DNA of 64,000 bases from Candidatus Brocadia sinica JPN1 (GTDB lineage: Bacteria; Planctomycetota; Brocadiia; Brocadiales; Brocadiaceae). The notes below the pieces were generated by a model. It saw nothing but the letters and a program-made list of their open reading frames with translations. It had not been told where the DNA came from and did not search any database. The stretch spans positions 3,221,052-3,285,051 of the forward strand of contig NZ_BAFN01000001.1 in assembly GCF_000949635.1 (NCBI RefSeq). The letters run 5' to 3'. This document shows, piece after piece, positions 1-64,000 of this stretch (positions are counted from its first letter, which is position 1; every line of letters begins with the position of its first letter). Both the position numbers and the translations under genes were made by a program.

Positions 1-450
1 CGCAGATACGAACTTCCTGACTGCAGGATACGAAAAAAGATGAGTGCATTAATAATATTTTCTGTGGCAAACCTTAGATTAATGCCAATAAATATTAATA
101 ATGAGCATATTTTGATTGAATTTGGCATATAGCCTGTATTGTTTGGTGTAAAGAACTATCACAGAAAAATAGTCAAGAAAAACAATTTTCGAAATATCTT
201 ATATATCGGAAAATTTTGAGAAAACTTTAAAGAAAAATGCGGAAGTTATGCGAGATGAGTGATGGGTGAATGTGGACGGAATATATCAATGGAAGTTAGA
301 TACTTTTTTAAATAATTTAGACTCTAAAGGCAGAGTCTAATCTTGTTTTGGTTGATTAATCCAGGCAGCCACAGGCATACATGGCGGTTTAGGTGAAATA
401 CCTCTGAATCGTTCAGGGTGATTTTCAAAGACGGTTTTTAAGACAAAACT
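1..450. other. Non-coding flank of an IS relic
   Basis: No credible gene is seen here. The stretch is AT-rich and has no convincing RNA gene or terminator. It lies downstream of the decayed IS3-type transposase and may hold part of its lost end. Confidence 0.5.
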
Positions 451-1014
451 TCATTCTTTCATAATTTGGTCCGTACGTCCATAGTGGACGTCTTCCGGTT
501 TCAAAAGTCCGATGCCGGAATGTCGATGTCCTCTATTGTACCAGGTAAAGAAGTTCTTACAAAAGACCCTGGCATCCTCAATTGAGCCGAAATTATCCGG
601 AAAATCCGGCCCGTAATTGAGGGTTTTAAATGTGACTCCGAGTAGGGGGTTGTCGTTACTGACGTAAGGACGAGAATGGCTTTTTGTTATTCCCAGATCA
701 GACAGAAGAAACGCCACAGGCTTAGATGTCATGCTTGAGCCGCGATCAGCGTGGGTCACCAGTTGTTCAGGCTTGATAGCCTGTTTTTTACAGGTATCAG
801 CGATAAGCCGTTGTGCCAATATGGCCTGTTCGTGGTGCGCAACCATCTATCCGACCACATAACGGCTGAAGATGTCGAGAATGACATAGAGATAGAAATA
901 TGTCCGCTTTGCAGGTCCTCTGAGTTTTGTTATATCCCATGACCATACCTGATTAGAAGCCGTTGCCAGAAGCTCCGGCTTCTGGTAATTGGGTCTGAGC
1001 GCCTGGTTTCTTCT
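451..1014 (-). pseudogene. IS3-family transposase (integrase core) relic
   Basis: This is a rve/DDE transposase remnant of the IS3 group. Read on the minus strand from about 1014, the frame gives QKPELLATASNQVWSWDITK (first catalytic Asp) and then LYVILDIFSRYVVG. An in-frame TAG at 847-849 stands where a Trp codon (TGG) would be expected, followed by MVAHHEQ, THADRGSS (second Asp) and HSRPYVSNDNP. The block after NDNP should read YSES with the catalytic Glu, but reads LLGV. The Glu-bearing reading is present one base out of frame, so a compensating pair of small indels has removed the active-site Glu. The C-terminal RHSGIGLLKPEDVHYGR is intact. No orfA is seen upstream. The element is dead. 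Confidence 0.88.
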
Positions 1015-1017
1015 CTA

Positions 1018-1118
1018 ATGCTTATTGAATTGTCTCAGTATCTGGCTATGGTAATGTTACCTAAAGGTTCTCTCTATTACATTTACATTGCCGGAAGCTG
1101 AGTTAACTCAATAAGCAT
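1018..1118. repeat. 11-bp inverted repeat beside the IS3 relic
   Basis: ATGCTTATTGA at 1018-1028 is repeated as its exact reverse complement TCAATAAGCAT at 1108-1118. About 80 bases separate the arms. It abuts the decayed transposase and could be an element end or a small non-autonomous element. The function is not known. Confidence 0.45.
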
Positions 1119-1188
1119 GAAAAAATGAGCTATAATGTCCCGTGTAACAAGTACTATTCTTTTTTCATCAGTTAGGTCATTCTCCTAA

Positions 1189-1449
1189 TTATTCGGTAAC
1201 TGGAGTAGCTGCGTCTTTCGTTGTGTTAAAGCTACAGGTTTCGCAATCTCCGGCAATGCCCCTCTTTTTCTTTTCTTTTAATGCAGACCGAAGCTTTATT
1301 ACCCGATCGGTGTCAACCTTTTTTTCTCTTTGTAACGTTAATAACCTGACGCGAATTTGCCTTGTCCTCCTGATACTGGGACACTTCGTTTTTATCATGC
1401 CTACAGGGCAGATACCTACTATTTTCTTTTTGTTTATTTTTTTTGCCAT
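1189..1449 (-). CDS. Small basic Cys-containing protein of unknown function
   Basis: An 86-residue Lys/Arg-rich protein that I do not recognise. The start at 1449 is preferred over an ATG 18 bases upstream because AAAGGAG sits 8 bases before it. It begins MAKKINKKK and has two Cys-bearing ends, GICPVGMIKTKCP near the N-terminus and GDCETCSF near the C-terminus. These four Cys could bind a metal such as zinc, and the basic middle could bind nucleic acid; both are inferences. It follows the RNase III gene by 22 bases on the same strand, so it is probably cotranscribed with it. Confidence 0.6.
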   Translation of the reverse strand: MAKKINKKKIVGICPVGMIKTKCPSIRRTRQIRVRLLTLQREKKVDTDRVIKLRSALKEKKKRGIAGDCETCSFNTTKDAATPVTE

Positions 1450-1471
1450 TAATGAAACTCCTTTCATAACA

Positions 1472-2212
1472 TTAAATGCAGGGTTTATTATCGTTTTCGT
1501 GAATTACATCAGGGACAATAATTTTCAATGTTTCTTTTGCAGCGGATTGCTCTGCTTCCTTTTTGCTTTTGCCCCATCCTCTACCATATTCAATACCTTT
1601 TATAAGTACGCTTACTTCAAACGACTTTCCATGGTCTGGTCCGATTTGTTGCAGGATCCGATAACTCGGTGTAACGCCGTATTCCTTTTGGCTATACTGT
1701 TGAAGGATGGATTTGTAATTTTTCTCATGCTGATCCTTGCAGACTATATCTACCTCTTTTTTTAAATACTTTACCGTAAAATTATAGGCGGGCTCAAGGC
1801 CTCCGTCGAGATATATTGCAGCAACAACGGCTTCAAATACATTAGCAAGTAAGGATTTCGGAAGAAAATTCCGATCATTTAAACCCCTTCCCACAGAAAG
1901 AAAATCTTTTAGATGCGCCTCCATACTAACTTTGGCAAGCGTCGTTTGACTTACCACTACGGATTTTATCTTTGTTAACTCACCCTCGCTACATTCGGGT
2001 AGTGCCTTGTAAAGATAGTCAGAAATGACCATACCCAATATGGCGTCTCCCAGAAATTCCAAACGTTCATTAGAAAAGTTATTTTCTAGTTTACAGGAGG
2101 TATGGGTCAATGCCCTTTCAAGCACAATGGTATTGTTAAAGTAATATCCTATTGCCAATTGACACTCGCTGAGCTTTTCCGGGTCTATGTGACTATTCGT
2201 TCGGAGTATCAT
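1472..2212 (-). CDS. rnc: Ribonuclease III
   Basis: A 246-residue endoribonuclease that cleaves double-stranded RNA in rRNA maturation and mRNA turnover. The signature NERLEFLGDAILG around residues 48-60 carries the catalytic acidic residues. A second acidic motif (NVFEAVVAAIYLDGG) lies near residue 125. The C-terminal double-stranded RNA-binding domain (about residues 160-235) ends with GRGWGKSKKEAEQSAAKETL. Length is normal for the family. The start overlaps the end of the upstream NYN gene by 20 bases, which suggests translational coupling, since no strong Shine-Dalgarno sequence is visible. Confidence 0.97.
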   Translation of the reverse strand: MILRTNSHIDPEKLSECQLAIGYYFNNTIVLERALTHTSCKLENNFSNERLEFLGDAILGMVISDYLYKALPECSEGELTKIKSVVVSQTTLAKVSMEAHLKDFLSVGRGLNDRNFLPKSLLANVFEAVVAAIYLDGGLEPAYNFTVKYLKKEVDIVCKDQHEKNYKSILQQYSQKEYGVTPSYRILQQIGPDHGKSFEVSVLIKGIEYGRGWGKSKKEAEQSAAKETLKIIVPDVIHENDNKPCI

Positions 2213-2729
2213 TTTTTTGGAACTTTTTCTCCTTGAACAGCATCGATTCTTCTATAGCCGTGTATTTTGTGGCAGCATCAATAAGCTCGATGGCCGTGCT
2301 GCGCCTGAACGAGACAACTTCTACCCGGCAGCCATGTGCCTTCAACATTTCCACAAGTGGAGCAAAATCCCCATCTCCACTTACGAGTACCACCGTATCT
2401 AATTTTGGCGCAATTGCGATGGAATCGATAGCAATACCCATGTCCCAGTCCCCCTTTGCCGTCCCGTCAGGTCTCAATCGAAGTTCCTTCGATTTAATTT
2501 CATATCCTAAGCGACTTAATGCATCTGTAAAACTGGATTGATCTACATCGGGTTTTTGCACGACATATGCAATTGCACGAATGAGATTTCTATCGCCTAC
2601 AATTTCTAATAAAAGTTTACTGTAATCGATTTTTGATTGGTGTAGCGCCTTCGCCGAATAGAACATATTTTGGACATCAACGAATATTCCGATCCTTTGT
2701 TGTGATCCTTTGATTCGTCCACCTACCAT
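2193..2729 (-). CDS. NYN-domain (LabA/DUF88-type) putative ribonuclease
   Basis: A 178-residue protein of the PIN-like NYN superfamily, proposed to be metal-dependent RNases. The family's acidic residues are visible: the first Asp in IGIFVDVQNMF, a second in KGDWDMGIAIDS, and the loop LVSGDGDFAPLVEML. It is close to a single NYN domain with a short charged tail. AAAGGAAG lies ahead of the ATG. Overlap with rnc makes an RNA-processing operon plausible. The substrate is unknown. Confidence 0.88.
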   Translation of the reverse strand: MVGGRIKGSQQRIGIFVDVQNMFYSAKALHQSKIDYSKLLLEIVGDRNLIRAIAYVVQKPDVDQSSFTDALSRLGYEIKSKELRLRPDGTAKGDWDMGIAIDSIAIAPKLDTVVLVSGDGDFAPLVEMLKAHGCRVEVVSFRRSTAIELIDAATKYTAIEESMLFKEKKFQKNDTPNE

Positions 2730-3007
2730 GTATATCTTCCTTTCTAATAAAGACTTAATACAATGAAGATTACATAATAAATATAGATACCTAACTTAAA
2801 AAAGTTTGAATATAAAACTACAATTGAGAAAAATTAGGTAGGTTAATTAAAAATACGATATAAGTTCAAAGAACATTCGGGTAGCCATGACAAATTCGTC
2901 ATAACATACCTTTTTACAAAATATTAGAGCAAATGGAAAAACTCCGCCCAATTATTTTAACAACCTTTTATTGACAGTCAATTAAAAAATGAAATAAGTT
3001 AATTTTA

Positions 3008-3036
3008 TTGACTCTTATAGTAAATTCTGATAAATT
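3008..3036 (+). promoter_or_regulatory. Candidate sigma-70 promoter for pheA
   Basis: TTGACT at 3008-3013 and TAAATT at 3031-3036 are 17 bases apart, in the AT-rich intergenic space upstream of pheA. The predicted leader is about 80 bases. This is a sequence match only. A second TTGACA occurs some 35 bases further upstream. Confidence 0.4.
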
Positions 3037-3122
3037 TGTCGGTGACTATATAAATCTAAATGCTTTGTAGTCAATAACTAAACATAAAATTAATAGAGAT
3101 CGGGAATTACCTAAAATTTGTC

Positions 3123-4205
3123 ATGGATATAGCCCTTTTAAGAAAGGAAATCGATAGGTTGGATTCAAAGATTGTAGAATTACTGAATGAAAGGGCCAAA
3201 ATAGTATTGAAAATTGGTGAAATAAAAAAACAAAATGGTGCGCAAGTCTATGCACCGAATAGGGAGCAAGAAGTGTATTCGCGCATTATATCTCAAAATA
3301 AAGGTCCCCTGACGAACGATTGTTTAATGGCAATATATCGTGAGTTAATGGCCGGCTCATTAATATTAGAAAAGGCCATAAAGGTGTCATATCTTGGCCC
3401 GGAAGGAACCTTTAGTTATTTTGCCGCGAAGCAAAAATTTGGTTCGTCTGTTGAGTACGTTCCGGTGCGGGGTATTGATGATGTTTTTAGGGATGTAGCG
3501 GCCGGTAGAAGTGATTACGGAATAGTACCGGCTGAAAATTCCACGGAGGGTGGAATCAGAGAGACGTTAAATATGTTCGTGGAATTCGATGTCAAAGTGT
3601 GTGCCGAGATTATTTTGCCGATTCACCATGCTTTAATAGCAAGCTGTATGAAAGAGGAGATTAAAAAGGTATACTCGAAACCCCAGATTTTGTCTCAATG
3701 CAAAAATTGGTTGGCAAATAATCTTCCTCGTGTCGAGTTAATCGAAGTCAGCAGCAGCGCTGAGGCTGCTTGCATCGTTGCCGATGCTGCAAAAGCAGGG
3801 AAAGAAGGGCGATATTCTGCGGTAATTGCCAATGCGGAAATAGCGCAGCAGCACGGATTGAATATTCTTTGTAAAAACATTGAAGACAACCCAAATAATA
3901 TAACGAGGTTCTTTATTTTAAGCAAAGAATACGGCGCGCCAAGTGAGAAGGACAGAACGGCAGTTATGTGCTACATAAAAAATCGTGCCGGGGCGTTATT
4001 GGAAATGCTGGAACCTTTCAAGACCTTTAATATCAATCTCACAAATATTGAGGCATTACCTACCAGAAAAAAGGCGTGGGAATATTGTTTTTACCTGGAT
4101 TTCGAAGGGCATGTATCAAATGAAACAATAAAAAATGCCCTCAATGAAGTGTCTAAAAGATGTTCTGACATGAAGATTTTGGGATCATTTCCAAAGTGTG
4201 ATTGA
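3123..4205 (+). CDS. pheA: Bifunctional chorismate mutase / prephenate dehydratase (P-protein)
   Basis: A 360-residue enzyme making phenylpyruvate from chorismate for phenylalanine synthesis. An AroQ-type chorismate mutase domain occupies residues 1-80 (IDRLDSKIVELLNERAKI). The prephenate dehydratase domain runs about 95-275, with SYLGPEGTFS, ENSTEGG and the NNITRFF motif holding the catalytic Thr-Arg-Phe. A C-terminal ACT domain (about 280-355) has RAGALLEML. The usual ESRP allosteric motif reads IEALPT here, so classical Phe feedback could be weakened (inference). It heads the plus-strand run and is followed by tpiA after 21 bases. Confidence 0.96.
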   Translation: MDIALLRKEIDRLDSKIVELLNERAKIVLKIGEIKKQNGAQVYAPNREQEVYSRIISQNKGPLTNDCLMAIYRELMAGSLILEKAIKVSYLGPEGTFSYFAAKQKFGSSVEYVPVRGIDDVFRDVAAGRSDYGIVPAENSTEGGIRETLNMFVEFDVKVCAEIILPIHHALIASCMKEEIKKVYSKPQILSQCKNWLANNLPRVELIEVSSSAEAACIVADAAKAGKEGRYSAVIANAEIAQQHGLNILCKNIEDNPNNITRFFILSKEYGAPSEKDRTAVMCYIKNRAGALLEMLEPFKTFNINLTNIEALPTRKKAWEYCFYLDFEGHVSNETIKNALNEVSKRCSDMKILGSFPKCD

Positions 4206-4226
4206 GGGGATGTAATTCTGCAACTG

Positions 4227-4991
4227 ATGATAAAAAAGCCTTTTATTGTGGGAAATTGGAAGATGAATCTTACACTCAGGGAAGGAGTGGAATTTGCAAA
4301 ATCGCTCAGAAATAGTTTAAACGACAGAAATGAGGTTATTTGTGGAATTTGTCCATCCTTTGTTTTCCTGAACGATATTTGCAAGGTATTAAAGGGTAGT
4401 GGTATCTGCGTAGCAGCGCAGAATATTCATAGTGAAAAAAACGGTGCTTATACCGGTGAGATTTCTGCTATTATGGTTAAGGAGGTCGGCTGTACTCACG
4501 TGCTTATAGGACATTCCGAACGCAGACATATTTTTAACGAGGCCGATGCTTTTATCAATGCCAAGATAAAGGTGGCACTGTCCGTTAATTTAAAACCGAT
4601 TTTTTGTGTTGGAGAAACGTTACATGAAAGAGAGGATGAAAAAACAAGATATGTGATCGAAAATCAGTTAACAGGGGGTTTGCGGGGAATTAGCGCGGAT
4701 CACATAAGAGATATTGTTATTGCTTATGAGCCTGTATGGGCTATCGGTACGGGAAAAACGGCTTTACCTCAGGATGCAAATGAGGTTCATTCATTTATCA
4801 GAAGCTTTATAACGGTTGAATACGGTATCGACACCGCAAACAGCTTATATATCCAATATGGGGGAAGTGTAAAACCGGAGAATGCGGGAGATCTGATGGC
4901 GCAGCCAGAGATCGATGGCCTGCTAGTAGGTGGTGCAAGTATTCAATTGGAGTCCTTTTTGGAAATTGTTGAGGTTGCATCAACGCATTAA
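4227..4991 (+). CDS. tpiA: Triosephosphate isomerase
   Basis: A 254-residue TIM-barrel enzyme that interconverts dihydroxyacetone phosphate and glyceraldehyde 3-phosphate. GNWKMN near the N-terminus holds the active-site Asn and Lys, IGHSERR the electrophilic His, and AYEPVWAIGTGKTA the catalytic Glu and flexible loop 6. YGGSVKPENA and LVGGASI bind phosphate. Length is typical. The SD is weak. It lies in the same orientation between pheA and secG, an order common around secG in many bacteria. Confidence 0.97.
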   Translation: MIKKPFIVGNWKMNLTLREGVEFAKSLRNSLNDRNEVICGICPSFVFLNDICKVLKGSGICVAAQNIHSEKNGAYTGEISAIMVKEVGCTHVLIGHSERRHIFNEADAFINAKIKVALSVNLKPIFCVGETLHEREDEKTRYVIENQLTGGLRGISADHIRDIVIAYEPVWAIGTGKTALPQDANEVHSFIRSFITVEYGIDTANSLYIQYGGSVKPENAGDLMAQPEIDGLLVGGASIQLESFLEIVEVASTH

Positions 4992-5024
4992 TGTTTTTTG
5001 GTATTTTTTTATTGGGAGAGTTAC

Positions 5025-5657
5025 ATGGTAAGGGCTGAAAAGGCATTTAAATGGGGAGTTGCGATCGTTGTTATCTTTGGAATATTAAATGCGTTCTACT
5101 TTTTAAATTTGGTTATTGCATTAAAGATTACGTTGCCTGTATTATGCGTCTTCTTGATTGGGTCTATCTTATTGCAATCGGGCAAAGGCGGAGGATTGGC
5201 AGCTATCGGCGGGTTAGGAGACCAGGCTGCCTTTGGTACAAGAACAAGTACCTTTTTAACCAAAGTTACCTATCTCATAGGCGCTGCGTTTATTGTTGCT
5301 ACGGTCTTTTTGTTTAAGTTATCCATCCCTACAAGGGGGATAAGTACGATGATTACGCAGGAAGCCCCTGAGTCACAACATACGCATAACCACACTCCGC
5401 ATGAACACGGTGATGTTCCCCATACGGCGGGAAATGCTGGTGATACCTCTGCGGTTGGCATGCAAAATGTTGCAGAAGAAGCGCCAAACAAATCGTTGCG
5501 GGAAGGCCAGCCTCATCAGACAGGAATGAATGGTGGGGTATCAGAGAATCAATCAATGGGTATGAAACCTGTTCAGGAGAAAGAACAACCTTTAGGCCTT
5601 TCAGAGAAGGCCATGCCCGAAGGTCAGAAAAAAGCAGATGAAAATTCCAATAAATAA
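5025..5657 (+). CDS. secG: SecG translocase subunit with long His-rich tail
   Basis: SecG assists the SecYEG protein-conducting channel in the inner membrane. The ATG at 5025 is preferred over an upstream TTG because GGGAGAG precedes it. Two transmembrane helices (about residues 9-50 and 75-100) flank the conserved LLQSGKGGGLAAIGG loop. The last ~110 residues are an unusual hydrophilic extension. It begins with a His-rich stretch (HTHNHTPHEHGDVPHTAG) and goes on rich in Gln, Glu and Gly. Usual SecG length is near 75-115 residues, against 210 here. The tail could bind metal, but no function is shown. Confidence 0.9.
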   Translation: MVRAEKAFKWGVAIVVIFGILNAFYFLNLVIALKITLPVLCVFLIGSILLQSGKGGGLAAIGGLGDQAAFGTRTSTFLTKVTYLIGAAFIVATVFLFKLSIPTRGISTMITQEAPESQHTHNHTPHEHGDVPHTAGNAGDTSAVGMQNVAEEAPNKSLREGQPHQTGMNGGVSENQSMGMKPVQEKEQPLGLSEKAMPEGQKKADENSNK

Positions 5658-5686
5658 CCAGCAAATACAAAGTTTTGGTGACAGTG

Positions 5687-6571
5687 ATGCTCAAAAGTAT
5701 GACGGGGTTTGGTATAGCTGAGTATAAAGATGATGAACGTACGGTACGGGTGGAATTGCGTTCGATCAATAATCGATACTTGAAGGTAGACCTGCGGTTA
5801 CCAGACGTATTGCAGTCCTTTGAAAGCGAGATCGAACGCTCAATCAGGGAAAAAATTAATCGTGGTACAGTTCTTTTAAATGTAAACTATCAATCGCTTC
5901 GGCAAGAATCTGAGTACGTCTTGAATAGTGAGAGATTAAAAGAATATTATCAATTGTTAAGCGGTATTAAAAAAGAAATAGGTTCCAGGGAGAGGATATC
6001 CGTTAATTCTTTGATACAGCTTCCAGGTGTGCTGCAAAAGGGGAAAAACCGCGAGGAGCATGCAGATGCCCTGTTATCTCTATGTGTCTCTCTTGTTGAC
6101 GAGGCTTTGAAAAAGATGCTGGAAATGCGGGCTGTTGAGGGGAGGCATCTTGGGAAAGATATTGAACGCCGAAAAGAACTTATCCTTTCGATACTCGATA
6201 AAATTGAAACAAGGGCGCCTGACGTTGTTAAGGAATATAGCAAGCGTTTGCAGGGCAGGCTCGCCTCATTGTTGACGGGGATTGCTATAGAATTAACCGA
6301 TAGTAACCTCTGCCGTGAAATTGCCATCTTCGCGGAACGATGTGATATTACCGAGGAAATCAGTCGTCTTAAAAGCCATTTATACCAACTGCAAGAGGCA
6401 ATGCATTCGGATGAGCCAATAGGGAGGAAGCTTGATTTTATTGTACAAGAAATGTTCCGTGAAACCAATACCATGTGTGCAAAGGCAAACGATAGTGTGA
6501 TGCTGAAGGATTTGGTGGATATAAAGACAGAAATTGAGAAAATTCGGGAGCAGATCTTTAATATTGAATAG
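5687..6571 (+). CDS. yicC: YicC/YloC-family endoribonuclease
   Basis: A 294-residue protein of the YicC family, whose members have been reported as endoribonucleases. It starts with the hallmark LKSMTGFG, followed by VELRSINNRYLKVDLRLP. The conserved C-terminal DUF1732-type region includes CDITEEISRLKSHL and GRKLDFIVQEMFRETNTM. The ATG at 5687 is chosen over a TTG four codons upstream because the family begins at this point. It precedes gmk, a common arrangement. Confidence 0.93.
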   Translation: MLKSMTGFGIAEYKDDERTVRVELRSINNRYLKVDLRLPDVLQSFESEIERSIREKINRGTVLLNVNYQSLRQESEYVLNSERLKEYYQLLSGIKKEIGSRERISVNSLIQLPGVLQKGKNREEHADALLSLCVSLVDEALKKMLEMRAVEGRHLGKDIERRKELILSILDKIETRAPDVVKEYSKRLQGRLASLLTGIAIELTDSNLCREIAIFAERCDITEEISRLKSHLYQLQEAMHSDEPIGRKLDFIVQEMFRETNTMCAKANDSVMLKDLVDIKTEIEKIREQIFNIE

Positions 6572-6609
6572 AGTTTGTAACTCTCTCAGTCTTTAATGCA
6601 GCGCGCGCG

Positions 6610-7155
6610 ATGGGTAAGATTGTGATTATTTCAGGGCCTTCTGGATCGGGGAAAACAACGGTATGCAAACTACTTGAGAAAGATCCCCGTGTGAAGAAAT
6701 CAGTATCAGTGACCACACGCCTGCCCCGGCAAAATGAAAAAAATGGCGAGGCCTATCATTTCGCATCGACAGCGAAATTCGAGGAAATGATTCGGAGGGG
6801 TGAGCTGGCAGAATATGCGGAGTATTGCGGGTATTATTATGGAACTCTCCTGAGTGCTTTGAAAGAAGCCCTTACAAAAGACATGGTTTATTTACTTGAA
6901 ATAGAGGTGCAGGGGGCGCTCCAGATTATGGAGAAATTTCCAGAGACGATATCGATATTTTTGATGCCGCCGGATAAAAAAACTCTGGGTCAGCGGTTGG
7001 TGCAAAGAAATGCAAATAAAGAGCAGGATATGGCGCTTCGTTTGAAAATTGCTGATAAAGAATTAGAATGTAAGAATAGATATAACTATTGTGTCGTGAA
7101 TGATGATCTGGAAGTAACGGTAAGTACCATCCGCAAAATACTCAATTTGGCGTGA
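6610..7155 (+). CDS. gmk: Guanylate kinase
   Basis: A 181-residue enzyme phosphorylating GMP to GDP. The P-loop GPSGSGKTT is at residues 9-17. The GMP-binding segment SVTTRLPRQNEKNGEAYHF follows, and LLEIEVQGALQIMEKFP is the lid-adjacent region. It is slightly shorter than typical (about 200 residues), with a trimmed C-terminus but all core motifs. No rpoZ (RNA polymerase omega), a frequent neighbour, lies between it and coaC. Confidence 0.95.
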   Translation: MGKIVIISGPSGSGKTTVCKLLEKDPRVKKSVSVTTRLPRQNEKNGEAYHFASTAKFEEMIRRGELAEYAEYCGYYYGTLLSALKEALTKDMVYLLEIEVQGALQIMEKFPETISIFLMPPDKKTLGQRLVQRNANKEQDMALRLKIADKELECKNRYNYCVVNDDLEVTVSTIRKILNLA

Positions 7156-7157
7156 TC

Positions 7158-7709
7158 ATGCCTTATCATATTGTTTTGGGAGTCACAGGAAGTATTGCTG
7201 CATACAAAGCCGTTGAGGTTGTATCCAGCTTGGTTAAACAGGGGAACGGTGTTACCGTGATCATGACGTCTACTGCCCAGCGCTTTGTGAATCCCGTGAC
7301 CTTTCGTTCGATATCACACAATCGGGTCGTAACTGACCTTTTTATTGAGAACGAGAATTACGACCCTAATCACGTATCCTTGGCTGATCATGCGGATTTG
7401 CTGGTGGTTGCTCCAGCCACAGCGAATTTCATTGGAAAGGTTGTATCAGGTATAGCTGATGATGCGCTAACGTGTACCATTATGGCAGCGCGCGTTCCTG
7501 TGATTATTGCGCCTGCAATGAATGACAGTATGTATTTGAATCCCATTGTGCAGGAAAATATAAAGAGATTAACGAAGCTTGGATATAGAATTATTGAACC
7601 TGAAGAAGGCCGGTTATGTACGGGTCGCGTTGGGGTAGGAAGATTGGCCTCCGTTGAGAAGATTGTTGGTGTAATCGAAGAAGAACTCAACAAGAAGAGA
7701 AACAAATGA
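7158..7709 (+). CDS. coaC: Phosphopantothenoylcysteine decarboxylase (CoaC domain only)
   Basis: A 183-residue flavoprotein of the HFCD family, decarboxylating phosphopantothenoylcysteine in coenzyme A synthesis. Visible motifs are [11 protein letters not shown] (FMN binding), [20 protein letters not shown] (catalytic His), APAMND and [14 protein letters not shown]. It ends where most bacterial CoaBC proteins continue into the CoaB ligase, so it is a stand-alone CoaC and CoaB must be encoded elsewhere. A GTG at 7152, overlapping the gmk stop, is an alternative start. Its end overlaps dut by four bases (ATGA). Confidence 0.92.
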
Positions 7710-8155
7710 ATAAGATAAAAGTAAAGGTGATGAAAAAGCAGGGATGCGCGGATATTCCTTTGCCCCAATACATGAGTGAAGCCGCAAGTGGTATGGATTT
7801 GTATGCGGCGGTGGATGGATCTGTCCGGCTTGAGTGCAATGAAATTAGATTGATTCCAACGGGTATCCACATTGAATTACCGCTGGGATATGAGGCACAA
7901 GTAAGACCGAGAAGCGGTTTGGCTTTAAAGTACGGGTTGACGCTTGTGAATACGCCAGGCACAATTGACAGCGATTATCGTGGAGAAATTGGAATTATTT
8001 TATGCAATCTTGGGAAAGGCATGTTTACCGTAGAACGGGGGATGCGGATTGCACAACTGGTAGTCCAGCCGGTGACCAGGGCGGAATTGATCGAGGTTGA
8101 GCGTTTGGAAGAATCTTCGCGTGGCGCGGGTGGTTTTGGCCACACGGGGCATTAA
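7706..8155 (+). CDS. dut: dUTP diphosphatase
   Basis: A 149-residue trimeric dUTPase hydrolysing dUTP to dUMP and pyrophosphate. All five family motifs are present: [42 protein letters not shown] and the C-terminal [13 protein letters not shown] that closes over the active site. Start and coaC stop share ATGA, implying translational coupling. Confidence 0.97.
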
Positions 8156-8267
8156 GGGTGCATGGTTATTTGAAAATTCACCGTACCCGACACGGTCCAC
8201 TGCAAGATATACGGGAATGGAAAGGGTAATTGAAAGTGAATTCTTTTAAATTCTCAGAAGGAATATT

Positions 8268-10562
8268 ATGGGGATTAAACGTTTTGTCCGTTGTATTATT
8301 GCGATTATCCTTATTGCCTTCGCATTATTTACCTTCTTAAGTTTTCTCAGCTATTCCTCCAACGATCCTCCTTTCGCAGATTATCCCATCAATAATCCTA
8401 TAAAAAATTTTTGCGGAATTGCCGGAGCGAAAGTTGCCGGATATGCCATAGCGGGCATGGGAAGAACTTCCTACCTGATTGTTATCATGATAGGCTGGCT
8501 GGGAGTACAATATCTTTGTAAGGAGAGAATCGAATATCTCTGGGTAAGAGCGATAGGGGCAGTTTTATTGCTATTTTCGGTTGCTTCCTTACTGACCTTC
8601 GGGTGTTATCTGTTTAAAAAGGACTTCCTATCCGCCAATGTTGGTGGGATTTTCGGAATTGTAATTGTTTCAAGGCTGTATGAATATTTTAATTTAACAG
8701 GTACTTTTATTATTCTGGGATTAGGATTTGTTATATCAGTTATGCTTTTGTTAAACTCCACCCCCATCTCGCCATTTCTCAAAATACCAAAAGGGAAAAA
8801 GGTCAACTCAACTCCGGTACGTGAATCTGTTGCGAAAGGCGCCAATACCCTTCCTCATTCAAAGGTAAATACGCCTGATGATTCAGACATTTTGGTTGAT
8901 GACCCTATAGAAGACCATGCAAATGCGTATCCTGCGAGTGACATTATGGAAACGGAGGACGAACCTTGCGAATCCGCTGATAAGCTTGAAAAAGTCCGGG
9001 AGGAGTACGGTGGTGAACAATATCCGGAAGATGTGGGTAGTTATGACACAGATCCCGGCAAGAAAAACGATGATGCTTATAGGCTACCGCCATCGGATTT
9101 ACTGGAAAAGCCTGTCTTCAAAGAATATGCAGATGATTGGGATCAGATCACACAGCGTGCCCAGGTTTTGAAAAACACCCTTGAACAGTTTAATGTAAAA
9201 TCAGAGGTTGTGGAAATCGAACGGGGGCCTGTCATTACTATGTACGAATTAGAATTAGCGCCGGGGACAAAGGTTGGCAAGGTGGTGGGTCTTTCAGACG
9301 ATCTGGCTATTGCCCTGAAGGCGCCAAGTGTAAGGGTTGTTGCCCCATTGATGGGTAAGTCGTCGATTGGTCTTGAAGTTCCCAATATCCAGAGAAAAAT
9401 GGTGATGCTGAGGGAATTGCTGGATGCTTCTGAAGAAGTGCGGAAAAAGATGGCCATTCCCCTTTTGATCGGTAAAGATGTGGCGGGAAATCCCGTCATA
9501 TCGGATTTGGCGTCTATGCCGCATCTGCTCATTGCGGGAACAACGGGTTCCGGGAAATCGGTTTGCCTGAATTCGGTTATTTTGAGCATCCTCTTCCTGC
9601 GGCATCCCAGTGATGTTCAGCTCTTGTTAGTAGATCCTAAAATGGTTGAATTTTCGTTATTTCGGGAAATTCCCCACCTGATAAGCCCTGTAGTAACGGA
9701 CATGAAAAAGGCGGCAGCCGTGCTGGAGTGGGCGGTAAACAAGATGGAGGAACGATACGCCTTGCTGGCCAGCGTGGGTGTAAAACACATCAACGGCTAT
9801 AACAGGCTGGGAATGTCCGAGATTAAAAGACGCCTGAATCCTGACGGTGACGCTAACCTCGAAGATGTATCCTTTTATCTTCCTCACATTGTTATTGTCG
9901 TGGATGAATTAGCCGACTTGATGATGGTGGCATCAAAAGAGGTTGAGGCGTCGGTAATCCGTCTTTCACAAAAGTCGCGTGCTGTAGGTATTCATCTCAT
10001 CCTGGCAACACAGCGACCCTCGGTCGACGTGATTACGGGATTAATAAAATCAAATTTACCTTCCCGGATATCATTTTACGTCGCTTCAAAAGTGGATTCG
10101 AGAACAATTCTGGATCAAAATGGAGCGGAGAAATTACTGGGAAGCGGGGATATGTTGTTCTTGCCGCCGGGAACCTCAAAGCTGGTGCGTGTCCAGGGGG
10201 CTTATGTAAGCGATGAGGAGGTGAAGAATGCGGTTGAATATCTGAGAAAATGCGCAGCGCCGAAATTCAGCCCGGAATTAAAGTGCTGGAAAGGGGCTTC
10301 GGATAGGGAGAACAACGCCAAGGATAATCTTTACAATGAGGCGGTGAGGATCATACTTGAAACGCAAAGGGGGTCTGTTTCACTTTTACAGAGACGTTTG
10401 GAGATCGGATATTCACGCGCTGCTAAATTAATTGACCTGATGGCTGAAGATGGGATTGTGGGAGAATATAAGGGCAGTCAGGCAAGAGAGGTATTCCTGA
10501 CGCTGGAAGACTGGGATGCACAAATGGCACGAATGAATCAGGAAGAAATGGATAATGCGTAG
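8268..10562 (+). CDS. ftsK: DNA translocase FtsK/SpoIIIE
   Basis: A 764-residue DNA pump acting at the septum in chromosome segregation. About four N-terminal membrane segments lie in residues 8-165, followed by an acidic linker (about 190-280). The motor domain has AGTTGSGKSVCLN (Walker A), LLLVDPKMVEFSLF, IVVDELADLMM (Walker B) and LATQRPSVDVITGLIKSN. The C-terminal winged-helix gamma domain is at about 690-755, ending GEYKGSQAREV. Its end overlaps rimO by eight bases. Confidence 0.96.
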   Translation: MGIKRFVRCIIAIILIAFALFTFLSFLSYSSNDPPFADYPINNPIKNFCGIAGAKVAGYAIAGMGRTSYLIVIMIGWLGVQYLCKERIEYLWVRAIGAVLLLFSVASLLTFGCYLFKKDFLSANVGGIFGIVIVSRLYEYFNLTGTFIILGLGFVISVMLLLNSTPISPFLKIPKGKKVNSTPVRESVAKGANTLPHSKVNTPDDSDILVDDPIEDHANAYPASDIMETEDEPCESADKLEKVREEYGGEQYPEDVGSYDTDPGKKNDDAYRLPPSDLLEKPVFKEYADDWDQITQRAQVLKNTLEQFNVKSEVVEIERGPVITMYELELAPGTKVGKVVGLSDDLAIALKAPSVRVVAPLMGKSSIGLEVPNIQRKMVMLRELLDASEEVRKKMAIPLLIGKDVAGNPVISDLASMPHLLIAGTTGSGKSVCLNSVILSILFLRHPSDVQLLLVDPKMVEFSLFREIPHLISPVVTDMKKAAAVLEWAVNKMEERYALLASVGVKHINGYNRLGMSEIKRRLNPDGDANLEDVSFYLPHIVIVVDELADLMMVASKEVEASVIRLSQKSRAVGIHLILATQRPSVDVITGLIKSNLPSRISFYVASKVDSRTILDQNGAEKLLGSGDMLFLPPGTSKLVRVQGAYVSDEEVKNAVEYLRKCAAPKFSPELKCWKGASDRENNAKDNLYNEAVRIILETQRGSVSLLQRRLEIGYSRAAKLIDLMAEDGIVGEYKGSQAREVFLTLEDWDAQMARMNQEEMDNA

Positions 10563-11913
10563 TATGAAATCTAAAAAAGTTGCTTTAATCAATTTGGGGT
10601 GTCCGAAGAACCTGGTAGATGCTGAGGAGATCCTTGGGAGGGTGGCTGACAGTGGAAGTACGATATGTCAATATCCTGAGGATGCAGAGATACTGATTGT
10701 AAATACCTGCGGTTTCATCGATGATTCCAAGAAGGAGTCTATCGATGCGATCTTCAAGATGGCAAAACTGAAAGAGGATGCACAATGTAAAAAACTCATT
10801 GTGACTGGCTGTCTGGCCCAACGGTATCCAAAAGAATTACAAAAAGAAATTCCTGAAATCGATCACGTGGTGGGGCTGAAGGATTTCGAAAAACTAACCG
10901 ATCTGTCAGGCTCTGATCGCAAAAGGGAAAAGTCCTCTTCCATACAGTGTAGTGACGATTGGCGCAATCGAATTAGATTGACCCCTAGACATTATGCGTA
11001 TCTCAGAATTTCTGATGGATGTGATAATCGTTGTAGTTATTGTGCCATTCCCGGCATACGGGGGAAATTCTACAGCCGGACGATAGAAAATATCCTTGAA
11101 GAGGCGCGACAGATGGCCCGTGAGGGCGTAAAGGAAATTAATATTATTTCTCAGGATACAACCTCTTACGGTGTAGACTTGTATGGCAAACGGCAATTGC
11201 ATGTATTATTAGAAAAACTTTCAAACATAGAAGGTATTGAATGGATACGGATCCTCTATACCCATCCACGGCATTTTTATCCGGAGCTTGTTCATACAAT
11301 AGCCCGCTATGATAAAATCTGCAAATATATCGATCTGCCTATCCAACACATTCATGATTTTATTTTAAAGAAGATGGGACGCGGTGTAACGCACACTTCT
11401 GTAAAGAGTTTGATCGATGATTTGCGAGCTCGCATTCCTGAATTATTTTTGAGGACTTCTGTTATTGTGGGATTTCCTGGAGAAACAGAGGAACATTTTA
11501 CTGAGCTTTTAGAATTTGTAAAAGATATCAAATTTGAAAGATTGGGGGTATTTACGTACTCCAAAGAAGAAGGCACACCTGCCGCGTCCTTCAAAAAACA
11601 GGTGCCCAAAGAGGTGAGGGAACAGCGATACAAGGAAGTTATGCTTGCCCAACAAAAAATTATTTTAAAAAAACACAAAAACCTGGTGGGAAATACAATC
11701 CCTGTTATTGTCGATGAAAAGGATGAGACGAAGGGAAGATGGTTTGGCAGAACATATGGAGATGCGCCAGACGTGGATAGCAAGGTAATTATCCAGGAAA
11801 ATCATTTGAAAGTTGGCGATATTACAAATATGATGATTACAGGTATAGCAGGATATGACCTGACAGGAACGCCTGTTCATTTACTACAAAGACACAAAGG
11901 CGCAAAGGGGTAA
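10555..11913 (+). CDS. rimO: Ribosomal protein S12 methylthiotransferase RimO
   Basis: A 452-residue radical SAM enzyme adding a methylthio group to an Asp of ribosomal protein S12. The N-terminal UPF0004 domain carries its cluster Cys in NLGCPKNLVDAE, NTCGF and VTGCLAQR. The radical SAM motif is SDGCDNRCSYCAIPGIRG. LGCPKN and IRGKFYSR point to RimO over MiaB. A TRAM domain ends the protein. The last residues RHKGAKG are encoded by an AAGGCGCAAAGG-type stretch that resembles a repeat in the following gap. Starts at 10555 or 10564 are both possible. Confidence 0.94.
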   Translation: MRSMKSKKVALINLGCPKNLVDAEEILGRVADSGSTICQYPEDAEILIVNTCGFIDDSKKESIDAIFKMAKLKEDAQCKKLIVTGCLAQRYPKELQKEIPEIDHVVGLKDFEKLTDLSGSDRKREKSSSIQCSDDWRNRIRLTPRHYAYLRISDGCDNRCSYCAIPGIRGKFYSRTIENILEEARQMAREGVKEINIISQDTTSYGVDLYGKRQLHVLLEKLSNIEGIEWIRILYTHPRHFYPELVHTIARYDKICKYIDLPIQHIHDFILKKMGRGVTHTSVKSLIDDLRARIPELFLRTSVIVGFPGETEEHFTELLEFVKDIKFERLGVFTYSKEEGTPAASFKKQVPKEVREQRYKEVMLAQQKIILKKHKNLVGNTIPVIVDEKDETKGRWFGRTYGDAPDVDSKVIIQENHLKVGDITNMMITGIAGYDLTGTPVHLLQRHKGAKG

Positions 11914-12091
11914 AAGAATATCTAAAATGACAAAGAACAGAATAAAGGAAATTACTAAGAGGGGCATGAGCCAAGCGTGGGACAGACATGCAATACCCTT
12001 AGTTCTCTTTCCTCCCTTAGTTTTTAAAGCTTTGCGCTCTTTACGACTCTATGGCGGAATACACTGTTCCAAAAGCAGAGAAGGGGACTAA

Positions 12092-12667
12092 ATGGGATCG
12101 TTCGAGTTTTCAAAATGCACGGCATTCAATCTGCCCAACCGGTTAACCTTATTGAGACTCTTGCTTGCTATTGTGTTTTTTATATTCCTGTCGTACCGGT
12201 ATTATAATAGCGCCCTTGCGGCATTTTTATTAGCCTGGTTAACCGACTGGCTGGATGGATATTTGGCTCGCAAAAAAGGGCTTCTCACAGATTTTGGGCG
12301 TATTGCAGACCCATTTGTGGATAAGATCATTGTCTGTGGCGGATTTATTTTACTCATACAACATGCCCATGATATCATATCACCATGGATGGTTGTTGTA
12401 ATTGTAGCGAGAGAATTTTTGGTCAATAGTCTCAGAAGCTATTCGGAATCAAAGGGGATTGAATTCGGGGCAACCATATGGGGGAAGGCAAAGATGTTTG
12501 TTCAGTCGTTTACCATTAGCCTCATCTTGCTGTTCTTCGCGCAACTCAATCATTTTGTAGCCATCAAACAGGGGATTATTATTATGCTCTGGCTTACCGT
12601 AATTATTACGTTAGTTTCGGGGATTAAATATATGGTTAAAGCCGGTCCTGCAATCCTGGAAAAATAG
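12092..12667 (+). CDS. pgsA: CDP-diacylglycerol--glycerol-3-phosphate phosphatidyltransferase
   Basis: A 191-residue membrane enzyme making phosphatidylglycerol phosphate. The CDP-alcohol phosphatidyltransferase motif DG-x2-AR-x8-G-x3-D-x3-D is complete in WLDGYLARKKGLLTDFGRIA followed by DPFVDK. Several hydrophobic helices surround it. Length fits PgsA. It ends the plus-strand run and faces the lipoprotein cluster. Confidence 0.94.
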   Translation: MGSFEFSKCTAFNLPNRLTLLRLLLAIVFFIFLSYRYYNSALAAFLLAWLTDWLDGYLARKKGLLTDFGRIADPFVDKIIVCGGFILLIQHAHDIISPWMVVVIVAREFLVNSLRSYSESKGIEFGATIWGKAKMFVQSFTISLILLFFAQLNHFVAIKQGIIIMLWLTVIITLVSGIKYMVKAGPAILEK

Positions 12668-12678
12668 TAGACGTAAAT

Positions 12679-12724
12679 GAAAACACGAATTTTTTACCAG
12701 ACTGTTTTCAAAAAGCGTGTTTTC
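12679..12724. terminator. Possible terminator hairpin between pgsA and lpoB
   Basis: GAAAACACG (12679-12687) and CGTGTTTTC (12716-12724) form a perfect 9-bp stem with a 28-base loop, in the space between two convergent genes. No strong U-tract follows on either strand, so termination is only suggested by position. Confidence 0.35.
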
Positions 12725-12753
12725 GTTCAGACACTAAATAGTTACCATTCCTG

Positions 12754-13347
12754 TCATTTGCCAAATAAGCTACGCTCCGAAATTTTTCGTATTTCTTTTT
12801 CGTCTGCCCATTCAATAATACCTGTTTCCAGATGCATCAGATTAAGAGTGAATTTATAATAAATATCGCGAACATCTTCAGCTTTTTTTACGATGCTTGA
12901 AAAATTACCATAGAGCATATATTCAGCCCCAATCTGCTGGCCAAAGGTTGCTGCCGTGGCTTTATTAACCATACCACTTTCAGTTTGGAACTCAAACTGT
13001 TTCTCGACAGCATCTACCTTTGTCATGTCAACAAACCGGAACTTGCCAGAATGCACAATCTTCGTCCTTATGGAATCAGTAATTGACTCTGTATCGATAT
13101 GTTCTAACGTTTTATTTTTTATGGTATTTACAAATATGACGGGGCGTCGTTCGTTGGTCACCTGGACAATGGGAGGGAAGGTAAGGAGCGAGTCAACCAT
13201 TTTGTTAACAATCTGCTGTAAATCGGTTGACCCAAAATCGGTTGTTGTTGTTTCGACCTTTGTGGCATCTTCATACTTGACGCTTGTAGCGCACCCTGTG
13301 ACAATTACTATACTTAATCCGCATACAAATTGCTTTAAACCGGACAT
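12754..13347 (-). CDS. lpoB: LpoB-like penicillin-binding-protein activator lipoprotein
   Basis: A 197-residue outer-membrane lipoprotein related to LpoB, which activates a bifunctional peptidoglycan synthase in enterobacteria. The N-terminus is a signal peptide with lipobox VTGC near residue 19. The body has PVIFVNTIKNKTLEHIDTESI, GKFRFVD and FGQQIGAEYMLYGNFSSI, and ends with HLETGIIEWADEKEIRK. It is the last gene of a four-gene minus-strand cluster (CsgG-like, COG3014, YcfL-like, LpoB-like). Whether it acts on a penicillin-binding protein here is inferred from family only. Confidence 0.87.
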   Translation of the reverse strand: MSGLKQFVCGLSIVIVTGCATSVKYEDATKVETTTTDFGSTDLQQIVNKMVDSLLTFPPIVQVTNERRPVIFVNTIKNKTLEHIDTESITDSIRTKIVHSGKFRFVDMTKVDAVEKQFEFQTESGMVNKATAATFGQQIGAEYMLYGNFSSIVKKAEDVRDIYYKFTLNLMHLETGIIEWADEKEIRKISERSLFGK

Positions 13348-13429
13348 TCTCTGTATCCTCCTTGTTTTAAAATTCTAATACGTTTATCTTAAATGTGAAA
13401 AGGGAAAGTCTCGTGCCTTTTTCATCCAC

Positions 13430-13894
13430 CTACTCGTCCTGTAACTCCCGTATTTTTATCTTAAATTCTTTGGCATTGGGATTAGGAGCAACACCTTGCA
13501 ATGACTTGGATTCGTTTCCATAGAGTATTACCGGAGTCCATGCATCTGTGTCAGGATCAATCTCGCGTCCGTTTTCGTCAAACCAGGAGAACTTGAACTG
13601 CAAATTCATGGTATCATTGTCTTTGTTAAGCAAAGAGACATGAGCCCTGAGCAGGTTTCCAACAAAATCAGACTTCATATCCGCTATTTGAATATTCCGG
13701 GCTAAACTGGCGTTATTAATGATCACATTTTTTCTGTATACCGTTTGCCCGTTTTGTCCGGTAGCTGCAGACATTGACCCTTCAATACCTGCTGTGGTGG
13801 AACAACCAATGAAGGATACTGCCATCAAAATGATTATAAACCCATAATAGTTTAATTTCGTATGCTTCGAGATTATTTTTGTATAGTCAGACAT
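13430..13894 (-). CDS. YcfL-like (DUF1425) lipoprotein
   Basis: A 154-residue predicted lipoprotein with a hydrophobic segment (about residues 16-31) ending in a SFIGC lipobox. The domain with VGNLLRAHVSLLNKDNDTMN, QFKFSWFDENGREID and GNESKSLQGVAPNPNAKEFKI matches the YcfL/DUF1425 family, which often neighbours lpoB in Gram-negative bacteria. The role is unknown. It lies about 80 bases upstream of lpoB on the same strand. Confidence 0.8.
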   Translation of the reverse strand: MSDYTKIISKHTKLNYYGFIIILMAVSFIGCSTTAGIEGSMSAATGQNGQTVYRKNVIINNASLARNIQIADMKSDFVGNLLRAHVSLLNKDNDTMNLQFKFSWFDENGREIDPDTDAWTPVILYGNESKSLQGVAPNPNAKEFKIKIRELQDE

Positions 13895-13929
13895 GGTATG
13901 TATGCCTACCCTTTCCTAATATCTTCTAT

Positions 13930-15393
13930 TTAAAAAGTTGTTGATGTAATGTAAAGTTCTGATCTTATCTGTATCACCCTTAGTATAGTTTTTTTGTTTT
14001 GATTTATTGAAATATCAATATCTGAGGATGCTCCCGATGCTTCATGTGCCAGATGCAAACGATGTGTTCCTTCCGGAAGATGAATACGCATGATCTGAAC
14101 ATCTCGTGGTAAAGTTAACCAGCTTCTCACGTCTGCCCTCTCCGAAACTACATTGTAGATCGAGGAAAATATCTGTCCTAAACTTCCTGCTGAATCTTTT
14201 GCCTTTTGTTGAATAGCAGCCTTGGCTGCTGCCCTGAGGATGTGTCTGATGACCATGGCTGGCACCTTTTCCTTTAATGATTTCACAGCCAGTGCCTGTA
14301 CGTGGCAAATAGACTCCGTCATGCCGAAAGAACTGCCACCCCCTGATTCAGATAGGGAAAGCGGTTCCACTGCAGACCATTTTGTATGATAAATAGGAAA
14401 TGCAATTGCCAATAAACCATTTGGAGTAGGAATCGGGATTTGAATTTCCCTTTTTTGCGGAACCAAACCATTCTCAAAGAAGACCACCAGATCTCCGGTT
14501 TTTCCACCGCCCGTACCCTCCTCACCTTTAACGGAGTACTTGCCAAACCGGGAAGCATAATATTCATATTCCTGGTTCATTTCAAGATCTTTTGCCAGGC
14601 GCATTACGTCCCGTTGTAAGTAAGCATTATCAGGAAATATTTGAAGGGCTTTTTTATAGTCAATGTACGCATCGTTCGGTTGATTCAGCAATTCATATAC
14701 TATTCCGGACATATAAAATGCATAAGCATTTTGAAAAGAGTTCTTTACCTTGCCGGCAACATCATCCATACCCTGATAGGCTGAATTGAGATTGTTGTAG
14801 GCCTGTTGTGTATCAATTTGTTTGTCCCTTGCCTTTTCTTCCGCCCTGGCAAGTTCCTTTTCATGCATTTCTAGTGCTAATTTCTGTTCAAGATTTGCAC
14901 GTCTGACTTCAACACCAGCACCTTCAAGATCTTTTTTTACCAGATAGTTGAATGCCTGGAATTGGTACATAAATACTTTTTCATACCCATCTCCCTTATA
15001 AGGAATGGTATTATCATTTGCTAATAAAGATGCGGTCTGTGCTCCAATATCAGAGGCGCTTACGACTGCCTTTTCCTCCATCTGACGAACAGCTGCTATG
15101 GCTGCCTCAAAATCTTTCATGCTTGAATCTGTATCATTCTTTATCTGTGCAATACGACCGCGCTCCAGGAGATAGAGAATTTTGTCATTGCTTTTCCGGT
15201 ACTTATTAAGAATTTTAAGGGATTTGTCGAACTGGCGGGTTGCGAGATCGTCAATCAGCAAATTCATTTTAGATGTATAAGAAGTGAAAACGCTTGTAGT
15301 GGAACAACCAATGACAGGTATCACGAAAAAGACTGAAGCGCAAAAAAACAGTCGTCTCAATCGACACGACATAAATCTGTATCTACCGGCCAC
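13930..15393 (-). CDS. COG3014-like lipoprotein with TPR-type helices
   Basis: A 487-residue protein with a lipoprotein signal (FFVIPVIGCS). Next comes a helical repeat region, including ILYLLERGRIAQIKNDTDSS and FYMSGIVYELLNQPNDAY. A long charged helix around residues 165-200 looks like a coiled coil. The C-terminal third is beta-rich and includes LPRDVQIMRIHLPEGTHRL. The layout fits the uncharacterised COG3014 family known beside YcfL and LpoB. It probably works at the outer membrane with its neighbours; the mechanism is unknown. Confidence 0.75.
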   Translation of the reverse strand: MAGRYRFMSCRLRRLFFCASVFFVIPVIGCSTTSVFTSYTSKMNLLIDDLATRQFDKSLKILNKYRKSNDKILYLLERGRIAQIKNDTDSSMKDFEAAIAAVRQMEEKAVVSASDIGAQTASLLANDNTIPYKGDGYEKVFMYQFQAFNYLVKKDLEGAGVEVRRANLEQKLALEMHEKELARAEEKARDKQIDTQQAYNNLNSAYQGMDDVAGKVKNSFQNAYAFYMSGIVYELLNQPNDAYIDYKKALQIFPDNAYLQRDVMRLAKDLEMNQEYEYYASRFGKYSVKGEEGTGGGKTGDLVVFFENGLVPQKREIQIPIPTPNGLLAIAFPIYHTKWSAVEPLSLSESGGGSSFGMTESICHVQALAVKSLKEKVPAMVIRHILRAAAKAAIQQKAKDSAGSLGQIFSSIYNVVSERADVRSWLTLPRDVQIMRIHLPEGTHRLHLAHEASGASSDIDISINQNKKTILRVIQIRSELYITSTTF

Positions 15394-15485
15394 CTTCTCG
15401 TCTCTTTTTAACCATAGGCTGTCTTAAATTATAAAGCATGCTCTCTAAAGCATCAACGTGTGGCATAAACAAAACTACAGCGTGA

Positions 15486-16445
15486 TTACCATGAAATTGG
15501 CTTTGAACTGGAACCAGGAGTCTTTGGTTCACTTAATCTGTTTTCAGACGGCTTCTCGCTCAAACGACAAACCGCACCCGCCAATATATGCGCAGCGTCC
15601 CCCTCAATTATTTGTGCTATGATATATTTGGGTTGGATTTCGGTAATTTTAATGCGTCCTACCTGAATTTCTTCCATACCAAGGGACTCCAGGGTATCAG
15701 GGTCTACCAGTTCATCACCTGCATTGTATACATTCATGATATCGCTGACGTTGACCCGACCCTCAAGTCCGTTGGTTAGAAACACCTTATTATCCGAGAC
15801 TTTCACGATCCTTGTGGGAAAGATTCCGTCTATTATGCCGCCAACTAATTGTTGAACCGTTTTTTCCTTCAACATGTCGATAAATGCTAATAGCGTTGTA
15901 TGGCCATGTGCCGGTTCTCTATAAACTTCTCGCGTGTTGACCTTCTTTGCAGCCACGATCTTACCATTTCGGGTATCTATGATCTCCATATTTACCACCA
16001 TGCGTCCCTGAAACGTGGGTTTTTTAGATTTAGAGTAGAGAGTCTTGGCTTTTTTCTGGCTGACCTCAAATACTTCTATTTTTCCCGTGACAAAATATTC
16101 TGCACGAAGTATTTGTCCCATTTTTATGATCTTTTCAGATGGTATTTCTTTTGAACTGTCAAATGCATGTTCTTTGACAAGAGTGGGCAAACGATCGCGT
16201 TCAACAACAGTAAATTTGTTTGTGTTCACAAGGGCGGTGATAAGTTCGGCGGTAAACAAATTCGTCTCTTTGTCATCCCGCGTAATGGCAGTCACCTCTT
16301 TACTCTTATGTATCTGTTTTATGAGAGGTTTGTTGCCTGTTTTAAAATCAAGCACTGCAATTGTCGGCTTATCTGAAAATGTGTTGGCAAATAAGATTCC
16401 CTGATACAAAAGAATCACCGCAATAACGTACCCGGCAATCTTCAC
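15486..16445 (-). CDS. CsgG-family outer-membrane lipoprotein-like protein
   Basis: A 319-residue exported protein with an N-terminal signal peptide (ending about residue 21, no clear lipobox Cys). The CsgG/HfaB fold is indicated by PTIAVLDFKTGN, LFTAELITALVNTNKFTVVE, GQILRAEYFVTGKIEVFE and MVVNMEIIDTRNGKIVAAKK. The last ~90 residues add an OB-like segment (NKVFLTNGLEGRVNVSDIM). CsgG forms the curli secretion pore, but no curli subunit genes are present here. It heads the four-gene lipoprotein cluster. Confidence 0.8.
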   Translation of the reverse strand: MKIAGYVIAVILLYQGILFANTFSDKPTIAVLDFKTGNKPLIKQIHKSKEVTAITRDDKETNLFTAELITALVNTNKFTVVERDRLPTLVKEHAFDSSKEIPSEKIIKMGQILRAEYFVTGKIEVFEVSQKKAKTLYSKSKKPTFQGRMVVNMEIIDTRNGKIVAAKKVNTREVYREPAHGHTTLLAFIDMLKEKTVQQLVGGIIDGIFPTRIVKVSDNKVFLTNGLEGRVNVSDIMNVYNAGDELVDPDTLESLGMEEIQVGRIKITEIQPKYIIAQIIEGDAAHILAGAVCRLSEKPSENRLSEPKTPGSSSKPISW

Positions 16446-16651
16446 TGAGTATCCTCCTCATTCTCTGCTTAAGGTATAACAACGCTAAGAATTTTAAAAA
16501 TAAAACTGTCCGTCTGATTTTCATGAATTTTCTTTTTCTACAATTGGAATTATATAGTTGAATTATAAGGTGTCAAGGTCATTTACACGAAAGAAGGCGT
16601 TTAAAATTGTAATTGCTATCCCTGGTAAATTGTATTATCTTAATTTAACTT

Positions 16652-17854
16652 ATGAAAAAATACGTGATTATTGGTATTCCATGTCTTGTTGCCATTATCG
16701 TAGCGTCAATCTATTTCCTTGGCAATTCGGAATCTATTCAATACAAGACAGAGAAAATCGACAGAGGTAGTATTAGCAAATATGTCACCGCAACAGGCAC
16801 TATAAACCCTGTAAGAACCGTAATAATTGGCAGTCAGGTTACCGGACTTATCTCAAGACTGTACGCAGATTTTAATTCTGCCGTCAAGGTAGGACAAGTC
16901 GTGGCTCAGATTGACCCGGTTCCTTTCGAACATCGGGTTAAACAGGCGGAAGCCACCCTTGCCACTGCCATAGCTTCCCTTGAAAAAGCAAAGGTGAATT
17001 CTAAAAATAACAGGAGAAATTACCATCGTTCAAAAAAATTGTTTGCTAAAAAAGTAGTCTCCATTGAAGAACTTGATGCTGCCCGGACAACATATGAAGC
17101 GGGTTTAGCCGATGTAAAATTGGCAGAGGCACAGGTATTGCAAGCCAAAGCTGCTTTGGGAATTGCGAAAACAGATTTAGAACATACGGTAATTATCTCC
17201 CCGTTAAACGGCATTGTGATCTCCAGAAATGTGGATGTAGGACAAACCGTTGTGTCCAGCTTTCAAACCCCCATTCTCTTTAACATTGCCGAAGATCTGG
17301 TTCATATGCAGGTCAATACGAATGTCGATGAAGCCGATATCGGTATGGTTCAAGTAGGGCAGGATGCAAAGTTTACGGTAGATGCTTTTCCTGAGGACTT
17401 ATTTGAGGGTAAGGTCTCCGAGATCCGTATGGCACCTATTATTTTTCAAAATGTTGTGACATACGATACGATAATTAATGTCGATAATACATCCCTGAAA
17501 CTCAAGCCCGGAATGACGGCAAATACTTCCATTTTAGTGGCCAGAGTAGAGAACGTTTTAAGGGTTCCCAATGTGGCATTACGATATACCCCTTCTGAAA
17601 TTTTAAAAGGAGAAGGAGATAAAAAGGCGCTTGTTGACAGGAAATTTGCAAGAAAAACCAGCTTGCATATTTGGGTGTTAGAGAGAGGAAAATTGAAACA
17701 AGTGGCTGTAAAACCGGGAATAGGCGATGATGGCTTTACCGAAATCCTGGAGGGTGATGTAAAAGAAGGCCAGGAGGTTGTGATTGGTGAGACTCTTCCT
17801 AAGACGGCTGAAAAAGGTCAGCAAAGAGTTCCCTGGGGCAGAGCCCGTTATTAA
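16652..17854 (+). CDS. macA: MacA-like periplasmic adaptor (HlyD family)
   Basis: A 400-residue membrane-fusion protein linking an inner-membrane ABC transporter to an outer-membrane channel. A single N-terminal membrane anchor (residues 4-23) precedes the split lipoyl domain (VTATGTINPVRTVIIGSQVT). A coiled-coil hairpin spans about residues 100-165. A beta-barrel part (VNTNVDEADIGMVQVGQDAK) and KPGMTANTSILVA follow. It is directly followed by the ATPase and permease genes, defining a MacAB-type exporter. Confidence 0.9.
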   Translation: MKKYVIIGIPCLVAIIVASIYFLGNSESIQYKTEKIDRGSISKYVTATGTINPVRTVIIGSQVTGLISRLYADFNSAVKVGQVVAQIDPVPFEHRVKQAEATLATAIASLEKAKVNSKNNRRNYHRSKKLFAKKVVSIEELDAARTTYEAGLADVKLAEAQVLQAKAALGIAKTDLEHTVIISPLNGIVISRNVDVGQTVVSSFQTPILFNIAEDLVHMQVNTNVDEADIGMVQVGQDAKFTVDAFPEDLFEGKVSEIRMAPIIFQNVVTYDTIINVDNTSLKLKPGMTANTSILVARVENVLRVPNVALRYTPSEILKGEGDKKALVDRKFARKTSLHIWVLERGKLKQVAVKPGIGDDGFTEILEGDVKEGQEVVIGETLPKTAEKGQQRVPWGRARY

Positions 17855-17856
17855 AC

Positions 17857-18576
17857 ATGCATGATATCGTATTGTTGAATGACATTTATAAGATATATAC
17901 GATGGGAGAGTTTAAGGTCACGGCCTTAAAAGGGGTATCTTTATCTATAAAGAAAGGGGAATTTGTGGCTATTATGGGGGCATCAGGGTCAGGCAAGTCC
18001 ACCTTGATGAATATCCTCGGATGTCTCGATAGTCCCACGCGGGGGAAATATTATTTGGAAGGTGTCGAAGTTTCCCGGTTTTCAAAAAATGAATTGGCCG
18101 AAATTCGCAATAAAAAACTAGGATTTGTGTTTCAGAGTTTTAACCTGCTCAGTCGAACTACGGTAGTAGAGAATATTGAACTCCCCTTTATTTATAGTAA
18201 GAAAATATCCAAAAACGACATCGATAAGATTCATCAGATAATGCGTATTCTGGGTCTTGATGGGTTTCAAAAACACTATCCCAATCAACTATCCGGTGGA
18301 CAACAGCAACGAGTTGCTATTGCACGTGCCATCGTCAATGACCCCACCTTGCTCCTTGCCGACGAACCAACGGGAAACCTGGATAGCGCTACCAGCAAAG
18401 ATGTCATGAAAGTACTCACCGACCTCAACCATAACCTGGGTATTACCATTGTGCTCGTTACCCATGAAACAGATATTGCCGGATATGCCCGCAGGGTTGT
18501 TGTTCTCAAAGACGGTACGGTGTTAAGCGACACTCCTTCTCCATCCGCCGCTACGCCTGTGGTTCAGGCACCTTGA
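17857..18576 (+). CDS. MacB/LolD-type ABC transporter ATPase
   Basis: A 239-residue ATPase with Walker [11 protein letters not shown]-loop FVFQSFNLL, signature [14 protein letters not shown], Walker [14 protein letters not shown] and H-loop VLVTHE. In classical MacB the ATPase and membrane domains are fused; here they are separate genes. It starts two bases after the adaptor stop. The C-terminal tail is short and Pro/Ala-rich. Confidence 0.93.
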
Positions 18577-18618
18577 GAAGCAACCTTATGGTTTTATAAC
18601 GAACGAACTTTTTCGCTT

Positions 18619-19827
18619 ATGACGGCGCTTTTTAAAATAGCTTTACGTGCAATTATGAGGAACAAGTTACGTTCCTCCCTGACGATCCTCGGCATCGTTA
18701 TTGGTGTTGGCGCTGTAATTGTTATGGTAAGTATCGGGCAAGGAGCCAAAGCCTTTGTCGAAAAACAACTGGAGAGTTTGGGTACAAACGTCCTCATTAT
18801 TATTCCCATCAGTACCACACATGCCGCTGCCAGGGGTACCACAGGAACCATTACCTTAACCGCAGAAGACGCCTTTGCTATGGCAAAGGAATGTAGCGCC
18901 GTCAGTTATGTTTCACCCGGTATCAGGACAACCACGCAGGTAGTTTACGGAAATATGAACTGGACAACCGGGGTGTCGGGGGCAGGGCCTGATTATCAGA
19001 TTATACGGAACTGGCCGTTAAAAGACGGGAGATTTATCACTCAGCAGGACGTAAATATCATGGCAAAGGTTTGCGTCCTGGGGCAGACCGTTGTAACCAA
19101 CCTTTTTGGAACGTTAGATCCTGTTGACAGGTGGGTTCGTGTAAACAATATACCATTTAAGGTAATCGGTGTACTGAGCGCCAAAGGACAATCACCTACA
19201 GGCCAGGATCAGGACGATATGGTTCTCATGCCGTACACGACCGTACAGAGAAAGATTATGGGAGTTACACATATTGGTTATGCCCTTGCTTCATCGACTA
19301 CCGCAGAGTCACGGTTCGAGGCAATCGATCAAATTACTTCTCTCCTAAGGCAACGCCATCGGCTGAGACCCGATGAAGAGAATGATTTTACGGTTATCAG
19401 TCAGGTAGAATTTGCTTCAACAGTAATGGAAACAAGCCATACGATGACCGTTCTCCTTGGTAGTATTGCATTAGTGTCCTTGTTTGTAGGTGGCATTGGC
19501 ATCATGAATATCATGCTGGTTTCTACGACCGAAAGGACCAGAGAGATTGGCATCAGGATGGCAGTTGGCGCAAAGGAAAAGGATATTCTTTTTCAGTTTC
19601 TAATAGAATCTACTGTTCTTAGCTCGATTGGTGGGATAGTTGGAATAATTTTTGGCATTTTCACGTCAAAATTAGTTTCTCACTATGGGGGATGGCCATC
19701 GTTACTATCTTCACCATCTATCGCCGTTGCATTTCTCTTTTCAAACATGGTTGGTATCTTCTTTGGCTATTATCCGGCAAGAAAGGCATCGAGGCTTAAC
19801 CCGATTGAGGCGCTCCGGTATGAATAA
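18619..19827 (+). CDS. MacB/FtsX-type ABC transporter permease
   Basis: A 402-residue permease with one N-terminal helix (RSSLTILGIVIGVGAVIVMV), a large periplasmic domain of about 230 residues, and three C-terminal helices. The FtsX-fold loop GGIGIMNIMLVSTTERTREI and the terminal YPARKASRLNPIEALRYE are hallmarks of the MacB group. With the preceding adaptor and ATPase it forms an efflux or lipoprotein-handling system. The substrate is unknown. Confidence 0.93.
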   Translation: MTALFKIALRAIMRNKLRSSLTILGIVIGVGAVIVMVSIGQGAKAFVEKQLESLGTNVLIIIPISTTHAAARGTTGTITLTAEDAFAMAKECSAVSYVSPGIRTTTQVVYGNMNWTTGVSGAGPDYQIIRNWPLKDGRFITQQDVNIMAKVCVLGQTVVTNLFGTLDPVDRWVRVNNIPFKVIGVLSAKGQSPTGQDQDDMVLMPYTTVQRKIMGVTHIGYALASSTTAESRFEAIDQITSLLRQRHRLRPDEENDFTVISQVEFASTVMETSHTMTVLLGSIALVSLFVGGIGIMNIMLVSTTERTREIGIRMAVGAKEKDILFQFLIESTVLSSIGGIVGIIFGIFTSKLVSHYGGWPSLLSSPSIAVAFLFSNMVGIFFGYYPARKASRLNPIEALRYE

Positions 19828-19977
19828 AAAAGAGATTTAAGTTAAAAAGAAGATTGAATATGTGACGATTTTCATTTACATTAATGTCTTCTGAAAGATC
19901 ACGTGTTACGTGTTACTAATATCTATGGTTTACAGAGAATTGTAATGTACCAGACAAAAGTCGAAAGGAGCCATGCC

Positions 19978-20166
19978 ATGAGAATTTCAATTGAAAGCAA
20001 AACAAGGATTAAAATGATTCCGGAAACCGAACACGAGAAAGAGAACCTTGAATCACTGTGGAAAATTCTTATCCGCTGCGAAGCGGACAGTAAGGTACTT
20101 TGTCCTATCGGCTCATACATGGCTTCCCAGGATGACGGCGCCAACTTTGTGATACAGGATCAGTAA
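19978..20166 (+). CDS. Small conserved-looking protein of unknown function
   Basis: A 62-residue acidic/basic protein beginning MRISIESKTRIKMIPETEHE. AAAGGAG just upstream supports this ATG over upstream alternatives in the same frame. It has a helical EKENLESLWKILIRCEAD and a tail SYMASQDDGANFVI. No membrane segment is seen. The function is not recognised. It stands alone between the exporter permease and a repeat-bearing gap. Confidence 0.6.
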   Translation: MRISIESKTRIKMIPETEHEKENLESLWKILIRCEADSKVLCPIGSYMASQDDGANFVIQDQ

Positions 20167-20787
20167 TTCCCTTGAACATTGTGACAAAGTCAGACTTAAA
20201 AACCAAACGCACCGTATGCCTTATGGTATCTTAAAAAGTATTGTAACATTATTTAGCAAAAATTGTAGCGCCGGTCGTTTGACTGGCACTTATGGTAAAG
20301 TCCCTTGAGGTCAGCTTTTGGTTGGGGATAAACCGATAACGCTACACGTTCCGGTTCGTTGGTTTGGGTATTTGGAAAAATCAAACCGACCTGCCTGTGG
20401 CGGACAGGTATTTTTAAAGCCCGTGAGGGCAAAATGTTCATAGAAAATGTGACATGTAAAATCGTAGCTCCACAGAAATGATACCCGAAACACAGGAACA
20501 ACATCTCGCTCCGATGGAGTTTGATTGTGGCATAATGGTTTGTCTATAGATATATCGTTTCTCACGGAACTACTTATGGCATCTTCCAAAATCCTGTCAC
20601 TTCACGAGGCTAAATAGTTACCTTCCTCTCTGGGAATAACAGCCGCGCCACGTGCGTTTGTCCTGGCAATTTTAGGTAACAAGTCCTTTGGAAGCGTAAT
20701 ATTTTTACTTTGTCCTCCAAATAATACACAACCCTCAGCACATGCTAAAGTTTGTAAAAAGATAATTTTCACTTATTATAGTTACCT
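20167..20787. other. 620-base gap with dispersed repeats
   Basis: No gene is supported here. The gap holds a small hairpin around 20388-20410 (ACCTG...CAGGT, with cctgtggcgg in the loop) and a 64-base repeat copied at 34819-34882. Translations of the stretch give only short broken frames. It looks like accumulated dispersed repeats. Confidence 0.5.
20487..20550 (+). repeat. 64-base dispersed repeat, copy 1
   Basis: This stretch, built around CGCTCCGATGGAG and TAATGGTTTGTCTATA, matches the reverse complement of 34819-34882 at 58 of 64 positions by eye. Both copies are intergenic. The family is not named with confidence. Confidence 0.75.
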
Positions 20788-22797
20788 ATGAAAAAAGACA
20801 TTTCTTCAAAAAATACCTATATCAGACTGTTAGGTTATCTAAAGCCTTATTGGCATAAATCAGCAATTATTCTCATCCTCTCGGCTGTGAGCGCTTATGT
20901 TGCTGTCTTACCGACCCAGATATTGGGTATCGCGGTGGATGAAATCAAGATGGCTGATAAATTTATAAAAACGATGCCCAGCAATCCATCTGAGGAAAAA
21001 TCATCCGATAAAACTTACCTTCACGAACAAAAGAGCCCTATCCCACTCTCAAAACCGTTACTAGCTGCCTCACACTCTATTCATAAGCATTGGTTTGAAA
21101 GTTACAATTCTACCATCGTTACGCTGGCCTTTCTTGCCGTGAGTTTTATCTTTATGCATACCTTTCATAGCGGTATTACGCTGATTCACGGCTTCATTAC
21201 CTCCGAGTTAGGGCAGAGGCTTATTTATGATATACGGAATCAGCTTTATGACCATATTCAGCGATTCCCCTTGCAATATTTTGAAAATACGAAGACCGGC
21301 GATATCATGAGCCGTCTCATGAATGATGTTAATTCCCTGGAACAGGCAGTTGTAGGCCCTGTTATTACCTTTATTACGGATATGTTTAAATTTGGCTGGA
21401 TACTGTATTTTTGCTTAAAACTCGACTGGCAACTCACCAGTATTGCCTTATTTGTTTGTCCATTTATCTCACTCTGTACTTACAATTTTGGGAAAAGGAT
21501 CAGAAAGGTCTTTCGCTCCCTGAGGGACAAAACGGCTGAACTGAACTCCCTCATTCAGGACAATATCTCCGGTATCAGGGTCATTGCGGGATTCGCGAAA
21601 GAGACCGAAGAAATGGAACGCTTCCGGAATAAAAATTACGAGAACTACAACCTCTACGTCCGGATATTAAAACTCGTTTCAGCATTAAGACCCATTGTAG
21701 ACCTGATAACCGAGACAGGCGCCGTGGTCGTCATCTGTCTCGGTGGATATAAGGTACTTCAAGGACAACTCTCCGCAGGTACTTTCGTCATATTCTTTCC
21801 CTATCTCCAGATGATGTACAGTCCCATTACCGGTCTGACACGTTTTTACAATCAGGTGCAGCGTGCCATTGCATCCACCGAGCGCATCTTCGAGATATTG
21901 GATACGCCGTGCGAATTGAAAGATGCCCCCCATGCTATTGATTTGCCACCCGTGCGTGGTGTTGTAGAATTCAAACAAGTTCACTTCACGTATAATCAAG
22001 ATGGAGAAGTCCTGATAGGCATCAATCTCAGTGCACGTCCGGGCCAGATGATTGCCTTTGTAGGCCCCAGCGGTAGCGGAAAGACCACCCTTACACAACT
22101 CATCCCCCGATTCTATGACCCAACAAAGGGAGGGATTTTCATTGACGGTTACAATATCAGGGAAGTCAAACTCCACTCCCTGCGTAAGCAAATGGCCATG
22201 GTGCTCCAGGAACCTTTTCTGTTTAATGACACAGTAAAGGCGAATATTGCTTATGCACGATCCGATGTATTAGATAAGGAAATTGAGGAAGCAGCCCGTG
22301 CTGCCAATGCACATGATTTTATTGTTGAGTTGCCGAAGGGATATGCTTCCGTAATTGGTGAGCGTGGGGTGAAACTCTCCGGTGGCCAGAAACAACGCAT
22401 CGCCATTGCCCGTGCCATTCTTGCCAATCCCCGGATACTCATCCTGGATGAAGCTACATCTTCCGTTGATACAGAGACCGAACAACTTATCCAGAATGCC
22501 ATTTATCGTTTGGTAAAAAATCGCACCACATTCGTTATAGCACACCGGTTATCGACCATATTACATGCCGATTTGATTGTGGTCCTGGAGAAGGGGCGGA
22601 TTGTGGAAACAGGACTCCACCATGAACTTCTTGCTCATGGAGGACTCTATAAAAAACTCTTCGAGATGCAATTCAATATGCAGGAAAAGGTAAAATTAGA
22701 AGAGGCTGAAACAGGGGCAGTAAAGGCAGAAGTAGTTGCAACGCAAGAACCCACGATTGATTTACATGAGACATTCCAACACCCAAAGTGGTCTTAA
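20788..22797 (+). CDS. MsbA-like ABC exporter (fused membrane and ATPase domains)
   Basis: A 669-residue half-transporter of the lipid/multidrug exporter group. Six transmembrane helices lie in about residues 20-400; a long polar insert (about residues 60-100) follows helix 1. The ATPase domain has GPSGSGKTT, VLQEPFLFNDTV, LSGGQKQRIAIARA, ILILDEATSSVD and the H-loop VIAHR. It acts as a dimer in the inner membrane. The last 30 residues are a non-conserved tail. Lipid A flipping versus drug export cannot be told from sequence. Confidence 0.9.
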   Translation: MKKDISSKNTYIRLLGYLKPYWHKSAIILILSAVSAYVAVLPTQILGIAVDEIKMADKFIKTMPSNPSEEKSSDKTYLHEQKSPIPLSKPLLAASHSIHKHWFESYNSTIVTLAFLAVSFIFMHTFHSGITLIHGFITSELGQRLIYDIRNQLYDHIQRFPLQYFENTKTGDIMSRLMNDVNSLEQAVVGPVITFITDMFKFGWILYFCLKLDWQLTSIALFVCPFISLCTYNFGKRIRKVFRSLRDKTAELNSLIQDNISGIRVIAGFAKETEEMERFRNKNYENYNLYVRILKLVSALRPIVDLITETGAVVVICLGGYKVLQGQLSAGTFVIFFPYLQMMYSPITGLTRFYNQVQRAIASTERIFEILDTPCELKDAPHAIDLPPVRGVVEFKQVHFTYNQDGEVLIGINLSARPGQMIAFVGPSGSGKTTLTQLIPRFYDPTKGGIFIDGYNIREVKLHSLRKQMAMVLQEPFLFNDTVKANIAYARSDVLDKEIEEAARAANAHDFIVELPKGYASVIGERGVKLSGGQKQRIAIARAILANPRILILDEATSSVDTETEQLIQNAIYRLVKNRTTFVIAHRLSTILHADLIVVLEKGRIVETGLHHELLAHGGLYKKLFEMQFNMQEKVKLEEAETGAVKAEVVATQEPTIDLHETFQHPKWS

Positions 22798-22873
22798 GAA
22801 TAAGGTCGAATTTTATGAAAAAAAACGGTAATGCACTTGAGATGCATGAAAAATCCAATAAAATTAGTAATAT

Positions 22874-23509
22874 ATGAAAATAAATGAGATATTTAAGAGT
22901 ATTCAGGGGGAGACGTCCTATGCCGGCTTGCCGTGTACCTTCATACGCATAACAGGATGTAACTTACGGTGTAGTTACTGCGATACCACCTATGCATATG
23001 AAGAAGGGATGGAGATGTCGATTGGTTCAATCCTTGAGCGTGTTGCAGGATTCAAAACCAAATTGGTCTGCATAACCGGCGGTGAACCTCTATCGGATAA
23101 AGATACACCATTATTGATAGATGAATTGCTCGATAAAAATTATACGGTTTTAGTGGAAACAAACGGTAGTTACGATATTCGTACCATTCCGCAAAAATCC
23201 ATAAAAATTATGGATATTAAGTGTCCTGATAGCCATATGAGCCATTTGATGTACTGGCAGAATATTCATTATCTGATGAAATCAGACGAGGTGAAATTTG
23301 TCTTACATTCCCGGAAAGATTATGATTGGTCAAAAGAAGTAATAGAGAAATATCGTTTATCTGATATTACCAACGTATTGATGGGAACTGTCTTTGATGC
23401 CATTGCTCCGAGAATGATCGTTCAGTGGATTTTAGAAGACAATCTTAATGTCCGATTCCAGCTGCAACTCCACAAATATATCTGGGAACCACAAACAAGG
23501 GGTGTTTAA
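22874..23509 (+). CDS. queE: 7-carboxy-7-deazaguanine synthase
   Basis: A 211-residue radical SAM enzyme of queuosine/7-deazapurine synthesis. It starts KINEIFKSIQGETSYAGLPC, has the cluster motif CNLRCSYCDTTYAYEEG and the SAM-binding ITGGEPLSDKD. It lies six bases before queC, its pathway partner. No preQ1 riboswitch was recognised upstream. Confidence 0.95.
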   Translation: MKINEIFKSIQGETSYAGLPCTFIRITGCNLRCSYCDTTYAYEEGMEMSIGSILERVAGFKTKLVCITGGEPLSDKDTPLLIDELLDKNYTVLVETNGSYDIRTIPQKSIKIMDIKCPDSHMSHLMYWQNIHYLMKSDEVKFVLHSRKDYDWSKEVIEKYRLSDITNVLMGTVFDAIAPRMIVQWILEDNLNVRFQLQLHKYIWEPQTRGV

Positions 23510-23515
23510 CGTTAC

Positions 23516-24187
23516 ATGAAGGACTTAGCTATTGTACTGGTCAGCGGTGGTATGGACAGCTGCGTAACTGCTGCCATTGCGCACGCGCAATATCAGCTTG
23601 CACTCTTACACGTTAATTACGGTCAGCGCACAGAGTCGAGGGAGCTTAAAGCCTTTCACGACATCGCTTCATACTACAACATCCCCAAAGACAGAATTCT
23701 TATAGCAAATATCGACTATCTCAGAAAGATCGGGGGATCGAGTCTGACAGACCCGCGTATGAACGTACAGGACGCACAGTCAGATATCAAAGAAATTCCT
23801 ACCTCGTATGTTCCCTTCAGAAATACACACTTGTTGGCAATTGCCGTCTCCTGGGGTGAAGTTATTGGGGCACGGAAGGTATTTATCGGCGCCGTAGAAC
23901 AGGACAGCCCCGGCTATCCTGATTGCAGACCCATCTATTATGAGGCCTTCAATAAACTCATCAGGGTTGGTACAAGGCCAACGACCTGTATCGAGGTAGA
24001 AACGCCCCTGATACACAAGGGTAAATCAGAGATTGTAAAAACAGGCATTTCTTTAGGGGCGCCCCTTCACCTCAGCTGGTCATGTTACAAAAATACCGAC
24101 AAGGCATGCGGACAGTGCCATAGTTGTTTCTTACGTTTAAAAGCCTTTAAAGAAGCCGGAGTCAAAGATCCGATCCCTTATGTTTAA
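23516..24187 (+). CDS. queC: 7-cyano-7-deazaguanine synthase
   Basis: A 223-residue ATP-dependent enzyme converting 7-carboxy-7-deazaguanine to preQ0. The PP-loop LVSGGMDSCVTAAIA is at the N-terminus. The C-terminal zinc site is CYKNTDKACGQCHSCFLR (four Cys). The pair queE-queC supplies preQ0; queD and queF are not in the window. Confidence 0.96.
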   Translation: MKDLAIVLVSGGMDSCVTAAIAHAQYQLALLHVNYGQRTESRELKAFHDIASYYNIPKDRILIANIDYLRKIGGSSLTDPRMNVQDAQSDIKEIPTSYVPFRNTHLLAIAVSWGEVIGARKVFIGAVEQDSPGYPDCRPIYYEAFNKLIRVGTRPTTCIEVETPLIHKGKSEIVKTGISLGAPLHLSWSCYKNTDKACGQCHSCFLRLKAFKEAGVKDPIPYV

Positions 24188-24239
24188 GGTGTGATGTGGA
24201 GGACTTTTTCAATACCAAATGAAAACGGGAAAAGGGTCA

Positions 24240-26021
24240 TCAAAAATAAAAGTAATAGACTAAAACCATAGTGATTATACCAATGAGGCATTGCAATGGG
24301 ACGCCGATTTTCAGATAATCTTTAAACCTGTAACCACCCGGTCCGTACACCATTAAATTTGTTTGATAACTGATCGGCGTTGCGAAACTGGCTGAAGCGG
24401 CAAAAAGAACAACGAAGGCAAAGGCACGCGTGTCGGCATGAATTGTTGAAGCTGACGAAATAGCTATGGGAAACAGCATTGCCGCGGCTGCATTGTTGGT
24501 GATGAAGAGAGTATAAAAACTTGTCATGATATAAATACTTGTTAAAACGCCTATTACCCCAAAATGACAGCCAATTCCGGCTATTCCACTGGCCAATAAC
24601 TCTGCAAGCCCGGATTCTTTAATTGCCGCTGCAACGCCCAGGGACATAGCGATAATAATGAGTGCCCGCCAGTCTATTGCCTTTCGTGCTTCCGCCATTC
24701 GTACCGTTCGGGTTGCCATCAGGATAATTACCCCTAAACCTGCTGCGGATAGTAACGGAAGTACTTCAAGGATGGTCAACAGGATCGTTAAGAAAAATAC
24801 GCCAAGAGACAAATATCCCCGCCACTGTGGCTTGGAAGGTAACGTTTCGGCTTCTGCAATAAGATAAAAATCGTTTGAATGGTACCATCTTTTGCGGAAA
24901 TTCTTTCCTGCCAATAGCAACAAGGTATCGCCAGGCCATAAGCTAATGTCGCCAATTTTTTTTTGTATCCGCTCTCCATGACGATGGATGGCAATGATAA
25001 CCGCTTCGTATTTGGCCCGAAAATCACTTTCCCGAACCGTTTTTCCGACTAAGGGAGAGCCGGGAGATACAACAGCTTCAAAGGTATTTATCACAGCAGA
25101 ATCATATTGTTTTAAATCAAAATGAGAATCCTGTATCAATTGCAAACCAGGTAACTTTTGTAATTCCAATATCATTTTCGGTATACCTGTAAAAAACAGT
25201 CGGTCACCCAACAATATTCTCTCATTTGGTTCTGCCGGGGCAATAATCTGACCTCTTCGTTCTATTTGGAAAAGGAATAAACCCTGTAAATGCCGCAATC
25301 CTGCACTTTCAATTGTTTTCCCGATATTTTCATATTCCGGAGTAACTTTCAGTTCGATAACAAATTCTCTGGTATGTTCTCCCAGTTCAACTAAGGGGTC
25401 TTTCCGGTTGGGAAGCAATCGGTGACCTAGAAGACTAATGAATAAAATACCCAGAAGAGCAAGCGGTACGCCGACCTTGGAAATTTCAAAAAAAGATATT
25501 CCTTTCATTCCTGAATCGATCATTAGTCCGTGAACGATCAAATTGGTGCTTGTGCCAATCAGGGTACACGTCCCCCCCAGGATCGCAGCGTATGAAAGAG
25601 GAATCAGGTACTTAGAAGATGCATAATGGTGTTTTTCTGCCCAGGAACGTATAACCGGAATAAACATTGCAACAACCGGAGTATTGTTAATAAATGCGGA
25701 AACAAAGGATACGGGAAATAAAAGCCTCAGGAGTTTGCGGGAATCGCCGGTATTTTTTTTACCAAAAATGACGTGAGTAACCTGATTGAGCATGCCGGTA
25801 TTGCTGAAAGCCCCAACTACCACGTACATCAGCGCAATCGTTAACATCCCTTCGTTGGAGAATCCGACGAACGCCTCTTTCAGGGTAATAACTTTTCCGG
25901 TAATAAGGAGCAGTAAAGTCGAAAAAATGACCACTTCTATTTCCAGCACCTCCATGAAAAGGAGAATGCTCATAATGAGCAGTAAGGCAGCTGTATACCA
26001 GATTCCAAATCCAATTTCCAT
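24240..26021 (-). CDS. SLC13 (DASS)-family permease with two RCK-C domains
   Basis: A 593-residue inner-membrane transporter with hydrophobic helices at both ends and a soluble middle (about residues 215-390). That middle contains two TrkA-C/RCK-C-like domains. INNTPVVAMFIPVI and the matching FITNNAAAAMLFPIA are the SNT-type substrate/sodium motifs of the two inverted repeats. TCTLIGTSTNLIVHG is also typical. Substrates of this architecture include sulfate and dicarboxylates; which applies is unknown. It lies ten bases downstream of tkt on the same strand. Confidence 0.87.
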   Translation of the reverse strand: MEIGFGIWYTAALLLIMSILLFMEVLEIEVVIFSTLLLLITGKVITLKEAFVGFSNEGMLTIALMYVVVGAFSNTGMLNQVTHVIFGKKNTGDSRKLLRLLFPVSFVSAFINNTPVVAMFIPVIRSWAEKHHYASSKYLIPLSYAAILGGTCTLIGTSTNLIVHGLMIDSGMKGISFFEISKVGVPLALLGILFISLLGHRLLPNRKDPLVELGEHTREFVIELKVTPEYENIGKTIESAGLRHLQGLFLFQIERRGQIIAPAEPNERILLGDRLFFTGIPKMILELQKLPGLQLIQDSHFDLKQYDSAVINTFEAVVSPGSPLVGKTVRESDFRAKYEAVIIAIHRHGERIQKKIGDISLWPGDTLLLLAGKNFRKRWYHSNDFYLIAEAETLPSKPQWRGYLSLGVFFLTILLTILEVLPLLSAAGLGVIILMATRTVRMAEARKAIDWRALIIIAMSLGVAAAIKESGLAELLASGIAGIGCHFGVIGVLTSIYIMTSFYTLFITNNAAAAMLFPIAISSASTIHADTRAFAFVVLFAASASFATPISYQTNLMVYGPGGYRFKDYLKIGVPLQCLIGIITMVLVYYFYF

Positions 26022-26030
26022 ATTGGTATT

Positions 26031-28043
26031 TTAAATGCCCCATTTTTTGTTAATTTCATTCGAGATATTTTTTGCCGTGAAGCCGAAGTGCTCGGCTAAT
26101 GTTTTTGCCGGCGCAGAGGTGCCGTATCGGTCGAGTCCGATGATAAGGCCATCCAATCCAACAAATTCATACCAATCGCTTGTTGCTGCGGCTTCAATGG
26201 CTACCCGTTTTTTACATGCCGGGGGAAGTAAATTGTGCTTGTATTTATCAGGGTTTGATCTGAACAACTCAAAGCAAGGCACACTGATCAGCCTTGCCTG
26301 GATACCTTTTCCCTGTAACTGCATGGTGGCCTCAAGGGCAATGGGGATTTCTGATCCTGTTGCCATAAGGATGATCTCGGGGGATTTTGCCGAATCCTTC
26401 AGTATATAAGCGCCATGTGCTAATAGATTTTGTGACGGATAGACTGAGCGGTTGATTACCGGAAGATCCTGACGGGTCAGGATCAGCGCCGTGGGGCCAT
26501 CTTTATGATTGAGCGCCGCTATCCAGGCGGAAGCAGTTTCGGTGGCGTCTGCCGGTCTTATCACGTGCAGGTTAGGGATTGCGCGCAGTGACGGCAGGTG
26601 TTCAATGGGTTGGTGGGTGGGTCCGTCTTCTCCGACAAAGATACTATCGTGGGTAAACACATAGACCACCCGGATCTTCATCATGGCGGCGAGTCGGATG
26701 GAAGGTCGCATGTAATCCGAGAACATCAGAAAGGTAGAGCCAAAGGGAATAATGCCTCCGTACAGCGCCAATCCGTTTAAAACACCGCCCATGGCGTGTT
26801 CCCTGATACCAAAATGAATATTTCTCCCGGCGAATTTACCTTTATCCAGAGAAGGGGCGTTTTTGATGTAGGTCTTGGTGGATGGACAAAGGTCAGCAGA
26901 ACCACCGATAAAAGAGGGCATCTGTTGTGCAATTACCTGTATCATCTCACCGGAGGCTGAGCGGGTGGCTATCGAATCCTTCCTGATAGTTTTGAGTAAT
27001 TCAGATTCCAGATTTTCAGGGATTCCTTTTTTAAAGTAGGCATCCCATAATTGGGATAGATTCGGGTCTTCTTTGACAGAGGTATTAAACAGGGATTGCC
27101 AGTTTTCATACTCTCCTTTTAGTTCGGCTACACGAGCCTGGCAAAGTTGTTTTACTTCGTTCGGGATATAGAATGCCGGGCTTTTCTGCCAGCCGAGTTT
27201 TTCCTTTGTCAATTCGAGTTCTTTAGCGCCCAGTGGTTCGCCATGCACGGAGGCAGTATCCTGTTTGTTGGGGCTTCCCTTGCCAATGTGGGTACTGGCG
27301 ATGATCAGCGAAGGTTTCTCTTTTTCATTCCGTGCCGCCTCTATGGCCGCAGCAATTTCGTTATGATTATGCCCGTCAATCTTAAAAATCCGCCAGTTAT
27401 ACGCCTCAAACCGTTTTGCAACGTCTTCAGTGAAGGTAATGGACGTGTTTCCCTCAATTGAGATTTGGTTGCTATCGTAAATATAGATAATATTGGAAAG
27501 GCCAAGGTGTCCTGCGAACGACGCGGCCTCAGAGGTAATTCCTTCCATCAGGTCACCATCACTTACCACCCCGTAAATGTGGTGATCGAAAACAGGGCTG
27601 CCGTCTCTGTTAAATCGTTCTGCCAGTATTTTTTCAGCCAGTGCCATGCCTACTCCGTTTGCAAATCCCTGTCCTAAAGGTCCTGTGGTAACTTCTACTC
27701 CCGGAGTATGCCCATACTCAGGATGGCCAGGCGTCTTACTCCCAAATTGCCGGAATTGCTTTATGTCATCTAATGACAAATCATATCCGAAGAGATGGAG
27801 TAATGCATATAACAACATGGAGCCGTGACCTGCAGAAAGGATAAACCGGTCCCGATTGGGCCATTGCGGGTCTTTCGGATTAAAATGCAGAAATTGCATC
27901 CAGAGGACAAAGGCGATGTCGGCAAATCCCATGGGGAGACCAGGATGGCCTGATTGTGCCTTTTCAATGGCGTCTGCGGCAAGCATTCTTACGGTGTTTA
28001 CGGCAAGATCAATTTTGTGTTTATCAAGTTTGTGTATCAACAT
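26031..28043 (-). CDS. tkt: Transketolase
   Basis: A 670-residue thiamine-diphosphate enzyme of the pentose phosphate/Calvin pathways. Visible are [12 protein letters not shown], the ThDP motif [41 protein letters not shown] and [15 protein letters not shown]. Full length. It sits between proC and the SLC13 permease with short gaps. Confidence 0.97.
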
Positions 28044-28058
28044 CTATCGCTCCTCTGT

Positions 28059-28874
28059 TTATAATAATTCACCTAATTTCCTCGATTTTACGGTGGCAGA
28101 CTCAACGGCGTTTATCATGGCCGATCTGAGGCCGCCATCTTCCAGTTTGCTTATCCCTTCAATGGTTGTCCCGCCTGGTGAGGTCACGGCATCTTTGAGT
28201 TGAGCGGGATGTTGTCCTGTTTCTAACACCATCTTTGCCGCCCCCAGTACGGTTTGTGCTGCAAGGATGGTGGCCACATCCCGTGGTAAACCCATCTTGA
28301 CGCCACCATCAGACAATGCCTCAATAATCATGTAGACGTATGCAGGGCCACTTCCACTCAGCCCTGTTACGGCATCCAGATACTTTTCATCCAGTTGGAA
28401 TACCCTTCCAACGGCGTTAAACAGATGAAACACCAACTGTCCGTCTGCATTTGTAGCGTATTTTCCTGAAGCGAAGGCTGTAGCCGAGGCGCCTATGAGA
28501 CATGGGGTGTTGGGCATCACCCGGATGATTCGAATACCCTCCGGTAATCTGGATTCAATAAACCGGATAGGGATACCTGCCGCAATAGACACCACTAAAT
28601 GCCGGTGGGTGATATCATTCTTTAAATTGCTGAGTACCTCATTCATCATTTGTGGTTTAACGGCTAATATAATAACATCGGCGAAGGAAGCAATATCCTT
28701 GTTATTTTGCGTCGTCTTTATGCCAATTTCTTTGGTTAAAAGTTTGCATCGTTCTGTAATCACATCGCTTACCATAATTTTGTCAGGGGTGTTCAATTTG
28801 GCATTAATAATGCCCTTGCTTAGCGCCTCGCCCATCTTTCCGCCACCAATAAACCCAATCTTTTCTTTTACCAT
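28059..28874 (-). CDS. proC: Pyrroline-5-carboxylate reductase
   Basis: A 271-residue NAD(P)H-dependent enzyme for the last step of proline synthesis. GFIGGGKMGEAL is the nucleotide-binding motif, RVMPNTPCLIG is conserved, and the C-terminal signature is GLSGSGPAYVYMIIEALSDG followed by VTSPGGTTIEG. Length is typical. It is upstream of tkt in a likely minus-strand operon. Confidence 0.96.
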   Translation of the reverse strand: MVKEKIGFIGGGKMGEALSKGIINAKLNTPDKIMVSDVITERCKLLTKEIGIKTTQNNKDIASFADVIILAVKPQMMNEVLSNLKNDITHRHLVVSIAAGIPIRFIESRLPEGIRIIRVMPNTPCLIGASATAFASGKYATNADGQLVFHLFNAVGRVFQLDEKYLDAVTGLSGSGPAYVYMIIEALSDGGVKMGLPRDVATILAAQTVLGAAKMVLETGQHPAQLKDAVTSPGGTTIEGISKLEDGGLRSAMINAVESATVKSRKLGELL

Positions 28875-28965
28875 GATGGATGTTTCCTTATTTACAGAAT
28901 TTTGTAATTATTGAAACCAATAATTCAATGTTCAAGGAATTTCATGTTGCCACCTTTCCCTGCGC

Positions 28966-28983
28966 CCCCTCTTCATTGAGGGG
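28966..28983. repeat. Intergenic palindromic repeat (CCCCTC/GAGGGG)
   Basis: CCCCTC-ttcatt-GAGGGG, followed by tcacagaggg, forms a short hairpin. Its composition resembles the palindromes found inside the TPR gene at 46-47.5 kb, so a shared repeat family is possible. Confidence 0.4.
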
Positions 28984-29187
28984 TCACAGAGGGAGGAGAC
29001 AAGATGTTTTTCCGTGACTATGTATCTGGCATAAAAAACTGCCCGAATATCTTAGCATTTTCGTTCCCAGTAATTCTATATTTTTTTACCCGATGCTTCA
29101 TTTTTTGAATTTTTATACGAGCATATTCGATAATTACTTACTTTATCTGTAAATAATCTTCCCTTAACCGTTAAAGAAATATTTTCA

Positions 29188-29421
29188 TGCAAAGGATACG
29201 ATAACCTTGACTTCATCCGGAGTGCGGACGGCATGGTCGCACTCTTACACTGACATCCGAAAGAGTATGAGTTACGCCAGAGAGCACAGAAACGGCTCAA
29301 GGAAGACCTGAACGAATTAGACGTAGAGATGAATCTTGAGAAGGCGAAAGAGGCAGACCCCCAAAAGGGGGGGGCTGTTTCAGCTTTCAGGGGACCTTTC
29401 ATTATGATGTTCTTTAACTAA
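29188..29421 (+). pseudogene. Group II intron-type reverse transcriptase relic
   Basis: The plus-strand frame reads DNLDFIRSADGMVALLH, an in-frame stop, HPKEYELRQRAQKRLKEDL and NELDVEMNLEKAKEADPQKGG, then drifts and stops at 29421. This aligns with the palm/thumb region of intron-encoded reverse transcriptases (FIRYADD, QKRLKE, EVNLEKT, RGGSF). The catalytic YADD box reads SADG, so two key residues are lost, and a stop falls nine codons later. Only about 75 codons survive. No intron RNA domain V was recognised around it. Confidence 0.72.
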
Positions 29422-29633
29422 AGGGTATCTTCCAGTACAAATCCTATCTTTAATATAACCTCCCACCGGGCAATCTTCTCATTTTCAATACGTCCCCGGG
29501 TCTCAATTACCTGAAACCACCGCATATTGTGCAAGGTCTTCGATGCCCTTGAAATCGCATTTTGAATAGCATCTTCCATCGTTGTTGAAGAAGTACCGGC
29601 CAATTCAACCACTTTATATATGTGATTATCCAT
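29418..29633 (-). CDS. Dodecin
   Basis: A 71-residue flavin-binding dodecameric protein thought to store or buffer flavins. It has IYKVVELAGTSSTTMEDAIQ, the flavin-stacking Trp in NMRWFQVIETRG and the end ARWEVILKIGFVLED. The ATG at 29633 is preferred because AAGGAGGTG lies just upstream. Its stop overlaps that of the reverse-transcriptase relic on the other strand. Confidence 0.92.
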   Translation of the reverse strand: MDNHIYKVVELAGTSSTTMEDAIQNAISRASKTLHNMRWFQVIETRGRIENEKIARWEVILKIGFVLEDTL

Positions 29634-29799
29634 ACAACACCTCCTTGATTTAAATTGACATACCACCGAATAGAATCATACTGCTTAAAACGCTTGTAAA
29701 ATTAACATCCATCATACTATATTGAGTTTCCAATATTCCCCGAAAACGGAGATTCTTGCCACGAACGTTCCAAACCGAAATTTGGGAGCGAGCCGGCAA

Positions 29800-32691
29800 T
29801 TAATTTTGCTGTTTACACTCTGTGCAGCACACGAATGGGACTTCTGTTAATGGAGAGGTTCTTAAGATACGATAATGGCCTAAGTTATTACTTAAAGGTT
29901 TAGATTCGCTGAGGTTGACAGATTGCATAGCCTTCTTTCTTATTGCCATTTCTTCTTTTATTATGCCCTCGGAGAGGAAGTTCTCGCTGGTAACAGTGCT
30001 TTTCAGGTTCCTTTGTACTTCTTCGCTGTCCAGGCTGTTCACATGGTCATACAGGTTCGTGATCTGGGGTAACATTTCTACGCACAATACACTCAGCGGT
30101 GAATCCGGCGGCAGGCCGTACAAGGCCAGCAGTTGATTGATTCCGTTATTGCTCCAGATTACCGTCCCATATTTTGTGGCGTCCTTGTTGACCGTGGTAA
30201 TATCAGCTAATTGATACACATGCCGGAAATTGCCATAATCAAGTTCGTCTTTCCAGTTCCTGATAGCAACCCGTTTCAGGGTCATACGCTGCTCATCGGT
30301 GTAAACAGCAGCCCAGTCCACTCTTTTATCGTGCTCTACCCGCACGTTCCAATCCAGCATTTTATCATCCAGTAAGATATTGCGGAAATCCTGGTTGTCT
30401 GCCTGTTTGACCTGAGCATATAACAGACACCAGAGTTCTGTCCTTGGTGGATCGGAGATGATGTTTTTACCTTTGTGTACTGCTACGGCATAAGGAGCAG
30501 ATACGTATAATTTTTCCTCGTCCCGGTTTACCGTACAGGTGAGTGTGGGCGCCGGGTGCTGGATGCCGGTTGCCCTCAAGACCCTTCCAAACCGTCCCTG
30601 TGCCGTTGACCATACATTTTCATCCTTCTTATGATGAGCAGTTGTGTCATTGTACCGGTAATGTCCCACCCTGAATTCATATGTGAAAAAACCGAACATT
30701 TCCGGCGATTCGGAATGCAGACCGGGTGGTAACGGCAACAGGTAATGTCTGTCCGAATCGGTTGCCTTTTCCATCGGCTGCATGGCGTCTAGTCCGGCAT
30801 TATCGTTGGATTGATTAGGAGTAATAACGCGGATGTATTCAGGGTCTACCGGGAAAGCCGGTTCTTCCGATGCAATGAGTAACTCAGGGTGATTGTTACT
30901 GATTAATTGATCCGGCGCATACGCCAAAATTCTGGCAAAATACGTGTCTTTCGTGTCTTTCACCGGCTCTTCAAATTCAATCCACAAGAATCTTCTCCGT
31001 AGTTCGGTAGCAGAATATTTTTCATTTCGCACGTAGGGGGATAGCGCAATACCTGCAGAAGCATTTTTTGGTATCTGTGCTGGTGGTATGGTAATAGGTA
31101 ATTCCAGTGGCAGCGCCAAATCAGCGTCTTTTTGTGCAGCATGTTTGGTTTTAAATGTAGCCTGAACAGTGTACTCCAATGCAATCAAATCAGGGAAGCG
31201 GGGTTCCTTATCCAGTAAAACAGAGTTTTTGGAATGAATGTCCAATGCCTGACCGGACACCGTGACCGGTCTGTCTAATAATGGGTTGGTGTTTGCAAAT
31301 GCCAGCAACGCTTCGGTACCATTAGCCAATGCATTGTACAGAAAAGGGAAGGCATTCGTGTATTGCAGCTTCACGGAAGAAGCAAAGGGATTCAGGTCAT
31401 CTTTCCATAATGCATATTCCTGATTACAGTACAGATTGCCTGCCTGCAAGTCAGTAATGCTAATTCTTCCTGCATCGCACAACACATATGGATTTGAAAG
31501 ATTGACTTCACCACCCTGCAATCCGTTCCATTTCGCAGTCAGCCCTTTGTTGCATTGAATTGCTATACCGCCAATACCAGCTGCCGGTGGTGGTTTGGTA
31601 ACATCAACTTGTGCTGCTGGTAATGCCCATGCGCTCCGCTGAATACTGGCAGTTTCTGAAACCGTATTGAAGGGAGACTGGCAATTGTTAACAGCGAGGG
31701 AATTTTCAGAACAGATGTATGGAATTAACACCCGGTTCAGTACGGGACCATATGTGGGAGCAAATTGCCTGTTCCAGGTAAAATGGGCAGTGTGTCCGTA
31801 TACACTCCACTGCAGATTGTCAGCAATTTCATCTATGGCGCCGCCGTTGCCTGAAAAATGAAACGATAATTGTTTCGGTAACTCCAGCGTCGCTTTACGC
31901 GCATCGATACCATACGGACTGGCGGGGTCGGCATCCGTTACGGCTGGCTGGTCCAGTTCCAGTTTTACCGTTACGATAGTATTGGGGGAAATGGTCAGCT
32001 TGCTGTTGATGATATGGGGGTGAGCACTCAGGGCAATTTCACCGTGTTTTATTTTCAAACCCGTATAAAATCCTGCGGGGGCATTTGGGGCAAATATTTC
32101 TGAATTTACCCACACACTGTCTGGTAGCAGTTTGTATTTTGTCAATGGTTCGATAACCGGGGGTAATGTGTGGATGATAAATTTTCTCAGCAATGATACA
32201 TTGAAGAGAATTGCCGGGTCAGGCCTCCCTTCAAGATAGAGCGCTATCAGCCTTTCAATTCTGAAAAAGTCAAACCATATCTTTCTGCCATCCTTGCTGT
32301 GGAATGGCCCGATAGTTTTTTCGAGAGCGGCGCCACCTGCCCATAGGGGGACAGAACCTTTCATTTGGGTACTGCGTACCGGCACTTCCCGGACAAATAC
32401 CCGAAGGTCTGCACCACCGGCTTCTTTCAGTCCCCTTCCGGCCAGTTCCTGTAGTCGTGTCAATTGATGAGGTGCAATCGTATCGGTAAAGAACAAATCA
32501 GAATTTTCAACAGAAAAGAAACTGGTTTTTATTGTGGTGATATCTTCCCCGGGAAGTACCCTGGCTAAAGTTTCCTGGAGTGATTGGATGGAACGCTCAT
32601 CTTGGGGAGAAGTTACTTCGAAATGACCGGACACGCCGGCCAGCAAGGCAAGCAGGTCTTGTTGATGATGAGAAATGGTATTTTTAGTCAT
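29800..32691 (-). CDS. 963-residue protein of unknown function under a c-di-GMP riboswitch
   Basis: A large protein that I do not recognise. It has no N-terminal signal peptide or clear membrane helix. The N-terminal ~120 residues look like a small alpha/beta region. The middle is beta-rich with many Pro/Asn turns, suggesting stacked beta domains, with motifs such as GRKIWFDFFRIERLIALYLE and FGFFTYEFRVGHYRYN. The C-terminus is helical and ends with a Cys-rich VPFVCCTECKQQN. The upstream leader carries a c-di-GMP-I aptamer and a terminator, so its expression is probably tied to surface/motility signalling. Adhesin, matrix or secreted structural protein are possibilities, none demonstrated. Confidence 0.85.
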   Translation of the reverse strand: MTKNTISHHQQDLLALLAGVSGHFEVTSPQDERSIQSLQETLARVLPGEDITTIKTSFFSVENSDLFFTDTIAPHQLTRLQELAGRGLKEAGGADLRVFVREVPVRSTQMKGSVPLWAGGAALEKTIGPFHSKDGRKIWFDFFRIERLIALYLEGRPDPAILFNVSLLRKFIIHTLPPVIEPLTKYKLLPDSVWVNSEIFAPNAPAGFYTGLKIKHGEIALSAHPHIINSKLTISPNTIVTVKLELDQPAVTDADPASPYGIDARKATLELPKQLSFHFSGNGGAIDEIADNLQWSVYGHTAHFTWNRQFAPTYGPVLNRVLIPYICSENSLAVNNCQSPFNTVSETASIQRSAWALPAAQVDVTKPPPAAGIGGIAIQCNKGLTAKWNGLQGGEVNLSNPYVLCDAGRISITDLQAGNLYCNQEYALWKDDLNPFASSVKLQYTNAFPFLYNALANGTEALLAFANTNPLLDRPVTVSGQALDIHSKNSVLLDKEPRFPDLIALEYTVQATFKTKHAAQKDADLALPLELPITIPPAQIPKNASAGIALSPYVRNEKYSATELRRRFLWIEFEEPVKDTKDTYFARILAYAPDQLISNNHPELLIASEEPAFPVDPEYIRVITPNQSNDNAGLDAMQPMEKATDSDRHYLLPLPPGLHSESPEMFGFFTYEFRVGHYRYNDTTAHHKKDENVWSTAQGRFGRVLRATGIQHPAPTLTCTVNRDEEKLYVSAPYAVAVHKGKNIISDPPRTELWCLLYAQVKQADNQDFRNILLDDKMLDWNVRVEHDKRVDWAAVYTDEQRMTLKRVAIRNWKDELDYGNFRHVYQLADITTVNKDATKYGTVIWSNNGINQLLALYGLPPDSPLSVLCVEMLPQITNLYDHVNSLDSEEVQRNLKSTVTSENFLSEGIIKEEMAIRKKAMQSVNLSESKPLSNNLGHYRILRTSPLTEVPFVCCTECKQQN

Positions 32692-32784
32692 AGGATATTC
32701 CTGGCATGAAATGAGAGATTATCAGGATTTTCGGTGAATTGAAAATAGCTAGAGGCTTCACCATAGCACTTTTTTACCCGTAAA

Positions 32785-32840
32785 AACAAAAAAGCCTTAC
32801 TGGAAAGATATTCATCAGGAACATCTTCGGCAGTAAGGCT
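32785..32840 (-). terminator. Intrinsic terminator in the riboswitch leader
   Basis: On the minus strand AGCCTTACTG (32840-32831) pairs perfectly with CAGTAAGGCT (32802-32793) and is followed by TTTTTTGTTT. It lies between the c-di-GMP aptamer and the start of the 963-residue gene. It is therefore the likely expression platform. Confidence 0.88.
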
Positions 32841-32859
32841 GTCTCATGAGCAGTTTAAA

Positions 32860-32940
32860 TTGTTTAAACCGCTTAAACGGCTAGCAAGACCCTTTCCTTT
32901 GCGTCCCCTGATTACTCAGGGTTTGCCTTTATCGCGATGC
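32860..32940 (-). promoter_or_regulatory. Cyclic di-GMP-I (GEMM) riboswitch aptamer
   Basis: The minus strand has AAAGGCAAACCC (32930-32919), a P2 hairpin closed by CCCTG/CAGGG, the hallmark GGACGCAAAG (32906-32897), GGGTCT (32892-32887) and AGCCG. These appear in the order and spacing of the GEMM-I consensus. It is about 40 bases upstream of an intrinsic terminator and 170-250 bases upstream of the 963-residue gene. Exact ends are approximate, because the P1 and P3 closing pairs deviate from consensus. Confidence 0.85.
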
Positions 32941-33250
32941 TTTTGTTTGTTTTGATTGCCAATAATATTTGGCACATATTAAACAGGAACAATCAATTGT
33001 GTCAAGAACAAAAAGGCTGGATACTTGTAAAAACGGTATCTCTTTCGTTCCGGCACAAAATGATACTTGCACTCACACACGGTATGTGATAGACTTTTTT
33101 TATCTTCGGCTCTTTCACTCTTTATTGCGAATCTCAGGCATTTCCCACAGCAATATTGTGAAAGAGGCTTTTTGTTCTGATACTACACCATAGATTTACT
33201 ATTCACACCCGGTCAGCGGGTTGTTTACCTCAGGAATTGGCGCGAAAAAA

Positions 33251-33343
33251 GGGTCAGGTTGGAAGCAACGTTCTGACCTTCATAATTCAATATTAAATAC
33301 TTGTCTCTCACAATTGGCCTTGAAAAGGTGAATGTCTGACCCT
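33251..33343. repeat. GGGTCAG/CTGACC(C) inverted-repeat element
   Basis: GGGTCAG at 33251-33257 is matched by CTGACC at 33273-33278 and again by CTGACCCT at 33336-33343. It lies upstream of nfeD. It resembles small dispersed palindromic intergenic elements. It might also fold in the nfeD leader; no function is shown. Confidence 0.4.
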
Positions 33344-33381
33344 CTATACCCTCTCATTCAGAAAAAACGAGGAAATAAAAA

Positions 33382-33825
33382 GTGACTCAGATCTGGTGGA
33401 TATGGATGTCCATTGCTGCTGCTTTCATTATTGGTGAGATATTTACCGCCGGATTTTTTCTTTTATGGTTTGGTGTTGGAGCGGCAGTGGCGGGTATTTT
33501 AGCGATCCTGGGATTCGGCATGGCATGGCAATGGGGAGCCTTTCTCCTTATGGCAAGTGTGCTCTTTGCGGTTTCCAGAAGATTTGCGGAACGATTTACC
33601 AAAAAGCAACCGCTGGGTATTGGAGCTGACCGGTATATTGGTGAAAAAGGTGTTGTACTGGAAGAGATCGATACTATAAAAAATACCGGTCTTGTACAAA
33701 TAAGAAATGAGAACTGGAGAGCTGACAGCGATACGGGAGACATAATACCTGCCGGAAAAAAGGTTGAAGTGATAAAGGTGGTTGGAACACACCTTGTCGT
33801 CAGAATTTTGAGTGAAGGAGGGTGA
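33382..33825 (+). CDS. NfeD-family membrane protein
   Basis: A 147-residue short NfeD protein: two or three N-terminal membrane helices (about residues 4-65) and a C-terminal OB-fold domain (LGIGADRYIGEKGVVLEEI onward). The GTG start at 33382 is preceded by GAGGAAA. NfeD proteins pair with SPFH/stomatin proteins, and that partner starts one base after the stop. Roles in membrane microdomains are proposed for the family. Confidence 0.9.
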   Translation: MTQIWWIWMSIAAAFIIGEIFTAGFFLLWFGVGAAVAGILAILGFGMAWQWGAFLLMASVLFAVSRRFAERFTKKQPLGIGADRYIGEKGVVLEEIDTIKNTGLVQIRNENWRADSDTGDIIPAGKKVEVIKVVGTHLVVRILSEGG

Positions 33826-33826
33826 T

Positions 33827-34744
33827 ATGCCAGAAATGATATCTGCCGAAATATTAGTATTTGCTATTTTAGCCATTGTAGTGTTTGTGGTCGCTGCTAC
33901 CGGAATTAAAATCGTCAGGCCATGGCAAAAAGGGCTGATAGAAAGAATGGGAAAATATCAACGTACAGCTGATAGCGGGCTCACCGTTATCATACCTTTT
34001 CTGGAGAGAATGCTGAAGGTAGATATGCGGGAACAGGTGGTTGATGTCCCTCCACAGGCAGTAATTACCAAGGATAATGTCGTTGTCGAGGTAGATGCAG
34101 TAATCTATTATATGGTTACCGACCCGGTACAGGTTACGTATAATGTCGCCAATTATTACATGGCGGCCACCAAACTTGCACAGACGAATTTGAGGAATCT
34201 CATCGGTGATTTAGCCTTGGACGAATCGCTTACTTCACGGGAGATAATAAACACGAAATTGCGGGAAATTCTTGATACTGCAACCGACAAATGGGGGACT
34301 AAGGTAACGAGGGTCGAACTCCAGAGAATAGAACCCCCCAAGGACGTCACGGAGGCCATGCATCGACAGATGAAGGCAGAACGGGAGAGGCGTGCAATGA
34401 TTCTTGAGGCGGAGGGACACAAACAATCGGCAATCCTTAAGGCCGAAGGACAAGCGGAGGCAATAAAAAAAGTCGCCGAAGCTGATAAATATCAGAAGCT
34501 CACGGTAGCCAAAGGAGAGGCCGAGGCAATCCAGACCGTCTTCGAATCCATTCATAAAGGAAGGCCGACAAATGATTTAATCGCAATAAAATACCTTGAA
34601 TCCCTCCAAAAAATCGCTGATGGCAAAGCAACGAAGGTCTTTTTGCCTTATGAGTCCACGGCCATTCTGGGAAGCATCGCTGGAATTAGTGAACTCTTGA
34701 AAGAAAAGCACGTTTTGGAAAAAGACGAGAATAAAAATACATAG
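33827..34744 (+). CDS. SPFH/stomatin-like (paraslipin/QmcA-type) protein
   Basis: A 305-residue membrane-anchored protein. One N-terminal helix is followed by the SPFH domain (GLIERMGKYQRTADSGLTVI, VDVPPQAVITKDNVVVEVDA) and a coiled-coil C-terminus rich in Glu/Lys/Ala (MKAERERRAMILEAEGHKQS). The ATG at 33827 is chosen for the GGAGGGTG just upstream. It forms a two-gene operon with nfeD, a conserved pairing. Confidence 0.93.
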   Translation: MPEMISAEILVFAILAIVVFVVAATGIKIVRPWQKGLIERMGKYQRTADSGLTVIIPFLERMLKVDMREQVVDVPPQAVITKDNVVVEVDAVIYYMVTDPVQVTYNVANYYMAATKLAQTNLRNLIGDLALDESLTSREIINTKLREILDTATDKWGTKVTRVELQRIEPPKDVTEAMHRQMKAERERRAMILEAEGHKQSAILKAEGQAEAIKKVAEADKYQKLTVAKGEAEAIQTVFESIHKGRPTNDLIAIKYLESLQKIADGKATKVFLPYESTAILGSIAGISELLKEKHVLEKDENKNT

Positions 34745-34818
34745 AATTGAAAAGTTCCCGAAGCAGACACCAGATCACCCGCCTTACTGCAACGAAGATC
34801 GGGCAAAGTCTTTTTGTG

Positions 34819-34882
34819 TTTATAGACAAACCATTATTCCACAATCAATCTCCATCGGAGCGGCATGTTGTTTCTGTGTTTC
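34819..34882 (-). repeat. 64-base dispersed repeat, copy 2
   Basis: Reverse-complement copy of 20487-20550 with about six mismatches by eye. It is in the gap between the SPFH gene and the end of nth. See copy 1. Confidence 0.75.
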
Positions 34883-35019
34883 ACGTGCCCCTCTGTGGCT
34901 ATTTTTTAAAAAACTAAAGTGTTGCTGTTTTGTAGGATATTCAGATTGTCTCGCAGAGTTTACACTGAGCAAAGCGAATGTGCCCGCAATGGCGCTCATG
35001 ATTGGATGATGTGTATGCA

Positions 35020-35661
35020 CTATTTGCTGCTATACGTTTTGTCGGGCGAGTTGCACAGGTTTTCCACTACGCATACATTGCAGAGCGGTTTTCGGGCAAT
35101 GCAGGTGCGCCTGCCATGGGTGCCCAGGACTAGGCATGACCGTGTCCATTTTTCCTGGGGAATAATCTTACAGAGTTCCTGTTCGACCTTGTCGGGATCG
35201 CTGGCTTTGGCAAGTTCTAAACGGTGGGAGACGCGAAAGACATGGGTATCCACGGCTACGGCCTGTTTCCCGAAGACATTGCCGAGAAGCACGCTGGCCG
35301 TCTTTCTGCCCACCCCCGGTAAGGCCACGAGGTCTTCCATGGTATCGGGTATCTTCCCATCAAATCTTTCAACGAGTTCTTTCGCACATGCGATGATGTT
35401 TTTTGCCTTGTTTTTGTAAAAACCCGTGGAACGGATCTCTTGCTCAAAGACCTCTTGTTCTGCGTCTGCGTAATCCCTTGCTGCCTTGTATTTTTTGAAG
35501 AGTGTTTCCGTTACTTTGTTGACCCGTTCATCGGTGCACTGTGCGGCAAGGATAGTGGCAACGAGTAATTCCAGAGGATTTTTGTAATGGAGTACAAGCC
35601 TTGCATCTGGGTATGCCTTTTCCAGGAGTGATAATATCTTTTTAACACGGTCTTCTGACAT
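35020..35661 (-). CDS. nth: Endonuclease III
   Basis: A 213-residue DNA glycosylase/AP lyase for oxidised pyrimidines. The helix-hairpin-helix LPGVGRKTASVLLGN carries the catalytic Lys, and AVDTHVFRVSHRLEL the catalytic Asp. The C-terminal iron-sulfur loop C-x6-C-x2-C-x5-C is complete (CIARKPLCNVCVVENLC). It borders the integron region. Confidence 0.96.
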   Translation of the reverse strand: MSEDRVKKILSLLEKAYPDARLVLHYKNPLELLVATILAAQCTDERVNKVTETLFKKYKAARDYADAEQEVFEQEIRSTGFYKNKAKNIIACAKELVERFDGKIPDTMEDLVALPGVGRKTASVLLGNVFGKQAVAVDTHVFRVSHRLELAKASDPDKVEQELCKIIPQEKWTRSCLVLGTHGRRTCIARKPLCNVCVVENLCNSPDKTYSSK

Positions 35662-35692
35662 GGTATTATATTGAATTTATGCAGATTGGACA

Positions 35693-35899
35693 TCAAGCGA
35701 TCTGTATTAACCTGTTTGCATAGTCCTTACCCGCTGTTGGGGGAGGCAGCGGTTTCCCATCTTTTTTGTAAAGCTCAATTGTTTCTTCAACTATTTTACA
35801 GAGTTCTGCGAATACCTTTTTTTCATCGTTGCCATGACAACCTCCATAAAACAGGCCAGGACAACTGCCAACATAGCATTGATCCTCGGTGAAAATCTT
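35693..35899 (-). pseudogene. HicB-like antitoxin fragment
   Basis: The frame KIFTEDQCYVGSCPGLFYGG to GKPLPPPTAGKDYANRL matches HicB-like proteins of the GLFYGGCHG type. The family's first residues and C-terminal DNA-binding part are missing: it stops after NRLIQIA. The preceding in-frame codons have no homology and overlap the truncated toxin gene in another frame. A deletion seems to have fused a toxin 5' end to this 3' fragment. Confidence 0.62.
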
Positions 35900-36065
35900 T
35901 ATACAATTTCGGGCAGGTATTAGGATTCCTACTAATAAATTCCAATTTGGCGTCAACGCAACGAATAAATTCATCACCTAAACCAGAAGATTGTTCATCA
36001 TAAAACTTGAAAGCCTCCAATAAATCCGATTCCGATCGAGGCTTGATGAAAATTTCAAGGTTCAT
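35886..36065 (-). pseudogene. RelE/ParE-family toxin, C-terminally truncated
   Basis: About 60 codons fit the RelE/ParE toxin fold (EAFKFYDEQSSGLGDEFIRC, NPNTCPKLYKDFHR). The remaining beta strands with the RRFPY-type core are absent. The frame then runs into unrelated residues (to 35823) that overlap the HicB fragment. The ATG overlaps the upstream antitoxin stop by four bases, typical of an addiction module. The toxin is probably inactive. Confidence 0.7.
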
Positions 36066-36283
36066 TTTTTCTTCAATATCCTAGTCTTTACTTCTTTCCA
36101 TGCAGAGATCTGTTCTGGATTCGTTTCATGCTCTCTAAGACGTTCGTCCAATATTTTTTTGTGAGAGTCCGGAACTGGTAAAGCATCTTCTTGTAAAGAT
36201 AAAGACTCCCACAGCTCATTGATAAGCAAAAGCTTCTCGGAATTGGATAATTTTTTTAATTGTGGAATTGTATCTATAATCAT
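36062..36283 (-). CDS. Addiction-module antitoxin (TIGR02574-like)
   Basis: A 73-residue protein with LSNSEKLLLINELWESLSL, a Pro-rich link and DERLREHETNPEQISAWKEV, matching the short addiction-module component family that pairs with RelE/ParE toxins. Its partner immediately downstream is truncated, leaving an orphan antitoxin. It follows attC C and would be the last cassette of the array. Confidence 0.82.
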   Translation of the reverse strand: MIIDTIPQLKKLSNSEKLLLINELWESLSLQEDALPVPDSHKKILDERLREHETNPEQISAWKEVKTRILKKK

Positions 36284-36332
36284 AAAAAAATTTTAAATTA
36301 TTTTAGAAATTTATTCAATATCCTATTTACAG

Positions 36333-36403
36333 GCTAACGACCAAGCTCACCTGCCGCTATAAAGCACAGCGGAATAGCGGTCAGGTGCAGCGCTTTGTTA
36401 TGT
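36333..36403 (-). other. Integron attC site C
   Basis: Minus strand: ATAACAAAGCGCTGCACCTG (R'' core plus L''), loop arms around ACCGCTATTCCGCTG and TAGCGGCAGGT, then GAGCTTGGTCGTTAGC (R' core). Arms are near-perfect complements. The TAA of the methyltransferase stop lies inside the R'' box, a typical cassette geometry. About 71 bases. Confidence 0.9.
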
Positions 36404-37081
36404 GGCTATAACCCTCAACATTTCGTTTCCGCCTTTTTGAAACTCATAAGGTACCTTCACTACATTGACCACAAAACCGCATCTTTCAAGTCTATCTACC
36501 ACTGTCTCGAGATGTCTTGACTTTTTTGCTCCCAGTTCCAACAGTGGGAATATCCTTGCTTCAGATGCAACCCGACAAAGTTCTTCTATTGACCGAACGT
36601 GAAAATCTTCTGAAAGGTGCTCGCTGTAAAGAAAGAGAAAATGAGAACATAAGGCAATGTCAAATTCTCCATCTTCGAATGGGAGGGTGGGTAAACTCGC
36701 GTCTACATAACGACCTTCCCTTAAGCCTGCTGCGTAATCGGATAAGAAATCGTTCATAGCAGCCATACGAACTTTGCCGAGTTCCTCAACTGATAAAATA
36801 CGTCCCCACACAAACTCATTTTTGTTCTTTCTGGTCTGTTCCATAACCTCTTCATATGTTTCATCTATTCGGTTTCTTATTTCATCTGCACTGAAACGGT
36901 AAATCGGGTCAACAGAAACCACATGGCCTCCACGACGTGTCATCATGCAATTAAAGCTTGCAGGACCATCGCCACATCCCAGTAACCGCCCCCTAAGTTC
37001 TTCTTCCGACAAGGCGAACATTGCCAAATATTCGTCGCAGGATCGCCCCCAAGGAACTACTTTCTCCAAAGTGAAAGTCAA
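36398..37081 (-). CDS. SAM-dependent methyltransferase-like cassette protein
   Basis: A 227-residue protein with a Rossmann-type SAM-binding start (RLLGCGDGPASFNCMMTRRG then VVSVDPIYRFS). It also has an acidic motif FEDGEFDIALCSHFLFLYSE like motif II of class I methyltransferases. The substrate is unknown. Its stop merges with attC C, so it is the last gene of cassette 3, after a toxin-antitoxin pair on the same strand. Confidence 0.78.
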   Translation of the reverse strand: MTFTLEKVVPWGRSCDEYLAMFALSEEELRGRLLGCGDGPASFNCMMTRRGGHVVSVDPIYRFSADEIRNRIDETYEEVMEQTRKNKNEFVWGRILSVEELGKVRMAAMNDFLSDYAAGLREGRYVDASLPTLPFEDGEFDIALCSHFLFLYSEHLSEDFHVRSIEELCRVASEARIFPLLELGAKKSRHLETVVDRLERCGFVVNVVKVPYEFQKGGNEMLRVIAT

Positions 37082-37089
37082 TTTTCTTT

Positions 37090-37386
37090 TTAGATTTTTT
37101 CTTTATCGAATATACGTTTTCCATGTATTACGGTAAGAATATGAATCTCATTTGCTTTGATTTCATAAACGATACGATATTGGAAAACAAATAATTCTCG
37201 AATAGATTCATTGCTAACTTCTGGTACGACTCTGCCTATTTTGGGGTGTTGGATTAGCGACTGAGGGGCTTCAAATATTTTTTGAATTGTAGATTCAGCA
37301 TAAAATTCAGAATCTCTTGCGATAAACTCACCAATAGCCTCTATATCTTCTAAGACGTCAGGGGACCAAATTATTTTGTAATCCAT
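37090..37386 (-). CDS. RelE/ParE-family toxin
   Basis: A 98-residue toxin: IIWSPDVLEDIEAIGEFIAR, LIQHPKIGRVVPE, IRELFVFQYRIVYEIKANEI and the end HGKRIFDKEK, all typical of ParE/RelE. It overlaps its antitoxin gene by 16 bases. It may inhibit gyrase (ParE) or translation (RelE); sequence does not decide. Cassette 3. Confidence 0.9.
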   Translation of the reverse strand: MDYKIIWSPDVLEDIEAIGEFIARDSEFYAESTIQKIFEAPQSLIQHPKIGRVVPEVSNESIRELFVFQYRIVYEIKANEIHILTVIHGKRIFDKEKI

Positions 37387-37559
37387 TTTGAAAGGCGAAC
37401 TTTGGCTTCTTCGTTGGAAATACCTTTACCGTCTTTTATAGATTTTTGGCCTTTTCTGATCTTTTCTAGCACATAAAGATGGTATTGTATGTCTTCCAGT
37501 GTGGAGTCTTCCGGCAAGTTATGAATCATTTTTGCAATGTTGTCTTTTAAAGTGCTCAT
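37371..37559 (-). CDS. Antitoxin partner of the ParE/RelE toxin
   Basis: A 62-residue helical protein (IHNLPEDSTLEDIQYHLYVL, then a Lys-rich link and ISNEEAKVRLSKW). It lies directly upstream of and overlaps the toxin gene. Its position, size and Leu/Glu helical pattern match antitoxins that accompany ParE toxins. First gene of cassette 3, about 40 bases after attC B. Confidence 0.8.
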   Translation of the reverse strand: MSTLKDNIAKMIHNLPEDSTLEDIQYHLYVLEKIRKGQKSIKDGKGISNEEAKVRLSKWITK

Positions 37560-37601
37560 GTTAGTATTATAGGAAATTTCTCCTATAGGATGAAGTAAAA
37601 T

Positions 37602-37671
37602 CTAACGCACAAACTCACCGGCGGCAATGGAGAGCAGCGGAATTGCCGTCCGGTGCAGCACCTTGTTAGGC
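37602..37671 (-). other. Integron attC site B
   Basis: Minus strand: GCCTAACAAGGTGCTGCACC, inner arms GGACGGCAATTCCGC/ATTGCCGCCGG, then GAGTTTGTGCGTTAG. Core boxes GCCTAAC and GCGTTAG are canonical. About 70 bases. Its R'' box touches the stop codon of the 70-residue cassette gene. Confidence 0.92.
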
Positions 37672-37883
37672 TATTCTTTTTGTATTTTCGATTTTTTTCT
37701 AAGTTTCATAGCTGCCGTACTTAGCTCTGCAACCGACTTATCAATCCAAAGAGTCCTTTGCCATTTAGTATAATCAAATGGTTCTCTCATCACTAACGAA
37801 ATGAACCTCTCAGCCTCAACCTCACCTAAGGTATTAATAAGGGCTTCAATGCCTTTAATTTTTATTTCTGCATCAGTAATCAT
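37671..37883 (-). CDS. Small partner protein of the PIN-domain gene
   Basis: A 70-residue protein with KGIEALINTLGEVEAERFIS and REPFDYTKWQRTLW. It overlaps the PIN gene stop by four bases. I recall this small family as a frequent neighbour of PIN proteins, so an antitoxin role is likely but not certain. Unusually for such modules it follows the toxin gene. Cassette 2; its stop abuts attC B. Confidence 0.68.
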   Translation of the reverse strand: MITDAEIKIKGIEALINTLGEVEAERFISLVMREPFDYTKWQRTLWIDKSVAELSTAAMKLRKKSKIQKE

Positions 37884-38315
37884 TCAGTTACATCCTTTAT
37901 AAAAGAGATTGGATCAGTTACTTTAATTTCCTCAATACCTGATGCTTTTTTGATCAATTCGTCATCAGTTGTTAGAAAGTATTCGCATTGCATAGAGATA
38001 GCACAAGCCAAATGAAGTGAGTCTTTGCTTTTAATTCCCAGTTGATGAAATTTTTCAGCCCTTTCAACGATTTCCTTCGTCTCATCTGTATCACCTAATG
38101 CATAGTTTTTCCAGCCTCTGATAGCGAACCTCCTTTGTTCAAATGGGTTTGCTTCATTTTCAAAATCCAATTATGTAAGACCATGCAAGTTCAATTTCTT
38201 TTTGAAAAATCCGTTCTTGGATATCTAACTTGGCTTCAGTTTCGAGTTTAATTCGAAGTTGCTTTTGGTCATCAAAAGGGCGATTGAAACAATTGTTGTC
38301 GAGATATATCCTCAC
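37880..38315 (-). pseudogene. PIN-domain (VapC-like) protein, frameshifted
   Basis: The C-terminal 96 codons (FENEANPFEQRRFAI, GIKSKDSLHLACAI, YFLTTDDELIKK) are one frame. The N-terminal part, from a GTG at 38315, encodes RIYLDNNCFNRPFDD and KEIELAWSYI in the other. The join SYI-LDFENEANPF is restored by removing one A in TACATAATTGG near 38175. The first catalytic Asp (LDNN) is in the shifted part, so as read the toxin is inactive. It could be a real mutation or an assembly error. Confidence 0.75.
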
Positions 38316-38376
38316 TTATTATAACCTGAATATCAAAGTTTATTTAAATAGAGCGATATGTTTTGTGTAATAATAG

Positions 38377-38511
38377 TATAACGCTGTGCGTCACTGACGA
38401 GAGGCACTGAATGATAAAAATAAAACAAGAAGACGATTTGCTGACATAAAACTCAAACAAGCTCAAAAAGCGACCTGTGCCTCTCGTTCAAGTGCACGCA
38501 GTTGTTATGCC
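38377..38511 (-). other. Integron attC site A (long)
   Basis: Minus strand: GGCATAACAACTGCGTGCAC, TTGAACGAGAGGCAC, a variable middle of about 65 bases, then GTGCCTCTCGTCAGTGACGC and ACAGCGTTATA. The outer arms CGAGAGGCAC/GTGCCTCTCG are perfect. Length (about 135) fits long VCR-like sites. Core boxes are CATAAC and CGTTATA. Confidence 0.85.
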
Positions 38512-38541
38512 TTTCTTATTGCAGTTAATGTCTTTATACCA

Positions 38542-39123
38542 TTAGTCATACATCCCATAGTTATTCTTACAAGATACGGCCCGCGCAACAACTTCCGCCA
38601 ATACTACTATGTCCTCAACACAGAATATCTTCGTTATGGTTTTATCAAAAAGTATATTTGCTTCAGGGCCAAACTCTTCATCCGCATCCCAGAGTTCAAT
38701 TAATATCGGGACACCTTCAAATGCCTCAACCACAATTGCTACGTCTGCGCGGTTTATTTTTTGGGCAGGCAAATTATGCAATACTGATAATATATTGAAT
38801 ATATTATTTCCGTACCTTTTCATTATCACATCAGTAGATCGTTTCTTAAACACTTCGGCAAAGCCGTTTATAACAGAGAGCCCATTAAAACTAAGATATT
38901 CTCCACTGACTACTGGTAAGCCTGCTATCTTTTGAGAAAGATAATGAAGGATTAAGACAGTTAGATGGTCCTCTATTGGTGTATTATGGGGTAATGATAA
39001 TACTTTTCGAAACTTAACATTAACTATGTACTCATTACCAAGAAATTTCACTTTTGTATTATTTGATATACTCGAACCTAAGAGGTTATCCCAAGACCTT
39101 GTTATTGCTAACTCTAAACTCAT
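38542..39123 (-). CDS. DUF3786-family cassette protein
   Basis: A 193-residue soluble protein. Motifs PVVSGEYLSFNGLSVINGFA, then VPILIELWDADEEFGPEANI and LFDKTI, match DUF3786, found mainly in anaerobes and of unknown role. It is the first cassette of the array: its downstream attC begins 30 bases after the stop, and the attI-like boundary lies about 90 bases upstream. Confidence 0.75.
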   Translation of the reverse strand: MSLELAITRSWDNLLGSSISNNTKVKFLGNEYIVNVKFRKVLSLPHNTPIEDHLTVLILHYLSQKIAGLPVVSGEYLSFNGLSVINGFAEVFKKRSTDVIMKRYGNNIFNILSVLHNLPAQKINRADVAIVVEAFEGVPILIELWDADEEFGPEANILFDKTITKIFCVEDIVVLAEVVARAVSCKNNYGMYD

Positions 39124-39208
39124 GTCGAACTTATTTTGCCATTTCTATTTGATAACAAATAATATTAAAAAACTACTCAATAATTGCTCTTACAGCTTGT
39201 ATTTCTTA

Positions 39209-39351
39209 GGCATAACAATGATTATACAGTCTGTATAAAACGGCAAACACAGACTATTTCAACATGTATAAGAAGTTGCCGTGCCTTCTTATAACGCATT
39301 GTAACTTGTTTCTTATAAAGCTTTTGTGTATTTTTCTCCAATCACCTATTC
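39209..39351 (-). other. attI-like integration boundary and leader
   Basis: On the minus strand GTTATGCC (39216-39209) is the expected R' crossover box at the start of cassette 1, and exactly complements GGCATAAC at the start of that cassette's attC. Upstream, toward the integrase relic, lie TATAAGAAG/CTTCTTATA inverted repeats (39267-39294) and CGTTATAAG boxes, plausible remains of attI. Bounds are approximate. Confidence 0.55.
39222..39238. promoter_or_regulatory. Palindrome TTATACAG-t-CTGTATAA
   Basis: A perfect 8-bp-arm palindrome next to the attI-like boundary. On the minus strand it contains TATAAT, a consensus -10 hexamer reading toward cassette 1. It may be an operator on a cassette promoter. 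See the second copy at 39352-39376. Confidence 0.5.
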
Positions 39352-39376
39352 CGGTTTATACAGACTGTATAAACCG
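39352..39376. promoter_or_regulatory. Palindrome CGGTTTATACAG-a-CTGTATAAACCG
   Basis: A perfect 12-bp-arm palindrome just beyond the integrase stop. It shares its TATACAG-N-CTGTATA core with the copy 130 bases away. Two such sites around attI suggest binding of one regulator. The half-site CTGT/ACAG recalls LexA boxes but with the halves inverted, so the regulator is unknown. Confidence 0.5.
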
Positions 39377-39378
39377 AC

Positions 39379-39850
39379 CTACAACCTGTCGACAGGACTC
39401 CGGACACCGTGACCGCCTTTGTTCAAGACATGGGTGTAGACCACGTTGTGCTAACGTCTTTGTGTCCAAGAAGTTCCTGTATGGTGCGAATATCATAACC
39501 GGCCTCAAGCAAGTGCGTAGCAAAGGAGTGACGGAATGTGTGGCAACCAGCGTGCTTGACAACACCCGCTTTGCGGATTGCTTCCTTGACGGCCCGCTGA
39601 AGAATCGTCTCGTGGGTATGATGTCGCCCTTCTTCACCGGCCTTTGTGTTCTTCCATCGGGTTTCCTGTGGGAAGGCCCATTGCCAGCGCCATTCCTTCG
39701 GTGCATTGGGATATTTGCGATCGAGCGCGCCAGGCATTTGAACACGCCCCCATCCTTCGGACAGGTCTTTCTCATGGATCGCCTTGACTTTTTCTAGGTG
39801 TTCCAGAAGCGGTGCCTTGAGTGACTCCGGCAACATCCGACTTGTCTGAT
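39379..39850 (-). pseudogene. intI: Integron integrase IntI, truncated and frameshifted
   Basis: This is the C-terminal half of a tyrosine recombinase with the IntI-specific patch [20 protein letters not shown], then [17 protein letters not shown], the His-x-x-Arg motif in [20 protein letters not shown] and the box [10 protein letters not shown]. There the frame breaks: one missing base turns the expected [17 protein letters not shown], with the catalytic Tyr, out of frame; that frame ends at 39379. The N-terminal half (DNA-binding SAM-like domain and first catalytic Arg) is absent upstream of about 39850. It cannot act in cis. It points the same way as the cassettes, as in reverse-type integrons. 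Confidence 0.88.
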
Positions 39851-40132
39851 GGACATTTGATGGTTCTGTTCGAACTTGTTGTTGCGGAGCAAGCTTCCTG
39901 CATGGTCTTCACTCCTTGGCGAAGTCAAGATGATAGGAAATGCTTTTCCTTTGAAAAGGATGATAATACAAAAATGAAGAAGAATGCAAGCTTTTTTTGG
40001 TTTTTCTGAAGAATGAACGGGAGGGAATCTCTCCTTGTTGGCCGATAATAGGTGTTTTAGTAAATTCTTGTATCATAATTTGTGCCCATTTTGAACTACA
40101 ATCAATCCAAAAGGGATAGAATTAACAGGTAG

Positions 40133-41830
40133 TTACATCCGTTCCGGTGCTTGCATTCCAAGGACATGAAGACCGTTCTTTATGACCTGACGAGTCGCAT
40201 CTACCAGTAATATTCTAGCCTTGGTCAGTTCCGCATCATCCGATAAGACACGATGGGCATTATAAAACCTGTTCAGGCTGCCACACACATCAATAAGATA
40301 ATTGCAGATCAGAGAGGGTTCATAAAACTCGGCTGCTTTCAGGATAACGGAGGGAAATTGCCACAAATTTTTGATCAGGATAAAGGTCTCGTCTTCTTTC
40401 AATAATGCAAATTGTATGTCTGTTGTCACAGACTTTCCGTATTTCCTCAGGATGCTGCAGAGCCGGGCGTGGGTGTACTGGACATACGGGCCTGTTTCAC
40501 CCTCAAAATTCAACACCTCATCCCAGTCAAAGACCACATCCTTGTTGCGTTTCGTGCACAGATCTGCGAAGATGACGGCTCCAATGCCCACATCCCTTGC
40601 CACGGCCTCTTTATTTTCTAACGAAGGATTCTTGTCTTCAATAATTTTTCTGATACGTTCAACGGCCTCGATTAACAGGTTTTCCAGGAGAACGACCTTT
40701 CCCTTGCGGGTAGACATCTTGCCGTCTTTGAATTTCATGAGACCGAAATCCACATGTACACAACGGTTTGCCCAGTCGTATCCCATCAACTCCAAAACCT
40801 TGAAAAACTGATGAAAATGCAGCTTTTGCTCAGAGCCGACCACGTAAATCATCCTGTCAAAGTCGTAAGTCTTCTTCCTGTATTCTGCGGCTGCGATATC
40901 GCGGGTGGCGTAGAGTGTGGTATCGTCCTTTTTCCGGAGGAGGCATGGAGGCATATTGTAAGACTCTAAGTCGACAATCAATGCCTGTTCGCTGACTTTG
41001 GCTAGCCCCTTATCTTTGATTCTTGTTATGGTATCTTCAACCATCGTATTGTAAAAACTCTCACCGATGAAGGCATCGAAGTGTATCCCAAGCATATCGT
41101 AAATCTTCTGAAATTCTTTTAAGCTGATATCCTTAAAGTGTTGCCAGAGTTCTTTTGCCCCAGAGTCTCCGGATTCGAGCTTTTTGAACCATGCCCTTGC
41201 TTCGTCTTCCAGGCCCGGATTTTTTTCTGTCTCCTGGTGAAACCTTACGTAAAGGTTATTCAGGTCGGTAACGGTGTAAGACGTATGGGCATTTTCACTT
41301 CCCCACTTTTTATAAGCAACGATCAATTGCCCGAATTGCGTACCCCAGTCGCCAAGGTGATTGATACCAACACAGGTATAACCAAGGGTTTTATAGATAT
41401 TGCAGAGGGCATTTCCGATCAGTGCGGAACGGAGATGGTGAACGGCGAGGTGTTTGGCAATGTTTGGGGAAGAGAAATCGACAACTACCGTCTTTCCTTT
41501 GCCTAAGACCTCACAGCCATACCCGTCGCGTTCTTTGGAAATAGCTCTTAACGCTAGCTCTGATAATGTTACTTTGTCCACAAAAAAGTTTATATAAGGG
41601 CCAACGGCCTTTATCTCTGCGATGGGGCGAATGACAGGTAATGTGTTCGATAGTTCTGCGGCGATGATGACCGGGGACTTTTTCAAAATTTTTGAGAGGG
41701 TGTAGCAGGGGAATGCGTAATCACCCATCCTGAAGTCGGGTGGTATTTCGATAAGTCTTTCTATTTCATCTTCCGGAAGGTTTATTTTTTCTTCCAATAA
41801 AGATGCGATGTTTTTGATAAAGTGATCCAT
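40133..41830 (-). CDS. argS: Arginyl-tRNA synthetase
   Basis: A 565-residue class I synthetase. VDFSSPNIAKHLAVHHLRSA contains the HIGH-equivalent (HLAVHH), GDWGTQFGQLIVAY is family-specific, and MSTRKGKVV replaces KMSKS as in many ArgRS. The C-terminus LHVLGMQAPERM is the usual end. It is the last gene of the aroF-trpS-argS minus-strand block, about 105 bases after trpS. Confidence 0.97.
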   Translation of the reverse strand: MDHFIKNIASLLEEKINLPEDEIERLIEIPPDFRMGDYAFPCYTLSKILKKSPVIIAAELSNTLPVIRPIAEIKAVGPYINFFVDKVTLSELALRAISKERDGYGCEVLGKGKTVVVDFSSPNIAKHLAVHHLRSALIGNALCNIYKTLGYTCVGINHLGDWGTQFGQLIVAYKKWGSENAHTSYTVTDLNNLYVRFHQETEKNPGLEDEARAWFKKLESGDSGAKELWQHFKDISLKEFQKIYDMLGIHFDAFIGESFYNTMVEDTITRIKDKGLAKVSEQALIVDLESYNMPPCLLRKKDDTTLYATRDIAAAEYRKKTYDFDRMIYVVGSEQKLHFHQFFKVLELMGYDWANRCVHVDFGLMKFKDGKMSTRKGKVVLLENLLIEAVERIRKIIEDKNPSLENKEAVARDVGIGAVIFADLCTKRNKDVVFDWDEVLNFEGETGPYVQYTHARLCSILRKYGKSVTTDIQFALLKEDETFILIKNLWQFPSVILKAAEFYEPSLICNYLIDVCGSLNRFYNAHRVLSDDAELTKARILLVDATRQVIKNGLHVLGMQAPERM

Positions 41831-41935
41831 AATTCACAGCGCTGGATAGCTGCAACCAGATGTAGAATAACTGAAAAATAACTTAATTCTGGATTTTAAC
41901 CTTTTCTCTAAGGCCATTGTGGTTAATCTTTTTTA

Positions 41936-42913
41936 TCACATCAACCCCATTTTCTTTTTCACCTCAGCCATGGTGACTTCTGCCATCTCTTTACATTTCT
42001 TTGCACCAGCATGTAAGAGGCTTAATAGATATTCCGGGTCATGAATCAATTGCTCGTACCTCATACGGATGGGAGCAAGGGCTTCGATAATATTATCAGA
42101 CAAGATCTTTTTGCATTCAATACAGCCGATTTCTGCCGAACGGCACACCACGTTGATACGGTCAATCTGGTCTTTTCTGGAAAAATGTTTATGCAGGGTG
42201 AAGAGGTTGCAGATGTCAGGGTTGCCGGGGTCGGTGCGTCTCTTTCTGTTCTCGTCGGTTACCGCCGTGGAGAGTTTCTTCCAGATCGATTCAGGGGTTT
42301 CCACCAGTGAGATATAATTTCCCAGGCTCTTACTCATCTTGGTTTTGCCATCGAGTCCCATAATCCGCGGGGCTTCTGAGAGGATTTCATTCGGTTCGGG
42401 AAATGTTTCTCCGTATCGCATATTAAACTTTCGGGCAATCTCCCTGGCCAGTTCAATGTGCTGTACCTGGTCCTCGCCCACGGGTACGGCTTCACCTTTA
42501 TAAATCATGATGTCAGCAGCTTGTAAAACAGGGTAGGTAAATAACCCTGCATTGATGTTTTCCCTGTGCTGCTTCGACTTGTCTTTGAATTGGGTCATGC
42601 GTTCCAGATGACCCATGGGGGTTACCGTGTTGAGTATCCATGCGAGTTCCGTGTGTTCTGGTACGCAGGACTGGACAAAGATGATGCATCGTTCGGGATC
42701 AAGGCCTGCGGCGATGTTGACTGCAGCCGCATTGAGAATGCGCTTTTGCATGTCTTCCGGATTGTATTCAATCGTAATTGCATGATAGTCCACGATGCAG
42801 AAGATACAGTCGTACTGGTCAATCATCCGCACCCAGTTCCTGATAGCACCCAGGTAGTTGCCGATGTGGACATCTCCGCTGGGCTGAATCCCGCTAAAGA
42901 GCCGCTTTTTCAT
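41936..42913 (-). CDS. trpS: Tryptophanyl-tRNA synthetase
   Basis: A 325-residue class Ic synthetase with FSGIQPSGDVHIGNYLGAI (HIGN = HIGH motif), VPVGEDQVQHIELAREIA, and KMSKSLGNYI. Length is typical. It lies 12 bases after the aminotransferase gene; both may be read from the attenuated aroF promoter upstream. Confidence 0.97.
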   Translation of the reverse strand: MKKRLFSGIQPSGDVHIGNYLGAIRNWVRMIDQYDCIFCIVDYHAITIEYNPEDMQKRILNAAAVNIAAGLDPERCIIFVQSCVPEHTELAWILNTVTPMGHLERMTQFKDKSKQHRENINAGLFTYPVLQAADIMIYKGEAVPVGEDQVQHIELAREIARKFNMRYGETFPEPNEILSEAPRIMGLDGKTKMSKSLGNYISLVETPESIWKKLSTAVTDENRKRRTDPGNPDICNLFTLHKHFSRKDQIDRINVVCRSAEIGCIECKKILSDNIIEALAPIRMRYEQLIHDPEYLLSLLHAGAKKCKEMAEVTMAEVKKKMGLM

Positions 42914-42925
42914 GAAATCTTCCCT

Positions 42926-44113
42926 TTATAAAACCTTCGGCAATATCTTTTTAATCCGTCGCGCAGCTTCTCTTGTATCTTTGATACTGGGTACGAGGGC
43001 AAACCGTACATAACCTTCGCCTGGGTTTAGTCCGGTTTCTGTCTTGTCGCTAATCCATGCCCCGGGAGTTGTTACAATGGCAATATCGGGAGAAAGGAGT
43101 TTCCGGGCAAAATCGACAGATGTCATGCCAGCCGGTACCTTTTGCCAGAGATAAATTGTTGCCTCCGGGGTGCAATCAGGAAGGTTGATATTCCTAAATG
43201 CGTCCACTAATAAATCCCTCTTGATCTTGTATTCAGCCCTCATCTTTTCGACATGAGTCTCATCGCTGAGGGCAGCAATTGCTCCATCTTGTATAAAGGT
43301 GGCCGTACCCGAATCAATGTTTGTTTTTACCTTTTTAAATATATCAATAATTTGCTTATCGCCCGCAACCCATCCGACCCGGTAGCACGTCATGGCGCTT
43401 CTCTTGGAGAAGGAATTGAAGACAATGACCCCTTCTTTTGTAATCTCCAGGATACTATGAGGTGGTTCGTTAAAGTAAATCTCACTATAAGCCTCGTCCG
43501 AGGCGATGATGATATTATATTTTTTTCCGAATTCTACGATTTCTTTCAGGTATGATAAGGGCGCTACGGCTCCCGTGGGACTGTTAGGATAGTTAATCCA
43601 CATAATTTTTGTCTTCTTGCGAACTTCATCCGGGATGGGTATTGGGTCCATCAGGAATTTATTTTCTGCCAAGAGGGGTACATAATACGGAATCCCCTCG
43701 GCGAATAACGTACCCCGCGTGTAGGGGGGGTATCCTGGTGAGGGGATGATGACATAATCACCGGGGTTGACGATTCCTTCCGGAAAATTGAATACTGCCT
43801 CTTTTGAGCCAATGGTGGACGAAATCTCCGTAGCCGGATCCAATTGTATGCCAAACCTTTGCTGAATCCACCGGGCGATTGACTGCCGGAATTCCGGAGC
43901 GCCAATGTAGCTCGGGTAGCCTGAAGACTTTCTGAGTGTTATTCCCTTTTGTGTTGCCTTACGCACAATATCAGGGGTTGGCACTGTAGGGTCACCAACA
44001 CCAAAATCAATCGGGGTAATCCCCAGTGTTTTTAATTTTTCGACTTCTTTATCTACTTCTGCAAAGGCATATGCGCCAATAGACTGTAATCTCTTTGATG
44101 CCGTGATCTCCAT
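42926..44113 (-). CDS. Class I/II aminotransferase (Asp / LL-diaminopimelate type)
   Basis: A 395-residue PLP enzyme. FGVGDPTVPTPDIV opens the domain, NYPNSPTGAVAP is the conserved Asn-Pro block, SDEAYSEIYF follows, and the PLP Lys is in NSFSKRSAMTCYRVGW. It resembles LL-diaminopimelate and aspartate/aromatic aminotransferases. Its place between DAHP synthase and trpS would suit an aromatic amino acid role, but the substrate cannot be fixed from sequence. Confidence 0.85.
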   Translation of the reverse strand: MEITASKRLQSIGAYAFAEVDKEVEKLKTLGITPIDFGVGDPTVPTPDIVRKATQKGITLRKSSGYPSYIGAPEFRQSIARWIQQRFGIQLDPATEISSTIGSKEAVFNFPEGIVNPGDYVIIPSPGYPPYTRGTLFAEGIPYYVPLLAENKFLMDPIPIPDEVRKKTKIMWINYPNSPTGAVAPLSYLKEIVEFGKKYNIIIASDEAYSEIYFNEPPHSILEITKEGVIVFNSFSKRSAMTCYRVGWVAGDKQIIDIFKKVKTNIDSGTATFIQDGAIAALSDETHVEKMRAEYKIKRDLLVDAFRNINLPDCTPEATIYLWQKVPAGMTSVDFARKLLSPDIAIVTTPGAWISDKTETGLNPGEGYVRFALVPSIKDTREAARRIKKILPKVL

Positions 44114-44155
44114 AAATTCTATCCAATTCCTTTCGTGTTGTGGTAATGTGCTCCT

Positions 44156-44656
44156 TCATTTTTTTGACGGGTCTGTAACAGCAGGTTTGACAGGGCTCCT
44201 TTTGGCGGTCATTTCTTTAATTTCTATTTCGAGTACATTTGTTTTATTCAGCATTGCATCAGTGAAAGGGGTTCTGGGGTTTTGCGGCGCATACTTTTCA
44301 GCTAGTTTCTGAAGGGCGTAGTTCTTTGTATTGAGGTTAGAAAGTATTTTTATACTGCCAAACACAATAACAGAGCGGTAAGCAACTGAAGATGCACAGC
44401 TTGGTTGTTTCACAATAACATTTTTGACTTCCTCCACCTCAAAGCATACCGTTGGATTTATTCTGATATTATCAAGTTTTCTTCCTTCATTTGCACAATG
44501 GAGAAATATTTTCGATGTCTCCTTGTCATACGTAAAATTCATAGGTGTGATGTAGGGAATCCCATTGGCACAGGTACCCAATCTTCCCACGGTAGAACTT
44601 GCAAGGAGGTCTTCGATTTCATTTTTATCTGATATCTCTTTGTCTTTTCGTCTCAC
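44156..44656 (-). CDS. Pyridoxamine 5'-phosphate oxidase-like flavin-binding protein (NimA-like)
   Basis: A 166-residue split-barrel protein: IEDLLASSTVGRLGTCANGI, PYITPMNFTYD, IFLHCANEGRKLDNIRINP and YRSVIVFGSIKIL match the NimA-type FMN/heme-binding group. It is not classical PdxH. The role is unknown. It starts four bases downstream of aroF. Confidence 0.83.
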   Translation of the reverse strand: MRRKDKEISDKNEIEDLLASSTVGRLGTCANGIPYITPMNFTYDKETSKIFLHCANEGRKLDNIRINPTVCFEVEEVKNVIVKQPSCASSVAYRSVIVFGSIKILSNLNTKNYALQKLAEKYAPQNPRTPFTDAMLNKTNVLEIEIKEMTAKRSPVKPAVTDPSKK

Positions 44657-44659
44657 GGG

Positions 44660-45676
44660 TTATATTTTTCTTCCAACCGCTTCTGCTACAGGTTTTAGTT
44701 CTTCCATGAGTTCTTCAAATGCCTCAAGGGTAATCGTTTGTGGTCCGTCCACAAAGGACTTCTCAGGATCCGGGTGGGTCTCAATTAACAAGCCGTCTGC
44801 ACCCACAGCCACAGAACCCTTGGACATTGGATTAACAAGGCTTCTCTTCCCTGTTCCATGGCTGGGGTCTACAATGATGGGCAGATGCGTCATTTCCTTG
44901 AGTTGTGGCACAATGCTCAGCGACAACGTAAACCGTGTATAAGTCTCAAAGGTTCGGATACCCCTTTCGCACAGAATGACATTGGGATTATTTTGTGCCA
45001 GGATATATTCTGCAGCCAGGAGAAATTCGTCAATAGTGGCAGACATTCCGCGTTTTAAAATTACGGGTTTACCCGATTCGCCCACTGCCCGCAGGAGTAA
45101 AAAATTCTGCATATTGCGGGTTCCGACTTGTAATATATCAGAATATTTGCTCACTAATTTTACGTGTTCTGGTGTAAGTACCTCAGTGACGATTGGCAGA
45201 CCCGATGCCTCACGGGCATGAGCCAGATGAACGAGACCCTCTTCCATAAGACCCTGAAAGGTATATGGGTTACTTCGGGGTTTGAATGCGCCACCCCTTA
45301 ATGCGGTTGCGCCCGCATCTCTGACCCGTTTAGCGATTTCAATTATCTGTTCTTTACTTTCAATAGCGCATGGCCCTGCAATAACGGCGATTTCTTCACC
45401 ACCAATTTTTTTCCCGTTGTTCAGATGGATGACCGTTCTGAAATCTTTTCCTTCTTTACTTGCCAGTTTATATGGCGCAAGAATTGGGACTGATTTTTCC
45501 ACCCCTGGCATCACATCCCAAAAATCAGCGGGTAATACCCGTTCATCCCCAATAACCGCAATTACGTTTCGGTTCGTTCCTTGTAATAGAACCCCCTTTA
45601 AGCCGGCCTTTTCTATGCTTCCAAGGACATGATCTATATCCTTTTTTGCCGATCCGGCCTTCATTACAATAATCAT
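44660..45676 (-). CDS. aroF: 3-deoxy-7-phosphoheptulonate (DAHP) synthase, type I-beta
   Basis: A 338-residue enzyme condensing phosphoenolpyruvate with erythrose 4-phosphate, the entry to aromatic synthesis. An N-terminal ferredoxin-like regulatory domain (residues 1-70) as in Thermotoga-type enzymes precedes the barrel. Motifs: AVIAGPCAIESKEQI, LRGGAFKPRSNPYTFQG, QVGTRNMQNFLLLRAVG, PVILKRGMSATIDEF, CERGIRTFE and VDPSHGTGKR. GGTGGAGG precedes the start. Its leader has an aromatic-rich peptide and a terminator, so it is probably regulated by attenuation. It is the first gene of the block ending in trpS and argS. Confidence 0.96.
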   Translation of the reverse strand: MIIVMKAGSAKKDIDHVLGSIEKAGLKGVLLQGTNRNVIAVIGDERVLPADFWDVMPGVEKSVPILAPYKLASKEGKDFRTVIHLNNGKKIGGEEIAVIAGPCAIESKEQIIEIAKRVRDAGATALRGGAFKPRSNPYTFQGLMEEGLVHLAHAREASGLPIVTEVLTPEHVKLVSKYSDILQVGTRNMQNFLLLRAVGESGKPVILKRGMSATIDEFLLAAEYILAQNNPNVILCERGIRTFETYTRFTLSLSIVPQLKEMTHLPIIVDPSHGTGKRSLVNPMSKGSVAVGADGLLIETHPDPEKSFVDGPQTITLEAFEELMEELKPVAEAVGRKI

Positions 45677-45706
45677 TAGCTACAACCTCCACCAAAATTT
45701 GTGGGC

Positions 45707-45739
45707 AAAAAAAAGCCCCAAAACCAGCGGTTTTAGGGC
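45707..45739 (-). terminator. Attenuator terminator upstream of aroF
   Basis: On the minus strand GCCCTAAAACC (45739-45729), loop GCT, GGTTTTGGGGC (45725-45715) and then eight T's. It is only about 30 bases before the aroF ATG, so it must act within the aroF leader. CCCTAA in its left arm can instead pair with TTAGGG at 45778-45773. Confidence 0.92.
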
Positions 45740-45774
45740 ATTATATCAACATCTTCATAATGTAATGTCGAACC

Positions 45775-45864
45775 CTAAGACCCCCCTTGTTTATAACAAT
45801 ACCTGAAGTAATAAATTACCCAATAAAACCTGCAATGTTTTGGATTATTACTGAAGATATTCAT
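45775..45864 (-). CDS. Aromatic-rich leader peptide of the aroF attenuator
   Basis: An ATG at 45864 opens a 29-codon frame containing FYWVIYYFRYCY: eight of twelve residues are Phe, Tyr or Trp. It ends with TAG at 45777-45775. That stop lies inside the TTAGGG segment able to form an antiterminator with the terminator's left arm. Tyr codons (five) dominate, with two Phe and one Trp, and a further Phe stands at position 4. No strong Shine-Dalgarno is visible. A candidate promoter lies about 40 bases upstream. Position and composition are those of a ribosome-stalling leader peptide. Confidence 0.85.
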   Translation of the reverse strand: MNIFSNNPKHCRFYWVIYYFRYCYKQGGS

Positions 45865-45901
45865 AATTGAATCTTATAAATAAGGAATTAATATAGCTCA
45901 A

Positions 45902-45929
45902 ATTTTACATAACACAGTTTTATTGTCAA
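45902..45929 (-). promoter_or_regulatory. Candidate promoter of the aroF operon
   Basis: On the minus strand TTGACA (45929-45924), a 16-base spacer and TAAAAT (45907-45902). Transcription would start near 45895, giving a leader of about 220 bases containing the leader peptide and terminator. Confidence 0.6.
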
Positions 45930-46060
45930 GTGTAATTTTATTAATGTCTTATCCTTATAAGTTTTACGTTGAAAATACACATACTTTGGTATATTGTTTG
46001 ATTCGATTCTTTCATACATTCTGCATTGTTTATCCAGGTTCAAAAAAGGATTGAGAAAAT

Positions 46061-48337
46061 TTGAAAAGAAGACTTCGTATTTTTTGCTTATTGTTGCCCT
46101 TTTTTATTTCAATTTTTGTTTACCTGAACTGTTTGCAACACTCCTTTGTTTACGATGACGAATCTACGGTCATCAATAATTACTTCATACGGCATTGGGG
46201 TAACTTCCCGAATCTTTTTACCAGTAAATACTTCATCCTTTCAGCCGAATTAACGTATCGCCCTGTGGTGACTTTATCGTATTTTATTGATTATACCTTC
46301 TGGCATTTGAATCCACTGGGGTATCATCTTACCAATATTCTCCTTCATGCTGTGAATAGCACGCTTTTCTTTGTCTTTGTCTTTCGTGTATTGAAAAAAA
46401 GAACGACGGCTTTGATTGCCGCTCTCTTTTTTTCATCCTTTCCTCTTTTTTCTGAGGTGGTCAATGCCGTAGGCTTTCGGGAAGACCTCCTGGCGTTTCT
46501 GTTTCTGATCCTGGCATTCATTTTTTATTTGAAGGCAGTGTCTACCCATTTTCGAGGTAGACACAACGTCTTTTTATTTGTTTACAGAGAAGCTAATTCG
46601 CAAGGTATTTGTATCACCACCCCTTTGCCCCCTCCTTCTAAAGGAGGGGAAAGAGGGGAGATTATAAAATTCCAAAATGTACAGCGTGATACTGAACAAT
46701 TGCCGAAAGCAAGACAAACCGGATATGTCTTTTATTATCCTCTATCGCTGCTTTGTTATTTTTTGAGTCTCTTTTCCAAGGAAATGGCAATTACTTTGCC
46801 CGTATTAATTGTCTTATACGACTTGATTTTCCAGAGACTTTTATCAAAAAATGATGCTCTCACGGTATCCCCTTTAGGGAAAGGGAGAAACGGGGGGATT
46901 CGGTTTACATATCTCAAGGCAAAAATTATCCATTATTACGTGGGATATTTCCTCGTTACCATGTTTTACATCTTGACTCGTTTCTTCTTCCTCCATAATC
47001 CTCAGGAATTACATGTCCCATACCCCCGGGACAGTATTTTTATTAATTTTTTGACCATGACCCATGTGCTGGCTTATTACGTAAAACTCCTCTTCCTGCC
47101 GTTTAAACTGAATGCCGATTACGTAGTCCCTTTTTCTACATCATTTTTAAAAATCTCATTTTGGTTGTCCAGCTTGCTTTTTATTGCAATAGGGATATGT
47201 ACATTCCGGCTACGGTCTCAGCACAAGTATATTTTCTTTTTTATTCTCTGGTTATTTGTCACGCTCATCCCGGTAATGAATATTATCCCATTGGGAAATA
47301 TTATGGCAGAACGTTATTTATATCTACCGGGTGCGGGGTTTTGCATGATTGTTGCTAGTTTACTGTCAAAGAGGAGAAGTAACTATAGCGCTACAAACCT
47401 TAAAGAAATTGGTTCTCATCCTTTGCCAGACTTGCTAAGAGGAGGGAAATTGTTAAGTTCCCTTTATCCTTCTCCTCTCCCCGCAGGTGGGGGAGGAATA
47501 AGGCGGGGGGGATTTTCGCCTTTTTTTAACGGAACAGGTTCATTATTCGTCTTCATAGTATTTTTTATTTTAATGGGAAATGCCTACCTAACTTTTAAGA
47601 GAAACAATGACTGGAAGGACGGCCTGCAGTTATGGTCGAAGGCGGTCTTAACCTCACCAAATAGTTTCAGGGCACACATTAACTTAGGGAACGCTTATGA
47701 AAAAAGAGGATTTAATGCCTCTGCCCTGGAAGAATACAATAAGGCATTAATAATTGATCCAAATGATGCAGATGTTTACAATAACATTGGCATTTATTAT
47801 GACAAGATGAATCTGTTTGAAGGTGCGATTCAATACTACAAAAAATGTCTTAACATAGGCACCAAGCATGCAAAGGCATATAATAATCTTGGCGTTGTTC
47901 TGACAAAGCAGAAAAAGTTGGATGATGCCGTTCAGTCATTCAAGCAGGCAATATCCGTTAATCCTCTCTATCCCGATGCGCACAACAACCTGGGGATCGC
48001 TTATTACAGAAAAGGCCTTATGGACGAGGCCGAGCGTGAGTTCAAATTAACTATCAGTATAGAACCATACCATGCGGAGGCGCACAACGACCTCGGCATT
48101 CTGTACAACGACAAACACCTATATGACGATGCCATTCACGAATTTGAGACAGCTATACGGATAAGGCCTGACTATGCAAATGCCCACATGAATCTGGGGG
48201 CTGTTGTTTTAAAATACAGGAAGAACAGGGATACGGCCCTGTTTCACCTGAAAGAAAGCCTGAAACTAGACCCACAGCAGGAACAGGCTGATGGGATAAA
48301 GAAGCTCATACAGCAACTGGAAGATACTACCGAGTGA
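46061..48337 (+). CDS. Membrane TPR protein (TMTC/YfhO-like layout) with in-frame palindromic inserts
   Basis: A 758-residue protein. The N-terminal two thirds have about ten hydrophobic helices, with HSFVYDDESTVINN near the start as in the GT-C/TMTC-like group. The C-terminal third (from about residue 540) has six to seven TPR repeats (LGNAYEKRGFNASALEEYNK, LGIAYYRKGLMDEAEREFKL). Three hydrophilic stretches rich in Pro/Gly/Arg (TPLPPPSKGGERGE, SPLGKGRNGGIRF, PSPLPAGGGGIRRGG) are encoded by palindromic repeats and fall in loops. A glycosyltransferase or assembly role is possible; none is shown. Start TTG at 46061. Confidence 0.8.
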   Translation: MKRRLRIFCLLLPFFISIFVYLNCLQHSFVYDDESTVINNYFIRHWGNFPNLFTSKYFILSAELTYRPVVTLSYFIDYTFWHLNPLGYHLTNILLHAVNSTLFFVFVFRVLKKRTTALIAALFFSSFPLFSEVVNAVGFREDLLAFLFLILAFIFYLKAVSTHFRGRHNVFLFVYREANSQGICITTPLPPPSKGGERGEIIKFQNVQRDTEQLPKARQTGYVFYYPLSLLCYFLSLFSKEMAITLPVLIVLYDLIFQRLLSKNDALTVSPLGKGRNGGIRFTYLKAKIIHYYVGYFLVTMFYILTRFFFLHNPQELHVPYPRDSIFINFLTMTHVLAYYVKLLFLPFKLNADYVVPFSTSFLKISFWLSSLLFIAIGICTFRLRSQHKYIFFFILWLFVTLIPVMNIIPLGNIMAERYLYLPGAGFCMIVASLLSKRRSNYSATNLKEIGSHPLPDLLRGGKLLSSLYPSPLPAGGGGIRRGGFSPFFNGTGSLFVFIVFFILMGNAYLTFKRNNDWKDGLQLWSKAVLTSPNSFRAHINLGNAYEKRGFNASALEEYNKALIIDPNDADVYNNIGIYYDKMNLFEGAIQYYKKCLNIGTKHAKAYNNLGVVLTKQKKLDDAVQSFKQAISVNPLYPDAHNNLGIAYYRKGLMDEAEREFKLTISIEPYHAEAHNDLGILYNDKHLYDDAIHEFETAIRIRPDYANAHMNLGAVVLKYRKNRDTALFHLKESLKLDPQQEQADGIKKLIQQLEDTTE
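46629..46649. repeat. Palindromic repeat inside the TPR gene, copy 1
   Basis: CCCCTCCTT-cta-AAGGAGGGG, followed by aaagagggg. It is read in frame as PPPSKGGERGE, in a polar stretch after a predicted membrane helix. Confidence 0.75.
46870..46885. repeat. Palindromic repeat inside the TPR gene, copy 2
   Basis: CCCTTT-aggg-AAAGGG followed by agaaacgggggga, read in frame as SPLGKGRNGGI. Confidence 0.6.
47474..47496. repeat. Palindromic repeat inside the TPR gene, copy 3
   Basis: CCTCTCCCC-gcaggt-GGGGGAGG, an imperfect hairpin, with flanking ggcggggggg. Read in frame as SPLPAGGGGIRRGG. Confidence 0.65.
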
Positions 48338-48555
48338 AATTGTCTATAACAAAAAATTTTACAACATGTCAAAATTCCGGCAATTCCATTTCATTCCTTT
48401 TACTTCCGCAGGAATCAATCACAATTTGGTCACAGTTATTATAAAATACAAATATGTTGAAATACATGAATGGAGATGATAGTATTTGTAAAATAATTTT
48501 ACAATTTTACTATTAATAAAAGTTTTTATAATATGAAATGTAGGAATCTAATAAA

Positions 48556-48825
48556 ATGAAGACATTAACAATATCTCAAAAAGGACAGGTTGCCATACCG
48601 AAAGAGGTCAGGGAAACATTGCATATAAAGGCAGGAGACCAGTTGGCTTTTAGGGTGGAGAAGGGAAAGATTATATTAGAGCCGGCAGTGAATATTCCAC
48701 GTTCACAGACATGGTTTTGGACTTCTGAAGTACAAAAAAAGGTGAAAAAGGCTGATAAAAACTTCAAGGAAGGCAATTTTAAAACATATGAGATAGATAC
48801 ATTTGTTAAGGAATTAAAAGATTGA
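48556..48825 (+). CDS. AbrB/SpoVT-type antitoxin
   Basis: An 89-residue protein with the swapped-hairpin DNA-binding domain (TISQKGQVAIPKEVRETLHI, KAGDQLAFRVEKGKIILEP) and a C-terminal helical tail that would bind the toxin. Its stop overlaps the start of the next gene (TTGA). Confidence 0.88.
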   Translation: MKTLTISQKGQVAIPKEVRETLHIKAGDQLAFRVEKGKIILEPAVNIPRSQTWFWTSEVQKKVKKADKNFKEGNFKTYEIDTFVKELKD

Positions 48826-49085
48826 GCAAATATCTTATTGCCGTTGAGCCAGAATTTTTCCTCCAATATGACAACCTGCCAAAACAAATTAAGAAGAAGT
48901 TTAAAAAACAATTAATCTATCTGAAAGAGAATCCTAAACACAATTCATTGCAAATACACCGGCTCGAATGGTCTGACTTCTGGGAGTTTTACGTAGATAA
49001 AGGGTATCGGTGTGTATTTAAACAAGAAGGAAATGTGTATAAGCTTTATTATGTAGGCACACACGATATAATTGATAAGTTTTGA
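48822..49085 (+). CDS. RelE/YafQ-like toxin paired with the AbrB antitoxin
   Basis: An 87-residue protein starting from TTG inside the antitoxin stop region. PEFFLQYDNLPKQIKKKFKK, HRLEWSDFWEFYVDKGYRCV and YYVGTHDIIDKF fit the compact RelE-fold cytotoxin group that pairs with AbrB-type antitoxins. Translational coupling would keep toxin below antitoxin. Confidence 0.82.
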   Translation: MSKYLIAVEPEFFLQYDNLPKQIKKKFKKQLIYLKENPKHNSLQIHRLEWSDFWEFYVDKGYRCVFKQEGNVYKLYYVGTHDIIDKF

Positions 49086-49140
49086 ATGTTATACTGAAAC
49101 TGTATAATAATTCGTTACCTCAATAAATAAGGGGGTGAGT

Positions 49141-49344
49141 ATGTTTTTAACTGAAATAGAGAAAATGTCTATCATTGAACGCTTACAAGCAATGGAAGAG
49201 TTGTGGGACTCATTATGCAAAGAAGAAGAAATTGAATCTCCGGAGTGGCATAAAGACATTCTCAAAGAAAGAAAAAAGAAAATTGAAAAAGGCGATGCTG
49301 AATATATTTCTTTGGAGGATTTAAAAGGCATCCGTCATCGATGA
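49141..49344 (+). CDS. Addiction-module antitoxin (TIGR02574-like)
   Basis: A 67-residue protein: KMSIIERLQAMEELWDSLCK, ESPEWHKDILKERKKKIEKG, then a C-terminal DLKGIRHR. The ATG at 49141 is preferred over a GTG two codons upstream because of the GGGGGTG before it. It overlaps the toxin start by four bases (ATGA). Confidence 0.88.
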   Translation: MFLTEIEKMSIIERLQAMEELWDSLCKEEEIESPEWHKDILKERKKKIEKGDAEYISLEDLKGIRHR

Positions 49345-49652
49345 AAGTAAGGGAAGTATTTCTTTTAAAAGAAGCTGTCTCGGATATCGAAGAAGGACGA
49401 ATTTTTTATGATAAAAAAGAAAATGGCGTTGGTGATTATTTTTTTTACAGTCTAATTTCTGACCTTGAATCTCTGAAACTTTATGCTGGAATGCACAATA
49501 AGAAATCTGGATTTTATCGAGCATTTTCAAAGAGATTTCCATTCGCCATTTACTATGAAGTAGAAAATGATATCGTAAAAGTAATTGCAGTCTTGGACAT
49601 GAGACGAAATCCCTCTTGGATTAGAGAAAAATTAAAAAATAGAAAAAGCTAA
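49341..49652 (+). CDS. RelE/ParE-family toxin
   Basis: A 103-residue toxin with KEAVSDIEEGRIFYDKKENG, YAGMHNKKSGFYRAFSKRFP, FAIYYEVENDIVKVIAVLDM and RRNPSWI. All core strands and the basic residues of the ParE/RelE fold are present, so this module is likely functional. Second consecutive toxin-antitoxin pair on the plus strand. Confidence 0.92.
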   Translation: MKVREVFLLKEAVSDIEEGRIFYDKKENGVGDYFFYSLISDLESLKLYAGMHNKKSGFYRAFSKRFPFAIYYEVENDIVKVIAVLDMRRNPSWIREKLKNRKS

Positions 49653-49928
49653 CCATTTAATTCAGGTGCGTGGCTGGTAAAAATTGATTTGAGATGTTGA
49701 GCTGTCAAGGTGAAGGTTCGACTCTGACCAGCTTATTTTGAGAATTGGTTAATAGGTTTTAAAAGAAAAGAATTTTAAGATTGCAATCTTAAAGGTTTTT
49801 GTTAGAAGTATTGTGATATGAGGAGTAGTCGGTTTATAGAGATTATACAAAATGGCAGAATCTTTCGGGGTAATATTCGAAAAGTAACGTTATCCAGATG
49901 CTGTTCAATTACTTGTTAAACATAAAAA

Positions 49929-50381
49929 ATGAATGATGAGGAAATCATAGGAAAACTGCCGGATCCTGATGAAGTAATAGAGAGTTATCGTAAACAATAT
50001 GCTTCTTATTCCCGTGCCCAGCTTATCAGAGAAATGAACCGATGGCTTCCTCATGCTCATCAACATATTGCAGCCAAGCAATTATTGGATGAAATGGATA
50101 CGGCATATACTGATAAACAACATAAACAAAATCTTGAACAGTCACGTAAAGCAACCTTTTATGCAAAATGGGCTTTTATCATCGGGTTATTGTCTCTACT
50201 GGCTTTCTTGGCTGAAATCGCATATAGGACAATTCTTTCTGTAACAAATACAAATCCAAAGACCGAAAAATTAAAATCAAAATCAGAACAACCACCGTCA
50301 GCCACCGAAATCGTTCAGAAGACCACCAATTCCAACCATACCAAGCAAGGCCAAGACCAATTAGGGTTAATAGGAAAATGA
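49929..50381 (+). CDS. Small single-span membrane protein of unknown function
   Basis: A 150-residue protein: a charged N-terminal helical part (RAQLIREMNRWLPHAHQHIA), one membrane helix at about residues 77-100 (WAFIIGLLSLLAFLAEIAYR) and a polar Ser/Thr/Gln tail. It is not recognised. Together with the genes around it, it may be a cassette-borne gene, but no attC is seen directly after it. Confidence 0.6.
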   Translation: MNDEEIIGKLPDPDEVIESYRKQYASYSRAQLIREMNRWLPHAHQHIAAKQLLDEMDTAYTDKQHKQNLEQSRKATFYAKWAFIIGLLSLLAFLAEIAYRTILSVTNTNPKTEKLKSKSEQPPSATEIVQKTTNSNHTKQGQDQLGLIGK

Positions 50382-50486
50382 TTATAGAAATAAAAAAATC
50401 ATATGTGTGACCATCCAATCCAGCCGACTCGTTACACTCAAGGCTGATTTTTGTGGTAGGCATCGTAATCATCGGATATCAATAAC

Positions 50487-51125
50487 ATGGTTGACCAAGA
50501 AGTTGCACGGATTGCACGGGATCGCGTGCAGATTGAGATAGCAGAGCAGACTGCAAGGATTAAAGGAGAGATTGAGCGTATTAAATCAGAAATGAGTGCG
50601 CGGGGAGGTTTTCGCTCAGGATGGACGCTGAAGCGAATAACGGACATCTGCGCAGACGCTGTAAAAAGCAGAGTACAGCTAGTGTGGCAAACATACTTCC
50701 GGTTCCTGACAACATCTGGTATTTCGTACTCCGATACCCTAGCTAATGAGTTAAAAGAACTGGTTTCATACCATCTACCGGAAAAGCTTAGTGACTTGAA
50801 GGGATATGTAAAGCAAAATGCTGATCTCATAGGATCGCCAAACCTGTTTGACAAGTTGGCATCCGAACTCGACTCGGCTCGATCCGCGGCTTTGACGAAA
50901 GTAGGCACCGAGATTGATCTTTTTGTTCACGCGCTACGGAAGAAACAAGAAATGAAGATTGAGGGAGAAACTTCTACAGTCGTTAACATTTACTCGCCTG
51001 TAGGGTCTATCCAGACAGGGGATTATGCGATTTCCAACGTTACCCAGAACCTAGCCCGACTTTCGCAATTCGCACCCCAAAAAAGGTCATTTTTGGGTAT
51101 TTGTCTCCTGGAAACCATTGATTTT
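50487..51125 (+). pseudogene. Cassette-type gene of unknown function, 5' part, broken by an IS
   Basis: About 213 codons of a helical protein (ARDRVQIEIAEQTARIKGEI, a central ADAVKSRVQLVWQTYFRFL) ending in a beta segment VVNIYSPVGSIQTGDYAISN. The rest of the family-like C-terminus lies beyond the IS1634 element at 53.0-53.3 kb. Simple excision of the IS does not restore the frame, so further damage has occurred. Confidence 0.72.
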
Positions 51126-53014
51126 ACTGGGGTCGATTTCAAAAACGGCTTGTAGTGCCGACCTACCCTCTTGACGACTTCACGGTGGCGTGAGAAAATG
51201 TCCGCATGTTTTTACGAGAAAAGACACGGACAAAAGACGGGAAAACCCACCGGTATTGGAGCGTAGTAGAGAACCGTCGGATCAGCGGAGGCAGAGTGGT
51301 ACAGCGACAAGTGCTCTACCTGGGAGAACTCAATGACAACCAGCGAGCGGGGTGGGTTCGGACGATAGAGGCGGTCGCGGGTGAAAAGCCCACAGCAAGA
51401 CAAGTGGCATTATTTCCGGACGACCGGAAAGCCTTGCCCATACCGGATTGTGAGACCGTCCAGGTGAGGTTGGACAAAATAGAATTGCGCTGTCCCCGGC
51501 AATGGGGAGCAAGTTGGTTGGGATTATATTTGTGGGATATGTTGGAACTGGACATCTTTTGGAGGAGTCGTCTGCCATCAAGCCGGAAGGGGACAAGCTG
51601 GCTGAATATGCTCAAGGCGCTTGTCTGTTACCGGCTGATCGATCCGGGAAGCGAATTTCGTTTTCACCGTGAGTGGTATGTGCGTAGCGCAATGGGAGAT
51701 TTGTTGGGGGAAGATGATTCGCTGGCACAGAAGGACAAGCCGTATCGTTGTTTGGATTTGCTGCTTGAGCACCGCGACGAGCTGTTTGGTTTTTTAAAAG
51801 GGCAATGGGGCAAGCTGTTTGGCGCGAAGGAAGTATGATGTGCTGCTGTATGATTTGACGAGTACGTATTTCGAGAGTGAACCGCCGGCGGCGGATGCTG
51901 TGAGTAAAAAACGTTTTGGGTACAGTCGTGACAAACGTTCGGATTGTGTGCAGGTGGTAGTGGCGTTGGTATTGACGCCGGAAGGGTTTCCCGTCGCCTA
52001 CGAAGTATATCCCGGTAATACAAGAGACACTGCGACATTAGAGGAGTTTCTGGATCGGATAGAAAAGCGGTATGGGAAATTTCGGCGCACCTGGCTCATG
52101 GATAGAGGTATTCCAACGGAGGAGGTGTTGGAAAAGATGCGTGAGCGGGGGATTGATTATTTGGTTGGTACTCCGAAGGGGCATTTGACGCGGGTAGAAA
52201 AACCGTTGCTTGAACAGACGTGGATGCAGGCGCGGGAAAGCGTCCGTGTGAAAATTCTTCAGCAAGAGTCGGAGTTTTACGTTTACGTGGAAAGCCAGGA
52301 CCGGGTGGCCAAGGAACGTTCCATGCGTTGGCGCAGACTCAGACGTTTGTGGGCGGGTTTGCGCGAACTTCGCAATCGAAAGGTCCTCACGCGCGATGAT
52401 CTGCTCATGCATATTGGCGCGTTAAAGAAAGAAGCCGGACGAGACTTCAGATTGGTCAATATTTCCATTCCCAAACCGCAGGAGCCGGTCAATGAAAATA
52501 CGTTCCGGTTCAGTTTGGATCGGGAACGCCTGAGGCAGGCGTATCGGCGCGAGGGGCGTTATTTGTTTCGTTCCAACATGCAAGCCACCGCACCAGAAAC
52601 CGTGTGGGAAAATTATTTGCTGTTGACGCGGATTGAACAGGCATTCAAGGATTTAAAGGGATCGCTTTCCATCCGCCCCATATGGCACCAATTGGAAAGG
52701 AGGATTGAAGCCCATATTTTTGTCTCCTTTTTGGCATTCTGTCTCCACACGACGCTGCGAAATCTTGCGCGGGGACGAGCCGCAGGGTTGACGTCTGAAG
52801 CAATTTTGGAAAAACTATCGAGCATTCAAATGATTGACGTTCATTTACCGACAACGGATGGTCGCCACATTGTCATGAGCCGCTATACACAGCCGGAAAA
52901 GGATGTTGTTCTCCTTTTGGCACAATTGGGATTGACGCTTCCTGAACAACCTCTGCCCAAGATTTATGCATCAGGATAGGTCGGTCTGTAGTGCCGACCT
53001 TTTTACATGACCCC
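51126..53014 (+). mobile_element. IS1634-family insertion sequence
   Basis: Terminal inverted repeats start GGGGTCGATTTCAAAAACGG at 51129 and, on the other strand, GGGGTCATGTAAAAAGGTCG from 53014. TTGATTTT flanks the element at 51118-51125 and 53015-53022, a probable target duplication. Inside both ends lies TGTAGTGCCGACCT (51151-51164 and 52987-53000) as a direct repeat. The element carries one frameshifted transposase. Confidence 0.8.
51206..52979 (+). pseudogene. IS1634-family transposase, frameshifted
   Basis: The first frame (51206-51838) has the family N-terminus KTHRYWSVVENRRISGGRVV. The second (to 52979) has the DDE residues in YDLTSTYFE, LMDRGIPTEE and RIEQAFKDLKGS. The two join smoothly (LFGA-RKYDVLLYD) if one A of GCGAAGGAAG near 51828 is removed. 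Apart from that single base the roughly 590-codon gene is complete. Programmed slippage is less likely but possible. Confidence 0.87.
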
Positions 53015-53022
53015 TTGATTTT

Positions 53023-53342
53023 CATGGCTTAGCGGTTTGCCTACCCCTCGAATTGCGAAGGTCGGGTTAGACGCGGATGTCAGGACGGCGCTAACAGAAG
53101 CACTTAATCAAATTGCCGCGATATTGGTTAATTCGAACATAGCGCTACCTCAACCGAAGGCCGAGATTGTCGAATTGGTCGGCGAGGGACAGCAGGAGTT
53201 AAAGAAAAAAAGTCCGAATCTCACAAAGCTGCGTAGCCTCCTTTCCGCGGTCGGCGGTTCGATTCAAACAGTGGCGAGTATGAAGCCAGCTTACGAGACG
53301 CTAAAGGAGGCACTGACGTTTCTAGGTATCTCTTTGCCGTGA
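53023..53342 (+). pseudogene. Cassette-type gene of unknown function, 3' part
   Basis: About 100 codons continue the gene interrupted by the IS: DVRTALTEALNQIAAILVNS, AEIVELVGEGQQELKKKSPN, LRSLLSAVGGSIQTVASMKP and the end EALTFLGISLP. The first clear codons are near 53061. It stops eight bases before an attC-like site, as expected for the end of a gene cassette. Confidence 0.7.
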
Positions 53343-53349
53343 AAATGAT

Positions 53350-53423
53350 GCCTAACATTCATTTCGGGACAGACAGACCTCAGGGACGCTGTGCGTCCCT
53401 CGTCGCTCAAGCGGGGCGTTAGC
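53350..53423 (+). other. Integron attC-like site D (plus strand)
   Basis: GCCTAACATTC at one end and GGCGTTAGC at the other are canonical core boxes. Between them an AGGGACGC-tgt-GCGTCCCT stem is perfect. The L''/L' arms (GGGACAGACAG / CGTCGCTCAAGC) pair less well than in sites A-C, so it may be decayed or hybrid. Genes end just before and start just after it. Confidence 0.68.
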
Positions 53424-53445
53424 GGCCAAAAAAGTACGAAATGAA

Positions 53446-54187
53446 ATGGATAATATGAACACGCTCAATTTCTTGGAAAAGGTTCTCGATAAGAGCACAA
53501 AATATTCCCGCAAACTAATTTTTGATAAAAAATATCAACTGCATCTTTACTTAATATCCTTGTATTACAGGATCATTGAGCTTACTCATAGTTGCACCAT
53601 CCTAATGAGAGAGAAAATTATTTCAGGCGTACCAATTATCCTCAGAACGATGCTGGAAACCTTTGCTGATTTAAAAAATCTTAGTGCTGATGAGAACTAT
53701 ATCAACTTTATGCAAGCGAGCTATTTGGAAGAGTGGCTTCGTCTCTTTAAAGAAGCTAAAGACGGCGATAATCCGTATCTCAGAAAAATATCGCAAATAG
53801 GAAATCTCAAGCAGATTTACACTGAATTGAAAAAATTAAAAGAAAACCATTATACCCCCTTGAGCCATTATAAGCGCTTCGAGAAAGCCGAAATGGTAGA
53901 CGAATATCGTTCCATAATATAATTCCTTGTGTTCTCATAGTCATAGCAATGTCCGCTCTCTTTACGATAGATACACGCATATAACTGGCGATGATTTTAC
54001 GATCATATGCTACAAAGAACCAAAACCACATGATATCACCCTTTATTCAACTACACTATGTGACATACTTATTGATGCAGCTTTTATCATTCATAAGTTT
54101 TTTAATAGTGGTTTAATTTCAGAGGTGGTGTCCATCAACGCGGAATGGGAAGAATTAAAATCAAGAGGCATGGGGTCGGCACTTTAA
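53446..54187 (+). pseudogene. DUF5677-like cassette gene, frameshifted
   Basis: The first frame (to 53922) has IIELTHSCTILMREKIISGV, PIILRTMLETFADLKNL and HYTPLSHYKRFEK. The second (53927-54187) begins CSHSHSNVRSLYDRYTHITG. Removing one A in CCATAATATAA near 53914 gives SIYNSLCSHSHSN and a roughly 247-residue protein resembling DUF5677. It directly follows attC D, so it is a cassette gene. The role is unknown. Confidence 0.72.
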
Positions 54188-54473
54188 TCTTGCTGTTGAG
54201 GATGTTTTATATCAATCTACAAGCACCGATAGACTGTAATGAGATGGTTATTTTGAACCGGTAGTTAAAGGTCATTTAAGGAACACATAAATTCCCAACT
54301 CTCTCATTTCGCGAAGGATTTTTTGGTGGCAGGTTTACTGAATAATTATGGATAAAAGGATGGATTGTTACTATAATATTTACAAGAATTGATTTGTTTT
54401 AAAGGAATGAAATTGTTCCAAATTTTCATGTAATTTATATTAATATCTCATTTCTGATTTCGTTCAATATTTT

Positions 54474-56921
54474 ATGCAAGGCAAACAGAACAAGGGTGAG
54501 TGGCCTTACTATGCACGTAAGATTGTTCAATACCTCTCCTTTTCCATTTTTCTTTATCTACTCCTCTTTTTAGACCCCCTTACAGAAAGAGACCTTTCGG
54601 CCAATATATTTCTCCGGATGAGTCCCCTTTCTGCCATCGGGGCTATGATGGCCGCAAAGGCATTTATCCTGAAGTATTGGCCTGCCATGGTCGTGCTACT
54701 GCTAACGATTCTTTTTGGGCGTTTCTTTTGTGCATGGATTTGTCCCCTTGGAACAACCATAGATATTACCGACCGCCTCTTTACTGGCTTCAGGAGGAGA
54801 TCTCAGAAGCATATTTATGATGGTCGTAAATTAAAGTACTATCTCCTCGCCTTTCTTCTGATTAGCTTGCTGTTTAGTCAGCAGTATGTTGGATGGTTTG
54901 ATCCATTATCCATTGCGACCAGTGTATACTCCATAAGTATCCACCCCTACATTATAGATCTTATCGACGGCCTTTTTGGCTATTTTAGCGCTGTTCCTCT
55001 TGTCGGGTATCTTTTCGCCTTTATCCATAAATTTATCCAGACCATGCTTTTTGCCCACCATGCGCCTTTTTTCAGGGCACATGGCATTCTTCTCGCTGTA
55101 TTTGTTTTGTTAATCTCTTTTGGGATGATATTTCGACGCTATTGGTGCAGGAATATATGTCCTATGGGGGGCATTCTTGCACTCTTTTCTGACTGGTCAT
55201 TTTTCAGGAGGAACGTTTCATCCTCATGCACAAGCTGCGGTCTCTGTGTTGAGAAGTGCGGAATGGGTGCAATCAGCAGTGATGGACATGGAACGAAGGA
55301 AGGCGAGTGTATCTTGTGTATGACCTGCCAGAAGGTATGTCCGGAAAACAGCATTACCTTTGGCATGAAACAACCTGCAGAGCAAAGATATGCCATAGAT
55401 CTTTCGAAGAGGGCATTTCTCGTTACCGGTTTAACCGGCGGTGTGATGGCTCCTTTACTAAAATTAAACTATACAAAGAGTGTTAACAAGGGAAAGGCTT
55501 CTATCATCCGTCCGCCGGGTGCTGTAGATGAAGAAGAATTTCTTGCGCTCTGTATACGTTGTGGTGAGTGTATGAAGGTTTGTAAGACCAATGGATTACA
55601 CCCCACATTATTGGAGTCTGGTATTGAAGGTTTATGGACTCCAAAACTCATTCCCAGGATCGGCTACTGCGATTATGGTTGTGTGCTCTGCACGCGTGTT
55701 TGTCCGTCAGGCGCAATCAGGCGTTTAGACTTAGAGGAAAAACGAGAAATCGCGCTGGGGAAGGCACGGATAGATCATAACCGGTGTATTCCATGGGTGG
55801 GATACGCACGGCTACCTGAATTGGAAAAAAGATGGCAGGACTTTAATTGTGGAGTATGTGAGGAGGTATGTCCTGTACCGACAAAGGCCATTCATTTTAA
55901 CACCTATGTGGATGCGCAACAACGGGAGATCCGCAGACCCTTTGTACGGGAGGATATTTGTACCGGCTGTGGTTTTTGTGAGAAGGTCTGTCCTGTCCTG
56001 GGCATTTCGGCAATTGTTGTAGAAGGAATACAGCCTCAAACGAAAATAAGGAGTCCGAAGGAAAATTTGATTAGTAATAATTTTCTGTCTGAGGTTATTG
56101 GAGAGTGGAAAAGGGTGTCTGGACCAAATACCTATGAAGGGAAGGAGAAACTTTATGAATATATTGATGGAGGCGCGGAGCCCTATCTATCGTATTCTTT
56201 TATCCGCGTCTCGAATGCCGAGTATCTAAAAGAAGCAGATAAGAAGGTGCTTGTCGATATCTGGGAGTTTGATTCATCAGACGATGCCTTTGGAGTTTTC
56301 ACGAAAGATCGGGCTGGTGCTGATATAAATCTGGGCAATGGGAGCGCTCTGTTTCAAAACTATCTCTGTCTCTGGAGCGGAACGTTCTTTATAAAGATTG
56401 AGCCAAGAGAGGGCGACATTTTGCCTGAGGAAGTTATTTTTATCGGTAAATCCATTGTTGATTTGATGCCTTATAAAAAGGTATCTTTGCCCACGATAAT
56501 GAATTATCTTCCTGGTCAATATCTTCTTCGGGAAAGTCCAAGATTCTTCCATAAAAAAATTATCCTTGATAATATATATATTTCTGACAACTTTATTGAG
56601 GAGAATGTGTTTTGTTTCAGTGAAAAAACTGATGCTGTTGTTGCTGAATATAGACCAAACATCAATTCAGAGCCCCTGAAGCTCATGATTGTACGGTATC
56701 CTGACGGAGATACTGCTAGGCGTGCCTTCGACGGTGTGGTGAAACTATGGAGGTTGTGGGGTGAAAAGGAATTGTCGGAAGGAATGATTCATACCTTTCA
56801 GGACAAAGCGTTACGCTATACATCATGTATGCAAAAAACAAATATTCTTGGCATGACATTCCTTTCTCCAGGTAAGGACGATGCAGAAACTCTGCTTAAA
56901 CTTATAGCAGAAAAATTATAA
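54474..56921 (+). CDS. NapH/NapG-like polyferredoxin fused to a DUF6599-like domain
   Basis: An 815-residue membrane iron-sulfur protein. The N-terminal NapH-like part has about five helices with the paired motifs FFCAWICPLGTT and YWCRNICPMGG, then CTSCGLCVEKCG and CILCMTCQKVCP clusters. A hydrophobic SKRAFLVTGLTGGVMAPLL link leads into a NapG-like ferredoxin block with CIRCGECMKVC, CDYGCVLCTRVCP, CGVCEEVCP and CTGCGFCEKVCP. From about residue 540 a DUF6599-like domain follows (YEYIDGGAEPYLSYSFIRV, DSSDDAFGVF). It likely moves electrons between quinone and periplasmic or cytoplasmic partners. The partners are not encoded nearby. Confidence 0.87.
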   Translation: MQGKQNKGEWPYYARKIVQYLSFSIFLYLLLFLDPLTERDLSANIFLRMSPLSAIGAMMAAKAFILKYWPAMVVLLLTILFGRFFCAWICPLGTTIDITDRLFTGFRRRSQKHIYDGRKLKYYLLAFLLISLLFSQQYVGWFDPLSIATSVYSISIHPYIIDLIDGLFGYFSAVPLVGYLFAFIHKFIQTMLFAHHAPFFRAHGILLAVFVLLISFGMIFRRYWCRNICPMGGILALFSDWSFFRRNVSSSCTSCGLCVEKCGMGAISSDGHGTKEGECILCMTCQKVCPENSITFGMKQPAEQRYAIDLSKRAFLVTGLTGGVMAPLLKLNYTKSVNKGKASIIRPPGAVDEEEFLALCIRCGECMKVCKTNGLHPTLLESGIEGLWTPKLIPRIGYCDYGCVLCTRVCPSGAIRRLDLEEKREIALGKARIDHNRCIPWVGYARLPELEKRWQDFNCGVCEEVCPVPTKAIHFNTYVDAQQREIRRPFVREDICTGCGFCEKVCPVLGISAIVVEGIQPQTKIRSPKENLISNNFLSEVIGEWKRVSGPNTYEGKEKLYEYIDGGAEPYLSYSFIRVSNAEYLKEADKKVLVDIWEFDSSDDAFGVFTKDRAGADINLGNGSALFQNYLCLWSGTFFIKIEPREGDILPEEVIFIGKSIVDLMPYKKVSLPTIMNYLPGQYLLRESPRFFHKKIILDNIYISDNFIEENVFCFSEKTDAVVAEYRPNINSEPLKLMIVRYPDGDTARRAFDGVVKLWRLWGEKELSEGMIHTFQDKALRYTSCMQKTNILGMTFLSPGKDDAETLLKLIAEKL

Positions 56922-57053
56922 TGAACTCTGCGAATAAAGATAGTGTTCATTAATGATAGGTAACTTCGAGCCAGAATGGGTATGGCGAAGAGAAATTTCA
57001 ATCGGTTGCCATAATAATTGTAAAGTTACGGAAAGATTTGATAAATTTTTTTG

Positions 57054-57083
57054 TTGCAAAGAATAGTGAAGCTTTGCTATATT
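57054..57083 (+). promoter_or_regulatory. Candidate promoter for rpsO
   Basis: TTGCAA and TATATT separated by 18 bases, about 105 bases before the rpsO start. The remaining leader could host S15 autoregulation, but no specific fold was identified. Confidence 0.4.
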
Positions 57084-57190
57084 TATTAGCTGATAAAAAA
57101 TGAGAATGTTAACTATAGATAAAGATAGTTGCGCATGTGTAATTAGTCAGTGTCTTTTTGAATGGCCTATTTTTGTAAGGGATTGGTGTA

Positions 57191-57457
57191 ATGATAAGTA
57201 AAGAGGTAAAACAGAAGATTATTCAAGATATCAGAGTTCATGAAAATGATACGGGGTCTCCGGAGGTACAAGTGGCATTACTTACAGAGCGAATCAATCA
57301 TTTAAGTGACCACTTAAAGGAACACAAAAAAGACCATACTTCCCGCAGGGGACTGTTTCAAATGGTTGGGCATAGGTCTGCATTACTGAAATATTTATCA
57401 AACAATGATAACGAAAGATATAAGAATCTCATCAGTAAACTTGGCATAAGGAAGTAA
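57191..57457 (+). CDS. rpsO: 30S ribosomal protein S15
   Basis: An 88-residue primary 16S rRNA-binding protein. Key motifs: [40 protein letters not shown] and RSALLKYL. Length is exact for the family. It is followed by pnp, the classical rpsO-pnp order. Confidence 0.98.
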
Positions 57458-57574
57458 AACAAAATTTTAGGAGGAATCTATAGACCTATCAAAAATGTAT
57501 AAAAATTTCAAAATGTTCATATCTTTTGCTGGTCAAAAACGAGATATGAGAAACAAACGAGCATGAGGTGTTAA

Positions 57575-59689
57575 ATGGCATATTGTAAAGTAGAAAAGTT
57601 GATCGGCAAAAGAATACTCAGTATTGAAACGGGTAAAATTGCAAAGCAGGCCGATGGTGCAGCGTTAGTCAGGTATGGAGATACAATGGTTTTGGCTACC
57701 GCAGTATCAGCGCCGGAAGAAAAGGAAGAAGCCGATTTTTTCCCTCTTACGGTTGATTATAGAGAAAAGACGTATGCGGCCGGTAAGTTCCCAGGTGGTT
57801 TCTTTAAAAGAGAAGGCAGGCCTACCTTAAAGGAAATATTAACCATGCGGTTAATAGATCGTCCTCTCAGACCCCTCTTTCCTGAAACATATCTTCGAGA
57901 AGTTCAGATCATGTCAATGGTTCTTTCGGCAGATAGGGAAAATGATCCCGATATTTTTGCCATGATAGGCGCTTCCACAGCTTTATCTTTGTCGAGCATT
58001 CCTTTCTGCGGACCTACAGGTTCTGTAAGAGTTGGTCAGATCGATGGAGAATTTGTTATCAACCCCACCCATTCTGAACTCGTTATGAGTAATATAGATC
58101 TTGTCGTCTCAGGAACAGAAGAAGCTGTTACGATGGTTGAGTCATCCAGCAAGGAGGTTCCGGAAGAGCGGATGGTGGATGCTATCATGTTTGGGCACGC
58201 CTTTATCAAAGAAATCATTCAACTCCAAAAAGAATTGTTGGCTAAGTGCGGAAAAGAAAAACAATCAATTCCTCCTTTAAAATTAGATAAGGTTCTTTTG
58301 GAAGAAATTAAAGAAAAATACTACTCCCAAATATTAGAAAAGAATCAGACGCCAGGGAAGGAAGCAAGAAAACTGGCCTTAAACGAAATACTTAGTCAGA
58401 TTATCAGTGAATATTGTACAGACAAAGAAGGTGCTCCTGCAAAAAAAACGATCAAGGCGATCTTTGAAAGGATTGAAACAATTGTAGTTCGTGATCAAGT
58501 GGTACAAGAGGGCAGGAGACCTGATGGGCGAGGATTAAAAGATATCAGGGCTATTTCCTGCGAAGTGGGAATATTGCCAAGAACCCATGGTTCGGCTTTA
58601 TTTACCAGGGGTGAAACGCAGGCTATTGTGGTAACAACTCTGGGAACTACCATGGATGAACAAAAAGTAGATACCCTTGAGGAAGAATACTCAAAGAAAT
58701 TTATGCTGGACTATAACTTTCCGCCTTTCTGTGTTGGTGAGGTGAAACCTTTGCGTGGGCCTGGCAGGCGGGAGATCGGGCATGGAGCTTTGGCAGAACG
58801 GGCACTGGAGGCAGTAATCCCACCCTCAGATAAGTTTCCCTATACCATTCGGGTGGTATCTGATATTACGGAATCCAACGGGTCATCCTCGATGGCCACG
58901 GTTTGTGGTGGAACCCTTTCCATGATGGATGCCGGTATACCTATAACTGCATCAGTTGCTGGTATTGCTATGGGTTTAGTGAAAGAAGGGGAACATGTGT
59001 GCATCCTGTCGGATATCTTAGGGACAGAAGACCACCTGGGGGATATGGATTTTAAAGTTGCAGGGACATCAAAGGGTGTTACCGCACTGCAAATGGACAT
59101 CAAAATTGCCGGGATTACAGAGAAAATTATGCGCGATGCCTTAGCGCAAGCTAAAGAAGGCAGGTTTCATATACTTCAGGAACTTGCAAAAGTTATCGAA
59201 AAACCAAAAACAGAAATTTCTGTATACGCGCCAAAATTGGTTCACATTAAGATTAACCCTGAAAAGATTGGTATGGTTATTGGCCCCGGAGGTAAAAATA
59301 TTAAAAAAATACAGGAAGAGACTGGCGCAAAGATAGAGATTCAAGATGATGGTACTGTTATTATTTCTTCTATACTTGCCGAATCAGCACAGAAGGCTAG
59401 AGAATGGATTGAGCGTATGACAGAAGAAGTCCTGGTAGGTAAAATCTACAAGGGAAAAGTTCTTTCTATAAAAGAATATGGAGCTTTTGTGGAAATTATT
59501 CCTGGGCATGATGGCTTAGTGCACATTTCTGAGTTATCTGATGGTTATGTTGAAAAAGTGGAAGATGTTGTGCAGATAGGCCAGGAGATTATGATTAAAG
59601 TAATCGGAATAGATGATCAAAAAAGGGTTAAGTTGAGCAGAAAAGCCGCCCTTAAGGAAAAAGGACAACCCCAACCTTCGGGCGTGTAA
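57575..59689 (+). CDS. pnp: Polyribonucleotide nucleotidyltransferase
   Basis: A 704-residue 3'-5' phosphorolytic exoribonuclease. Two RNase PH domains are marked by RPLRPLFPETYLREVQIM, RTHGSALFTRGETQAI and SDITESNGSSSMATVCGGTL. A KH domain (MVIGPGGKNIKKIQEETGAK) and an S1 domain (GKIYKGKVLSIKEYGAFVEI) close the protein. Full length. Confidence 0.98.
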   Translation: MAYCKVEKLIGKRILSIETGKIAKQADGAALVRYGDTMVLATAVSAPEEKEEADFFPLTVDYREKTYAAGKFPGGFFKREGRPTLKEILTMRLIDRPLRPLFPETYLREVQIMSMVLSADRENDPDIFAMIGASTALSLSSIPFCGPTGSVRVGQIDGEFVINPTHSELVMSNIDLVVSGTEEAVTMVESSSKEVPEERMVDAIMFGHAFIKEIIQLQKELLAKCGKEKQSIPPLKLDKVLLEEIKEKYYSQILEKNQTPGKEARKLALNEILSQIISEYCTDKEGAPAKKTIKAIFERIETIVVRDQVVQEGRRPDGRGLKDIRAISCEVGILPRTHGSALFTRGETQAIVVTTLGTTMDEQKVDTLEEEYSKKFMLDYNFPPFCVGEVKPLRGPGRREIGHGALAERALEAVIPPSDKFPYTIRVVSDITESNGSSSMATVCGGTLSMMDAGIPITASVAGIAMGLVKEGEHVCILSDILGTEDHLGDMDFKVAGTSKGVTALQMDIKIAGITEKIMRDALAQAKEGRFHILQELAKVIEKPKTEISVYAPKLVHIKINPEKIGMVIGPGGKNIKKIQEETGAKIEIQDDGTVIISSILAESAQKAREWIERMTEEVLVGKIYKGKVLSIKEYGAFVEIIPGHDGLVHISELSDGYVEKVEDVVQIGQEIMIKVIGIDDQKRVKLSRKAALKEKGQPQPSGV

Positions 59690-59919
59690 AGGACTGAAAC
59701 TTTACAGAACTGTGGAAAACCTTATTTCGTTGATTTGAGATGTAATTTGAAAATATTTATAAAAAGGAGGGGTTGAAGGGAAAAATTATAAAACTTTTGT
59801 CACTTATCTTTCGGTTCTTTTGAGGGAGGATAAAGAAGGCATAAAGGATAAAAAACAAGTTCGGTATTCATGTTTTAACTGTTTTAAGTTGTATTTATTC
59901 ACATAGGAGAGCAATATAT

Positions 59920-60126
59920 ATGGCAATAGGTAAAGTGAAGTGGTTTGATGCGAAAAAAGGGTTTGGTTTTATTGAACAAGAAGGTGGGGGGGATGTTTTT
60001 GTTCACTATTCAAATATCACAAGTGAAGGATTTAAAACGCTGGAAGATGGAGAAAAGGTGGAGTTTGATATCGTTGAAGGGGCAAAAGGCTTACAAGCTC
60101 AGAAAGTAACTCGCGTCAATTCCTAA
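59920..60126 (+). CDS. Cold-shock protein (CspA family)
   Basis: A 68-residue OB-fold RNA chaperone: [18 protein letters not shown] (RNP1), DVFVHYSNI (RNP2) and [21 protein letters not shown] 230-base non-coding leader precedes it, as is common for csp genes, and an intrinsic terminator follows. Confidence 0.97.
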
Positions 60127-60148
60127 AACATATATAAAAACATCATTG

Positions 60149-60194
60149 AGCCAGGGAGAAAGTGAACTAAACCGTCTTCCTGGCTTATTTTTTT
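60149..60194 (+). terminator. Intrinsic terminator after the cold-shock gene
   Basis: AGCCAGG (60149-60155) pairs with CCTGGCT (60179-60185), followed by TATTTTTTTT. The first possible start of the next gene overlaps the T-run. Confidence 0.8.
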
Positions 60195-61011
60195 GGTCAA
60201 GAGAATTGTGATTCAGTATTTGGTTGGTGCGATAACAACGGTTATCGTCCTTGTTCCAATGGTTTTTTTCTCAATACGAAGGGCTATAGATAAGACGAGA
60301 GAATTAGAGAAAAGAGCGATGCTCTCTGAAAGGTTAGCTTTTGTCGGGACACTGGCAGGAGGGCTTGCCCATGAAATTAAAAATCCGTTAAGCACACTCA
60401 ATATCAATCTCCAGCTCCTGATGGAGGATGTTCAGAGTATGACAGGAGAAAACAGTAAAAAGGTGCATGTAAAGATAGAGGCATTGCAAAAAGAAGTACA
60501 ACGGCTGGATGAGATATTAAATGACTTTCTCAGATTTGCCAGGGGACAAAAGCTGGAGCTGGAAGACCGCAATATCAACGAGGTTGTAGATGAGGTAGTT
60601 GATTTTGTTACGCCAGAAATAAAACAGAAGAATATTGTAATACTAAAAAGTTATGATGCCCATCTTCCTCCCTGTCGTATAGACAGTAACCTCATAAAAC
60701 AGGCGATTTTGAATGTTATCATCAATGCAGAGCAGGCAATGCAGAATGGCGGGGAACTCATGATTCGCACATCCGGAAATAAAAAATATATACAAATAGA
60801 TATAACAGACACTGGGGCAGGTATTCCAAAAGGTATTATCGATAAGATATTTCAAGTCTATTTTTCTACTAAAAAGACGGGTACCGGTCTCGGACTCCCG
60901 ACAACAAAACGGATTGTCGAGGAACATAAAGGGATCATTGCTGTTCAGAGCGAAGAGGGTAAAGGTACTAATTTCTCTATAAAATTACCTTTAAATTTAA
61001 ATATTTATTAA
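60193..61011 (+). CDS. NtrB-type sensor histidine kinase
   Basis: A 272-residue kinase. One N-terminal membrane helix (about residues 10-27) is followed by the dimerisation box AFVGTLAGGLAHEIKNPLST (phospho-His), the N box IKQAILNVIINAEQAMQNG, DTGAGIPKGIIDKIF (G1) and TGTGLGLPTTKRIVEEHKG (G2). There is no sensor domain beyond the helix. The 60193 start is a TTG within the terminator T-run of the previous gene; a GTG at 60208 is equally possible. It pairs with the next gene. Confidence 0.93.
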   Translation: MVKRIVIQYLVGAITTVIVLVPMVFFSIRRAIDKTRELEKRAMLSERLAFVGTLAGGLAHEIKNPLSTLNINLQLLMEDVQSMTGENSKKVHVKIEALQKEVQRLDEILNDFLRFARGQKLELEDRNINEVVDEVVDFVTPEIKQKNIVILKSYDAHLPPCRIDSNLIKQAILNVIINAEQAMQNGGELMIRTSGNKKYIQIDITDTGAGIPKGIIDKIFQVYFSTKKTGTGLGLPTTKRIVEEHKGIIAVQSEEGKGTNFSIKLPLNLNIY

Positions 61012-61014
61012 AAT

Positions 61015-62373
61015 ATGACAAACCATACCGTTATTCTGGTTATTGACGATAAGGAAGAACATGCAATCGCAACAGCAGAGGCATTACAGAAGGTGGGATA
61101 TAAGTGTCTTGTTGCTACCAGTGGAAGAGAGGGATTAAAGGCCATAGAAACAGGCGGGGTGGATATTGTTGTAACTGATTTAGTTATGCATGGCATCGAT
61201 GGACTGCAAATACTCAAAACAACAAAGGAAAGATTGCCTGAAGCCGAGGTCATTTTAATCACAGGGTATGGTACGGTTGAAACGGCGGTAGATGCCATGC
61301 AGAAGGGAGCTGCCACGTACCTTTTGAAACCTATTAATATTAATCATTTGCGTGCAGAAGTGGGTAAACTCGTTGAGAAACAAGGGCTTGTAAGAAGCAA
61401 CAGGGAACTTCATAAACAACTTGACGAGAGGTTCGGACTCTCTGGTATTATTGGCAATAGCCCAAAGATGCAAAAGGTATTAAACATCGTCAAACAAATC
61501 TCCGCTACCACTGCTACGGTACTGATAACCGGCGAAAGCGGTACCGGTAAAGAACTTATTGCGAAAACCATTCATAACAACAGCTCCCGGAAGAATCATC
61601 CAATGGTTGTTTTAAATTCTGCCGCCATTCCGGAAAATCTTCTTGAAAGCGAACTCTTCGGGCACGAAAAAGGCGCTTTTACAGGAGCCCTGTACCAACG
61701 GAAAGGAAAATTCGAATGTGCTCATCAAAGCACGTTATTTTTAGATGAAATTGGCGATATGCCACTCTCTACACAGGTTAAATTGTTACGGGTAATCGAA
61801 GACGGTGTGATTACCCGTATTGGTAGCAATGAATCAATCGGGGTTGATGTTCGTTTGATTGCTGCTACGAATCAAGACCTGGAAAAACTTATCAAGGAAG
61901 GGAAATTTAGGGAAGACCTGTACTTCAGACTGAATGTCGTTTCTATCAAATTACCACCCCTTCGGGAGAGGCTTGAGGATACCACCTTGCTCATTGATGC
62001 ATTTCTCCGGGATTATTCACAGATGCACAATAAAAAAATCTTGTATCTCTCACCCGAGGCAAGAAAGATTTTGTATAAATATTCCTGGCCAGGAAATGTA
62101 CGGGAACTAAAAAATTGCATCGAAAGTATGGTAGTGGTAAGCACGAAAGATATTCTGGGCGTTGAAGACATACCAGACCACATACTCCAGCGAAGTAATG
62201 AAGTATCTCATTCTCCAACTTTAGTGGCGGGAATGACTGTGGAAGAGGCAGAAAGGGAGCTTATCAAAAATACCCTTGTTACGGTTGGCGGGAATAGGGA
62301 GGAAGCGGCAAAGTTACTTGGTATTGGTGAACGCACCCTCTACCGAAAACTAGACCGGTATGGGCTCAAATAA
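61015..62373 (+). CDS. NtrC-family sigma-54 response regulator
   Basis: A 452-residue regulator. The receiver domain has IDDKEEHAIATAEA, the phospho-Asp in IVVTDLVMHGIDGLQ and the Lys in YLLKPININ. The AAA+ domain has GESGTGKELIAKTIH, GAFTGA (sigma-54 contact), FLDEIGDMPLSTQVKLLRVI and the Arg finger region. A Fis-type helix-turn-helix ends it (NREEAAKLLGIGERTLYRKL). It starts three bases after the kinase gene. Targets need sigma-54 promoters, none of which was located here. Confidence 0.96.
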   Translation: MTNHTVILVIDDKEEHAIATAEALQKVGYKCLVATSGREGLKAIETGGVDIVVTDLVMHGIDGLQILKTTKERLPEAEVILITGYGTVETAVDAMQKGAATYLLKPININHLRAEVGKLVEKQGLVRSNRELHKQLDERFGLSGIIGNSPKMQKVLNIVKQISATTATVLITGESGTGKELIAKTIHNNSSRKNHPMVVLNSAAIPENLLESELFGHEKGAFTGALYQRKGKFECAHQSTLFLDEIGDMPLSTQVKLLRVIEDGVITRIGSNESIGVDVRLIAATNQDLEKLIKEGKFREDLYFRLNVVSIKLPPLRERLEDTTLLIDAFLRDYSQMHNKKILYLSPEARKILYKYSWPGNVRELKNCIESMVVVSTKDILGVEDIPDHILQRSNEVSHSPTLVAGMTVEEAERELIKNTLVTVGGNREEAAKLLGIGERTLYRKLDRYGLK

Positions 62374-62436
62374 AAGTTTGTGCTGCATGTGATGTTGCCA
62401 TTTAGCATTATAAAAATATTCTAGACTTTTATTACT

Positions 62437-62814
62437 ATGTTAGAAATTAAACTCTGCGCCAATTGCAAAAGAAGTCTATCGAAGAATGATATAGACTCCG
62501 GACATGCATTATATCAGGAAGATGGAAAGCTTTTTTGCAGAGAATGCTTAACCATAAAAACTAGGAAAGAAAAGGGGTACGAGGAAAAAGATTTTGTTCT
62601 GGAGGCTCTGTTAAACGAGGTAAAAAACATAAACCGTACTTTAACCTATGAACCTGCTTCATGGTTAACTATTTTGGCAGCTGTTATTCAGTGTTTTGTT
62701 TTCGGCTCACTCGTTTTTGCTTACCTTAATCGCAATAGCGATGTTCATGCGTATCTATTACTCGCTTTAGTTTTTCAGGTAATGGCGTTAACTTTTTTTG
62801 TAATAAAAAAATAG
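62437..62814 (+). CDS. Zinc-ribbon protein with two membrane helices
   Basis: A 125-residue protein. An N-terminal CANC / CREC pair (residues 7-10 and about 34-37) looks like a zinc ribbon, then a charged linker, then two helices (LTILAAVIQCFVFGSLVFAY and LLLALVFQVMALTFFVI). The function is not recognised. Confidence 0.72.
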   Translation: MLEIKLCANCKRSLSKNDIDSGHALYQEDGKLFCRECLTIKTRKEKGYEEKDFVLEALLNEVKNINRTLTYEPASWLTILAAVIQCFVFGSLVFAYLNRNSDVHAYLLLALVFQVMALTFFVIKK

Positions 62815-62837
62815 ACAGAAAAGCAAGCAAAAATAGC

Positions 62838-62865
62838 TTGACAATAATTATCTTGTAATTATAAT
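62838..62865 (+). promoter_or_regulatory. Consensus promoter overlapped by a Fur-family-like operator
   Basis: TTGACA (62838-62843), 16 bases, TATAAT (62860-62865): both hexamers are perfect. TGACAATAATTATCT at 62839-62853 matches the 7-1-7 Fur-type palindrome TGATAAT-N-ATTATCA at 12 of 14 positions. It covers the -35 box of the peroxiredoxin gene. Confidence 0.65.
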
Positions 62866-62918
62866 GAGCATTGATATTTATTTAACAATCATTACATTTT
62901 GAATGAAAGGAGTGTGGC

Positions 62919-63440
62919 ATGAGTGTAAAAGTAGGACAAACAGCGCCAGATTTTACTATGCAAGGTCTTGTAGATGAAAAGTTTCAGGATATAAGTTTAG
63001 AGGATTATAGAGGCAAATGGGTTGTTCTTTTCTTCTATCCGCTGGATTTTACGTTTATCTGCCCTACAGAAATCACCGAATTTTCCAAGCGAGATAGTGA
63101 ATTCAAGGCGCTGAATGCACAAGTAATTGGGGTAAGTGTTGACAGTGTATTTTCGCACAAGGCATGGTTAAAGGAACTTGGAAAGATTAATTTTCCCTGG
63201 CTCAGTGATATGACAAAAGAGGTTTCGAGAAAGTATGGTGTTCTCATCGAAGAGAAGGGGATTGCCTTGAGAGGCACCTTCATTATTGACACGGAAGGAA
63301 AAGTAAAATACCAATTAGTTCACGATTTAGGCGTTGGTCGAAGTATTGAAGAGGTTCTCAGGGTTTTAAAGGCATTACAGACAGGGGAGCTTTGCCCCGT
63401 TGAATGGAAGCCTGGCAAAAAGACCTTAGGCAAGGCATAA
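62919..63440 (+). CDS. Peroxiredoxin (AhpC/Prx1 type)
   Basis: A 173-residue thiol peroxidase. The peroxidatic Cys is in DFTFICPTEITEFSKRD, with the conserved Thr and Pro. VIGVSVDSVFSHKAWLKEL and the C-terminal resolving Cys in GELCPVEWKPGKK make it a typical 2-Cys enzyme. AAAGGAG precedes the start. The promoter carries a Fur/PerR-like box, fitting peroxide or iron control. Confidence 0.95.
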   Translation: MSVKVGQTAPDFTMQGLVDEKFQDISLEDYRGKWVVLFFYPLDFTFICPTEITEFSKRDSEFKALNAQVIGVSVDSVFSHKAWLKELGKINFPWLSDMTKEVSRKYGVLIEEKGIALRGTFIIDTEGKVKYQLVHDLGVGRSIEEVLRVLKALQTGELCPVEWKPGKKTLGKA

Positions 63441-63914
63441 TGCTATAATTGTTATCCAGGTTCTAACAGTAACCACAGACCCAAGAATTCCCGCAAGTTT
63501 TTCATGAAGTCTGCGGTGCAATGTTTTTATGGTTTGAGAACTGCTTCTTTAGAGGTACTTTATCATCTAACTAAATAATTGCTAAAAAAGAGTAGAAGTG
63601 ACTTACTCTGGAGCTAGTGCTTAATTGCATAAGTTTTCGATAATACCTTTGTGCTGGAAGGCCTATATTCATCGTAAACGTCTTAAATAAGTTGACACAG
63701 AGGGTGTCAGTGCGAGTGATAGTGAAGCATCTTTCTCGTTTTTATTTTTTATCCCGCTTGTCTGGTCGCGCAAATTCCGTTGTAGCGCTCTTACAGAGCG
63801 CCACGGGACTGGTACTTGCATCGCCGTAAATCTTCCGTCTTTTCCCACTTCTTCTAGAGACGGTGTCGTAATTACAAAAGAAAGGAGGAAGGTATTCTTT
63901 TCTCTTATCCAAGA
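63441..63914. other. Non-coding tail with decayed mobile DNA
   Basis: No gene is supported. Part of the minus strand is an open frame continuing from an IS1182-like N-terminus, but its sequence is not transposase-like beyond the first 25 codons. It probably represents degraded insertion sequence. Confidence 0.4.
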
Positions 63915-64000
63915 GAAAACGAATGCATCATATGCCCATACCGGGCCATCAGCTCCAACGTAATCCTCGATACCCTTGGGTAACAGTGCCATTTGATAAC
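63915..64000 (-). pseudogene. IS1182-like transposase N-terminal relic (runs off the window)
   Basis: The minus-strand frame ALLPKGIEDYVGADGPVWAY followed by DAFVF resembles the conserved start of IS1182-type transposases (LLP..IEDYVG..NPVRAYDAFV). Homology ends at about 63915 and the frame continues as unrelated codons. The preceding bases run past the window edge. Confidence 0.5.

Follow-up and report, generated by a model that had tools for sequence, protein, structure and literature searches.

In the trp, pheA and pheST attenuators of E. coli, a leader rich in codons for the product of the pathway precedes an antiterminator and a terminator that are mutually exclusive, and the position of the ribosome decides which of the two forms. 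Two described systems stand closer still to the element reported here, as they precede the same gene. The aroF gene of Corynebacterium glutamicum carries the leader aroR, which contains Phe-Tyr-Phe and is relieved at Phe limitation (Neshat et al. 2014, cited through PMC11802643; PMC4046766). A motif named uORFC-13-1, with a promoter, a short upstream ORF containing Phe codon(s) and an intrinsic terminator, has been predicted before the aroF of Acholeplasma by comparative genomics; it is confined to Acholeplasma and unassigned environmental sequences, and no aromatic cluster of the size reported below is described for it (PMC8632094). The T-box leaders found before aromatic genes of the Firmicutes act on a terminator in response to the charging of tRNA. 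No RNA elements of Phe or Tyr genes were reported in a 2005 survey of the Actinobacteria (PMC1262725), and a survey of 2010 knew leader peptides only from the Proteobacteria, the Actinobacteria and Firmicutes cases of its own (PMC2965389). As far as the literature is openly searchable, we found no report of a leader attenuator in the Planctomycetota.

Here we describe an element before the aroF of Candidatus Brocadia sinica, found in a window of 64,000 nucleotides (the whole stretch of DNA that was analysed), which is very probably a transcription attenuator of the classical ribosome-mediated type that controls the aroF operon and senses Tyr and Phe. The gene (44660..45676, minus strand) encodes a type I-beta DAHP synthase with an N-terminal ferredoxin-like regulatory domain, the first enzyme of the aromatic amino acid synthesis pathway, and matches PF00793, PF18152, TIGR01361 and NF006421 above their cut-offs. 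Relatives with solved structures include 1rzm and 3pg9, the Thermotoga enzyme, whose main inhibitor is Tyr, with a weaker effect of Phe. The second gene of the probable operon, for a PPOX-type flavin-binding protein (44156..44656, minus strand; PF12900), begins 4 bases after aroF. The third (42926..44113, minus strand; PF00155) encodes a class I/II aminotransferase, to which the LL-diaminopimelate aminotransferase models are nearest, with scores below their cut-offs. This gene order is conserved in the Brocadiaceae loci that were checked; the PPOX-type gene follows aroF in each of them except L139, where the stretch ends before it.

The leader ORF runs on the minus strand from an ATG at 45864 to a TAG at 45775 (45775..45864). 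Direct reading gives 29 codons and the peptide MNIFSNNPKHCRFYWVIYYFRYCYKQGGS, within which FYWVIYYFRYCY has aromatics at eight of its twelve residues; the whole leader holds five Tyr, three Phe and one Trp. The frame is thus as the earlier sequence-only reading had described it, and dinucleotide shuffles of the 196-base region produced a frame with at least 8 aromatics in 12 only once in 5000. A clear Shine-Dalgarno sequence was not found for the window's leader. Upstream lies a promoter-like TTGACA-N16-TAAAAT (45902..45929, minus strand), which agrees with the sigma-70-like consensus at 11 of 12 positions and whose hexamers and spacing are unchanged in most members of the genus. Downstream lies an intrinsic terminator (45707..45739, minus strand) with an 11-bp stem, a loop of 3 and a T8 tract, kept in 26 of 26 aligned species. 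Its hairpin, GCCCTAAAACC-gct-GGTTTTGGGGC, occupies 45739-45715, the T8 tract extends to 45707, and 30 bases separate this end from the ATG of aroF at 45676; promoter and terminator flank the leader as proposed earlier. As the upstream neighbour starts at 46061 on the plus strand, divergent from aroF, the terminator belongs to the 5' region of aroF and not to the end of another gene. The window holds 1400 frames that are 10-60 codons long; apart from the leader, a single one of them has 8 aromatics in 12, and it lies at 3180-3296 on the minus strand and has a TTG start.

The stop codon of the leader (45777-45775) falls inside TTAGGG (45778-45773), which is complementary to CCCTAA in the left arm of the terminator, a pairing that the sequence-only reading had also pointed out. 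Across 26 species, 94% of the alignment cells of TTAGGGT (45772..45778, minus strand), the 5' arm of the antiterminator, are paired with 45733-45739. The partner is GCCCTAA (45733..45739, minus strand), which folding and alignment identify both as the 3' arm of the antiterminator and as the start of the terminator left arm. The two structures therefore share an arm and are mutually exclusive, and the same layout in other letters is found in other lineages. The antiterminator is longer than the six pairs first noted, because an inner hairpin, TCGACATT-N10-GATGTTGA (45746..45771, minus strand), continues it in the antiterminator fold. In the E. coli attenuators named above the arrangement differs in several respects: the element of the window precedes a DAHP synthase and is predicted to sense mainly Tyr with Phe, its stop codon sits inside the antiterminator arm, and a clear pause hairpin was not found in it. 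Compared in layout with aroR, likewise a leader of aroF, it has a cluster of eight aromatics in twelve where the actinobacterial leader has three aromatic codons in a row.

Folding with a ribosome footprint of 13 bases, counted from the A-site, leaves the antiterminator arm free as long as the A-site lies no further than Gln26. Since the aromatic codons end with Tyr24, this holds at every one of them; the arm is lost for A-sites from Gly27 to the stop. A ribosome at the stop codon thus masks the arm while one at the regulatory codons does not, which bears out the geometry suggested at the outset; the layout is the same in two relatives, L016 and L013. The predicted energies in the window are -14.3 kcal/mol for the antiterminator and -17.1 kcal/mol for the terminator, and many relatives have roughly equal values for both. 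At equilibrium the full-length window RNA favours the terminator despite a stalled ribosome: with the ribosome at the aromatic codons, the antiterminator probability is 0.01-0.4. The choice would therefore need co-transcriptional folding, like that of known attenuators. For L016, folding favours the antiterminator at equilibrium also. Before the right arm of the terminator exists, the antiterminator wins in folding of the window RNA even without a ribosome, and no strong anti-antiterminator was found at this stage. The minimum free energy fold of the window pairs UAAGAUUC with GGGUCUUA, a candidate 1:2 hairpin that could act in pausing or as an anti-antiterminator.

We infer that the leader is translated, that ribosomes stall on it and that aroF responds to starvation, in the following way. 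Transcription would start near 45895, and a ribosome translating the leader would follow the RNA polymerase. A shortage of charged tRNA-Tyr or tRNA-Phe would make the ribosome wait on the aromatic codons 13-24 and leave TTAGGG free. Together with the inner hairpin, TTAGGG would then pair with GCCCTAA before the right arm of the terminator exists, and aroF would be transcribed. When aromatic aminoacyl-tRNAs are plentiful, the ribosome would reach Gly-Gly-Ser-stop and cover TTAGGG; the terminator would form and transcription would stop at the T8 tract. Judged from the sequence evidence, the element is very probably a working switch for Tyr and Phe starvation.

The leader is conserved in most of the family Brocadiaceae, where AroF identity is 86-98% in most genomes. 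In the 320 bases upstream of aroF, a sense-strand frame with at least 6 aromatics in 12 is present at 22 of 28 Brocadiaceae loci, against 1 antisense frame and 2.2 in shuffles. These 22 leaders share a core, F-Y-Y-F-R-Y-Y, which retains an aromatic in 116 of 132 aromatic cells and has R or K as its fifth residue in 20 of them. The letters in the core that depart from the majority number 8 at first, 13 at second and 35 at third codon positions, and the exchanges include TTT/TTC, TAT/TAC and AGA/AGG/CGA; aromatic codons are therefore retained despite synonymous drift, as was expected of an attenuator. About five to seven codons follow the core, usually ending in Gly-Gly/Arg-Ser-stop. Nearly all Brocadiaceae retain TTAGGG at the stop and the CCCTAA of the terminator, and most retain the U-tract. 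Covariation between antiterminator and terminator, also expected beforehand, gave no signal above shuffles inside the family, where it is uninformative because CCCTAA pairs with two partners and the strands hardly vary; support of this kind comes only from the more distant lineages described below. In the other families of the Brocadiales a leader was found at 4 of 30 loci, and it would therefore have been lost or replaced at most of them.

The Brocadiaceae leaders also indicate what is probably sensed. Tyr codons number 3-8 and are at least as frequent as Phe codons (1-4), whereas there are 0-1 Trp codons and none in several genera, which makes Trp unlikely as a main signal. Codon conservation thus points to Tyr with Phe as the signal and upholds this part of the original proposal; Trp, which had been included, is not conserved and drops out. 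The same core could be read differently, as an arrest peptide: nascent FYYFRYY would stall the ribosome on free Tyr or Phe, and the peptide, not the codon supply, would be the sensor. TnaC arrests with Trp, and conservation of the whole core, with its basic fifth residue, would fit such a switch. However, the length of the leader varies from about 10 codons (L025, MYFYYNIRCS) to 31 (L022), Tyr in the core is replaced by Cys, His or Asp in some leaders, and elsewhere in the Planctomycetota the same layout goes with aromatic runs of quite another kind. Moreover, arrest by free Tyr would activate a biosynthetic gene at times of abundant Tyr, which is the wrong direction. We consider arrest by the peptide very improbable.

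Equally improbable is that termination is constitutive, or that the 5' region yields a short regulatory RNA, with the leader serving as a general gauge of translation only. The strongly conserved terminator sequence would suit this, the product would be about 190 bases, and Rfam gives a sub-threshold match to the cyanobacterial NsiR1. It does not account for the specific retention of aromatic codons ahead of an aromatic-synthesis enzyme, nor for a leader end complementary to a terminator arm in many lineages. The NsiR1 match, on the minus strand over the terminator (45707-45757), scored 24.7, far under the 39-bit cut-off, and was taken as chance; it was the sole result from 4227 families searched up to E = 10. 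Unlike the T-box leaders of the Firmicutes, the element has a coding leader and no T-box match in Rfam, even though tRNA charging and a terminator are involved in both as proposed. An Rfam search of the elements of 20 relatives returned nothing relevant. A model of the element matches once in the whole 4.08-Mb genome, before aroF, and no second copy was found there.

Attenuation by an aromatic leader, the reading that we favour, gains from loci outside the Brocadiales. At 26 of 68 DAHP synthase loci from other Planctomycetota there is a leader with at least 6 aromatics in 12 (0 antisense, 0.6 in shuffles), and at 25 of the 68 a terminator stands behind it. The peptides are largely unrelated in sequence, yet the layout is alike, and the leaders occur also in G+C-rich loci. 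In many of these bacteria the bases that follow the final aromatic codon show complementarity to the left arm of the terminator in quite different letters, e.g. TGGGTCTCGGGG/CCCCGAGGCCCA in L038, CGCCGTGTCGGG/CCCGATGCGGCG in L216 and TAAAGGTTTCAGG/CCTGAAATCTTTG in L167 (leader end/terminator arm). Against shuffled leader ends, this complementarity reached P < 0.05 at 11 of the 25 loci; the combined P of 2.1e-15 over the 25 (0.087 for the reversed-arm control) overstates their independence, because some of the loci are related to each other. That an untranslated AT-rich stretch should by chance read as aromatic codons is scarcely credible, for while such a region favours Phe and Tyr codons and the window's leader is without a clear Shine-Dalgarno sequence, the rarity among shuffles, the 22 Brocadiaceae loci against one antisense frame, the synonymous drift and the G+C-rich loci all speak against it.

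Comparison with other phyla rests on a set of 72 loci. Two of these, from Poribacteria, have leader ends that match their terminator arms: CAATGATGGGCT/AGCCCATCATTG with 12 pairs in L041 and GTGATGGGCA/TGCCCATCAT with 10 pairs in L050. An aromatic leader and a terminator precede the DAHP synthase gene at four deltaproteobacterial loci (L057, L068, L070 and L079). For L068, L070 and L079 the automatic search for an antiterminator gave P values of 0.3-0.8, and what they display is leader and terminator only. The four leaders end in YP..G..(S)GM/T-like residues, and a GCCGTG terminator is common to them. On balance, these loci lead us to favour the view that control of type I-beta DAHP synthase by attenuation at aromatic leaders is old and widespread, reaching from the Planctomycetota into the Poribacteria and Desulfobacterota, groups without described leader attenuators, and that it has persisted while its letters have changed fully.

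The mechanism itself is known and not new, because the aroR leader and the Acholeplasma motif precede it at the same gene. Of the suggestion that this attenuator lies outside the classical lineages, the Planctomycetota examples remain; what is new is the spread through a phylum without described examples. Attenuation at the gene for the entry enzyme of the aromatic pathway, in anammox bacteria and other Planctomycetota, would imply that transcription is tightly coupled to translation in this phylum in spite of its unusual cell plan. It would also name a natural sensor of Tyr and Phe supply in organisms that do not readily lend themselves to manipulation. Furthermore, it offers a way to ask whether switches of this kind evolve anew again and again or pass down by inheritance with drifting letters.

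Some individual loci depart from the common pattern. In one Brocadiales family (f3), the genomes of L134-L137 contain a further DAHP synthase gene whose identity to AroF is only about 50% and at which an aromatic leader and terminator were not detected. The leader is broken in two of the 28 Brocadiaceae relatives, both with an intact terminator: L008 has lost the ATG, the frame and the stop, and L023 has a TAG inside the core. Each may be a natural knock-out or an assembly error. The leader of L006, whose upstream sequence is identical to that of L032, stops early, and those of L025-L028 are very short, at about 10-13 codons. Finally, L016 and L019 have a second small frame about 150-180 bases before aroF, with a good Shine-Dalgarno sequence, GGAGGGAATG; in L016 it reads MYLALVTIQ. 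It ends in ATGA and so overlaps the start of the aromatic leader, which is itself without a Shine-Dalgarno sequence, and coupled translation of the two leaders is possible at these loci.
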